A stretch of 36,459 bases of DNA, from positions 1 through 36,459 of IMG/VR virus record IMGVR_UViG_3300045284_000170; one strand, given 5' to 3'. The notes below the pieces were generated by a model, which was not told where the DNA came from, did no database searches, and saw only the letters and a list, made by a program, of their open reading frames with translations. The stretch comes from a virus. The translations under genes were made by a program, and so were the position numbers. Within the stretch, counting starts at the first letter, position 1; each line of letters opens with the position of its first letter. Shown here piece after piece: positions 1 through 36,459 of the stretch.

Positions 1-116
1 ACAGCGGTAGCTCCACACGAATACGCAACTCTGTGATCGTAAAGATGTTCTTTGATTCTTTCAACAAATTTACCATCAGTTACGTTCTGTCTCATTTGTT
101 GAAATCGTTCTTTCAT
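1..116 (-). CDS. Partial hypothetical protein, cut by left window edge
   Basis: An open frame starts at ATG 116 and runs off the window with no stop, giving 38 complete codons that begin MKERFQQMRQNVTDGKFVER. The start follows a purine-rich AGAGAG stretch. The visible residues are mostly charged and helical and I recognise no family. Upstream lies the same promoter-like motif that precedes the neighbouring small genes (240-265), separated from this start by a structured leader at 150-240, so it looks like the next member of the same cassette series. The stop, length and function lie outside the window. Reality of the gene is inferred from its start context and position, not from homology. Confidence 0.55.
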   Translation of the reverse strand, partial: MKERFQQMRQNVTDGKFVERIKEHLYDHRVAYSCGATA

Positions 117-144
117 GACTCTCTTTCTGGTAAGCAGGGACAAC

Positions 145-241
145 AAAAATGAGAGGACTAGGGATCACAGCCCATCGAAAACTGTGATTCAACGGGTAGC
201 AACTTATCTGGTGCTACACCTTCGTGTCTCGTTTCCTCTCA
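145..241 (-). ncRNA. Structured leader RNA or small RNA with intrinsic-terminator-like end (L0)
   Basis: Read on the minus strand directly after the TATAAT of the motif at 240-265. The first bases (TGAGAGGA, 234-241) are perfectly complementary to TCCTCTCA at 150-157, which is followed at once by five T (145-149). Between the arms are possible hairpins ACAC-GAAG-GTGT (216-227), GTAGCA/TGCTAC (196-217, overlapping the previous one by two bases) and a 7-bp ATCACAG/CTGTGAT stem (164-188). The layout resembles a closed multibranch RNA ending in a U-tract, placed about 30 nt before the start of the gene cut by the left edge. Pairing is visible in the sequence. Whether it is a free small RNA, an attenuator or only a leader is inference. 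Confidence 0.5.
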
Positions 242-265
242 TTATAAAACATGCGTTTTCTGCGA
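240..265 (-). promoter_or_regulatory. Promoter-like motif copy 1 (P0)
   Basis: Minus-strand reading is TCGCA, then 14 bases holding GCAT, then TATAATG. TATAAT is a perfect bacterial -10 box, but the conserved upstream box is TCGCA rather than TTGACA and sits 14 bp away, closer than a normal -35. It lies between the terminator of the 316-570 gene and the structured leader of the left-edge gene. Confidence 0.7.
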
Positions 266-269
266 GGAC

Positions 270-306
270 AAAAATGACAATAGGGAAAATCCTTGCGGAT
301 CTCCCC
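270..306 (-). terminator. Intrinsic terminator of the 316-570 gene
   Basis: Minus strand: a 10-bp stem (two arms at 297-306 and 283-292, including G-U pairs) closed by a GCAA tetraloop, followed by TATTGTCATTTTTG. It starts just past the stop codon of the 316-570 gene and ends against promoter motif copy 1, separating the two units. Confidence 0.6.
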
Positions 307-315
307 CATTCGGGA

Positions 316-570
316 TCAGTTCATCGAAGCGTGAGCTTCCTGTTCGAACTTCTCGAGCTCGAGCGCTTTCGCCTTCTCCTCCTTGCGACGAGCGCGGGCC
401 TCCTTGATGCCAACGACGACTCCCATGACTACGTACGGTGCGACGCAAATCACCGTAGTTACGGCAATCGCGGCAGCGCCGATCACGAGGTTGTCCTTGA
501 CGGTCAATTCGTCCGCCTTCTTGTCCCAAAGTCGGGTCGGGACGTCCGCGACGATTTCGGTCGTGTCCAT
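316..570 (-). CDS. Small single-pass membrane protein
   Basis: An 84-residue protein starting at MDTTEIVADVPTRLWD. I chose ATG 570 because the AGGAG at 576-580 is five bases away; the adjacent ATG at 573 is only two bases away. A polar N-terminus (about 27 residues) is followed by one long hydrophobic helix (about residues 28-56) and a highly charged Lys/Glu/Arg-rich C-terminal tail that is probably a cytoplasmic helix or coiled coil. No family recognised. It has its own promoter-like motif (599-624) and its own terminator (270-306). An exclusion or membrane-remodelling role would fit many small phage membrane proteins, but nothing in the sequence shows this. Confidence 0.75.
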   Translation of the reverse strand: MDTTEIVADVPTRLWDKKADELTVKDNLVIGAAAIAVTTVICVAPYVVMGVVVGIKEARARRKEEKAKALELEKFEQEAHASMN

Positions 571-598
571 CATTACTCCTTGTTCGGTGTGTTTGATT

Positions 599-624
599 CC
601 ATTATAAGCCATGTAAACCCTGCG
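599..624 (-). promoter_or_regulatory. Promoter-like motif copy 2 (P2)
   Basis: Minus strand: CCGCA, 14 bases containing TTTACAT, then TATAATGG. The TATAAT ends about 30 nt before the ATG at 570, leaving a short leader with a clear AAGGAG. It follows directly on the terminator of the upstream 679-858 gene. Confidence 0.7.
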
Positions 625-631
625 GACATAA

Positions 632-662
632 CAAAAAGGAAAGCCTTGTCAGGGCCTTCCTT
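632..662 (-). terminator. Intrinsic terminator of the 679-858 gene
   Basis: Minus strand: a 10-bp stem (AAGGAAGGCC against GGCTTTCCTT, one G-U pair) with a 7-base loop, followed by TTTTTG. It lies between the stop at 679 and promoter motif copy 2. Confidence 0.7.
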
Positions 663-678
663 CTTGGATCGATGACTA

Positions 679-858
679 CTACCGGTGTGTCCGAACGCGG
701 TAGTCGACTTGACGGGCGTAGGCACGGCGCCCCTGAGACGCACTTCGCGCATCGATCAGCTTCGCCACCGCAGTGACGGCGATTGATGCAACGAGAATGC
801 ACTCCAACGGGTGCTGGTTCCACGCTTGCTTCAGTCGAAACTTCCAGTCGTTATACAT
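679..858 (-). CDS. Small single-pass membrane protein
   Basis: A 59-residue protein beginning MYNDWKFRLKQAWNQHPLEC. I chose ATG 858 because GGAAGGAAG lies just upstream; a longer frame reaching 900 would start inside the TATAAT box. One hydrophobic helix (about residues 18-35) is followed by a basic tail rich in Arg, with the sequence QGRRAYARQVDYRVRTHR at the end. No family recognised. Its promoter-like motif is at 888-913 and its terminator at 632-662. It is similar in architecture, though not in sequence, to the neighbouring products at 316-570 and 1602-1826. Confidence 0.7.
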   Translation of the reverse strand: MYNDWKFRLKQAWNQHPLECILVASIAVTAVAKLIDARSASQGRRAYARQVDYRVRTHR

Positions 859-887
859 GACTTCCTTCCGTTCGTAGGGTTTCTCTC

Positions 888-913
888 CATTATAAAGCAT
901 GTAAAACGTGCGC
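888..913 (-). promoter_or_regulatory. Promoter-like motif copy 3 (P3)
   Basis: Minus strand: GCGCA, 14 bases containing TTTACAT, then TATAATGG, 30 nt before ATG 858. It begins only a few bases past the stop of the 916-1431 gene. No terminator is visible between them, so that upstream gene may read through. Confidence 0.7.
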
Positions 914-915
914 TG

Positions 916-1431
916 TCAGTCGTCCAGCTCGATTTGGATCTTCCTCGCAAGAGTGAGTTGCATCGTTCCTTTGACCTTCGAAAGTTCAACGGATCGAAGA
1001 TCGTAGACCATCTTTCCCTCTACAACTTCGACGTTTTCAACTCTCGCGTAAAAGCCCGCAACGTGGAGGTGTCTGCCGGGCAGAACATTGTCCGACAGAA
1101 CAAGATCGATGCGCCTTTTCTCTTCTGCCGCCGTCTCGACCTTTGCCGTCTCGATGTACTTTCCGTACAAGCGAAGGACCTTAGTGTCGTCCGTCTCGCT
1201 CATGGGCTCCGTACGAACCGTTGCCGTAACGCCTGGATTGTACTTCTCGAGACTTCCTTTGTCTGCGTTGATGTTGCCACGACCCTTGGGCTCGTTTTCC
1301 AGAATCGTCTTTCCGACGTAGTACTCTCCTGGATGAGCCTTCAAGAATGCCACAAACTTTGGCTTCCAGGCATTCTCATTCGGTGGTTTTGCGCTTCTAA
1401 TGGGCGGAGGATCTTTTCGTTCGAATTCCAT
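916..1431 (-). CDS. Hypothetical soluble protein, 171 residues
   Basis: The largest gene of the left-end cluster, starting MEFERKDPPPIRSAKPPNEN at ATG 1431 behind GAGGAGAGG. No signal peptide or membrane helix is visible. The composition is mixed alpha/beta and charged, with alternating hydrophobic stretches such as TKVLRLYGKYIE and MVYDLRSVELSKVKGTMQLT that suggest strands. I do not recognise a family or a catalytic motif. It is preceded by the structured leader at 1461-1529 and promoter motif copy 4, and is followed with no clear terminator by motif copy 3. Function unknown. Confidence 0.75.
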   Translation of the reverse strand: MEFERKDPPPIRSAKPPNENAWKPKFVAFLKAHPGEYYVGKTILENEPKGRGNINADKGSLEKYNPGVTATVRTEPMSETDDTKVLRLYGKYIETAKVETAAEEKRRIDLVLSDNVLPGRHLHVAGFYARVENVEVVEGKMVYDLRSVELSKVKGTMQLTLARKIQIELDD

Positions 1432-1460
1432 TACCTCTCCTCAATAGGTGATAAAAACAC

Positions 1461-1529
1461 AAAAAGAGAACTGGTCATACGCTGAAGGTGCCAATTCATT
1501 AGCTATCTTCAACACATGAGTGTTCTCTC
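1461..1529 (-). ncRNA. Long-hairpin leader RNA or small RNA (L4)
   Basis: On the minus strand the segment right after the TGTAAT of motif copy 4 folds into one extended hairpin: AGAGAAC (1522-1528) with GTTCTCT (1465-1471), a small internal loop, 12 consecutive pairs (CATGTGTTGAAG with CTTCAGCGTATG), another internal loop and a 5-bp stem closed by TGAA. A run of T from 1465 follows, then GTGTTTT. It lies entirely between the promoter-like motif and the ribosome binding site of the 171-residue protein gene. The fold is seen in the sequence; attenuation or release as a small RNA is inference. Confidence 0.55.
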
Positions 1530-1554
1530 ATTACAATACGTGTTTTTCCTGCGA
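1529..1554 (-). promoter_or_regulatory. Promoter-like motif copy 4 (P4)
   Basis: Minus strand: TTCGCA, spacer with ACACGT, then TTGTAATGAGAG. It is the TGTAAT variant of the motif. It lies 98 nt upstream of ATG 1431, with the structured leader between. Confidence 0.65.
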
Positions 1555-1560
1555 ATATGA

Positions 1561-1595
1561 CAAAGAGAGAAGCCGTGTAAATTTGGCTTCCCTCT
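1561..1595 (-). terminator. Terminator-like hairpin after the 1602-1826 gene
   Basis: Minus strand: an 11-bp stem (AGAGGGAAGCC with GGCTTCTCTCT, one mismatch-like G-U) and a 10-base loop, followed by TTGTCATATT. The U-tract is weak, but the position between the stop at 1602 and motif copy 4 matches the other units. Confidence 0.5.
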
Positions 1596-1601
1596 CCCAG
1601 A

Positions 1602-1826
1602 TCACTCCTTGGGCGGAGCGGTGATCACGGTGACGGTCTTCTTGGAGCGCCGGCCCTCGTTCCAGCTCTTGATCTTGTTGCCGATGAAGTAGCCCGTTGC
1701 ACCGATACCGATCACAGCAGCAGCCAGTACGGCTACCCCTGCAATGGTCAGTGTCGTTTGCTGCTCCACGGCAACCTTCTCAATCGCATCGACGATCGGG
1801 TCGGTCAATTCCTCAACTTCGGCCAT
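1602..1826 (-). CDS. Small single-pass membrane protein
   Basis: A 74-residue protein starting MAEVEELTDPIVDAIEKVAV. ATG 1826 is nine bases from GGAG at 1836-1839; a TTG at 1832 in frame is only three bases away and less likely. An acidic N-terminus of about 27 residues precedes one Ala/Gly/Ile-rich membrane helix (about 28-50), then a basic tail (NKIKSWNEGRRSKK) that would sit in the cytoplasm. No family recognised. Promoter motif copy 5 is 35 nt upstream and overlaps the stop codon of the preceding gene; a hairpin terminator follows at 1561-1595. Confidence 0.75.
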   Translation of the reverse strand: MAEVEELTDPIVDAIEKVAVEQQTTLTIAGVAVLAAAVIGIGATGYFIGNKIKSWNEGRRSKKTVTVITAPPKE

Positions 1827-1860
1827 TACCAATGTCTCCTTCGCTTGATGGATGTGTCTT

Positions 1861-1886
1861 CATTACAATGGATGTAAATCTTGCGA
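1861..1886 (-). promoter_or_regulatory. Promoter-like motif copy 5 (P5), overlapping the preceding stop codon
   Basis: Minus strand: TTCGCA, spacer with TTTACAT, then TTGTAATG. The TAA stop of the 1863-2138 gene is formed by the TAA inside TGTAAT, so the last codons of that gene are also this motif. It lies 35 nt upstream of ATG 1826. Confidence 0.65.
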
Positions 1887-2138
1887 AGTGCCCTCCTCCT
1901 CTTCTTCGAATATCATTTCAAACAGATCGCCAACAGTCAATGAAGGTGCATCCGGGTACTCGAGATGCTTACAAATCATCATTACCCGAGCTGCTTTCAT
2001 CAATGCAGCTATGAGATCGTCATACTCTTCTTCGTGCAATCCCAATCTGGACTGCATCATACGACCAACGCTCTGAACTGTGTGCCCAACTTCGTGCATT
2101 AGATTGTCGTAGTCCTCTACGTATGGTTCTTTAACCAC
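1863..2138 (-). CDS. Small acidic protein with HEVGH motif
   Basis: A 91-residue protein from GTG 2138, five bases after AGGAGG, beginning (M)VKEPYVEDYDNLMHEVGHTV. Residues 15-19 read HEVGH, the form of the HExxH zinc site of many metalloproteases. However, the protein is very short, no third ligand is obvious, and the hit may be chance. The rest is helical with a Glu-rich stretch (FEEEEEG) before the end. Its C-terminal codons overlap promoter motif copy 5. Upstream are a three-way-junction leader (2160-2215) and motif copy 6. Function unknown. Confidence 0.7.
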   Translation of the reverse strand: MVKEPYVEDYDNLMHEVGHTVQSVGRMMQSRLGLHEEEYDDLIAALMKAARVMMICKHLEYPDAPSLTVGDLFEMIFEEEEEGTSQDLHPL

Positions 2139-2159
2139 TGGTTCCTCCTGTTGGACAAC

Positions 2160-2215
2160 AAAAAAGAGGGTAAGCGTTTCTCTTGCGAGTTTCGCTAGAC
2201 CTTTCGATCTCCCTC
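2160..2215 (-). ncRNA. Three-way-junction leader RNA or small RNA with GNRA loops (L6)
   Basis: Minus strand, starting at the base after TATAAT: GAGGG pairs with CCCTC (2166-2170). Inside are AGATC-GAAA-GGTCT, then AGCG-AAA-CTC-GCAA-GAG-AAA-CGCT, a hairpin with a symmetric AAA/AAA internal loop. Six T follow (2160-2165). Nearly every base is either paired, in a GNRA tetraloop or in the A-rich internal loop. That economy is typical of a selected RNA structure. It lies between promoter motif copy 6 and the GTG of the HEVGH protein gene. Terminator, attenuator or small RNA roles are all possible. Confidence 0.6.
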
Positions 2216-2240
2216 ATTATAAAACGTGTTTTTTCTGCGA
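2215..2240 (-). promoter_or_regulatory. Promoter-like motif copy 6 (P6)
   Basis: Minus strand: CTCGCA, spacer with ACACGT, then TATAATGAGGG. The bases after TATAAT are the first arm of the structured RNA at 2160-2215. Confidence 0.7.
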
Positions 2241-2246
2241 GGTAGC

Positions 2247-2272
2247 AAAAGGAGAATCCTTGCGGACTCTCC
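2247..2272 (-). terminator. Intrinsic terminator of the 2279-2518 gene
   Basis: Minus strand: a 9-bp stem GGAGAGTCC / GGATTCTCC (one G-U pair) with a GCAA tetraloop, followed by TTTTGC. It is located six bases past the stop at 2279 and directly before motif copy 6. Confidence 0.7.
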
Positions 2273-2278
2273 GATTGA

Positions 2279-2518
2279 TTATTGGGAAGTTGCTTTTGAC
2301 ATCAGAGCATTTAGCTCACGTTGTGCTTTGTCAAACGACGCCACAATTTCTTTGTAAGTCTCGCTGCTCAAGGTATCTTTGTTTTCCTCAAGCCTTGCTC
2401 TTGCTTTGGCAAGTCGCTCAAGGGTTTCATTGATTTCTTGAATCGCAAGATCACGTAGAAATGCGGCGGTCATTTGTGCAATCACAACGTTTTCTACTGT
2501 CTCTTCGTTGTCGGGCAT
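2279..2518 (-). CDS. Small helical, probably coiled-coil protein
   Basis: A 79-residue protein starting MPDNEETVENVVIAQMTAAF. ATG 2518 was chosen because AAAGGAGGAA precedes it by a few bases; the longer frame to 2593 would run through the promoter-like motif. The body is rich in Ala, Leu, Glu, Lys and Arg with heptad-like spacing (EINETLERLAKARARLEENK) and predicts as two helices, perhaps a coiled-coil hairpin. No family recognised. Motif copy 7 lies so close that its TGTAAT is only 13 bases from the start codon, which would leave a very short 5' leader. Terminator at 2247-2272. Confidence 0.75.
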   Translation of the reverse strand: MPDNEETVENVVIAQMTAAFLRDLAIQEINETLERLAKARARLEENKDTLSSETYKEIVASFDKAQRELNALMSKATSQ

Positions 2519-2530
2519 TGTTCCTCCTTT

Positions 2531-2556
2531 CATTACAATGAATGTAAAATATGCGA
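2531..2556 (-). promoter_or_regulatory. Promoter-like motif copy 7 (P7), very close to start codon
   Basis: Minus strand: GTCGCA, spacer with TTTACAT, then TTGTAATG running straight into AAAGGAGG and ATG 2518. A usual start seven bases after the box would fall inside the ribosome binding site. This is one reason to suspect that initiation is closer to the box, or that the motif acts differently from a sigma-70 promoter. Confidence 0.6.
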
Positions 2557-2560
2557 CAAG

Positions 2561-2584
2561 AAGAAAGTCCTTGCAGACTCTCCT
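2561..2584 (-). terminator. Terminator-like hairpin of the 2599-2784 gene
   Basis: Minus strand: AGGAGAGTCT-GCAA-GGACTTTCTT, about 9-10 pairs with G-U pairs and a GCAA tetraloop, followed by CTTGTC. It has the same loop and similar arms as the terminators at 2247-2272 and 270-306. The U-tract is poor, so efficiency is uncertain. Confidence 0.5.
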
Positions 2585-2598
2585 CCCAACCATTGCGA

Positions 2599-2784
2599 TT
2601 ATCGGGGTGGCTTCTTGTAATTCTCAAGTCCCCAGAGGGCGGCATCCAGCTCATCTCCATCGAGTTGCAGAGTGATGACTAGAGCGTTGTTATTCGCTTG
2701 ACGAATTCGCTCGGCCACGTTCGGCGTATCGATGTGGAACTGGTAGTCGCCTCCGACGACTTTATTGTTTGTAAAACCAGCCAT
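2599..2784 (-). CDS. Small hypothetical soluble protein
   Basis: A 61-residue protein beginning MAGFTNNKVVGGDYQFHIDT at ATG 2784, with GAAAGGAAGG upstream. It ends ALWGLENYKKPPR. Alternating hydrophobic residues in the middle (NALVITLQLDGDELDAALWGL) suggest a strand followed by a helix. No membrane segment or known domain is visible. It has its own motif copy 8 (TATAAT 23 nt upstream of the start) and a terminator-like hairpin behind it. Function unknown. Confidence 0.7.
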   Translation of the reverse strand: MAGFTNNKVVGGDYQFHIDTPNVAERIRQANNNALVITLQLDGDELDAALWGLENYKKPPR

Positions 2785-2806
2785 AACCTTCCTTTCGTTG
2801 TTGGTT

Positions 2807-2832
2807 CATTATAATACGTGTTAAATATGCGA
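2807..2832 (-). promoter_or_regulatory. Promoter-like motif copy 8 (P8)
   Basis: Minus strand: TTCGCA, spacer with ACACGT, then TATAATGAACC. TATAAT ends 23 nt before ATG 2784. Confidence 0.7.
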
Positions 2833-3022
2833 ACCATTAAACAGAAATCTTCCCCCGGGAAATTTTTAACCCTAAAAACCCCTATTTCGTCTGAGACCCC
2901 TCTATTTCGCCTCCTAAGACGTTTCATATCATTCCTGGTCAAGTGTCCCAGCTACCTTCTAGAAATGCCTTAGAAAGGAACACAGAGGCCTCATAAAAAT
3001 ATAGGAAGTGTAAAAATAAAGC
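2833..3022 (-). other. Non-coding gap with a short direct repeat
   Basis: With the motif and terminator on either side, this is the longest stretch without a convincing gene (2785-3095). It contains an imperfect direct repeat on the minus strand, CGAAATAGAGGGG and CGAAATAGGGGT, separated by GTCTCAGA (about 2882-2917). A frame of 87 codons crosses it but lacks a ribosome binding site and overlaps motif copy 8 and the following gene. I see no RNA gene here. Confidence 0.4.
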
Positions 3023-3074
3023 AAAAACACAGGAACCATGTAAAACTCTCTGTGAGTCTCACACAATTCCTGTG
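3023..3074 (-). terminator. Strong 21-bp hairpin terminator, probable end of the structural operon
   Basis: Minus strand: CACAGGAATTGTGTGAGACTC pairs base for base with the arm ending GGTTCCTGTG (21 pairs, five of them G-U) around an ACAGA loop, then TTTTTGCTTTATTTTT. It follows the stop of the 3096-3398 gene by about 20 bases. It is the first good terminator downstream of the long head-tail gene series, so it probably ends both that transcript and the unit started by motif copy 9. Confidence 0.75.
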
Positions 3075-3095
3075 CTTTCGCTAGATTCGGGCGTT

Positions 3096-3398
3096 TTATG
3101 GCGATTTGAACTTCGGGACGAAGCCCAAGGCTTTCGACGCGACGACATGCACGTGCTCGTATCCAACAATGATCAGAACCTGCACCACACCTCCGACGAC
3201 GATCAGAACTGTGTCTGCACTGAATCGTGACCAAAAGCCTTTTGGTTCTAAGGCCTTCATCTGATACAGTTTGTTCAGTTCTTCTAATCGTTTCTCGAAG
3301 TCTGGGTGATTCGGACCATCGTTGTCTATGACGAGCAGTAACTTGTCAATCGGTTCGTCAAGCTTGGACGGGCGTCCCTTCAAGTACTTTTCGAACAC
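3096..3398 (-). CDS. Small single-pass membrane protein, phage-conserved type
   Basis: A 100-residue protein. I chose GTG 3398 ((V)FEKYLKGRPSKLDEPIDKL) because AGAAAGGA lies six bases upstream; the longer frame from 3449 would begin inside promoter motif copy 9. The N-terminal half is charged and helical, followed by one membrane segment (about residues 62-82) and a short tail ending GFVPKFKSP. The pattern of an FEKYL-GRPSKLDEPID start plus one helix resembles small proteins I have seen in actinobacteriophages, but no function is known to me. It sits between the late operon and the small-gene cluster and could be read from both. Confidence 0.7.
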   Translation of the reverse strand: MFEKYLKGRPSKLDEPIDKLLLVIDNDGPNHPDFEKRLEELNKLYQMKALEPKGFWSRFSADTVLIVVGGVVQVLIIVGYEHVHVVASKALGFVPKFKSP

Positions 3399-3419
3399 AA
3401 GACATCCTTTCTCTAGTCT

Positions 3420-3445
3420 CATTATAAAAGATGTAAAGCTTGCGT
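3420..3445 (-). promoter_or_regulatory. Promoter-like motif copy 9 (P9)
   Basis: Minus strand: AACGCA, spacer with TTTACAT, then TATAATGAGAC. It abuts the stop codon of the 3446-3673 gene and lies 22 nt upstream of GTG 3398. It is the first copy after the structural operon. Confidence 0.7.
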
Positions 3446-3673
3446 TCACTCATCAAATTCTTCATCAACAACTTTGAAGGTAATTATGTCCAGATCTTTG
3501 AGTTTGTATGGATCTTCGTCCATTTCCAACGAAAAGACTTGTTTTCCATCCTCAGATCGTTTAATCACTAGTTTGCCTTCGTGATACGTCTCACGATTAA
3601 GTTTCAAACCGACTATCACTCCAATGCCACACACAATAACCAAAAGTATGAATATAAGCAGAAACGAAGTCAT
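3446..3673 (-). CDS. Small N-anchored membrane protein at end of tail operon
   Basis: A 75-residue protein starting MTSFLLIFILLVIVCGIGVI at ATG 3673. The start lies one base past the TAG of the Gp37-like gene, and GGGGAG within the end of that gene serves as ribosome binding site, so the two are probably coupled. Residues 2-22 form a membrane anchor. The remainder (KLVIKRSEDGKQVFSLEMDEDPYKLKDLDIITFKV) looks like a small beta domain exposed on one face. Small proteins of this plan occur at the ends of phage tail operons, with unknown function. A role near the tail tip or lysis is only a guess. Confidence 0.75.
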   Translation of the reverse strand: MTSFLLIFILLVIVCGIGVIVGLKLNRETYHEGKLVIKRSEDGKQVFSLEMDEDPYKLKDLDIITFKVVDEEFDE

Positions 3674-3674
3674 A

Positions 3675-4799
3675 CTACTCCCCAGGCAATGCTAGTGTCG
3701 GATGGCCACTTTCTCCATTTTCATCTTGAATCTCTACAAACTCTACAACTCGCATTTTTGCAATCTGACCGAAGTTTCCATCTACGGAAACCAAATCACC
3801 AACATTGAAATCCTTGCGATACTCGTATTGAGTAGTACTTGAAATATCAGCACGAGTAATTGTGATTTGCTTTTGGGCTTTAAGTACTTCTTGACCTCTA
3901 ACCCCCATTTTATTGATAATGTCAGCCAAAGCAGTACCGGTTGGGACCGTATCTAAATTATCATCCAAATCACTCGCATCTACAATCATCATTCGTCTGT
4001 CATACTCAACAGGCCCCATATCTACTACCCAGGTAAGATATCGACTTACAACCAACGCGCTATTCTTCATGTCCTTGTTAGTAAACAAGTAATCAGCAGA
4101 ATCAAGATCTCCGCTTTGCCATGAGAAATGAACCAAGTGACTTCTATCAACCCCTGTGTAAAGATAGATTGTCGTCGTCAAGGGAGACCCATCAACACCA
4201 AATTCGTTTCGTCGAGCAGTCTTTATTCCGATTTCATCAACATCAAGAAGCTCATGAACTCGTTCGAGCACTGTTCCACGATCAAACGTACGTGCAGTTA
4301 CCGGACCTGATACTCCACTAATATCGACCTGTGCAACAACGTTGGGAAGTTTATCTCCAGCAACAAGAGGAGGCGTTGTAGAACCCCAAATATGCTGATT
4401 GATCAAATCGTTTGCGTGCTCCCACGTATGAGCAGCAGGAAGAGTGTAATCAGTCAACAAATGCGTGGTAGAAGCTCTTGCTATGTTCATTCCAACGATT
4501 CGTTGTTCAAGAATACTGTCAAACGTTCTGCCAGTAATGGTAAGCGTTGGATCTTCGTCACGAGTTTCATTGATCTCATGATTCTCGACGATCATTACTT
4601 CCAAAGTATCTGCGTGGGAAATAAGAGTTCCTAACGGGAGAAAGTCCCTTAAGCCCACGCTCAGCGCTGATTGAATCTCGAATTCTCCTGGTTCTTTGTA
4701 TCGCTCAGTCCACATAACACTTGTGAAACCATTAATTGCTTGTCCTTCTACCAAAACAGTCGGTCCACCAGTTCCAGGAACAAACTTAAACAAATCCAT
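3675..4799 (-). CDS. Minor tail protein, ReqiPepy6 Gp37-like
   Basis: A 374-residue protein beginning MDLFKFVPGTGGPTVLVEGQ. I chose ATG 4799 because it overlaps the preceding stop as TAATG and follows a G-rich ribosome binding site; a longer frame to 4841 lies inside the upstream gene. The sequence pattern (early RYKEPGEFEI, then LTITGRTFDSILEQRIV, and a C-terminal beta domain with DFNVGDLVSVDG) matches the Siphovirus ReqiPepy6 Gp37-like family. By comparison with other tail-tip genes its product is probably part of the baseplate hub following the distal tail protein. Placed right after Dit, it likely forms the tail tip ring or hub. Confidence 0.85.
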   Translation of the reverse strand: MDLFKFVPGTGGPTVLVEGQAINGFTSVMWTERYKEPGEFEIQSALSVGLRDFLPLGTLISHADTLEVMIVENHEINETRDEDPTLTITGRTFDSILEQRIVGMNIARASTTHLLTDYTLPAAHTWEHANDLINQHIWGSTTPPLVAGDKLPNVVAQVDISGVSGPVTARTFDRGTVLERVHELLDVDEIGIKTARRNEFGVDGSPLTTTIYLYTGVDRSHLVHFSWQSGDLDSADYLFTNKDMKNSALVVSRYLTWVVDMGPVEYDRRMMIVDASDLDDNLDTVPTGTALADIINKMGVRGQEVLKAQKQITITRADISSTTQYEYRKDFNVGDLVSVDGNFGQIAKMRVVEFVEIQDENGESGHPTLALPGE

Positions 4800-5650
4800 T
4801 ATACCCCCCAATAAGCCGCATAATATTGCAAAGAACCCCAATTCAATTTAGGCAAAGTTACAATTTGAAATGTGTTAAATCCTGGAAATATAGTAGGCCA
4901 AATAGATCCTGGCTCGATTTTATCAAGCAAGTGTGTAGTAACTCCACCTCGAACCATATATAAATACCTATTAGTGTACTCGCTGCAGAAATACAAATGG
5001 TCTCCAATAACAAAACCAAAACCACCAGGAGTAACTTTAAAGGTCCACTCAGGATGAGTCGGATCGTCTTGAATGAGGAACGTTGTCGAAGGATCCGTAA
5101 ATATAACATCCATACTGAAACCATGTGGAGCAGTTGACATACTGTCAGGAACCATAATAGGATTAATAGAACTTAGATCTGTTGATTCCATCACCACAGG
5201 ATTAATAGCTCTAAACATCGGATCCTTACACACAATAGTAATTTGTGCTTCTGGTGTCTCTGTGAAATATGGCACTTCGAATTTACTGATAAAGCCTTCA
5301 ATTTTAGCAACTATCGTTGCACCAGAATTGAAATGCAATGTTACCAAACCCGCTCGAGTGGACGAGATGGTTTTATATAGTCTATCTCGTACGTCAGAAT
5401 ATGATTCGTCTATGTTGAATCGAGGATTAAGTACGACTCGTATAACGATTTCTCTTGATTTCATTGCGAAATCAAAAAACCTCGCCTTTGACTGCTTACC
5501 TGTACCGTAAAACCTTGGGACAAGTTCTTCAGCATCCAATCCGACAATTGTACGGACGATATACTGTCCCTGTGGTTCTACGTACTTCAAGCTAAACGTA
5601 AGTGGTTCTTCCAAGGAGGATGAATATAGCGATACATTCGTAACTCTCAT
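4799..5650 (-). CDS. Distal tail protein (Dit-like)
   Basis: A 283-residue protein from ATG 5650, overlapping the tape measure stop as ATGA, with GGAGGAA twelve bases upstream inside that gene. The N-terminal beta domain (VSLYSSSLEEPLTFSLKYVE, then GQYIVRTIVGLDAEELVPRF) and the middle region REIVIRVVLNPRFN fit the siphovirus distal tail protein family. The C-terminal half (about residues 150-283) looks like a separate beta-sandwich, possibly the galectin-like domain common in these proteins. Position between tape measure and the hub protein supports the call. Dit forms a ring joining the tail tube to the tip. Confidence 0.85.
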   Translation of the reverse strand: MRVTNVSLYSSSLEEPLTFSLKYVEPQGQYIVRTIVGLDAEELVPRFYGTGKQSKARFFDFAMKSREIVIRVVLNPRFNIDESYSDVRDRLYKTISSTRAGLVTLHFNSGATIVAKIEGFISKFEVPYFTETPEAQITIVCKDPMFRAINPVVMESTDLSSINPIMVPDSMSTAPHGFSMDVIFTDPSTTFLIQDDPTHPEWTFKVTPGGFGFVIGDHLYFCSEYTNRYLYMVRGGVTTHLLDKIEPGSIWPTIFPGFNTFQIVTLPKLNWGSLQYYAAYWGV

Positions 5651-8600
5651 GGTATCTTCAGTTCCTCCTTCGCTATTGTAATTTGATTACGAGTTTGCTT
5701 GTAAATATCCGCAGTAGATAGCTGTTCTGGAGCATTAATGGTTTGATGGAAGTTGACTTGACCAGTCGTTGGTGTAGTGCTGACTTGCGTACCGGCTTTT
5801 TGTGCATTAACACTAGCAGATATGACATTGGCATTATTAAGTGATGGTTTCAAAGCTTGTGCTGTCATAAGACTAGACATCTTAGCTGCTCCGGATTCAA
5901 TCGCACTCAAATCCAACGTTGGTTTAATAACGGGCTGAAGCTTTTCCAAATCATTAAGTTTATGGTACGCCGCTTCTAGTGCTCGCAACGCAGCATCTTG
6001 ACGGGCTGCATCTGCGGGAGTTCCAAACGTTGCAATCGTGTGATCTTCAGCCATGAACGTACGAGCATGCGCCAAGAAATTCTTACGAGCAGCGGTCCAT
6101 TCTGCTAGCGCTTTCGCTACTCCTTCTTTTGCAGCCATCTTATCAATGAGCGTTTTATTAGCGTTAGACCACCAAGCATCAAGCGTATCCCATTGTTTTT
6201 GCAAACCCATTTTCAAACCAACAACTATGTCTTCTCCAATCGCCATCATTACAAGAGAAGGCGAATGCGAATTCAGTGGTTCTTTAATACCTTTTGTTAT
6301 TTTATCCGGTATAGTTCTAATCCATTTAAAGAGTCCTCCAGGACCATCCCATATAGATTTCATACCATTCCAAAGACCTTGGATAATGTCCATCCCTATC
6401 TGTTCAAGCAAATGTATGGCGTCTGGGAAATTCTCTTTAATCTTTTTTGGTAAATTGAATAGCCAAGTACTCACACTTGCCCATATATCTGAAAGTCCTT
6501 GCCAAAGACCTCTAATAATATCTCCTCCAACGTTCAACAAAAACGTTATTGGATTAGGAATAAAGTTTTTAATTTTACCAGGAATACTTGTGATGAAACT
6601 CCAAGTCTGATTCCAAATAAATACTAGTCCATCCCAAAGCCCTTGAATGATGTCCTTACCAATATTAAGAAGCCAACCAATAGCATTAAGAAATATGCTA
6701 AGAATCTTGGTAGGAATAGTAACGTACCAAATCCAGAGAAGATTCCAAACAAACTGAAGTCCATCCCATAGACCTTGAAGGACTTTCTTACCAACATCAA
6801 GAAGCATGGTACCAGCATTAATAAAGAAGTTCAGAATTTTACCAGGAAGCGAACCGAACCAACTCAGTACTTGTCCAACCGTATCAACCAAACCTTGAAG
6901 CAATCCTAGAATAAGATCTGTACCAATACTAATAAACGACTTCGCAGGAGAATCGATACCAAACAAACTCTTAATCAGATCCAGAATCTTCCCTGGCAAT
7001 TCGGTGAAGAAATCTATCAACATATGCAAATTATTATTGAGTCCTTCTACAAATCCTTCAATGAAAGATATAGCAAGACTTGGGCCAAGTTCGCCCATCA
7101 TTCTTCCACTGTTTTTAGCTATACCCTTCATAACTTCAATAAACAAATTGGTTAGAGAATCAATAATGCGAGGAATTTCTTGCGCCATTGCATCAAGGAA
7201 ACCAACGATTATTTCTCCGACAATAACTACAATTTGCGGTATAGCCTGACGAATTCCATCAAGCAAAGATAGGATGATAAATATACCGGTCTTGATGTAC
7301 TCTTTGACATACGTTCTAACGACTTTAAGACCTTCTTCTATCAATTTACTAAACAACTTACCGACCTTTGGAACCAATTTAATAATCACATCAATGAAAG
7401 ATCCAAGAAGTTTTCCAGCCGCTGCTGCTATCTTTGGAGCTTGTTCTGCAATCAGAACAAATGAATCTATGAATCCTTGAACTATTTCCGCAACTAGCCT
7501 AGGAATTATTGTGGATATAACGCCAAGAGCCTCTACCGCAGATTCCGCTCCCTTCTTACCCATCTTAGAAAAGGTTTCTAGTGCCTTAGCTGCAAAATAT
7601 GCACCAGCACCCATTAGAGCAAAGCCGCCACCAATCAATAGCAAAGCAAGGCCAAGACCCTCCAATGCTGCGATAAGTCCTGATGCTGATAGAAGACCGG
7701 CAGCTGCTGCAAGAACACCTATAACCACAACCATTCCAAGCAAACCCTTTAACAAATCCGCAAATGGAATGGATGCAAAGGTTTTAAGAACGATCGCCAA
7801 CACTAGCAAAGCACCGGAAATCATCAATAGCGCTTGTGCACCTGGAACAGCTAGTTCCGCACCTTCCATAGCACCGATTAGAATACTCAAAATTACAGTC
7901 ATAGTTGTAACTGCTGTTAGAATTTGAGCAATAGACAACTTTGCAATAATTTCCATTGCCTTAGCCAATAGAAGAAGAGCGACAGATACAATTATTACAC
8001 CCTTAGCTTTTTGCTCCATCTTTTTTGGCATTTGTTTCATAGCTATAGCAATACCAAGAAGACCGAGAGTAGCTGTTCCAAGACCCTTGGCTAGCTGTTC
8101 GACGTCCATATCAGCGAACTTTCGAACTGCGAATCCAAGAACAATCAAAGCAAACGAAAGGTGTAGAACGGATAGACCTTTTCTATCTACATCATCTGGA
8201 ATGTAATTCAGGGCAAGAACAAGTGCTCCAATAGAACCTGCCGCAGCCCCAAGACCTTGCGCTAATGCTACCGGATCCATACCAGCAAATTTCTTTACTG
8301 CTATAGCAAGAATGTTTACAGAAATACCAAGTGCCAACAAAACAGTAGCAACTTTGTACATGTCCGGAAGCTTTTTCTTTAATAGATCTACAAAACCAAC
8401 AAATCCTAGAAGCATAGCTCCAACGCCAACCAAACCTCGTGCCAATTCATCCCAACTAAGACCGGACAACAGTCTTGCTGTACCAGCTAGAATAAATAGA
8501 GCACCGGATACGATGAGCAAAGCACCTGCCAGTACGGTGAATTTAATAACATCCTTTGCGCCGATATCCATCTTCTGAACCAGCGCAAACGCACCCATCA

Positions 8601-11037
8601 ACTCACCAAAACCGACAGCCATTGCAGTCAACGCTTTGCTCAAAGCGACAGAATCGATGAGAGACAATGCAATCAAAGAGAGAGTCAATATTCCCATCGC
8701 ATAAGCAATATTCAGAATTGCTTGGGATTTGATCTGCGTCTGTAGAGCTTTAAGAACTCCAAGAAGCTGCTGGAATACCGCACCAATCTTCTTGAAGAGT
8801 CCTCCACCAATATCGAATAGATAGCCCTTCTTAAAGAATTTCCTAATAGTGATCAGAATTGCACCAAGAAGACCGACATTAATGATGTCAAGAACGTTGT
8901 TGAAATCTCCCTTGCCCATAGCACCAGCAATCGCTGAGCCAAGATTCACAAAGAAGTTCTTAAGCTCTTCGCCAATCTTGCTTAGAGTATCCCAAACCTT
9001 ACTAAAACCAGCCGCAAACTTATCCCAGAGAGTACTAAGAGTCTTAACCCTTTGCCCAACTCGTCCCGTAGCAGCGCCGAGTTTATCTGGAACGCCGGTA
9101 TTGCCCATTATACCGAATAGACTCTTAATTTTATCTACCAAGTCTTTAATGAAAGGAATTGGGTTTTTTATGAAGTCACTAAACGAACCAAGATTACTGA
9201 CAAAATCGACTATTTTTGATCCAACATCTGCAAATATGGGACCGAGATAATCGGCTACGAGTCCTACAAAGTCTTTAATTGGTGGGATTACCGATATGAC
9301 AGCATCACCAATCGCACCAAAGAAATCAGCAATACCACCGCCCTTGACAAGGAACTGCTGTAGAGCGAAGACAATATCACCAATATGAGCAGCAAATCCA
9401 AGTAGTCCTGGTCCGGCAAGACCCACCAGAGCTTTAGCTATCCTGACTATTAATTTAACGCCTTCTTTGAGAACCGTCCAACCAATAGACAAAGCAGCAA
9501 AGAAACCTTTGAACACTCTATTTAGATTAACGACTGTTTTACCACTAGGTCTCAAAGCCTTTGCAAACTTTTCGAATGCCAAGGTCATCATAAGAAGTTG
9601 CTTGACTGTTGTTCGTGGGAAGACTTGTCTAAAAGCCAATCTGATTGGATTGAAAGCTCTTTGTAAATTAAAGAAAGCAGTCTGGAGACCCTTAAGGAGT
9701 GTTGTACGCCCTCCAAACGCCTTCCAACCTTTGAGCAAATCATTACGAGCTTTTGCTTGATTACTTATAACTTTACCAATGAAATTATTGACACCTGTCC
9801 AAAGTTTCTTGGCTTCTTCGAAGTTACCAATTACTAAACCAAAAGTATCGGCCCAACCTGTACCGATCGCTTCTTTAATTGTTCCAAGCAATTGCGTGAA
9901 CGTCTTTACTTGAGTAGCAGCATCGCTAGCAAGTTTTGCAGTCTTCATGATTGCATCAGCTTGCGTCGACGTATACCCTTTAGCAACCAGCTGCGCTTTG
10001 CTCATGTCACCCGTAAAGGTCTGCAAAGATTGAGCCAATACCTTAGAGGTGATTGCGCCTGTAGACATCCACTCTTTGAAGTTTCCGCCCTTTTTCTTCC
10101 AGTCTTCGAAGGTTTGCCCAATAGGAACATTCTTAACCGTATGCAAAGCCTTGGCGGTATCGAACAAGGACTTTTGAAATGCCTCACCGCCCATACCAGA
10201 GTTTACAACCGAAATCCAGTCTTGTGCTTTCACAGACCCAGATGCCATGGCTTGTGAAAGCTGATACATCGCAGAAGATGCTTGGTCTGCCGTTGAACCA
10301 GACATTGCTGCAAGGTTAGCGATACCTTTAATTGCCATAGTTGATTCATCAAGACCAACACCAGCAGCAGTGAATGTACCAATGTTCTTAGCCATTTGGC
10401 TAAAGTTGTAAATAGTCTTATCGGAATATGTATTAAGCTCGTTAAGAGATTTGTTTACATCAGCAAGAGTACTGCCTTTGTTAGCTGTGTTAGCTAGGAT
10501 GGTTTGAATTGACCCGATGTTAGTTTCGTATTCTCGATAACCATCAAGAATTGGATCAAGCGAAAGGGATTTAATAATTTGGCCACCAGCTGCCATTGCA
10601 GTAGTTGTGATGTTAGAAAGAGCTGTAATAGCAACCGTGCTTACACCAAGAAATTTTGCGCTAACGCCTTGAATGGTGGTGCCAACATGACCCATGCCAG
10701 CGTCAACTTTACCAGCAGCACTTTGAACGTTACTTAAACCTTTTATGGCTGATGGAAATTTCAACGCTGTATCAAGGTTCTTAGCGTTTGTTGTTGAATT
10801 CTTTACTTTGGCATCCATTTCTACAAATTTTGTATTAACACCAGCAACACTAGCACCTATATGACTAAAATTAACCTTCTTACCAGCTTCCTGAATACCG
10901 ATGAGACCTTTCTGAGCTCCTTCAAGCTTCAGTGCTTTGTCAAGTTTCTGAAGACTGTCTAGCGTAGAATTTACTTTGGTATCAAAAGCTTTATTATCGA
11001 ACTCCATTCGTACGACGCGATTGTCTACACTAGGCAT
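5647..11037 (-). CDS. Tail tape measure protein
   Basis: A 1796-residue protein, by far the longest gene, from ATG 11037 behind GGAGGTGAGG and overlapping the previous stop. Residues about 170-420 (DPILDGYREYETNIGSIQTI and on through the SSAMYQLSQAMASG region) match the conserved N-terminal tape-measure core. Residues about 760-1180 are very hydrophobic and built of roughly 57-residue repeats with a KFAxMDxxxLAxGLG pattern. Residues about 1380-1600 hold five units of about 44 residues with GLWxGL and IPxKI. At about 1.5 angstrom per residue a tail near 270 nm is expected. It sets tail length and probably helps DNA enter the cell. No peptidase or lysozyme domain seen. Confidence 0.95.
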   Translation of the reverse strand: MPSVDNRVVRMEFDNKAFDTKVNSTLDSLQKLDKALKLEGAQKGLIGIQEAGKKVNFSHIGASVAGVNTKFVEMDAKVKNSTTNAKNLDTALKFPSAIKGLSNVQSAAGKVDAGMGHVGTTIQGVSAKFLGVSTVAITALSNITTTAMAAGGQIIKSLSLDPILDGYREYETNIGSIQTILANTANKGSTLADVNKSLNELNTYSDKTIYNFSQMAKNIGTFTAAGVGLDESTMAIKGIANLAAMSGSTADQASSAMYQLSQAMASGSVKAQDWISVVNSGMGGEAFQKSLFDTAKALHTVKNVPIGQTFEDWKKKGGNFKEWMSTGAITSKVLAQSLQTFTGDMSKAQLVAKGYTSTQADAIMKTAKLASDAATQVKTFTQLLGTIKEAIGTGWADTFGLVIGNFEEAKKLWTGVNNFIGKVISNQAKARNDLLKGWKAFGGRTTLLKGLQTAFFNLQRAFNPIRLAFRQVFPRTTVKQLLMMTLAFEKFAKALRPSGKTVVNLNRVFKGFFAALSIGWTVLKEGVKLIVRIAKALVGLAGPGLLGFAAHIGDIVFALQQFLVKGGGIADFFGAIGDAVISVIPPIKDFVGLVADYLGPIFADVGSKIVDFVSNLGSFSDFIKNPIPFIKDLVDKIKSLFGIMGNTGVPDKLGAATGRVGQRVKTLSTLWDKFAAGFSKVWDTLSKIGEELKNFFVNLGSAIAGAMGKGDFNNVLDIINVGLLGAILITIRKFFKKGYLFDIGGGLFKKIGAVFQQLLGVLKALQTQIKSQAILNIAYAMGILTLSLIALSLIDSVALSKALTAMAVGFGELMGAFALVQKMDIGAKDVIKFTVLAGALLIVSGALFILAGTARLLSGLSWDELARGLVGVGAMLLGFVGFVDLLKKKLPDMYKVATVLLALGISVNILAIAVKKFAGMDPVALAQGLGAAAGSIGALVLALNYIPDDVDRKGLSVLHLSFALIVLGFAVRKFADMDVEQLAKGLGTATLGLLGIAIAMKQMPKKMEQKAKGVIIVSVALLLLAKAMEIIAKLSIAQILTAVTTMTVILSILIGAMEGAELAVPGAQALLMISGALLVLAIVLKTFASIPFADLLKGLLGMVVVIGVLAAAAGLLSASGLIAALEGLGLALLLIGGGFALMGAGAYFAAKALETFSKMGKKGAESAVEALGVISTIIPRLVAEIVQGFIDSFVLIAEQAPKIAAAAGKLLGSFIDVIIKLVPKVGKLFSKLIEEGLKVVRTYVKEYIKTGIFIILSLLDGIRQAIPQIVVIVGEIIVGFLDAMAQEIPRIIDSLTNLFIEVMKGIAKNSGRMMGELGPSLAISFIEGFVEGLNNNLHMLIDFFTELPGKILDLIKSLFGIDSPAKSFISIGTDLILGLLQGLVDTVGQVLSWFGSLPGKILNFFINAGTMLLDVGKKVLQGLWDGLQFVWNLLWIWYVTIPTKILSIFLNAIGWLLNIGKDIIQGLWDGLVFIWNQTWSFITSIPGKIKNFIPNPITFLLNVGGDIIRGLWQGLSDIWASVSTWLFNLPKKIKENFPDAIHLLEQIGMDIIQGLWNGMKSIWDGPGGLFKWIRTIPDKITKGIKEPLNSHSPSLVMMAIGEDIVVGLKMGLQKQWDTLDAWWSNANKTLIDKMAAKEGVAKALAEWTAARKNFLAHARTFMAEDHTIATFGTPADAARQDAALRALEAAYHKLNDLEKLQPVIKPTLDLSAIESGAAKMSSLMTAQALKPSLNNANVISASVNAQKAGTQVSTTPTTGQVNFHQTINAPEQLSTADIYKQTRNQITIAKEELKIP

Positions 11038-11407
11038 TCCTCACCTCCGTCCAAATATCGTTGACGATCTTGTCAAACAAAGGTCTCATAGCTGGATTAA
11101 CATAATCGATTCCCTCTACCCATCCACCGGTACCAGTACCATGACCATATTGGATGATTACTGCAATATTAACTTCACCTTCTCTGTGTGTGTTGAACCA
11201 GTTAATGGAATGTCGATTACCATGATTATTTACTTTGTAACCCCAAGATTCAGCAGTCTCTCCGGTATCTCTAGGAGTTGCTCCGGACAAAAGATCAACA
11301 CCTTGTCGTCCGTAACGATCCAGAGTCTCAAATATGCGCCCGCTCTTCATAGTCTCTAAGAACTTAAGCGTCTTATCGAACGAGCCAGTGGACTTAGCGC
11401 TAATCAT
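11030..11407 (-). CDS. HK97 gp10-like tail or neck protein
   Basis: A 125-residue protein from ATG 11407, starting three bases after the previous stop with no strong ribosome binding site, so re-initiation is likely. The pattern GATPRDTGETAESW followed by a strand-rich half and VNPAMRPLFDKIVNDI matches the HK97 gp10-like family, whose members act at the head-tail joint or tail end. In most siphophages this gene lies before the major tail protein; here it lies directly before the tape measure. The family call rests on pattern recognition of a few motifs. Confidence 0.65.
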   Translation of the reverse strand: MISAKSTGSFDKTLKFLETMKSGRIFETLDRYGRQGVDLLSGATPRDTGETAESWGYKVNNHGNRHSINWFNTHREGEVNIAVIIQYGHGTGTGGWVEGIDYVNPAMRPLFDKIVNDIWTEVRNA

Positions 11408-11409
11408 GA

Positions 11410-12492
11410 CTAAAAACGTTCGAGAATTTGGTAATAACCAGGATAATCAGGGCCAGCACTCATGAGAAACGTTCCTGGCGTACCAACATCTACGTGAGCT
11501 GACAAGTGAAGTGTTTGGGATCCGGTTGGTAGACCCATCGGAAACATAAACTCACATCTTTCTGCATAAGCAGCTAGACGAATAGTAAAATGAGCTTCTC
11601 CATAAAGATTAGGACTACTGGTAGGAATATCGTCGCCAACTTTAATTACCAAAGACAAATCATTTGCGCTAGCATCAATCCGACACCCAAATTTAACAGT
11701 GTACTTACGTCCGGAAACTACTGTAAACGTTCGTGAATATCCAGGAATTTCAATTTCTGTAGTACCAATAGATCCACTATTAGTTGTACGAATAATTTCG
11801 TGAAGAATACGTTCCTGACCAGTCTTAGATAGAACCCAAGCGGAACCAGACCAATAATACTCAAGATTAGTGTCGGTTTCGTAAATCGTAAAACCTTCGT
11901 CTGTCGAAGTCAATGCCGTTGGGCGAGTAGTACTAGTACAAGTAAATCGTCCTTGGAGTTGCCATGCACTTCCGATCCAAGTTCTTACAAGATTAGTATC
12001 AGTCTCGTAAATTTGAGCGCCCTCATCCGTAGTAGTCAAACCAGACGGACGAGTGGTACTTGTACAGATACTTTTTGGAAGAATGTTCCATGCACTACCA
12101 GACCATTTGTACAGGAAATTAGTATTGGTTTCATAAATGAGCGTGCCTTCGTCAGAAACACCCAAACCAGACGGACGAGTTGTACTAGTACAAATCACGT
12201 ACTCTTGAAGCCTCCAACGAGTACCCGTCCACGTTCGAGTAAGAGCCGTGTCGGTTTCATAAATAGTAGTACCATGATCTCCCACAACCATAGCGGGACG
12301 AGTGGTACTAGTACAAATAATGTGTCCACTACCAGCCGGGCCTACCGGACCTCTAACGTTTCCTGCACTAATGTCTGATCCGCCTCGAGTGTGCAAATGC
12401 AGAATATCACCAACAACATTACCAGAAATAACCGTAGCGTTTTCCATTGTAATCATTCGATCTTTGGTAAGACCAGTTACCGTGGTAGCCAT
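11410..12492 (-). CDS. Tail-associated repeat protein with four CTSTTRP modules
   Basis: A 360-residue protein from ATG 12492, overlapping the preceding gene by 16 bases, with AAGGTGACAT upstream. Residues about 1-57 form an N-terminal attachment part ending in a short GPVGPAGSG collagen-like piece. Then four tandem units of about 42 residues follow, each with CTSTTRP, a DEG- or DHG-xxIYETxT segment and WxGxxW. A C-terminal beta domain (about 235-360) could be a carbohydrate-binding jelly roll. Units like this are common in phage fibres and surface decorations. Its place in the tail block suggests a structural or host-recognition protein on the tail. Confidence 0.7.
   Translation of the reverse strand: MATTVTGLTKDRMITMENATVISGNVVGDILHLHTRGGSDISAGNVRGPVGPAGSGHIICTSTTRPAMVVGDHGTTIYETDTALTRTWTGTRWRLQEYVICTSTTRPSGLGVSDEGTLIYETNTNFLYKWSGSAWNILPKSICTSTTRPSGLTTTDEGAQIYETDTNLVRTWIGSAWQLQGRFTCTSTTRPTALTSTDEGFTIYETDTNLEYYWSGSAWVLSKTGQERILHEIIRTTNSGSIGTTEIEIPGYSRTFTVVSGRKYTVKFGCRIDASANDLSLVIKVGDDIPTSSPNLYGEAHFTIRLAAYAERCEFMFPMGLPTGSQTLHLSAHVDVGTPGTFLMSAGPDYPGYYQILERF
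11802..12325 (-). repeat. Four tandem coding repeats of about 126 bp
   Basis: The four CTSTTRP modules of the tail-associated repeat protein are also visible as DNA: near-identical cores around TACTAGTACAA recur at about 11930, 12057, 12183 and 12304, spaced 121-127 bp. Confidence 0.7.
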
Positions 12493-13463
12493 ATGTCACC
12501 TTCATTCTTGTCGCTACTGGTGATCGTATAGGTATCGGCGTCCAAATATGTCGCCGTATCAGTTTCGATTTGGAACGTAGTCGGATTAATCATAGTAATA
12601 ACACCATCGATTGGCGAAGATGCTGTCCATGTACCGTCGCCATTGTCAGTAATAACAAGACGATTCCAACTTCTAATGAAAGACGCCAACGCTTTCAATG
12701 ATGGCAAATATGCGTCATTAGCACTACTAGAAATTGTGTATGTATCCGGATCCAAATATACAGCAGTGCTTGATTCGATTTCAAATTCTCCATCACCAGT
12801 CAATGTGATTACATCTTCGACGGGAGAATATGCAGTCCACGTACCATCACCGTGATCTGTGATTGTTAATTCATCACTACTGGTTGCTCCATAAAGAATT
12901 TCTTCTAGATCCGCAAGCAAATATGGATCAATTCGAGTACTGTCGATAACAACGTGAGCTGTTGGACGATAGCCTTCAATTTCTTCGGGAATTGCACTAA
13001 TCGTCCATTCAAATTCGACAGGCTCTATGCTATCACCCAAAGTTTGGTAACTCTTCTGAGATGGAACAACAATTAAATTGTATAGAAGATGAATCTTGTA
13101 ACCCTTTTCAATTCCAATAATGTCGTCTCCGACGTTAGTTCGATATGACAAGCCAAACGCTCTATGAGGTGGCTGATTTAGAACGAAAAATCCAGCTTGA
13201 TCTTCCATACTTCCTTCGTATGGCTCAAACTCATCTGGATAAGTATAAGCGGTTATCGTAGCGGTGAAATCTCCTTGAGTTACAATGTCATCGAACTTAA
13301 CGCCATCAAAGTAAATAGGCTCCGTACTATCGGATTGATTATTATCAACTGAGATGAGTCCATTCCAAGCAACTCCATGACCATCCGCTTTGTAAAGAAC
13401 GCCTTTACTTACACCCGTTTCGAATAAACGTTCACCGACTTGATCCCAAGTAAGCGTAGCCAC
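12477..13463 (-). CDS. Second major-tail-protein paralogue with duplicated C-terminal domain
   Basis: A 328-residue protein from GTG 13463, three bases after AGGAGGTTAA. The first 195 residues are clearly related to the 219-residue protein at 14033-14692: both start with a (T/V)WDQVGERLxETGV segment and share GVAWNGL, AYTYPxEF and FGLSYRT. The C-terminus adds two copies of a roughly 55-residue beta domain (TWTAYSPVEDVITL near 208, TWTASSPIDGVITM near 278), probably Ig-like decorations. It could form part of the tail tube, a distal tube segment or a decorating ring. The chaperone gene lies between it and its paralogue. Confidence 0.75.
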   Translation of the reverse strand: MATLTWDQVGERLFETGVSKGVLYKADGHGVAWNGLISVDNNQSDSTEPIYFDGVKFDDIVTQGDFTATITAYTYPDEFEPYEGSMEDQAGFFVLNQPPHRAFGLSYRTNVGDDIIGIEKGYKIHLLYNLIVVPSQKSYQTLGDSIEPVEFEWTISAIPEEIEGYRPTAHVVIDSTRIDPYLLADLEEILYGATSSDELTITDHGDGTWTAYSPVEDVITLTGDGEFEIESSTAVYLDPDTYTISSSANDAYLPSLKALASFIRSWNRLVITDNGDGTWTASSPIDGVITMINPTTFQIETDTATYLDADTYTITSSDKNEGDIWLPR

Positions 13464-13471
13464 TTAACCTC

Positions 13472-14014
13472 CTAACCACGTGTGTTGTATTGCGCTCTTC
13501 TTGCGGCATTCAGTTCTCGGTTTCTACTTGCAATCTCGTGTTTACCCATCTTCTTTTCTGGAGCATTCTTAATGTTGCAAATACGAATCAACGCAAACAA
13601 CCTATTCAAATGCCAATACTCACAAGAGAATGGAATATTGAATGCGACCATCCAATAGTATATTAATTCTGCTGTGATAGTTTCCCCTCGGCCTTTTCTC
13701 TCTGGCATTGAACCGAATGTGGTTGCCGATTGAGGAGATTCGATGTAGCTATTAATCGCTTCGATGTTTTCTTGAGAAAGCCTATTTAAAACTTCCCCCG
13801 GAGAAAAAGGCAGGATAATCATTGCCTCTATGTATGAAAAAAGCTCTTCTTGAGTTTTTGAAGTAGGAGACAAAAAGGGTTTTTGGTATTTTGACTCCCA
13901 TTTTGACAGCGAGATCAAAGAATGCTCTAGTTCTATTTCAACATCGCCGACAGTCTGAAACGTTTCTGTCTCTTCGTTGAAGTAATCATCTCCAAGCACA
14001 ATGAGTTTGAGCAT
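13472..14014 (-). CDS. Probable tail assembly chaperone
   Basis: A 180-residue protein from ATG 14014 (MLKLIVLGDDYFNEETETFQ), eight bases after AGGAG; a longer frame to 14032 has no better start. The first part is a strand-rich acidic segment, followed by helices and a conserved-looking end (WHLNRLFALIRICNIKNAP, then a KKMGKHE segment and NAARRAQYNTRG). Its place after a major tail protein and its acidic-to-helical layout fit tail assembly chaperones, which bind the tape measure during tail building. I see no slippery heptamer leading into a longer frameshift product, unlike many phages with a two-frame chaperone. Confidence 0.6.
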   Translation of the reverse strand: MLKLIVLGDDYFNEETETFQTVGDVEIELEHSLISLSKWESKYQKPFLSPTSKTQEELFSYIEAMIILPFSPGEVLNRLSQENIEAINSYIESPQSATTFGSMPERKGRGETITAELIYYWMVAFNIPFSCEYWHLNRLFALIRICNIKNAPEKKMGKHEIASRNRELNAARRAQYNTRG

Positions 14015-14032
14015 TCTCTGATCTCCTATCAA

Positions 14033-14692
14033 TTACGGACCAGCAAAGATGGCAAGTACCTCGTCCGGAGTAGGAAGATTAGCCACACCAGTGGTAGCAT
14101 CTCCATAAAGCTCAGCCTCAAGAAGAATGAGTTGAGCCGGATCAACAATAGACGAATTAATAACAATGAGAGAAGTGGGCTTCATACCAGTCACGGGATG
14201 TGGTACGGTGTTAAGGGCCCAACTGAACGTAATAGCTTCAGGTGAGTCATTGATTGTAGCGTATGCCTTCTCTGATGGACTTGCGGTACACCCATAAACA
14301 AGGTGAAGCTTGTAACCGAATTCACTACCTTCAACGTCGTTACCAAGACGAGTCCGGTAAGACAATCCAAACATGGGTCGAGGTTGCTGCCCTACGGCAA
14401 CGCCATCGGACGGTGACGCAAGACCATCGAACACGTCAAACTCTGGCGGATACGTGTATGCCTCGATGGTTCCACCGAATTCTTCGTACGAATAGAGGTT
14501 CAAGTACTTGATGTTGTCTGCGTAGAGAGCGGTTGGCTCGGCTCCAGTCGGTGATTCCGTGACTGTAGTGAGACCGTTCCAAGCAACTCCTGTGGCATAA
14601 ACACCCGTAACATCTGGAATGTAGAGAACGCCGTGATCTACACCAGTTTCGTAGAGACGTTCGCCAACTTGATCCCAAACAAGTGCAGGCAT
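14033..14692 (-). CDS. Major tail tube protein
   Basis: A 219-residue protein from ATG 14692 behind AGGAAAG. It is beta-rich with segments typical of actinophage tail-tube proteins (VAWNGLTTVTESPTG, FGLSYRTRLGNDVEGSEFGY, KLHLVYGCTASPSEKAY). It sits directly after the neck genes and before the chaperone, the normal place of the tail tube gene. A paralogue lies at 12477-13463. Stacked rings of this protein form the tube through which DNA passes. Confidence 0.85.
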   Translation of the reverse strand: MPALVWDQVGERLYETGVDHGVLYIPDVTGVYATGVAWNGLTTVTESPTGAEPTALYADNIKYLNLYSYEEFGGTIEAYTYPPEFDVFDGLASPSDGVAVGQQPRPMFGLSYRTRLGNDVEGSEFGYKLHLVYGCTASPSEKAYATINDSPEAITFSWALNTVPHPVTGMKPTSLIVINSSIVDPAQLILLEAELYGDATTGVANLPTPDEVLAIFAGP

Positions 14693-14704
14693 TGAGCTTT
14701 CCTC

Positions 14705-15010
14705 CTAAAAAAAGAGTTTGAAGACATCGTGATTGAGGTTATCAGCTGTATAAAACCGATCATAAATACACAATGGCAATTGAGAAATCTTATCAGGAAT
14801 AGAACTATCTGGATCTCGATCAATAACCGTCACCAAATAACGTTTTGCAATTGAGTATGGATTATCATCCGCGAATTCGGTTAATTGAAATTCTCTTCTA
14901 TAAACAATACACGGATACTTCATTTGAGCTGTAGGTGGTGGTTGGAAGTATACTTGATCGGTTTCAAGAAGTTGAGTCAAGATGGCGTGAAGTTCAAGGC
15001 GTTGGGCCAT
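14705..15010 (-). CDS. Tail terminator or neck protein
   Basis: A 101-residue protein beginning MAQRLELHAILTQLLETDQV. I chose ATG 15010, seven bases after GGGAGTG and overlapping the end of the previous gene. An N-terminal helix is followed by YPCIVYRREFQ and a strand RYLVTVIDRDPDSSIPDKI, the usual pattern of small tail terminator or completion proteins that cap the tube at the head end. Size and order (after the head-closure gene, before the tail tube gene) support the call; the sequence alone is not decisive. Confidence 0.65.
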   Translation of the reverse strand: MAQRLELHAILTQLLETDQVYFQPPPTAQMKYPCIVYRREFQLTEFADDNPYSIAKRYLVTVIDRDPDSSIPDKISQLPLCIYDRFYTADNLNHDVFKLFF

Positions 15011-15323
15011 TATAAACACTCCCAAGGCTCAAGATGAGCCGGGGTTCTAGGACTTCCACGGTTTGGACAGTCCAAAGAACCCCTTCCCATCGAACGTATT
15101 TAATTTTGAAGAAGTGTTTTATGGCATACTCATCAGCAACAATACTAATAGAATTACTTACAGTAATGTCGTTGTTGAGACTATCTCCAGACTGTAATTT
15201 TCGTGTATTTCGAACAACATCACCGTAATATGACAACTCAGTAATGTCATCAACCCACACACCTGAGCCTGATGGAGTTTCTATCGATTCGCCATAACCA
15301 ACTTCTCCAAAAAATCGTGCCAT
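14994..15323 (-). CDS. Head closure or neck protein
   Basis: A 109-residue protein. ATG 15323 is five bases from AAGGGG; an adjacent ATG at 15326 is two bases away. The product (MARFFGEVGYGESIETPSGSG) is short and beta-rich, with WVDDITELSYYGDVV and later IKYVRWEGVLWTVQTVEVLEP, resembling head-closure or stopper proteins that sit between connector and tail. Gene order, right after the capsid gene and before the tail terminator candidate, fits. Exact neck role is uncertain. Confidence 0.65.
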   Translation of the reverse strand: MARFFGEVGYGESIETPSGSGVWVDDITELSYYGDVVRNTRKLQSGDSLNNDITVSNSISIVADEYAIKHFFKIKYVRWEGVLWTVQTVEVLEPRLILSLGSVYNGPTP

Positions 15324-15338
15324 CATTACCCCTTGTTG

Positions 15339-17348
15339 TTAGGGCGTGTTGGTGAACGACCAGGTGTCTTCCTCACTAGTAGCGAAGTAGTACCCAGTTG
15401 TAGGAACTGCATTGATGATCATTGTAGTTCCGGAAGTAACCGCAACCGAACCAGTGACAGTTGAACCGTCATCCTTCTTGTATGCGACACCAGTGACCGT
15501 CGGGATGGTGATTGCTGATCCGTCAAACGTAGGCGTTGTCGGAACAACCAAGACAGCAGAAGCGCCTGTCTTCTTCACAACCATTGCCGACTTCAACTTG
15601 ATAAGTGCACCACACAAACGAGTTTCGATGAGGTACTTGTACTGGTTGTAGTCAATGTCAAAATCATCGAACAAACTGACTTGTCCACCCGCCGTTGCGC
15701 CCATGATGTAGTCAATCGGGTTCACAATAATCGCAACGATGCTTGGCTCTTGCTCCATGACTTCAACAGCAACGATCTCTGAAACGCGAAGCTCAGTTGC
15801 CAACTCATCAAGAGACTTGTAAATACGACGACCGACAGTGTCCTTCAGCAACATGAACCGAGCAATGACCGTCTCGGTGGTGTACATGATAGGAAGACCA
15901 GTGCCCTTGTAGTACTTACGGTTAAGAATAACCGCGTCAATGATTTCAGTAACCGAAGAGTTAGTGTCATCAAGATTGACGTTGACCTGAACCGTGTAAA
16001 GCTCGTGGTCCTTGGCAATCGGACGAATGTTCTGCTCGTTGATCTTGTCCTCATTGGCAACATCGCGACCGTCGCCGATAAGAATCGCACGAGCAATTTC
16101 CTCGTCGAGCATCAAACGCATTTCAGTCTTCAACCAGGCAACAACATCGAAGTCAGTAATGTCAATGATGTCATCACGGTCAAGCTTTTGCTTCTTGTAG
16201 ATGGTCGTCGGCGTAGTCACTCGCTTCGCAACACCGAAGAACTCTTCCCGCTTCAAAGTACCTGTAATATAACCCTTTGCTCTGGCTTCCTCAACCGTAA
16301 TGTCAGCTGAGAGAGTCTTGATACGGCTAAACGGGCTCTTACGAACTCCACCAATAACCTTGGTAACCCATTCTGTCCGGCGCTTGAGAAACTCGGGGAC
16401 ATTATCAACGGCCACCGCGTCCGGGAAGAGAACATCAATGTCATTAATGCCATGAGAGATAGCAAATGCCTCTACGGCGTCCTTAAGAGACCCCAACTTT
16501 GTTGCATCAGCGACAATCCCTTTGATATCGGCGTGAGAAAGAACATGCTGAGGCGGAGCTACGTCCTTCTCATCTTTCTCGAAAACATTTCGGGTCATCT
16601 CACTACCTTCCTTATCGGAATCGTTGGAATCATCTTCGAGATTGCTTTGTTGTGCACTATTAGAAGCATTATCCTCAAGAGCCTGAGCTAGCATAAAGTG
16701 AAGAACGTCCTTCTGCTTTTGGCTCATAGAATCATAAATGTCTTGAACAGTTTCTTCTGCATCACCAGCAGCATGAACGACTTCTGAAGTATCTTCGTCT
16801 ACTTTTTCTGCCACTTCTTCTACTTCTTCAACTTCTACCTTCGGTTCATCTTCGATTACAGTGTCGGAATGGTAAAGTTCGAACTCAAGTCCAGTGTAAA
16901 TGATTGCTTCGTCCTCAAGAGTATCGTCGCTACCATCTGAGTGACGAATGCTAACGTTTTCAATAACCGCACCTGGATTAGCTCCAGACAGAACCAAGCT
17001 TACTTCACGAATAGATCCGTGAAGAACTCGTCCCGCCCTTTCGACGAGCTCATTAGCCCAAATCGAAAGCATACTAATGTCACGATGTTCAAGAAGCGTC
17101 TTAGCATGACCCGCTTTTGACGACTTATTGAAGTACCCATGAGCATAGATTCCGTCGTCCCTAGCTTCAAGCATAGCGTGACCAAGAACGTTTTCGGGAT
17201 CGGAATGACCGTGCTGCCAAACTAGAGGAACACGAGACTGATCCTGATGCTTAAAAGCACCAGGCATGATCGTTCGACCATCAGAACATTTAAGGCCCGA
17301 CCTGGTCGCGTAACCGCTGAAGTCCGCTGCTTCCATTTCCGCTGCCAT
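15339..17348 (-). CDS. Fused prohead protease, scaffold and major capsid protein
   Basis: A 669-residue polyprotein from ATG 17348, overlapping the portal gene by 59 bases, with GGAAGGGA upstream. Residues 1-140 are an HK97-type (S78) prohead protease: VWQHGHSDPENVLGHA supplies the histidine (46 or 48) and REVSLVLSGANPGA the serine (117). Residues about 150-250 are acidic and helical, like a scaffold (delta) domain. Residues about 270-590 fit an HK97-fold capsid protein, and the last 75 residues (from about TPTFDGSAITI) look like an Ig-type surface domain. No stop separates the parts. An internal ATG at 16598 with its own ribosome binding site may produce the capsid protein alone (419 residues). 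Confidence 0.85.
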   Translation of the reverse strand: MAAEMEAADFSGYATRSGLKCSDGRTIMPGAFKHQDQSRVPLVWQHGHSDPENVLGHAMLEARDDGIYAHGYFNKSSKAGHAKTLLEHRDISMLSIWANELVERAGRVLHGSIREVSLVLSGANPGAVIENVSIRHSDGSDDTLEDEAIIYTGLEFELYHSDTVIEDEPKVEVEEVEEVAEKVDEDTSEVVHAAGDAEETVQDIYDSMSQKQKDVLHFMLAQALEDNASNSAQQSNLEDDSNDSDKEGSEMTRNVFEKDEKDVAPPQHVLSHADIKGIVADATKLGSLKDAVEAFAISHGINDIDVLFPDAVAVDNVPEFLKRRTEWVTKVIGGVRKSPFSRIKTLSADITVEEARAKGYITGTLKREEFFGVAKRVTTPTTIYKKQKLDRDDIIDITDFDVVAWLKTEMRLMLDEEIARAILIGDGRDVANEDKINEQNIRPIAKDHELYTVQVNVNLDDTNSSVTEIIDAVILNRKYYKGTGLPIMYTTETVIARFMLLKDTVGRRIYKSLDELATELRVSEIVAVEVMEQEPSIVAIIVNPIDYIMGATAGGQVSLFDDFDIDYNQYKYLIETRLCGALIKLKSAMVVKKTGASAVLVVPTTPTFDGSAITIPTVTGVAYKKDDGSTVTGSVAVTSGTTMIINAVPTTGYYFATSEEDTWSFTNTP
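16596..16611 (-). promoter_or_regulatory. Internal ribosome binding site and start for capsid protein
   Basis: Minus strand: GGAAGG (16606-16611), seven bases, then ATG (16596-16598), in frame at residue 251 of the fusion (MTRNVFEKDEKDVAPPQ). It falls at the border between the acidic scaffold-like region and the capsid domain, where an independent start would be useful to make many capsid copies per protease. Confidence 0.5.
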
Positions 17349-18588
17349 TTTGACTGTTCCCTTCCAAAGAGTTAGGCCCCGGACTTACTTCGTTACTCAA
17401 TCCTGGTTGTGGCATGTTGCTATTGACAAGCTGATCTGCTTTAGGATCATCCGAAGGTGGAATACCCATGAAACTTCTAATTTCATTAGAAGAAAGAATC
17501 TCATTACGAGTAAACTTATCAGCAATCTCAGCAATTTCCTTAACCGGGACAAGCTTGAACGGATCACGGAAGTATCTAATCCGTTCAGATAGCTGCGTAC
17601 CCTGGGGCCCAAGGAACGCTCTCTGCATAGATTCAATAACAGCATCGACAATAGGCTCAATCGTTCTATTAAAGTAATTAATCATAGCTGCCTCATCGGC
17701 TGTGCCATTCATTACTTCCTCAGTAAGACCAAGTTGATTATACAACAAGGCGGTGAGGAACTCTACTTGCTTTAATAGATTATTCTCAGCAGGACGATTG
17801 AGCTGAGTAACCTTTTCAGTGCCGTCGATATAGGCAATTCCGTATTGGCTACCTCTAAGTTGAAACTCAATGTCTTCACGACGGGCTTCTGCTTGTTGCC
17901 TTCTAGATTCAGACTTGATCACATAAGGAAGTTGAATGATTACGTCAAGTCTTCCAGAACTTGATTGCTCATCAACCGAATCAAGAAGTCCGAGCTTCCT
18001 GATCAAACGTTGCAGCGTTGAATTAGGTTCATTCATAACAGAATACAATGGATTTTCAATAATAGCTACATTTCTCTTTTCCATTATAATTTCTTCACGC
18101 AATCCAGTGTTTTCATTATAAACATCAAGTCTCACGTGATGCGGATACCAACCACAAACATGTCCGACACGAATTGAAAAGATGTCAAAATTGTCATTAA
18201 TTAATGGATTTACATCTGTTTCTACTGGAACAATTGCAGCCACACCCTTATCGAAAAGTGTCAAAGCAATGTCTTGCCTAAAAGCTCTTGGAGATTGATC
18301 AAGATTAGGTTCTAGCGTAAGACATTCATTCAAAGGACTGTCAATGTCTGCTTTATAGCGACCTTGCTCATCTAGTTTTATATGCTTAATTACTATATCA
18401 GAGACATCAATACTAATCCTTGTATAAATGGCCGAGACAATTGACTTTTCGTTAAACATGAAAAGTCTTGGTCTGGATGGAGAAATAACACCGAAACTAG
18501 GACTACCAGAATATTGAACAGCTTGATAATCCGTATCTTTATTCCGGAAGGCGTTCCATGCTCTCTTTATTGGATCGAAAAACGGCAA
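17290..18588 (-). CDS. Portal protein
   Basis: A 432-residue protein from TTG 18588, seven bases after GGAGGTG; no nearby ATG fits. Typical portal features are visible: an N-terminal strand-rich wing (SIVSAIYTRISIDVSDIVIK), a central region with the stem and clip (NNLLKQVEFLTALLYNQLGL followed by TEEVMNGTADEAAM), and a C-terminal helix-rich part followed by a disordered Gly/Ser/Asn-rich tail. It lies between the large terminase and the capsid fusion, the standard order. Twelve copies form the DNA entry ring at one capsid vertex. Confidence 0.9.
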   Translation of the reverse strand: MPFFDPIKRAWNAFRNKDTDYQAVQYSGSPSFGVISPSRPRLFMFNEKSIVSAIYTRISIDVSDIVIKHIKLDEQGRYKADIDSPLNECLTLEPNLDQSPRAFRQDIALTLFDKGVAAIVPVETDVNPLINDNFDIFSIRVGHVCGWYPHHVRLDVYNENTGLREEIIMEKRNVAIIENPLYSVMNEPNSTLQRLIRKLGLLDSVDEQSSSGRLDVIIQLPYVIKSESRRQQAEARREDIEFQLRGSQYGIAYIDGTEKVTQLNRPAENNLLKQVEFLTALLYNQLGLTEEVMNGTADEAAMINYFNRTIEPIVDAVIESMQRAFLGPQGTQLSERIRYFRDPFKLVPVKEIAEIADKFTRNEILSSNEIRSFMGIPPSDDPKADQLVNSNMPQPGLSNEVSPGPNSLEGNSQNGSGNGSSGLQRLRDQVGP

Positions 18589-18640
18589 GCGGAATCACCT
18601 CCTCTTTAAAGGGACGTTGTTTCTTCTGATAGCAAGAGCA

Positions 18641-19018
18641 TTACGTGAACACTTTGTTAATATCAGTAATCTTAATTCCACCACTCTTTTTTAAAACTTG
18701 GTGAGCACCGAACAAACCAGCTTTATTACCTTGAGCTAAACGGAGTGTACTAATCGTTTGTTTCCTGTTTGCTCTAAGAACTCTCGCAATAAGTACAGCA
18801 GCTAGTACGCCACCAGCAACAAGCGCTGTCTTTTGTCCTGTTGAAAGACCTTTGTGCTGATGTTGTTTGCTAACAAATTTACCACCAGAAGATCTAGTAG
18901 AATTACCACTAGACCTACCACCAGAACCAATGGAATGTTCTTTACGAACACCCCAACGCATTCCTTTAGTACCATGATGTTCTAGAAACTCTTCGACCGT
19001 TTCGAACTCAACATCCAC
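18641..19018 (-). CDS. Small head-region protein with EHHGTKGMRWGVRK motif and one membrane helix
   Basis: A 125-residue protein from GTG 19018, a few bases after GGAGGTG. Residues 13-26 read EHHGTKGMRWGVRK, nearly identical to the motif in the 238-residue protein at 20795-21511. A Ser/Gly-rich linker follows, then a hydrophobic helix (about 64-82, ALVAGGVLAAVLIARVL) and a polar tail. The HHGxKGMxWG motif recurs in phage head-region proteins; its function is not known to me. Position between terminase and portal suggests a virion or assembly role. The helix could anchor it in a membrane or be buried. Confidence 0.75.
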   Translation of the reverse strand: MDVEFETVEEFLEHHGTKGMRWGVRKEHSIGSGGRSSGNSTRSSGGKFVSKQHQHKGLSTGQKTALVAGGVLAAVLIARVLRANRKQTISTLRLAQGNKAGLFGAHQVLKKSGGIKITDINKVFT

Positions 19019-19032
19019 TCGAACACCTCCAA

Positions 19033-20778
19033 TTATTCGAACGCTTCCTTGTTTGCCTTAAAGGCAACGTAGGCATCCATCATGGCCGATACGTTATCAA
19101 TCTTCTCTTCGGCACGTTTCTTTAGAAGCTTTCTGTTACCATTCGTATCTTCCAAAGTAACCGCATTACCCATTGCGAAAGACATTAATTCTTGATCGAA
19201 AATCAGCTTTCGTTCTTCGGCCAAAATCTTCAATTCGCCAAGAGGAACCGATTCCGTCCTTGCGCCTTGAATGACTTTCTCGATTCCAAAGGAACCATTC
19301 TCAATTTCCCATCGAGTAACGAATTCTTTCGCATTATACGGGTCAAATCCAAAACAACGAACATCGTATTCACTAGACGTAATGAATCCGTCGAGATCAT
19401 CATAGACTTCCATCATGTCCAAGACAGTTCCATCTAAGACATGTAGACTTCCTTCCAGAATGAACTCTTCATACTTCATCCGCATAGCACCAGGAAGTTT
19501 CATCAAAGTCAATGACGTGATGTAACTCCTAGTTTTAACTCCGAACATGAAATCGTGCAAAGGAAACATAAAAGTGAATGCACAGAAGTCATCACCCTGT
19601 GACAAGTCTGCACCAAGTGCACAGGGCATTCCCCAAAATTCTCTTGCTCGATGAGTAAGAGTCTCTTCGTAGGTAAAGAAGTACGTGTATCCCTCCATTG
19701 GGATACCAAATCGCTTAGCAAGAATGTCGTTTCTTGTTGCTGGAGCTTTTTCAGCTCTTTCAACATCCAAATGATAAGTATCGTACGTAATGGTCTTGCC
19801 GAGATTCGGATTTGCCTTAGGCCACGCAGCTGGATCAGCTACTTCTTCAATTTCATCCAATTTGTAATGCCAAATCGAAATGTGAGGAGCTTGAAAGTCA
19901 CCTCTGAGTATGCTGGCAAGTTCCATTTTGATGGTGTCGCCAGAACCATTCCTAACAGTCCCTTCAGAACTGATAGCAACAATCAAATAGTCTTCCATCT
20001 TAGAGGCACCTTGCTCAATTGCTCCAACTACATCCTCTCGAATGTCACCAGACAACCATTCGTCGATAGTTGAGACCTTAGGCCTCAGACCTTGAAGCTT
20101 ATTAATGGTCATAGGACGAATCTCAAGCAGAGATCCAGTCAAGAAGTTCTCAATACCCTTCTTAGTCGAGGCCAACTTCACTCGCTGAGCCCTAGACCCA
20201 GTAGTGTTCTGTAGGGAACCCTCGGTTAGGAACTTGAAGAGCGGGCCCCTTGCTCTGGTGATTGCCGTCCGGAAAGGCGACATGACCTCTTCGGCTTGCT
20301 TCATGGTAGGCGCTGTGGTGATTTGATGGGTGGTTGAGGTATCTACATTTAGGAAGTAAGCTTGAATACATGCTCCATACATCGATTTAGCAGCGCCTCT
20401 GGCAACGATTAGGTATTGTTTGGTTGTTAGGCGCTTTTTGATTATCTTCTTTACATAATGTCCGCTACGGCCATCAGCGCTTGGTTCGTATACACTACGT
20501 TCTACGAAGTAATACCAACCAAAAATCTGTTCGGCCCATAGTTTGAAGCTATCAAGAAGATGTAAATCACCCCCATCAGTAAGAGTGAGTTCGAATTCAC
20601 AGTATTGGACAAATCCATTTACAGCTTGATCATCGTAGTAGATGTTTGGATTCGCAATGAGATCATCAATGCGATTCATCTCCATTGAAACTTCACGATT
20701 AACAGGTATTTGCCCTGAAAGAACTTCCAAACGAAAACGTTCATAGTAGATAGGAGTTGCAGTATTTGATAATACCAA
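19033..20778 (-). CDS. terL: Terminase large subunit
   Basis: A 581-residue DNA-packaging motor from TTG 20778 behind AGGAGG. The ATPase domain has a Walker A-like VARGAAKS (residues 125-132) and Walker B STIDEW (236-241, with Asp239 and Glu240). The RNase H-like nuclease domain has GADLSQGDD (Asp391), FGFDP (Asp479) and SAMMDAY (Asp568) as probable metal ligands. Overall pattern fits the Terminase_1 type used by HK97-like phages. It cuts the replicated DNA and pumps it through the portal. Confidence 0.92.
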   Translation of the reverse strand: MVLSNTATPIYYERFRLEVLSGQIPVNREVSMEMNRIDDLIANPNIYYDDQAVNGFVQYCEFELTLTDGGDLHLLDSFKLWAEQIFGWYYFVERSVYEPSADGRSGHYVKKIIKKRLTTKQYLIVARGAAKSMYGACIQAYFLNVDTSTTHQITTAPTMKQAEEVMSPFRTAITRARGPLFKFLTEGSLQNTTGSRAQRVKLASTKKGIENFLTGSLLEIRPMTINKLQGLRPKVSTIDEWLSGDIREDVVGAIEQGASKMEDYLIVAISSEGTVRNGSGDTIKMELASILRGDFQAPHISIWHYKLDEIEEVADPAAWPKANPNLGKTITYDTYHLDVERAEKAPATRNDILAKRFGIPMEGYTYFFTYEETLTHRAREFWGMPCALGADLSQGDDFCAFTFMFPLHDFMFGVKTRSYITSLTLMKLPGAMRMKYEEFILEGSLHVLDGTVLDMMEVYDDLDGFITSSEYDVRCFGFDPYNAKEFVTRWEIENGSFGIEKVIQGARTESVPLGELKILAEERKLIFDQELMSFAMGNAVTLEDTNGNRKLLKKRAEEKIDNVSAMMDAYVAFKANKEAFE

Positions 20779-20794
20779 AACTGCCTCCTATCGT

Positions 20795-21511
20795 CTATTT
20801 ACCTGTCTTAGTAAGCTTCTTTCCAAGCTCTGCATTCTTAGTTTGTTTTTCAATTAGTTTTCCAATAAGGTGAAGACTTGTGTTAGTAACGAGCGTTTTA
20901 GCAATCTTATTACCAGAATCATGTAGAACTTTTGCCGCCATTGCTTGTCCAGGTCCTACGTCTCGTTTATTAAGTGAGTTGTACTTTTTCTCGTTTTCCA
21001 TTCGTCTGATACGAGCTTCTAGTTCGGTACTACTAAGTCTCTTAGGAGACTTGCCAAATCTAGTTCGTTCAGTCCCAACATCACTACTACCGCCACCACC
21101 ACTTCGACCTTTACGAACACCCCATCGCATTCCTTTAACACCATGATGTTCAATAAAATTGAGGATATGTTCTTGTGTTATTTCTGATTGCGACAACGAT
21201 GGAGGAGGCTTTTCTCCCAATTGAACATACAATCTTTTCAAAGCACTCGCTGCTTTAGCTTTCTCATCTGCAGAAGCTTGCAAAGGAGATCGTGCTCCGT
21301 GTAACGCTGCGGTAGCAGCATGAACCCCATTTCGATTAACAGCACCATTAGGAGTTTTAACCGGCAGTTTACATTCAGACTTAGACGTCGGTGGTCCATC
21401 ATGCATATGAATCAAACATGCGTTGTGCCACTGTTGCAAAGTGTAATCTGCTTCCGTATAAGCACTCCAAGGTTTTTCGCTAATGTGCTTAATTGTCACT
21501 ACGTCATTCAC
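20795..21511 (-). CDS. Head-region protein with CKLPVKTPNG domain and HHGVKGMRWG motif
   Basis: A 238-residue protein from GTG 21511, overlapping the previous stop as GTGA, with AGGAGG four bases upstream. The longer frame to 21589 is not needed. Residues 12-106 (WSAYTEADYTLQQWHNACLI, then CKLPVKTPNGAVN and a helix LKRLYVQLGEKPP) match a domain often found with actinophage capsid maturation proteins, as I recall it. Residues 121-134 read EHHGVKGMRWGVRK, the same motif as in the protein on the other side of the terminase. The C-terminal 100 residues are basic and helical. A minor capsid or assembly role is inferred from content and position. Confidence 0.7.
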   Translation of the reverse strand: MNDVVTIKHISEKPWSAYTEADYTLQQWHNACLIHMHDGPPTSKSECKLPVKTPNGAVNRNGVHAATAALHGARSPLQASADEKAKAASALKRLYVQLGEKPPPSLSQSEITQEHILNFIEHHGVKGMRWGVRKGRSGGGGSSDVGTERTRFGKSPKRLSSTELEARIRRMENEKKYNSLNKRDVGPGQAMAAKVLHDSGNKIAKTLVTNTSLHLIGKLIEKQTKNAELGKKLTKTGK

Positions 21512-21894
21512 GAAGCCTCCTGTTCCGGAAGCGGACGATAAGCAATAACGGGAGGAAGCTCGACTTCTCGAAAGACGTTTAGCCTCCATTCGTATTCTCT
21601 GAGCTGATCGGTTGCTGCATTAAGAAGGAACGAAGTCCCGGGGGGATCAAATAGAATTCGTACCTTCAAATACACATACGTCTTTACTAAATTAAGAGAA
21701 CTAATTGGAACTTCGAAATCGTTCCATTCAGCAGAAGCATCCTCGATAAAAAATCCTTCAATCTGTCCAACCCCAAGTTGATTCAGAATGGAGAAAGCGG
21801 CGTTAATGTGAGTAATGACGTCCCAATCAAAAGCTGTGTAGGATTCGTCGATACCGAGGATTTTCTTAGTACTAGTTAAAATACTTTGCTCCAT
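21508..21894 (-). CDS. Head-tail connector protein (adaptor type)
   Basis: A 128-residue protein from ATG 21894, six bases after GGGGTG; an in-frame GTG at 21903 is less likely. The helical pattern ILTSTKKILGIDESYTAFD and WDVITHINAAFSILNQLGVG, then a region ending TSFLLNAATDQLREYEWRLN, fits small head-tail connectors that bind below the portal (gp6/gp15-like). Unusually it is placed before the terminase rather than after the capsid gene. It overlaps the next gene by the GTGA junction. Confidence 0.65.
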   Translation of the reverse strand: MEQSILTSTKKILGIDESYTAFDWDVITHINAAFSILNQLGVGQIEGFFIEDASAEWNDFEVPISSLNLVKTYVYLKVRILFDPPGTSFLLNAATDQLREYEWRLNVFREVELPPVIAYRPLPEQEAS

Positions 21895-21915
21895 AGTTTT
21901 CACCCCATTTCTAGA

Positions 21916-22338
21916 CTACCAAAGTTTCTGATCATTTGGTGCACGTTCTAGAACTACCCTTGGTAACAATCTTTCGTCACCAAAATGTATAGCGTTGTGT
22001 GTGTTTTGTGTTGTTGTAATTAAGTATTCTGGATCAATGATCCATTCTTCGCCATGAATAATGTCTTCTAAAACTATTGGGTTCATGTGATGAATAAGTA
22101 ACCCTCCATTAATTTCATAACCAAGAACACCTAAATCACAACCGTTATCTCTGAGAATGACATCTCTTCGAGCTCTTTTCCATTCATAAGAAGCATAGAA
22201 TTTTTGATTAACATAGCGATCAAACCCGAAAGTAGCTTGTCCAATTCCACCGTTTAACTTCAAATACTCGAATCTTTCTTCAAAATACAGAAGTTTACTT
22301 AATTCAGAATATGTTCTAATAACGCTCGTCGAGTTCAT
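21916..22338 (-). CDS. HNH endonuclease
   Basis: A 140-residue protein. I chose ATG 22338 (MNSTSVIRTYSELSKLLYFE), four bases after GGTGAG and overlapping the preceding gene; the start is uncertain. The core RARRDVILRDNGCDLGVLGY, LLIHHMNPI, the ITTTQNTHNAIHFGD end and a tryptophan between them form an HNH fold, with the paired histidines and the final N-x6-HFG as catalytic and metal residues. The first part of the fold has one Cys rather than the usual zinc Cys pairs. HNH enzymes next to terminase genes in many phages take part in DNA packaging. Confidence 0.85.
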   Translation of the reverse strand: MNSTSVIRTYSELSKLLYFEERFEYLKLNGGIGQATFGFDRYVNQKFYASYEWKRARRDVILRDNGCDLGVLGYEINGGLLIHHMNPIVLEDIIHGEEWIIDPEYLITTTQNTHNAIHFGDERLLPRVVLERAPNDQKLW

Positions 22339-22651
22339 CCATCTCACCACTATCATGCTGTCCTGCGTAATTACGCATAGCATCCAAAGCCCTAGCATAC
22401 AACTCTTCAACTTTTTTGGCTGATTCCATCATCTCCACTTTTGAATCAAGGAGTTGATTCTCTCGATGAAGACGTTCTTGTTCTAGTCTTTCTCTTGTTG
22501 AACCCAATTTCAGATAGTGAGTAATAACTTGTGAGGACGCCGTCCCCTTTTGCAATTGCTGCTCAGCCAAGTCAGTTGCAAGGGAGACCAATTGGTGTTC
22601 TCGCCCCTCTTCAGTAATAGCAGGTCGCCGACGAGGTTTCTTTTCAGGCAT
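22316..22651 (-). CDS. Probable terminase small subunit
   Basis: A 111-residue protein from ATG 22651 behind AAAGGAGA. The N-terminus is basic (MPEKKPRRRPAITEEGREHQ), then a helical region QLVSLATDLAEQQLQKGTAS and a long coiled coil (GSTRERLEQERLHRENQLLD onward). Proteins of this pattern occur at the start of packaging operons in actinobacteriophages, next to HNH and large terminase genes, and are usually taken as the DNA-recognising small subunit. No classic helix-turn-helix is obvious, so the call rests mainly on context. Confidence 0.6.
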   Translation of the reverse strand: MPEKKPRRRPAITEEGREHQLVSLATDLAEQQLQKGTASSQVITHYLKLGSTRERLEQERLHRENQLLDSKVEMMESAKKVEELYARALDAMRNYAGQHDSGEMDELDERY

Positions 22652-22683
22652 TAGGTCTCCTTTCTTGCAAGCAGGTGTTCTTG

Positions 22684-22923
22684 CTAGGGGGTAGTTCCTT
22701 CGGGTGGAGGAGTTGGTTCAGCAGTTTGATCATGAGGTGCTGGTGCTTGAGGAGGCCTAGGAACTTGCTTACCTTGTTGTTCTCGTTCGTCTTCGCTCTT
22801 CTGTCGAGCTTCTTCCAACCGCTTCCGAGCCTCTTCAGTACGAGCTTCCTCGTCTTGCTCTCGCAATTGCTCTTCTTGCTGTTGTGTCTCTTCGCCGTTA
22901 CCTGGTTCTTGCGTAGCAGTCAT
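22684..22923 (-). CDS. Acidic low-complexity protein, MTATQEP paralogue 1
   Basis: A 79-residue protein from ATG 22923 behind GGAGA, starting MTATQEPGNGEETQQQEEQL. A Glu/Gln/Arg-rich helical stretch is followed by a Pro-rich tail (PRPPQAPAPHDQTAEPTPPP). No fold or family recognised. It shares its first seven residues, its 20-base start region and overall composition with the gene at 22955-23155 immediately upstream, so the two are probably tandem duplicates that diverged. Position between fibre and terminase genes gives no clear function; a disordered scaffold or linker is possible. Confidence 0.65.
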   Translation of the reverse strand: MTATQEPGNGEETQQQEEQLREQDEEARTEEARKRLEEARQKSEDEREQQGKQVPRPPQAPAPHDQTAEPTPPPEGTTP

Positions 22924-22954
22924 GGTCTCTCCCTTTGTCGAAGCGGGTGTTAGT

Positions 22955-23155
22955 TTAGGGATTATCTTCTGGTGTTACTTCTTCGTCGGTTTCAGTTCGC
23001 ATCGAGTCACGTGTCTCGTCTACATTTCGATGTTCTCGATGAACTTTCGCTTCTTCCTCAGCCGCTTCTGCTCGATCTTTCTGTTCCTGTTCTTCATGTT
23101 CTCGTTGCTGCTGTTGCTGTTCTTCTGTGCCTTCTGGTTCTTGCGTAGCAGTCAT
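22955..23155 (-). CDS. Acidic low-complexity protein, MTATQEP paralogue 2
   Basis: A 66-residue protein from ATG 23155, after GGAGGAAGCAA. I used this start because it gives the same MTATQEP beginning as the neighbouring gene; the longer frame to 23401 runs inside the fibre gene. The product is almost entirely Glu, Gln, Arg and Asp (EEQQQQQREHEEQEQKDRA) and is expected to be helical or disordered, ending EEVTPEDNP. No family recognised. Confidence 0.65.
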   Translation of the reverse strand: MTATQEPEGTEEQQQQQREHEEQEQKDRAEAAEEEAKVHREHRNVDETRDSMRTETDEEVTPEDNP

Positions 23156-23165
23156 TTGCTTCCTC

Positions 23166-23744
23166 CTAAATCGATCTAATTCGAAAGTTCGATCCAGCAA
23201 GTACAGTCCCTGTACCACTCGTTGTCTTTGCTGCTTGAATATTAAGGTTTCCAGCTCCAGCTGCTGGAACAACGGTTTGTCCTTTAATCCAAATAGTACC
23301 ACGTAAACTTGCAGCCGTAAGAAAAGCCCCTGTACCAAACGCGCCAATTGTAATGACTGTCTCCATCCTAGCACCTGTTGCAGTAGAGGTTCCCATAACA
23401 AGATAATTAATCCATGTTACAGATCCTGTTGTCGCGATCGTGAACGACATTCCTGTTGTCGTGGAGTCTACTGTACAAATCAGCGTTGCTTCAAATTCAT
23501 AACGCAAGTTGTTAGCAATAGGAACTACGAGATCAGTGATATTAGCATATGTTGTCGAATTAATTGTTTGAGCAATACCAACTGCGGCTATAGTATCCCA
23601 CTCTGGAGCATACTGAACCCACGACGTTCCATTGGAGATGTACAATCGACCGTTCGCAGTATTAAAATACGTACCACCTGCTGCAGGAACTGCGGGTTGT
23701 AGACCTACTGCTTGAATACTAGTAATTCCGAACTGACGAGGCAT
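23166..23744 (-). CDS. Beta-rich tail or fibre-associated protein
   Basis: A 192-residue protein from ATG 23744, overlapping the fibre gene stop as TGATG. Residues about 8-45 (SIQAVGLQPAVPAAGGTYFN, then GRLYISNGTSWVQYAPEW) resemble the short attachment segments that also start the 499-residue fibre. The rest is Thr/Ala/Gly-rich beta structure (LRYEFEATLICTVDSTTTGM and on) and may be a trimeric tip domain. No catalytic motif. It is probably a fibre tip or accessory receptor-binding protein made with the upstream fibre. Confidence 0.65.
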   Translation of the reverse strand: MPRQFGITSIQAVGLQPAVPAAGGTYFNTANGRLYISNGTSWVQYAPEWDTIAAVGIAQTINSTTYANITDLVVPIANNLRYEFEATLICTVDSTTTGMSFTIATTGSVTWINYLVMGTSTATGARMETVITIGAFGTGAFLTAASLRGTIWIKGQTVVPAAGAGNLNIQAAKTTSGTGTVLAGSNFRIRSI

Positions 23745-25243
23745 CAGCCCATCACCACCACACGATACCCAGCACCTAGATTCGGACTATACCGAACAAC
23801 ACACGTATTTGCAGTTGTGGCATCCCAATCAACTTCAACAGCAGTATATGGTGTTGCTCCGTTGTAAACGGTTAGATGAACATCTCTTGTATTCAAGTTA
23901 TGTGTCACGGTTTCGGGACTTGCGGTTCCTGTTAATACCGCAGAATACTTTTGAGTAATACTAAGTCCTGCTCCTGCCAACATTGTTAGAACTTGAGCAG
24001 CAGTAAGATCAAGCGGCACGGCAGCCGAGCCAGTATTGTTACCTTTGATCGAGTTTGCTGCCATGTTTGCGAGATCGGTGTTTGCAACGGTACCGTTGGT
24101 TATCTCAGCAGAACCAATAGTACTCAATGTTGCCAATGAGCCAAGACCTGACACATCAGTATTCGAAATAGCAAGAAGCGCTTTAACCTGAGCAACAGTA
24201 AGAGCCAACGGTACTGCAGAAGAACCCGTGTTGTTACCAATAATAGAGTTGGCATTAAGGTTAGTCATCTTGGCAAGAGAAACGGCTGCGTTATTAATAG
24301 TCAAACTGCTAGGATATGTACCACCAATGTCTACACCGCCAACTGTACCAGTTGGAGGACCGCCCGTTCCCGTAAACTGTGCCCATGCAGTACCAGTAGT
24401 ACCAGGAATGATTGCACCATTAGTTGTACATACCCAACCTTGATCAGAGTTTACTGTACCTTCCTGTATAAAAATTGCGGCTTGTTCAAGATCACCTGTC
24501 GCATCCGAATCGGTTGCTCTTGTCGGAGCACCAGCAGCATTAACAGTATAAATACCGTTCTCAGTTGTGGTGGTCTGATTCTTGATAAGAATTCTATTAC
24601 CAGTAGCCAGAGTTACACCATCAATAACTTGAGCATTGGCAAACGCAGTTGCAAGCGTACCGTTTGCAGTCGTAGCGGCTCGTGCCGATTCTTTCCATGA
24701 CAATCCTGCTGTAAGATTGTCAACGTATTGTTTGTTAGCAGCATCTGTATTAGCTGTAGGATCAAGCAAGTTAGTGATCTTATGACTATTAAAAGACACG
24801 TCAACCGTTGGTACTGCCAAACCAGAAAGAGCTACTGCGGAGTGAGCAGCAGTGTCATGAACTGGATTACCATGAGTATGGTCCGAACGAACTACTGTAG
24901 TGGCTACACCAGTGGCAGATGAAGTACCGAAAGCTGTTTCAGAAGTCGGAGCAGCGAAAGCAGGTTCGCCGTGCTTGTGATCTTCTCTTGCGTAGTTAAG
25001 TGACGCGCCAACGGTTCCTACATCACCAATCGCTTGGGTAGTAACGGTAGCCGCCGGAGTAAGTGTTGTTCCTGGTTGAGCGGAAATCCAAGCCGAACCA
25101 CTCCACCATTTCAAAATGTGGTTAGTCGAATCGTACCAGAGTTGACCTTCAACCGGAGAACCCGGTGCTGAACCAATGTTTTGAACTTTTGCATTACGAA
25201 GTTCGTTTTGAAGAAGGTCGATTGCACCATAGAAGGCGGGCAT
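23744..25243 (-). CDS. Tail fibre protein with HxH motifs
   Basis: A 499-residue protein from ATG 25243 behind AAGGAGA. The N-terminus (MPAFYGAIDLLQNELRNAKV, then VEGQLWYDSTNHILKWWSGS) is a common fibre attachment module. Two DHKHG and DHTHG motifs near residues 90 and 124 are HxH sites that bind metal in trimeric fibres. A middle domain (LDPTANTDAANKQYVD, then ILIKNQTTTTENGIYTVNA) is widespread in phage fibres, followed by two related stretches with MTNLNANSIIGNNTGSSAVP and MAANSIKGNNTGSAAVP. The last 70 residues (TVTHNLNTRDVHLTVYNG) form a typical tip domain. A host-receptor role is likely. Confidence 0.8.
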   Translation of the reverse strand: MPAFYGAIDLLQNELRNAKVQNIGSAPGSPVEGQLWYDSTNHILKWWSGSAWISAQPGTTLTPAATVTTQAIGDVGTVGASLNYAREDHKHGEPAFAAPTSETAFGTSSATGVATTVVRSDHTHGNPVHDTAAHSAVALSGLAVPTVDVSFNSHKITNLLDPTANTDAANKQYVDNLTAGLSWKESARAATTANGTLATAFANAQVIDGVTLATGNRILIKNQTTTTENGIYTVNAAGAPTRATDSDATGDLEQAAIFIQEGTVNSDQGWVCTTNGAIIPGTTGTAWAQFTGTGGPPTGTVGGVDIGGTYPSSLTINNAAVSLAKMTNLNANSIIGNNTGSSAVPLALTVAQVKALLAISNTDVSGLGSLATLSTIGSAEITNGTVANTDLANMAANSIKGNNTGSAAVPLDLTAAQVLTMLAGAGLSITQKYSAVLTGTASPETVTHNLNTRDVHLTVYNGATPYTAVEVDWDATTANTCVVRYSPNLGAGYRVVVMG

Positions 25244-25251
25244 AGTTCTCC

Positions 25252-26061
25252 TTAGCTCAGGTACGCCTCCCCGCCCACTGCGGCTGAGAACGTTAGAGTG
25301 ATGACCGTTGCACTTGTATACTCGATATCGGGAATAATCTCTCGCCCAGTAGAATCAACAACAGTAATGCTTGGTCTGAATGGTATTTCGTGATCTATTA
25401 CCCACGTAGTAGAAGCATTCGGTTGAACATAACGATGCGATGTATACTCAGAAAGTTCTTCGCCTAATCCGCCACTAACATATCGCCATGCTGTTTCCCC
25501 ATCTGTGTTTTGATATATACCTGAAGCAGCCGTATCTATAAACAACGACCCCTGATCTGAAAAAATTACTCCGTTTGGGTCGCTGCTTCCAATAAGCAAA
25601 TATGCTCCCGTATCTCCATTACTAAAAAATGCTCCAGAATAAGGCGTTCCTGTAGTAGCAAACGCTCTAATTACCGAAGTTTCAAATCCAGAATACGCTT
25701 CAATTGATGTAAAAGAAACCCCGGGAACAACAAACGATTTGATTTCAGTTCGATTAAGCCCTGGACTTGCGTTACGTGAATTTTTGACAGAAACCGTTGA
25801 TGAATCAGGAGTATCAATAACGTAAGTATTAGTTCCGTCATTCTCAGTAACCGGAAAAGTACCGACGCCGGATGGACCAGTAGGTCCAGTTGGACCTGGA
25901 GGACCCCCCGATGGACCCGGAGGACCTTCTGGTCCTGGTGGTCCTGGAACACCTTCAACTCCTGCTGGTCCTGGAGGTCCTGCGTTAATAATTGAAACAG
26001 AACCAGAGAAAGGGTCGACAACGATTGTCTGTGTCTTTGAAAGAACATTAATTTCCGCCAT
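25252..26061 (-). CDS. Collagen-stalk tail fibre protein
   Basis: A 269-residue protein starting MAEINVLSKTQTIVVDPFSG. I chose ATG 26061 behind AGGAGG; the frame to 26091 is longer but has no ribosome binding site. Residues 1-25 are a beta-strand anchor ending SGSVSIINAGPPGP, shared with the protein at 26200-27321. A collagen-like Gly-X-Y stalk of about 15 triplets follows (about 25-70), then a beta domain, and a C-terminal tip (ITVVDSTGREIIPDIEYTS) similar in plan to the tip of the 499-residue fibre. Collagen stalks give trimeric rods. The start overlaps the end of the small coiled-coil gene. Confidence 0.75.
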   Translation of the reverse strand: MAEINVLSKTQTIVVDPFSGSVSIINAGPPGPAGVEGVPGPPGPEGPPGPSGGPPGPTGPTGPSGVGTFPVTENDGTNTYVIDTPDSSTVSVKNSRNASPGLNRTEIKSFVVPGVSFTSIEAYSGFETSVIRAFATTGTPYSGAFFSNGDTGAYLLIGSSDPNGVIFSDQGSLFIDTAASGIYQNTDGETAWRYVSGGLGEELSEYTSHRYVQPNASTTWVIDHEIPFRPSITVVDSTGREIIPDIEYTSATVITLTFSAAVGGEAYLS

Positions 26062-26203
26062 TAACCACCTCCTGATTCTCTGGTTGTACACTATTATTAA
26101 GTGCTTGTTTCAATTGTTCATTTTCAATACGCAATTGTTGACGATCGGCCACAACTTCAGCAAGATTAAGTGCCAAAGCAAGAATGATATCATTCGGAGT
26201 CAT
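26048..26203 (-). CDS. Small coiled-coil protein between fibre genes
   Basis: A 51-residue gene, too short for a 60-residue cutoff. It starts at ATG 26203, overlapping the previous stop as ATGA, and ends 14 bases inside the next gene. The product (MTPNDIILALALNLAEVVAD, then RQQLRIENEQLKQALNNS) has leucines and isoleucines in heptad positions for about 25 residues and a polar end. No family recognised. Stop-start overlaps on both sides and clean heptads support reality. A fibre trimerisation or assembly chaperone role is a guess from position. Confidence 0.65.
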   Translation of the reverse strand: MTPNDIILALALNLAEVVADRQQLRIENEQLKQALNNSVQPENQEVVNGGN

Positions 26204-27321
26204 GCCGACGTTCCGTTTGAAATCATGCCTACTGCAGTAAGCGCGGTAAGAAGACTTGCTAGAGCAGCGTTTCCAGCACGGCTCCCCGTAACAGAAATAG
26301 GTGTATGACCGACGTGCGAACCTCCGTCAAAACTGACACCATCCCCTGAACCAGAGCTAGGACTAAGAATAATCTTTTTACCAGTGAGGTATATGGTGCC
26401 GACTCCAGTACTAGCCTGGAGAGTGACTTGATTAGCCGCACGGAGCCCAAGATCTTGACCACTAGAGATTTCGATGTCATTACCGCCAAGACTATTCAAA
26501 AACAACAGGCCGAAACCGGAGCCAATATTACAACCCGAATTACCTGCAATATCAAGATAACCAGATGCAACGTTCATATGACTAGTAGCGCTTCCATCTG
26601 TCACTATCATGTGCATCTCGCCGCTACTTGCGTCATTAGCATCAATCGTATAAGTATTTGTTCCGTCAGTATAAGAAAGAGGAAATGATGCTGAGCCGCC
26701 ACCGACACCACCAGCATCAAATACCGTCTCAGTACCTGCTGAATCTTTCATCGCTAGCTTGGTTGTACCCGACACGTCTTTGGCATATACCCGTGCGACA
26801 TTTGTTGCAGGATTGGCAGGAACCGATTGTTCATTGAAGTCGAGCGCACCAGTTGGAGTCATTGAAAAAAGTATATTGGGTAAAGCATGTGCAAACAACG
26901 AAAAGATCGGATTAGTTTGTCCAGAAGCAACACTCATGTGTAGATTTACTTCATCAGGAAACGCCTGAGCAAAAAATCCAGTAAATCCATCACCATTATA
27001 TAGGCCAAGCGTACCGCCATCGAATTGCGGCGTTGCAGAATACTTATTACATCCAATCGCAACACGTGCGATTTGACCATCAGCATTGTCAGCAACAAGA
27101 AGCAATCTTGATTCAATATCTGTTGTCTCTGTAAGTTCTAGCTTAGTTTCACTAGTGTTTGATCCGAGAAAATCAATCGGATTTGTGTTTCCACCTCCAC
27201 CTCCAGAACCAGGAGGACCAGCAGGACCTGGGGGGCCACTGCTAATCACAGAAACAGAACCCGACGTTGGTTCTACCATAATTATCTGAGTTTTAGATGT
27301 GACAACAATTCCTTCACTCAT
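26200..27321 (-). CDS. Fibre protein with shared anchor and short collagen stalk
   Basis: A 373-residue protein from ATG 27321, overlapping the preceding stop as ATGA. The first 30 residues (MSEGIVVTSKTQIIMVEPTS, then GSVSVISSGPPGPAGPPG) are related to the anchor of the 25252-26061 protein, so both may attach to the same tail site. The rest is beta-rich and Gly/Ala/Ser-rich, with several strands of SGQDLGLRAANQVTLQAS type that look like a beta-helix, and a C-terminal helix AGNAALASLLTALTAVGMIS that could end a trimer. A receptor-binding or side-fibre role is likely; no enzyme motif seen. Confidence 0.7.
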   Translation of the reverse strand: MSEGIVVTSKTQIIMVEPTSGSVSVISSGPPGPAGPPGSGGGGGNTNPIDFLGSNTSETKLELTETTDIESRLLLVADNADGQIARVAIGCNKYSATPQFDGGTLGLYNGDGFTGFFAQAFPDEVNLHMSVASGQTNPIFSLFAHALPNILFSMTPTGALDFNEQSVPANPATNVARVYAKDVSGTTKLAMKDSAGTETVFDAGGVGGGSASFPLSYTDGTNTYTIDANDASSGEMHMIVTDGSATSHMNVASGYLDIAGNSGCNIGSGFGLLFLNSLGGNDIEISSGQDLGLRAANQVTLQASTGVGTIYLTGKKIILSPSSGSGDGVSFDGGSHVGHTPISVTGSRAGNAALASLLTALTAVGMISNGTSA

Positions 27322-27638
27322 TCAGTCACCGTCCCTCGGAATACAACTTCAAGAGGTCTATCAAATACAGGAACCGGTTCACCACCAGTAACTCTTTTCA
27401 AATCCATGTAACCAGTAGTTGGTTGAATTTGTGAAGTAATCAAATCGTCTAGTTCTAAACGCAATTCACCATCAGATCCATCAGTAACGAAAGACACATC
27501 CCACGTAGCAATCAATGTAGCTTCTCGAGTTGGTTGTGTTCGGATCTCGCTGGTCCAAGTGTCTGCTGAAATGTTGTATCCAAGCTTAACAACGACTGTG
27601 TTGGTCCTGCCTTTGTGAACGACAAGTTCGTTACTCAT
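27318..27638 (-). CDS. Small beta-sandwich protein, fibre-associated
   Basis: A 106-residue protein from ATG 27638 behind AAGGAGG. It is made of alternating strands (TNTVVVKLGYNISADTWTSE and ATWDVSFVTDGSDGELRLEL) and looks like one Ig- or BppU-N-like sandwich. It has the same size, gene position (just before a fibre gene) and TWxxxI pattern as the 118-residue protein at 33273-33629. It may be an adaptor that anchors the fibre or a domain of the baseplate. No catalytic motif. The fold call is pattern-based. Confidence 0.6.
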   Translation of the reverse strand: MSNELVVHKGRTNTVVVKLGYNISADTWTSEIRTQPTREATLIATWDVSFVTDGSDGELRLELDDLITSQIQPTTGYMDLKRVTGGEPVPVFDRPLEVVFRGTVTE

Positions 27639-27646
27639 GATCCTCC

Positions 27647-29407
27647 TTACACAGAGACAGGAATTGCGGCGGAATATGCTGCAGTTACTGATACGGCTGA
27701 TGCGCTCCAGTTATCCATATGAACGGGTCCACCGGTACTCGTAACTAAAAGACCGTGCTTTGTAGCTGTTGAATTATGACTATCGACAATGGTCTCCTGG
27801 AACACACCATTCAAATAAAAGCTAAGACTAGAACCAGTACAAACAACACGTAAGACATCGCCAGCGACAGCAGTTCCATGAGTTGAGCCCATGTTAGTTA
27901 CTACCCCAGCTACATTCTTACGAATCTTGGCTGCTATAGTTCCATCACCCACATAATACCAATAGTTGGATGTGTTTGAAAATCTGAAAACAATCCCAGC
28001 AGCATTACCAATAGTCGGAATAGTAATTGAAAGATCGACATCGGGAATGCCAAGCTCGAGTGTAGAGATAGCTCCGTTGATAGGACCGACCGTTGCCGGT
28101 GCACCCATGATGTAAGTATTAGAGTTGATCGAGCTTGTACCTTGTTGAAGAGTCCATGTTTGTGGATCGAGAGTGCCAGCACCATCAGTAGAACCAACAG
28201 AACCTGTTACGTTTGCTCGATTGAACGAATCTGTTGATAGCAACGATTTCGCTTTCCCAGCTCCGGTGTAAGAAGCTGATGCTTGCGATGCCAGCGCTGT
28301 ATAAATAGACGGAGTATTACCGACACTCAAGAGATTGTTACGAACAAACCAATAAACTCTAGGATACATATCAAAATTACCCAATTGTGACGGATGTGTT
28401 CCATCATCAAGTAATCCTGCTGCAATCTCTGCCGCATTCCCTACCCAACCATTCGACGACCACGCATCATAAAAATCCAACGGACCTTTAGCGCCAAGAG
28501 ATGTGGCGCTAGTCTTGGTTTGTGCTCTGTAACTAACTTGTTGTGCCAACAAATAAGTTCCAGGAGTCACTTCATATGGACTCATGAACGCAACTGGTCC
28601 AAGCGGAGAAGCTCTTGTATAAAGAAGACTTAAATCGGCCGCCCAATCTGTAACGCTGGCTCGTGCAATGTCATTGACATACATAGCAACAACGCCAATG
28701 TTTGGATGGGGAAGCGTTGGAGAACCAGTACCAGCTTTCACACTATCAATGATCGCCATTCGATCACCAGCAGTGCTAGTGAATGCGCTATGTAGAGCCG
28801 ATCCGTTTACTGCGTGGTTTTGAAGGATGAATCCGTCTGTAGCATTGGAATAAACCAACTCGATCCCGTGCAAACAGCCCAACACATCACTTGTGCCATT
28901 GAAGTGCCTCACATCCAGAGTGTTTGAGAATCCTGACGCAACCTTGAATGTCATCAACTTGTTGTCACCAAGCAGAGTCTGTCCAAAGTTCGTCCAAGTA
29001 CCCCCATCGAGACGATATTGCATGCCTCCACCACCAGCTAAATCAACAAAATACAATTGAAAGCCAATCGGAACACGATATAACGGAGGCTTTGTGAAAG
29101 TCCAAATGTCTGTCGCATGAGAACCTGTAGCACCACGTCCATCGGGCTGCTTATCATAAGCGTTGCCAGTAACAACAGCCGTAAAGCTTCCCGAACGAGA
29201 CCACATAGCACCAGAAGGAGCGCCGAAATTCCATACCGCAATAACACCACTGGAAATCAATGGACCAAAGCCATTAATGTTGGCAAGTCCTTCTCGTAAA
29301 AGTTCTGACCAAGATCCTTGTCCGCCTGAACTAATCGGATTATTAAAACCAGAAATACCAAGTCCAATCGTAACAGAATCTCCGAAAAGCGCAAGCGTTT
29401 TAATCAT
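27647..29407 (-). CDS. SGNH-hydrolase tail protein with C-terminal jelly-roll domain
   Basis: A 586-residue protein from ATG 29407, overlapping the fibre stop as ATGA. Residues 5-15 contain FGDSVTIGLG with the catalytic serine at 11, VNDIA near 245 supplies the Asn block, and DDGTHPSQLG near 335 supplies the Asp-x-x-His pair, so this is an SGNH/GDSL esterase. It probably removes acetyl or other ester groups from cell-surface glycans during adsorption. Residues about 388-572 (LSTDSFNRANVTGSVGSTDG to DNWSASAVS) are one copy of a jelly-roll-like domain present three times in the 1290-residue fibre. Confidence 0.85.
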   Translation of the reverse strand: MIKTLALFGDSVTIGLGISGFNNPISSGGQGSWSELLREGLANINGFGPLISSGVIAVWNFGAPSGAMWSRSGSFTAVVTGNAYDKQPDGRGATGSHATDIWTFTKPPLYRVPIGFQLYFVDLAGGGGMQYRLDGGTWTNFGQTLLGDNKLMTFKVASGFSNTLDVRHFNGTSDVLGCLHGIELVYSNATDGFILQNHAVNGSALHSAFTSTAGDRMAIIDSVKAGTGSPTLPHPNIGVVAMYVNDIARASVTDWAADLSLLYTRASPLGPVAFMSPYEVTPGTYLLAQQVSYRAQTKTSATSLGAKGPLDFYDAWSSNGWVGNAAEIAAGLLDDGTHPSQLGNFDMYPRVYWFVRNNLLSVGNTPSIYTALASQASASYTGAGKAKSLLSTDSFNRANVTGSVGSTDGAGTLDPQTWTLQQGTSSINSNTYIMGAPATVGPINGAISTLELGIPDVDLSITIPTIGNAAGIVFRFSNTSNYWYYVGDGTIAAKIRKNVAGVVTNMGSTHGTAVAGDVLRVVCTGSSLSFYLNGVFQETIVDSHNSTATKHGLLVTSTGGPVHMDNWSASAVSVTAAYSAAIPVSV

Positions 29408-32400
29408 GCTGGGAACTTCCTAATAGAGAATTGACGAAGACTTACGAACGATGAAGCATTACCCGTACCAAGAGTGGCTCTAAGATCGATTACTCTATCA
29501 AGTGTTGTATCAAATCCTGAGCCAAGACCACGACCTGCTGTGCCGTGTTCAAATTCCACAGGTGTAGCAAGAGCGCTTGGAACTGACATACTAAAATCAC
29601 CAGCAATGTTTGCAGCTCCTGTAGTACCAGAACCAATAGCAGCAACCGTATATGTTACTCGCATCGTCCAACGTCGTTGATTAGTCGAATCCAACGCTAA
29701 TGATGCTGTCAAATGTTCATATGCAACAGTCGGCATTGTAAGAGAAATAAGAACTGTACTGGCTGCAAACAATTTGCAAAGACCACCAGCAACAATTTCA
29801 AACGTGTCACCAACTCTCAGACTATTCGCAGGAATAGTGAACGTTGCTGCCAAAAGTGAAGTTGCTGCTGTCGGGTTTGTGAGTTGTGTTTGTGCAATAT
29901 CAACTGCGTACAACCTAGCCGGTGCTGGACGAAGTACTCGACAGTCAATAAGCTTTGCCAAACCGTTTGACGTCGTGAGAAGCGTGTCAACATTTGTAGC
30001 ATTAGCTGGTACATACAAAAACGCAAGCGGAACCCGTCCTACAGTTCGACTAGGAAATGCAGGATTAGCTGCGGCAGTACCTTGATTAAAGTTTATTGTA
30101 GTTACGCCGGTCGCTACAGACGCCTCGACAATCACCCATTTCGGATTGGTTGCGTTGGCAAGTGATGCAATAGTAGTAGAGATTGCACTCTGTGCCGCTA
30201 CCGTACATTCGTCTGTACCAATCTCAAGAGTTCCTGCGGCCAAATCAAGCTTTGTCGGTGTTGAATTCGGTGTAAGTTGGCAAGAAGTTGATCCTTCAAC
30301 CCCAACAACAAACCATCCACCCATAGCAGCTTGAGTAACTACGTTCTTTGCGGTACTCAACGCGGCTTGCGTCTGAAGATCATTCAGATCAGTCGTAAGG
30401 TTCGTGACATCCGACTCCGCAATGACACCCAGGTCAACCGTTGGATTACCAGCAACACCATTACCGTTTGTAACAGTAAGTTTAGCAGAACCAGCCGTCA
30501 GAGTTCGACCAGTAAACGTGTCCGTTGCTGTCTGAGTAAGTAGTCCCGCCGTGTTGTGTGCGGCAAGAGAAGTAAGTGTAGCATCCAGTGGTTGAACACC
30601 AAGACGGGTCCTAATTGTTGCTGGTGAGTAGTTCCGCCACTGAGGAGTGGTAGCAACACCAGATGCAGACCAAGCGTCAAAGTCCGTGGAACTCTGACCT
30701 GAAGAGAAACCAGCGCGGGTCGCTGATATATGGGTAGAATCAGTTCCTGTATATAGCTGAGTAGCATCACGATACACAGTGATCGTCGAACCATTCGCAA
30801 CGGCTCGCCACGTGCTATTATTAGGAGCGCCGGTTCCAGTAGTTCCAACTTGCGTGAATGTTCCAGCGACAACCTTGTAAAGTGACCAATTATTCGCATT
30901 AAATGGACCTGACATAGTAAGCATCCAGTAGTTGTTGGTGTCGATGTATCGGAAGATCAGTGCTCCAGCGATCAGATCAGTGATCTGAATTTGCACATCC
31001 ATATCCGATGTGCCGAGCGGAATCGTTGCGAAGCCACTACCAGTATTAGAGTTAGCTTGATTGGATAGAATGCCAATCGTGCCACCAGCGACCGTCCATG
31101 CCACTGGATCCAGCGCACCAGATCCATCTGTCGAACCAAGAACTGAGGCATTGTTTGCCCGGTTGAATGAGTCAGTCGAGAGCAATCCACCAGCACCACT
31201 GTCGTAAGACAACGTGTCACTCTGTGCAGGCGTAGAAATCGCGACATCGGATAGTCCGTCTAGATCAAGAGCAAGCGCCGCCTTGACCTGAGTTGGAGTT
31301 CTTGATGCCCATGCTCCGGCGACCGATTGAATCATGTTATCGGTTGTTGGAGTCAATCCAGCAATCGTTGTCAGATCCGAGTCAAGTGGTTGATACTGAG
31401 TTTGCGCTGAGGCTGTCCAATTATCAAAACGACCACTGGTACTCTCACTAATGAACCCAGCTTTTGTAGCCGTGTTAAACTGAGTGTCTGAAGTCGTTTC
31501 AATCTGAGTACCATTTCGATACACTGTAATTGTATTACCGCTACAAACAACTCGATGGACATCGCCATCAGCACCACCACTATGTCCAGTTCCGACATCA
31601 GTAATCGTTCCAGCAATAACCTTTGACAAGAAAGTCGTAGTTGAGCCACGTAGACACCAGTAATTTGCATGATCAACAACTCGAAAGATAATCCCGGTCG
31701 TACTGCCTGTACTAGGACCAACCACCAAAGTAATTGAAGCATCAAAATCTGCGGTACCCAAATCAACCGTTGCCATTGCTTTGAGACGACCGTCTATCGA
31801 TGTAAGTGCTGAAGCATACGCCTGATTTGTGTTAATCCCTATGGTTCCGGTCTCTGCCACCCAAGCTCTAGGATCACGTGACCCAGTACCATCGGTCGAA
31901 CCCATCGAACTTGTGTTGTCCGCTCGATTAAACGTATCTGTTGACAAAGACGAAAGCGCAAGGTCAGCTTTTAGTTGTGTAAGAGTTCGATTCGTCCATG
32001 CACCCGACTTACGTTGAATAACATCATCGTTTGCCGGAGCAATAGCGGCGATAACAGTAAGATCTGAATCAAGGGGCTGAGCACCAATTGTCGTGCGAGT
32101 CGCAGCCGCATCCGCTTGTGTCAGAAGACTACGACCAAACGTTGTAGTGTTTAATGCTGCGATAGCTGTAAGATCCGAATCAAGTGGTTGATAAATTGGA
32201 TCGGCCTTTATTGAGAAATTATCCCAACGCATTGCCGTGCCAGCGCCTTTGACAAACAACCCATGACTAGTTAGTGTTTGTCCATCGGTATTAGATACTG
32301 AACGTAGAAGAGCGCCATTCTTATAAATAGAAATGTTTGTTCCACTACAAACAACTCGAAGCACGTCTCCGTTGACAAACGCGCCGTCATCAGTTCCTAT

Positions 32401-33276
32401 TTGGTGATCGCCACCACCGCCAGAATAACCACGTACAGCAAGACGTCCGACCGCCGCAGTGTAATACCAAAGATTATTAAAATCTTGAAAACGCCAGCAT
32501 AGTCCTGCTCCGGTGCTTACAACAGAAAGCGTAACACTAATGTCGACATTAGGCTGTCCGACATCAAGAACTGCCATAGCATCTGAAAATGGATTCGCCG
32601 CAACATAAGCTTGATTACTGCTAATTCCAAAAGTTCCTTCAGGAACACTCCATGTCAATGAATCAAGCGTACCAGTTCCGTTTGTTGAACCAAGAGACAC
32701 AGTGCTATCGGCTCGGTTAAATGAATCAGTAGACAGAACTGTAATCAAATCAGCTTTCAATTGTGCAATGGTTCGATTAGTCCATACACCAGCTTTGCGT
32801 TGAATAAGATCATCGTTTGCTGGAGTCAAAGCACCAATGTCGATCAGATCCGAGTCAAGCGATCCACCAGATTGATCAACCCAATGCGTATCATAGTCTG
32901 TAGACGAATTCTTTGCTAGAACTTGTGCTGAGGTTCCTCCAGTAGGAACGCCTTGGCCGTTCGTGCCATTAGTTCCTGGATCTCCTTGCGGTCCGGGGAT
33001 GCCCTGAATGCCCTGAATGCCCTGAATTCCTTGCGGACCTGGCACCGTTGACGCAGCTCCGGTCGCTCCAGTCGCTCCAGGGGCCCCAGGAGGCCCTGTA
33101 GGGCCCGTAGGACCCTCTGGACCGGGAGGACCGGGATCCCCTGCCCCTGAGCCTGGCGGGCCCGTAGGACCCGGAGGACCGGGCAATGCGAGCACGGTAG
33201 CGGTTGGTACAGAAAGTAGTGAAACATGAACGACCGGCGGGTTATCTACAATGAATGTATCGATATGATACGTCAT
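29404..33276 (-). CDS. Long tail fibre with collagen stalk and three jelly-roll-like repeats
   Basis: A 1290-residue protein from ATG 33276, overlapping the previous stop as ATGA. Residues 1-31 are an anchor strand, 32-110 a collagen-like stalk with three QGI repeats. Then three copies of a roughly 175-residue domain, beginning LSTD(S/T)FNRA near 179, 442 and 696, are spaced by linkers of the (QP)LDSDLTxIAxLTPANDDxIQRKxGxW type. After residue 880 comes a beta-rich tip (GWFVVGVEGSTSCQLTPNST, then KWVIVEASVATGV) that probably meets the receptor. The repeated domain resembles concanavalin/LamG-like sugar binders (inferred). Probably the main receptor-binding fibre. Confidence 0.8.
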   Translation of the reverse strand: MTYHIDTFIVDNPPVVHVSLLSVPTATVLALPGPPGPTGPPGSGAGDPGPPGPEGPTGPTGPPGAPGATGATGAASTVPGPQGIQGIQGIQGIPGPQGDPGTNGTNGQGVPTGGTSAQVLAKNSSTDYDTHWVDQSGGSLDSDLIDIGALTPANDDLIQRKAGVWTNRTIAQLKADLITVLSTDSFNRADSTVSLGSTNGTGTLDSLTWSVPEGTFGISSNQAYVAANPFSDAMAVLDVGQPNVDISVTLSVVSTGAGLCWRFQDFNNLWYYTAAVGRLAVRGYSGGGGDHQIGTDDGAFVNGDVLRVVCSGTNISIYKNGALLRSVSNTDGQTLTSHGLFVKGAGTAMRWDNFSIKADPIYQPLDSDLTAIAALNTTTFGRSLLTQADAAATRTTIGAQPLDSDLTVIAAIAPANDDVIQRKSGAWTNRTLTQLKADLALSSLSTDTFNRADNTSSMGSTDGTGSRDPRAWVAETGTIGINTNQAYASALTSIDGRLKAMATVDLGTADFDASITLVVGPSTGSTTGIIFRVVDHANYWCLRGSTTTFLSKVIAGTITDVGTGHSGGADGDVHRVVCSGNTITVYRNGTQIETTSDTQFNTATKAGFISESTSGRFDNWTASAQTQYQPLDSDLTTIAGLTPTTDNMIQSVAGAWASRTPTQVKAALALDLDGLSDVAISTPAQSDTLSYDSGAGGLLSTDSFNRANNASVLGSTDGSGALDPVAWTVAGGTIGILSNQANSNTGSGFATIPLGTSDMDVQIQITDLIAGALIFRYIDTNNYWMLTMSGPFNANNWSLYKVVAGTFTQVGTTGTGAPNNSTWRAVANGSTITVYRDATQLYTGTDSTHISATRAGFSSGQSSTDFDAWSASGVATTPQWRNYSPATIRTRLGVQPLDATLTSLAAHNTAGLLTQTATDTFTGRTLTAGSAKLTVTNGNGVAGNPTVDLGVIAESDVTNLTTDLNDLQTQAALSTAKNVVTQAAMGGWFVVGVEGSTSCQLTPNSTPTKLDLAAGTLEIGTDECTVAAQSAISTTIASLANATNPKWVIVEASVATGVTTINFNQGTAAANPAFPSRTVGRVPLAFLYVPANATNVDTLLTTSNGLAKLIDCRVLRPAPARLYAVDIAQTQLTNPTAATSLLAATFTIPANSLRVGDTFEIVAGGLCKLFAASTVLISLTMPTVAYEHLTASLALDSTNQRRWTMRVTYTVAAIGSGTTGAANIAGDFSMSVPSALATPVEFEHGTAGRGLGSGFDTTLDRVIDLRATLGTGNASSFVSLRQFSIRKFPA
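33002..33028 (-). repeat. Three 9-bp tandem repeats in a collagen stalk
   Basis: Plus strand CCCTGAATG three times (the third reads CCCTGAATT), giving QGI repeats in the fibre stalk. A slippage-prone stretch that keeps the frame if units are gained or lost. Confidence 0.6.
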
Positions 33277-33629
33277 GGCCTTGATACATCCTGTGTCACG
33301 GTAATTTTACCGCCGATAATGGTAAACACTTTACCAGCAAGCGTCATTTCAATGTCATATACACAATTGGTATTCAGTAAAATGGATTTGTCTGGTGGAA
33401 GCATGACATCAATGCTTGACACATCTCCACTCACTGGCGTAATGTCAAAACTTGTGAGAGCAGTTGTGTCTGTAGGCTTTACTCGAATGTCGGCATCCCA
33501 AGTAGCCAACGACACATCAACGGGAGTAACTTCATCTGGTTCAGTGACAGTGATGCGAAAACGACCTGAATCGCCTCGATACACCTTAAGATCAACTACC
33601 GTAGGTTCCGATAATACAAGAGCAGGCAT
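33273..33629 (-). CDS. Small beta-sandwich protein before the long fibre
   Basis: A 118-residue protein from ATG 33629, directly after the TAG of the lysozyme gene, with GGGAGGA in that gene's end as ribosome binding site. Strand pattern (VVDLKVYRGDSGRFRITVTE and SLATWDADIRVKP) suggests one Ig or BppU-N-type domain. It is similar in plan to the 106-residue protein at 27318-27638, so each long host-recognition gene pair is preceded by one such protein. A baseplate adaptor role is likely but unproven. Confidence 0.6.
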   Translation of the reverse strand: MPALVLSEPTVVDLKVYRGDSGRFRITVTEPDEVTPVDVSLATWDADIRVKPTDTTALTSFDITPVSGDVSSIDVMLPPDKSILLNTNCVYDIEMTLAGKVFTIIGGKITVTQDVSRP

Positions 33630-34274
33630 CTATCCTCCCATCCCTACTGTACATGGATCGTTACCATAACGAGGCGACCAATTACCAGCCCCGCCATTTG
33701 TGAGCATGAAGACAATAACATCGTCTTGTACTTCGGGCGGAGCTTGATACGCATACGCATACGTGGGTTGTCCTTTATCATTGTGATATCCAGCACGGAC
33801 AGACCAGGTCCTCCACGTAGAGGGAATAATTTGAGCCGCACCAGAACCACTTTCCGGGTGCGAGGATTCGTTATAATCGCCGGACTCATGGTCGAAGATG
33901 CACTGAATTACGCCTTGTGTTCCTTGCGTTGGTGCAGAGACGGCGGCAGAAGGACGCTGCTTGACACCCTGGGCTGCTCTTACCTGTTGCTTGGCCGTCT
34001 CCACTGCCTTGGCGACTGCTTTGACCCACTTGACCATCTCGTTCGATTTGATTACTGAATTCCAACGAAGTGTCGAATCCAATAGATAGATACGAGCGAG
34101 AGCCTTGTTGGCATTGTCGCAAGGAACTTGACATGTTACTGGAACGGGTATCGGTGCTTCGATTACATCTAACGCTACTGCCTCCACCGCAGGGTCGGGA
34201 CTTCCGTGATTGAAGCCGATTACTATCAGTAAGGCAAGCAAGCCTGCCAATAGGGTTGGACGTATTGCACGCAA
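33630..34274 (-). CDS. Exported lysozyme-like (Rpf/transglycosylase-type) cell-wall enzyme
   Basis: A 214-residue protein. It must start at TTG 34274 or later because an in-frame TGA lies just upstream; the ribosome binding site GAAGG is 13 bases away, which is weak. Residues 1-25 (MRAIRPTLLAGLLALLIVIG) are a signal peptide or anchor. A central helical, basic linker is followed by the catalytic domain (about 120-214): CIFDHESGDYNESSHPESGS with probable catalytic Glu130, AAQIIPSTWRTWS, and a final NDPCTVG that could bond with Cys125. The pattern fits the resuscitation-promoting factor/transglycosylase-like fold acting on peptidoglycan. Being exported, it may be an endolysin or an entry enzyme. 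Confidence 0.75.
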   Translation of the reverse strand: MRAIRPTLLAGLLALLIVIGFNHGSPDPAVEAVALDVIEAPIPVPVTCQVPCDNANKALARIYLLDSTLRWNSVIKSNEMVKWVKAVAKAVETAKQQVRAAQGVKQRPSAAVSAPTQGTQGVIQCIFDHESGDYNESSHPESGSGAAQIIPSTWRTWSVRAGYHNDKGQPTYAYAYQAPPEVQDDVIVFMLTNGGAGNWSPRYGNDPCTVGMGG

Positions 34275-34304
34275 AAGTCATCGGTACCTTCTCTCGAGTG
34301 TAAG

Positions 34305-34326
34305 GCCTCTCTGCTAATGCAGAGGC
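34305..34326 (-). promoter_or_regulatory. GC-rich hairpin upstream of the lysozyme gene
   Basis: An 8-bp stem with a 2-base bulge, GCCTCTGC / GCAGAG(AG)GC on the minus strand with an ATTA loop, about 30 nt before TTG 34274. No U-tract follows, so it is not a simple terminator. A further possible outer pairing (AGTGT with ACACT) encloses it and a CCC/GGG stem. It could be a leader structure, an RNA processing site or a terminator of another type. Confidence 0.35.
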
Positions 34327-34351
34327 GTCGCCCTCGGTGGGACGGTAACAC

Positions 34352-34453
34352 TTAAATCATTAACAAATGCCAAAACGAAACTATAATCATCGTAATACCA
34401 AACACAAACACTATCGCTACTACTATTACCACGAACCATTCTTTCCATGTCAC
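34352..34453 (-). CDS. Possible 33-residue membrane peptide
   Basis: A short frame from GTG 34453: (M)TWKEWFVVIVVAIVFVFGI plus another 13 mostly hydrophobic residues, then TAA. Almost all of it is one membrane helix. It starts 13 bases after the preceding stop. The only ribosome binding site candidate, AGGA, is 11 bases away. Tiny hydrophobic peptides are common in phage lysis regions, and a similar one lies at 35025-35099. Reality is uncertain; hydrophobicity may be chance. Confidence 0.4.
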   Translation of the reverse strand: MTWKEWFVVIVVAIVFVFGITMIIVSFWHLLMI

Positions 34454-34466
34454 TTAAATCGAGATC

Positions 34467-34742
34467 CTAGTTAGGAGCAAGAGGTTTGAACAACGCAAGA
34501 ATCTGATCTGCCCAAGGCAACATTACTTCTGGATGATGTTTGCTTGGCGTAAACTCAATCGTTGAAAGCAATCCAGCTATAACATGTCGTAAAGCTTCAT
34601 CGTTCACAGTTACTCGTATACCTGGCTCACCATCAGGAGCTGTAAACACTTCGGCTTTAGTTTCTTCGCTCAAGGTTCCTCGATCTCCATGTCGCAATAC
34701 CAACACGCTAGAACGTAGGTTTTTCGCCAGAGTCGATACCAT
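34467..34742 (-). CDS. Hypothetical protein, 91 residues
   Basis: Starts at ATG 34742 (MVSTLAKNLRSSVLVLRHGD); an in-frame TAA is just upstream and no strong ribosome binding site is visible. It has a short N-terminal helix, a strand-rich middle (TAPDGEPGIRVTVNDEALRH) and helices to the end (ILALFKPLAPN). No family or motif recognised. A possible TTGTTG-N16-TATAAA promoter lies upstream at 34785-34812. It lies between the zinc-ribbon gene and the tiny membrane peptide gene in the lysis region. Confidence 0.65.
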   Translation of the reverse strand: MVSTLAKNLRSSVLVLRHGDRGTLSEETKAEVFTAPDGEPGIRVTVNDEALRHVIAGLLSTIEFTPSKHHPEVMLPWADQILALFKPLAPN

Positions 34743-34784
34743 GGACGACGATAATAGATCGTATTAAGATGTTCGCCATAACGT

Positions 34785-34812
34785 TTTATAGCCTTGCAGT
34801 CAGACACAACAA
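34785..34812 (-). promoter_or_regulatory. Candidate promoter in the lysis region
   Basis: Minus strand TTGTTG, 16 bases, TATAAA, about 43 nt before ATG 34742 and just after the zinc-ribbon gene stop. It fits an ordinary sigma-70-type promoter moderately and is unlike the left-end motif (no TCGCA box). It could be chance in AT-rich DNA. Confidence 0.35.
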
Positions 34813-34813
34813 A

Positions 34814-35032
34814 TCATACTCCTTGAAATAGTGGATGTTCTGCAGCAGGTCCACCTCCGCTATGACGCACCTCATCCCAATCGTCACATGCTCGCCACAA
34901 TCGCTCAGTGCACGGCTCACAGAAATCCGCATTAGAGCCGCTGTATCGATCACTGCCGTTAAGATACCCAACCTTTATGCGCATGGCAGGAATCTCTAAA
35001 GGCTCGCCGCAACAGTAACACGTGCTAGGCAC
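34814..35032 (-). CDS. Small zinc-ribbon protein
   Basis: A 72-residue protein if started at GTG 35032 (PSTCYCCGEPLEIPAMRI); a TTG at 35041 is also possible. Neither has a clear ribosome binding site, and the gene overlaps the end of the 24-residue membrane peptide, so coupling is likely. CYCCG near the start and CEPC (in NADFCEPCTERLWRACDDWD) about 30 residues later form a two-pair cysteine site, a zinc ribbon or treble-clef-like fold. Function unknown; such small proteins often bind nucleic acid or proteins. Confidence 0.65.
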   Translation of the reverse strand: MPSTCYCCGEPLEIPAMRIKVGYLNGSDRYSGSNADFCEPCTERLWRACDDWDEVRHSGGGPAAEHPLFQGV

Positions 35033-35099
35033 GACGAACAAAGTAGATGATCAGAACAATGATAAGAATTAGAACGACCGTTCCTATTCCAATGTACAT
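35025..35099 (-). CDS. 24-residue membrane peptide
   Basis: A very short gene from ATG 35099, three bases past the TGA of the holin candidate, ending at TAG 35025. The product is an uninterrupted hydrophobic helix (YIGIGTVVLILIIVLIIYF) with a basic end, VRRA, which would place the C-terminus in the cytoplasm. The ribosome binding site is weak (AAAGG, 11 bases away), so re-initiation after the upstream gene is likely. Its place next to the holin candidate suggests a lysis-related helper, but this is inference. Confidence 0.5.
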   Translation of the reverse strand: MYIGIGTVVLILIIVLIIYFVRRA

Positions 35100-35102
35100 G
35101 AT

Positions 35103-35480
35103 TCAAGCAGCCTTTGTTGTTGGTTCTGAGAAGTTACGAGGAGGAATCAAAGTTTCTTTAACTCCACCGTCGTTACGATTGAACGTACGGAGAACATCAT
35201 TGCCAGTACCCGCTGTTGCTGCAAACACCAATGACAACAGAAGTTGATCGACCCACCCCAATTGTGAGATCAGATCGTGACCGGTCTTGCCTACGTCTCC
35301 ACCAAGATCAATAGAACTATGAGCATAAAGGACGATGGCTAGGAATGATCCTCCTACCGCAACAGCTCTAGTGAGAAGTCCGTTCCAATTCCTATTGGTT
35401 ACATCTTTGACAGTATCTGTAAACCAATAGATGAGAATTCCAAGCGGAATCATTGCCGCTAGGAGTGTGCCGATGTCCAT
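35103..35480 (-). CDS. Holin candidate with three membrane helices
   Basis: A 125-residue protein from ATG 35480 behind AAGGAAGG. Hydrophobic segments at about residues 3-20 (IGTLLAAMIPLGILIYWF), 38-55 (AVAVGGSFLAIVLYAH) and 78-93 (LLLSLVFAATAGTGND), joined by polar loops and ending in a charged cytoplasmic tail, fit small holins. A holin opens the membrane so a muralytic enzyme can act. It is the best holin candidate because it is near the exported lysozyme gene. A second candidate is the 92-residue protein at 36095-36373. Confidence 0.65.
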   Translation of the reverse strand: MDIGTLLAAMIPLGILIYWFTDTVKDVTNRNWNGLLTRAVAVGGSFLAIVLYAHSSIDLGGDVGKTGHDLISQLGWVDQLLLSLVFAATAGTGNDVLRTFNRNDGGVKETLIPPRNFSEPTTKAA

Positions 35481-35489
35481 AGGCCTTCC

Positions 35490-36098
35490 TTACTGTTGTA
35501 TGCAAACATGCATAGTCACTTGCCCACCTGGAGAGTTAAGTGTTATGTCTTCGGCTGTGAAATCTGCTGGGCATTGAATGCCACCGGCAGGTCCAGGAGG
35601 TCCTTGCGGTCCAGTAGATCCAGGAGGTCCTTGCGGTCCGGTAGCTCCAGTAGATCCTGGAGGTCCGGTGGGTCCGGTAAGTCCGATAGACCCCGTATCA
35701 CCAGTATCTCCTTTTAGTCCTTGTTTACCTTGAGGTCCCGTTGATCCGGGAGGTCCTGTTGATCCGGGAGGTCCTGTTGATCCGGGAGGTCCTGGAAGTC
35801 CGGCAAATCCAGTAGGTCCAGGAATTCCTTGAGGACCTGGAGGACCTGCGGGTCCTTGAGGACCTCGAGCACCACTTTCTCCCGAAGCTCCTGGAAGTCC
35901 GGAACTTCCTGGTGAACCTGTATCTCCAGGAGAACCTTTCTCTCCTTGTGATCCAGTAGGACCAGGAGGTCCTTGGTTTTCAATCGTTTCGGTCTTGGTA
36001 GTGGTTGAAGATGCATAACTAACTGTTCCCGCAAAGATTCCTAGACCAACTAGACCAGAGACAACAGCACATGCTAGAATTCCTCCTGCTGGTCTCAT
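35490..36098 (-). CDS. Exported or membrane-anchored collagen-like protein
   Basis: A 202-residue protein from ATG 36098, overlapping the previous stop as ATGA, with GGAGGG upstream. Residues 5-30 ([20 protein letters not shown]) form a signal peptide or anchor. From about residue 43 to 172 there is an uninterrupted Gly-X-Y collagen repeat (about 43 triplets). A small end domain follows, with one Cys on each side ([17 protein letters not shown], then TMHVCIQQ), perhaps a disulphide-closed cap. Unlike the tail collagen stalks, this product carries a secretion signal and lies among holin-like genes. Confidence 0.75.
35734..35787 (-). repeat. Three 18-bp tandem repeats in the collagen gene
   Basis: Units of GGTCCTGTTGATCCGGGA on the plus strand (the first with CCC for CCT), each encoding GPPGST. 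In-frame gain or loss of units would change the rod length. Confidence 0.7.
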
Positions 36099-36373
36099 TG
36101 TTTCCCTCCGTTATCAATCTTGGCTGAATTCTTTCCAGCAAGAAAGCCGACAAGAGCAGCAATGATTGTAGTCATAAGATCGGTGATGATTGCAATGAAT
36201 GGACCAACCTCTTTGTCGGTGAAGAGGAAAGCATAAAGAGCAGTGAATGAAAGTCCAAGGAGAATGGTTGCCACCAGAATTACGAACACTAACACGATGT
36301 AGTCCGTAGTAGATTGAACTTTCGGTGCTCTGGGAATGAAACCCTCACGCTTCGGTTCAGGTGGCGTAGCCAT
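36095..36373 (-). CDS. Two-helix membrane protein, possible holin or antiholin
   Basis: A 92-residue protein from ATG 36373 ([20 protein letters not shown]), six bases from GGAG; a TTG at 36376 is also in frame. Two membrane segments lie at about residues 25-51 ([19 protein letters not shown]) and 58-79 ([20 protein letters not shown]), ending [13 protein letters not shown]. Two-helix proteins of this size often act as holins or antiholins, and a three-helix candidate lies two genes downstream. Its GGAG sits in the last codons of the truncated upstream gene. Confidence 0.65.
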
Positions 36374-36376
36374 CAA

Positions 36377-36459
36377 TTACTCCAAACGTACTTCCCTTTC
36401 ACAATCCGGACAAATTGGACATTTGGTTTTCGGACATGACCCCCGGAGCCTTTTTCTGG
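36377..36459 (-). CDS. Partial Cys-rich small protein, cut by right window edge
   Basis: The 3' end of an open frame with no visible start, stop TAA at 36377-36379. The visible end reads RKRLRGSCPKTKCPICPDC, then EREVRLE. Four cysteines spaced C-x4-C-x2-C-x2-C suggest a metal-binding knuckle. The ribosome binding site of the next gene lies within its last codons. Only 26 codons are present, so chance cannot be excluded. Confidence 0.5.
   Translation of the reverse strand, partial: RKRLRGSCPKTKCPICPDCEREVRLE

Follow-up and report, generated by a model that had tools for sequence, protein, structure and literature searches.

A fixed-spacing promoter-like motif in a soil phage fragment as a probable cognate promoter of a predicted single-chain phage RNA polymerase

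The window analysed here, a 36,459-nt fragment of a soil phage genome, carries nine sites that are best explained as promoters read by a phage-encoded, single-chain two-barrel RNA polymerase of the phrog_4291 family. Without transcript or binding data, this reading is given a probability of about 0.75. The initial annotation had proposed a regulon of like promoters, possibly served by a phage-encoded factor; this proposal is well supported, and of the options that it listed a phage polymerase fits best, because the family encodes such an enzyme, the "-10" sequence changes from phage to phage, and the start deduced from RNA structure lies directly after the box.

The exact pattern CGCA-N14-TRTAATG occurs nine times in the window, always on the minus strand, with left ends at 240, 600, 888, 1529, 1861, 2215, 2531, 2807 and 3420. 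By chance 0.01 matches would be expected, and the maximum in 100 shuffles was one. A weight-matrix scan of the 36 kb returned the same nine sites and no extra ones, also at a low threshold. The initial annotation is thus upheld in its account of nine minus-strand copies of fixed geometry and none elsewhere in the window, as well as in the fixed position of RCAY within the spacer and in the G, followed by a purine, that always stands 3' of TRTAAT. Its left end of 599 should read 600, and the T or C that it placed before CGCA holds for six copies (T) and one copy (C), but not at 888 (G) or 3420 (A). Its statement that a copy lies before each small gene applies to six copies, located 13–35 bases upstream of a gene; those at 240, 1529 and 2215 instead start structured non-coding RNAs, each with its own terminator and, in two cases, a further open reading frame (ORF) downstream. 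At the DNA level, the array showed no similarity to any named phage.

All features of the array lie on the minus strand, and the promoters were located by pattern and matrix. Each promoter would drive a short, hairpin-terminated unit that yields either a small protein, in many cases of membrane type, or a small structured RNA. The first unit begins at promoter P9 (3415–3445; core 3420–3444; predicted start G3420) and contains a 100-aa gene with a GTG start (phrog_5818; 3096–3398), with a terminator-like hairpin and T run on its 3' side (3028–3074). This gene and gp34 of Arthrobacter phage Gordon form one family, and gp34 likewise lies behind the first promoter of the Gordon array. P8 (2802–2832; core 2807–2831; predicted start G2807) precedes a 61-aa gene (2599–2784). 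P7 (2526–2556; core 2531–2555; predicted start G2531; TGTAAT box) precedes a 79-aa gene (2279–2518) whose Shine-Dalgarno sequence, AAAGGAGG, starts immediately behind the predicted start, so that a start 6–8 bases later would cut it. Just before P6 (2210–2240; core 2215–2239; predicted start G2215) stands a terminator hairpin, GGAGAGTCC-GCAA-GGATTCTCC, with a T run (2251–2272). The P6 unit is a small structured RNA (2163–2215; z -2.8) in which 5' GAGGG pairs with 3' CCCTC, directly followed by a T run; a 91-aa ORF (1863–2138) lies downstream.

P5 (1856–1886; core 1861–1885; predicted start G1861; TGTAAT box) precedes a 74-aa gene (1602–1826), by inspection a putative membrane protein, and a terminator-like hairpin, GAAGCC...GGCTT (1570–1590), also assigned by inspection, separates it from P4 (1524–1554; core 1529–1553; predicted start G1529; TGTAAT box). 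In the small structured RNA of P4 (1460–1529; z -4.7), 5' GAGAGAAC pairs with 3' GTTCTCTT before a T run, and a 171-aa ORF (916–1431) follows. P3 (883–913; core 888–912; predicted start G888) precedes a 59-aa gene (phrog_18827; 679–858), and a terminator-like hairpin identified by inspection, GGAAGGCCC...GGCTTTCC with a T run (638–660), lies before P2 (595–625; core 600–624; predicted start G600). The 85-aa gene of P2 (316–573) is, by inspection, another putative membrane protein, and a terminator-like hairpin (279–310) lies between it and P1 (235–265; core 240–264; predicted start G240). From P1 runs a small structured RNA (144–240; z -3.9) whose 5' GAGAGGA pairs with 3' TCCTCTC before a T run; five other loci have homologs of this RNA at the corresponding position after the promoter. 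The small RNAs of the window matched nothing in Rfam or in a tRNA search.

The motif recurs 3–22 times per genome, on a single strand and mostly in intergenic positions, across one large family of phages infecting Arthrobacter, Gordonia, Streptomyces, Rhodococcus and Curtobacterium, with variants in Lactococcus and Faecalibacterium phages. Rhodococcus phage ReqiPoco6 is a carrier; no report of the motif was found in the open-access literature searched, and an earlier mention in the ReqiPoco6 paper (10.1128/AEM.01952-10) is not excluded. The family consensus is a T-rich stretch followed by TCGCA-RRAWTT-ACA-YGSCY-TATAAT-GAGA. When 37 genomes were scanned with a matrix that ignored the TATAAT columns, 370 sites fell on the dominant strand, compared with 4 on the opposite strand and 6 in shuffles; occurrence at random genome positions, which would have refuted a regulon, was not seen in these relatives. 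In Gordon (NC_041952), sites lie between 30015 and 34590 and at 54252, and small RNAs are predicted behind the promoters at 31503, 31597 and 31745. Most family sites still read TATAAT, and the box varies by phage: CTTTAT in Faecalibacterium phage oengus, TTTAAT in Curtobacterium phage Eevee, TTAAAT or TTAGAT in genome G058, and TGTAAT in three of the nine window copies. A Lactococcus phage shares the right half but has a different upstream box.

The motif is also confined to genomes of the polymerase-bearing family. Among 65 IMG/VR records chosen by motif match alone, nearly all of 30 kb or more, phrog_4291 was present in 43 of the 49 with at least two motif copies versus 2 of the 16 with one (Fisher p 6e-8). 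The multi-copy records without the polymerase retain the family capsid, so that all multi-copy records have one or the other; the 14 polymerase-negative single-hit records lack that capsid. The two genomes closest to the window by TerL (G051 and G052; 88–89% identity) carry both motif and phrog_4291. Scanning host genomes for motif-bearing prophages gave only 5 scattered MAG contigs, and host identity was not informative.

In bacterial sigma-70/SigA promoters, the A at position 2 of the -10 element is near-invariant and transcription starts 6–8 bases downstream. As judged from sequence, the motif does not meet the first expectation: position 2 is G in three of the nine window copies and T in Eevee, G058 and the Faecalibacterium phage. 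The second is not met either, on the indirect evidence of small-RNA 5' stems. In the three window copies that begin small structured RNAs, the 5' end of the RNA, at the G after TATAAT, forms a stem with the terminator arm, which places the inferred start at this G and not 6–8 bases on. Such stems between 5' arm and terminator were computed for 65 of 650 sites (32 strong), compared with 11–27 (0–3 strong) in controls, and the stem covaries. Stems begin mostly between the G and 3 bases before it; because a third are offset by -3 to -1, the exact start remains uncertain by about 3 bases. In the absence of transcript data, these stems fit the earlier prediction that transcripts begin at the invariant G or immediately behind it. 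The lack of a conserved -35 box, also noted earlier, extends to 696 sites: none had 5–6 matches to TTGACA 16–18 bp upstream, no better than at control spacing. An extended -10 TGn was present in 30 of the 696.

These features bear on whether the host's RNA polymerase, using its principal sigma factor, could read TATAAT as a -10 while a phage activator at TCGCA/ACA replaces the -35 contact. Middle promoters of T4, which depend on MotA and AsiA, combine a MotA box with TATAAT, an upstream box at fixed distance taking the place of the -35. The motif resembles them in its perfect TATAAT at most sites, in a CGCA box placed like the MotA box relative to the -10, and in the absence of a -35, and many small helix-turn-helix (HTH) proteins are annotated in family phages. 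However, the start deduced here lies directly after the box, too close for a sigma-type -10 and unlike the start 6–8 bases later in T4, and the box drifts by phage to CTTTAT, TTTAAT, TTAAAT or TGTAAT. Moreover, the right half is shared by phages of actinobacteria and of Lactococcus, and the polymerase is the sole protein with a recognised HTH among the genes common to ten compared genomes. No match to MotA- or AsiA-like proteins appeared among the conserved core genes, the only ones scanned. A host-type sigma promoter, whether unaided, activator-dependent or covered by a repressor, therefore fits poorly, and the activator version is considered unlikely, although some use of host polymerase is not excluded since most sites are still TATAAT.

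The preferred reading, recognition by a phage polymerase, rests on a ~900-aa phrog_4291 protein with a DFDGD motif that is encoded in family genomes, as gp88 in the case of Gordon. Some 250 named phage records carry it, annotated as "helix-turn-helix protein", "hypothetical protein" or "RNA-dependent RNA polymerase". SGADFDGD is invariant in 69 homologs, and the Pfam RdRP profile matches weakly across this region; at the sequence level, the DxDxD metal-binding motif of the double-psi beta-barrel is thus present. An AlphaFold model (pLDDT 83, pTM 0.74) matched QDE-1 (E 2e-10), P74-26 gp62 (8e-8), P23-45-type gp64 (2e-7) and plant RDR2 in Foldseek. All 18 matches below 1e-3 were QDE-1, RDR2 or phage gp62/gp64 polymerases, the best with a probability of 1.00. 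This comparison performed well only after alignment of the 69 sequences, a first model having reached pLDDT 70 with one match. TM-scores against solved polymerases are low (0.24–0.33), the domain arrangement differs, and no useful similarity to solved structures exists at the sequence level. The predicted fold is that of a two-barrel single-chain RNA polymerase, from which DNA-dependent RNA synthesis is inferred; HTH domains lie at both ends. A search for T7-type polymerase (PF00940) in 51 records, run without a working positive control, gave no match.

The window itself, a genome fragment, has no phrog_4291 gene, which would sit in the missing part. Two readings of window ORFs were ruled out: the ORF at its right edge is not phrog_4303, which would have put the polymerase just outside, and the 1290-aa ORF at 29404–33276 is a collagen-repeat tail fibre.

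Under the proposed mechanism, phrog_4291, as a member of the double-psi beta-barrel superfamily, would read the ~31-bp T-rich/TCGCA/ACA/TATAAT/GAGA sequence of the nine window sites as one unit of fixed spacing, without a host sigma factor and perhaps through its N- and C-terminal HTH domains, a role that is only inferred. RNA would start at the G directly after TATAAT, putting the box at about -6 to -1. Of 56 loci, 33 have a motif score of at least 0 ahead of the polymerase operon, versus 1 of 56 on the other strand, and in relatives a variant, TATAATAGAAGG, lies ~900 bp upstream of the polymerase gene. This position suggests self-amplifying expression from the variant promoter, an autoregulation that is likewise inferred. 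A broader claim, held with less assurance but still judged somewhat better than even, sets phrog_4291 apart as its own branch of single-chain two-barrel polymerases. These self-sufficient enzymes would recognise a ~31-bp promoter unaided, melt a TATAAT-like box abutting the start and express themselves autocatalytically, and in phages of two bacterial phyla they would serve an array of single-gene units, of which many encode structured small RNAs of unknown kind and some encode tRNAs.

Since the motif and the polymerase both occur throughout the family, their joint presence does not by itself set the polymerase apart within the ~20 core genes that these phages share. In a partial Mantel test over all 34 genomes, motif distance correlated with RNAP given DNA polymerase (r 0.30, p 0.01), but without the Lactococcus and Faecalibacterium phages the signal was lost and DNA polymerase did equally well or better; co-evolution of motif and polymerase is thus not robust. 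The same analysis bears on the doubtful possibility that the polymerase uses these promoters through a separate phage specificity factor such as phrog_4303, a universal protein of 86–91 aa encoded right behind it in the genomes compared. Motif distance correlates with phrog_4303 divergence given RNAP across all genomes (r 0.25, p 0.014), but not significantly without the same two outliers; furthermore, phrog_4303 has no recognisable DNA-binding domain, whereas the polymerase already has HTH domains at both ends. That the motif is no promoter but an operator, another protein-binding site, or an RNA processing or translation element is highly improbable: intergenic repeats of unknown role are common in actinophages (clusters EC, EF, EG and EI; PMC7302621), but the strict single-strand orientation, the location between terminator and gene or small RNA, the TATAAT-like melting box followed by purines, and the RNA stems starting at the motif end all point to a transcription start.

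Among known systems, T7-type promoters are likewise continuous units, of ~25–30 bp, that end at the start base and are followed by purines (GGGAGA, compared with GAGA here). Their enzyme belongs to another superfamily, whereas phrog_4291 is predicted to be two-barrel. The nearest parallels to a polymerase-read motif are Thermus phage enzymes, P23-45 gp64 (nvRNAP) and P74-26 gp62, single-chain RNA polymerases of the two-barrel type that use promoter motifs of their own (PMC10770324). Both are matched by the predicted phrog_4291 fold, and their cognate motifs also repeat upstream of starts without a host sigma factor. In contrast, they show no detected sequence similarity to phrog_4291 and have ~600 aa rather than ~900 aa with HTH domains at both ends. 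The P23-45 motifs are described as one AT-rich and one GC-rich, and this phage additionally has a virion polymerase (PMC10770324). YonO of Bacillus phage SPbeta is also a single-chain phage polymerase with a two-barrel catalytic site, as predicted for phrog_4291, and transcribes phage genes; its promoter sequence was undetermined as of 2017 (PMC5467207). Profile comparison (hhalign) of phrog_4291 with YonO detected no homology (probability 2.9%), and neither the yonO-yonK region nor 50 kb of SPbeta contains the motif. YonO serves one long late operon from one start, whereas phrog_4291 phages have many short units. Actinophage intergenic repeats (SAS/ESAS of cluster K, repeats of clusters EC/EG/EI, and stoperators; PMC7302621, PMC13313380) are also short, uniformly oriented and found before small genes. 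However, they span 13–18 bp (30 in EI), lie at ribosome sites or are inverted repeats or repressor sites, are unrelated in printed sequence, and lack the box pair and its geometry.

If correct, this reading would give the uncharacterised phrog_4291 polymerase family its first proposed promoter code, and it could be tested in cultivated phages. The code would assign a series of unknown small genes to one defined regulon, and it predicts dozens of unannotated small RNAs, including their ends. It also offers a purified-enzyme test of what remains open for YonO-type enzymes, namely the start sequence and the need for help; such enzymes have been proposed to be related to the ancestor from which all cellular polymerases descend (PMC5467207). 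Finally, a compact, host-orthogonal polymerase-promoter pair may become a tool for Arthrobacter, Gordonia, Streptomyces and Rhodococcus.

The window, a linear fragment of 36,459 bases in IMG/VR, contains nine copies of CGCA-N14-TRTAATG, all on the minus strand, against 0.01 expected from dinucleotide shuffles. Scanning with a weight matrix built from other contigs gives the same nine sites and no tenth, which bears out both the fixed geometry described in the initial annotation and the absence of the motif from the rest of the window. Contrary to the initial annotation, the base preceding CGCA is not always T or C, and the placement of one copy before each small gene fails for the copies at 240, 1529 and 2215, which precede small RNAs rather than directly a protein gene. 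Among the window's genes are a capsid-protease fusion (phrog_3270), TerL, a portal gene, and genes for the tail and tail fibres; the closest named relatives by capsid are Streptomyces, Gordonia and Arthrobacter phages (~50-55% identity). Several tail-fibre genes carry collagen repeats (35490-36098, 29404-33276 and, on the minus strand, 25252-26091).

The motif extends well beyond this phage. Its 14-base version matched at least 120 IMG/VR stretches, many of which carry 3-11 same-strand copies; of the motif-rich records, one is the cluster AU Arthrobacter phage Gordon, and a second appears to be Rhodococcus phage ReqiPoco6, with which the polymerase position agrees. The logo of 206 sites spans ~34 bases (T-rich, TCGCA, RRAWTT, ACA, YGSCY, TATAAT, GAGA, CCCC) and lacks a -35 signal. 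Because these sites were chosen by CGCA and TATAAT, the scan was repeated on 37 genomes using a matrix that ignores the TATAAT columns; the dominant strand had 370 sites, the opposite strand 4 and shuffled genomes 6. The box frequencies were T.97, A.89, T.96, A.92, A.86 and T.95, followed by G (.89) or A (.11). At a matrix score of at least 14, in stretches of up to 50 kb (Gordon excepted), TieDye has 11 copies, Gordon 10, Kenosha and Circum 9 each, LibertyBell 8, Eevee 7 and saliva phage D_HF4_2 6; nearly all copies in annotated genomes are intergenic. In Streptomyces and Gordonia phages (L256, L257, L260), a short inverted repeat flanks the promoters (e.g., GTTAGGGGTCTC...GAGACCCCTAAC), so that one unit's end can pair with the next unit's start. 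A gut Firmicutes metagenome contig assigned to a Blautia MAG (JAFVGK010000031.1, 4954-5700; L249), probably a family phage, carries three copies, and a 132-nt structured RNA lies behind one of them.

The stretches behind copies 240, 1529 and 2215 fold well (z -3.9, -4.7 and -2.8, respectively), and in all three the bases immediately following TATAAT pair with a 3' arm just before a T run (GAGAGGA/TCCTCTC, GAGAGAAC/GTTCTCTT and GAGGG/CCCTC, respectively). Such closing stems occur at 65 of 650 promoter sites (32 strong); controls gave 11-14 when positions were shifted (1-2 strong) and 14-27 when 5' ends were swapped (0-3 strong). Most of these stems start at the G that follows the box or 1-3 bases ahead of it; an RNA starting 6-8 bases downstream would lose the stem. 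Six homologs of the 240 RNA, the window counted, keep the stem through compensatory changes, with pairs 5 and 6 being G-C or A-T and pair 7, where paired, A-T or T-A. Neither Rfam nor ARAGORN gave a match to the window RNAs. These homologs form an undescribed small-RNA family (~85-120 nt, 5' end at the promoter, covarying closing stem) with the core AGACAC..GTGT and GGG(C)TGTGAACCCTAG, found at window 144-240 (minus strand), L117:2314, L200:2789, L225:5364, L243:871 and L289:19415. tRNA-like genes lie directly behind the promoter at L279:11134 (G111), L233:2668 (ReqiPoco6) and L254:2910 (oengus), two of the three inside a longer hairpin ending in a T run.

We infer, with a probability of roughly three in four, that the phrog_4291 polymerase recognises the sites, either by itself or as the principal determinant. 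Among 65 records picked by motif match alone, nearly all of at least 30 kb, the polymerase occurs in 43 of the 49 multi-copy records (at least two copies) versus 2 of the 16 that have a single copy (Fisher p 6e-8). The multi-copy records without it (32-46 kb) all have the family capsid, which the polymerase-negative single-hit records also lack; the motif array therefore marks the family. The window, a fragment without the replication arm, has no polymerase gene, and its nearest TerL relatives (G051, G052) have both array and polymerase. Co-occurrence cannot tell the polymerase apart from other core genes, and a partial Mantel test favours the polymerase with 34 genomes, an effect that disappears without the two most diverged phages.

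The phrog_4291 family, labelled 'RNA-dependent RNA polymerase' and including Gordon gp88, is present in 250 named phage records, almost the same set as the family capsid. Its DFDGD site is invariant among 69 homologs, and gp88 has helix-turn-helix matches close to both ends. An AlphaFold model from the 69-sequence alignment (pLDDT 83, pTM 0.74) matched QDE-1 (E 2e-10), P74-26 gp62 (8e-8), the P23-45-type gp64 polymerase (2e-7) and plant RDR2, with no other PDB match below 1e-3. Since TM-scores were low (0.24-0.33), superfamily membership is claimed, not close relationship; YonO was not detected at the sequence level. P23-45 offers a precedent, a two-barrel phage polymerase with cognate motifs (PMC10770324), as proposed here for phrog_4291. 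The promoter of YonO was left undetermined (PMC5467207). In the genome description of Gordon from 2017 the terms promoter, motif and RNA polymerase do not occur (PMC5513430), and no earlier report of the motif was found in the open-access literature, to which the search was limited.

Reading of the sites by host polymerase with an activator survives best among the alternatives but is unlikely. The box changes by phage, which argues against a host sigma: it is CTTTAT in Faecalibacterium phage oengus, with CGC-N8-CA spacing unchanged, TTTAAT in Curtobacterium phage Eevee, TTAAAT/TTAGAT in G058, a related genome, and TGTAAT in three of the nine window copies. The second base is the most critical in a sigma -10 element. 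Lactococcus phage P078 keeps TTACAYACCCTATAATGARAGG and has TTTTA where TCGCA is expected. Also against host sigma are the lack of -35 and extended -10 enrichment over 696 sites and the RNA start deduced from the small-RNA stems. A separate phage specificity factor is a still weaker candidate; phrog_4303, a universal protein of 86-91 aa encoded directly behind the polymerase (L252:7939-8214, Gordon gp89, and counterparts), could be one, and is also a possible polymerase partner. A non-promoter role for the motif is very improbable.

Recognition by the phrog_4291 polymerase would extend to its own operon. A matrix match (score of at least 0) lies upstream of the polymerase start in 33 of 56 loci, at a median of 900 bp (interquartile range 889-948), whereas the opposite strand has one in a single locus of the 56; inspection added further cases. 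These promoters form their own subtype, TATAATAGAAGG (loci L301-L380), and show additional conserved sequence on the upstream (ATATT-like) and downstream (GTAGAATG-like) sides. As a TATAATAGAAGG-type promoter precedes the VRR-nuclease/exonuclease/polymerase operon in Gordon and Circum, transcription of the polymerase gene by its own product is probable, an inference made without transcript data. The first round of expression may come from host promoters, read-through or injected enzyme. On the favoured reading, the phage enzyme would be self-amplifying, reading promoters of ~31 bp and running one-gene units, each closed by a terminator.
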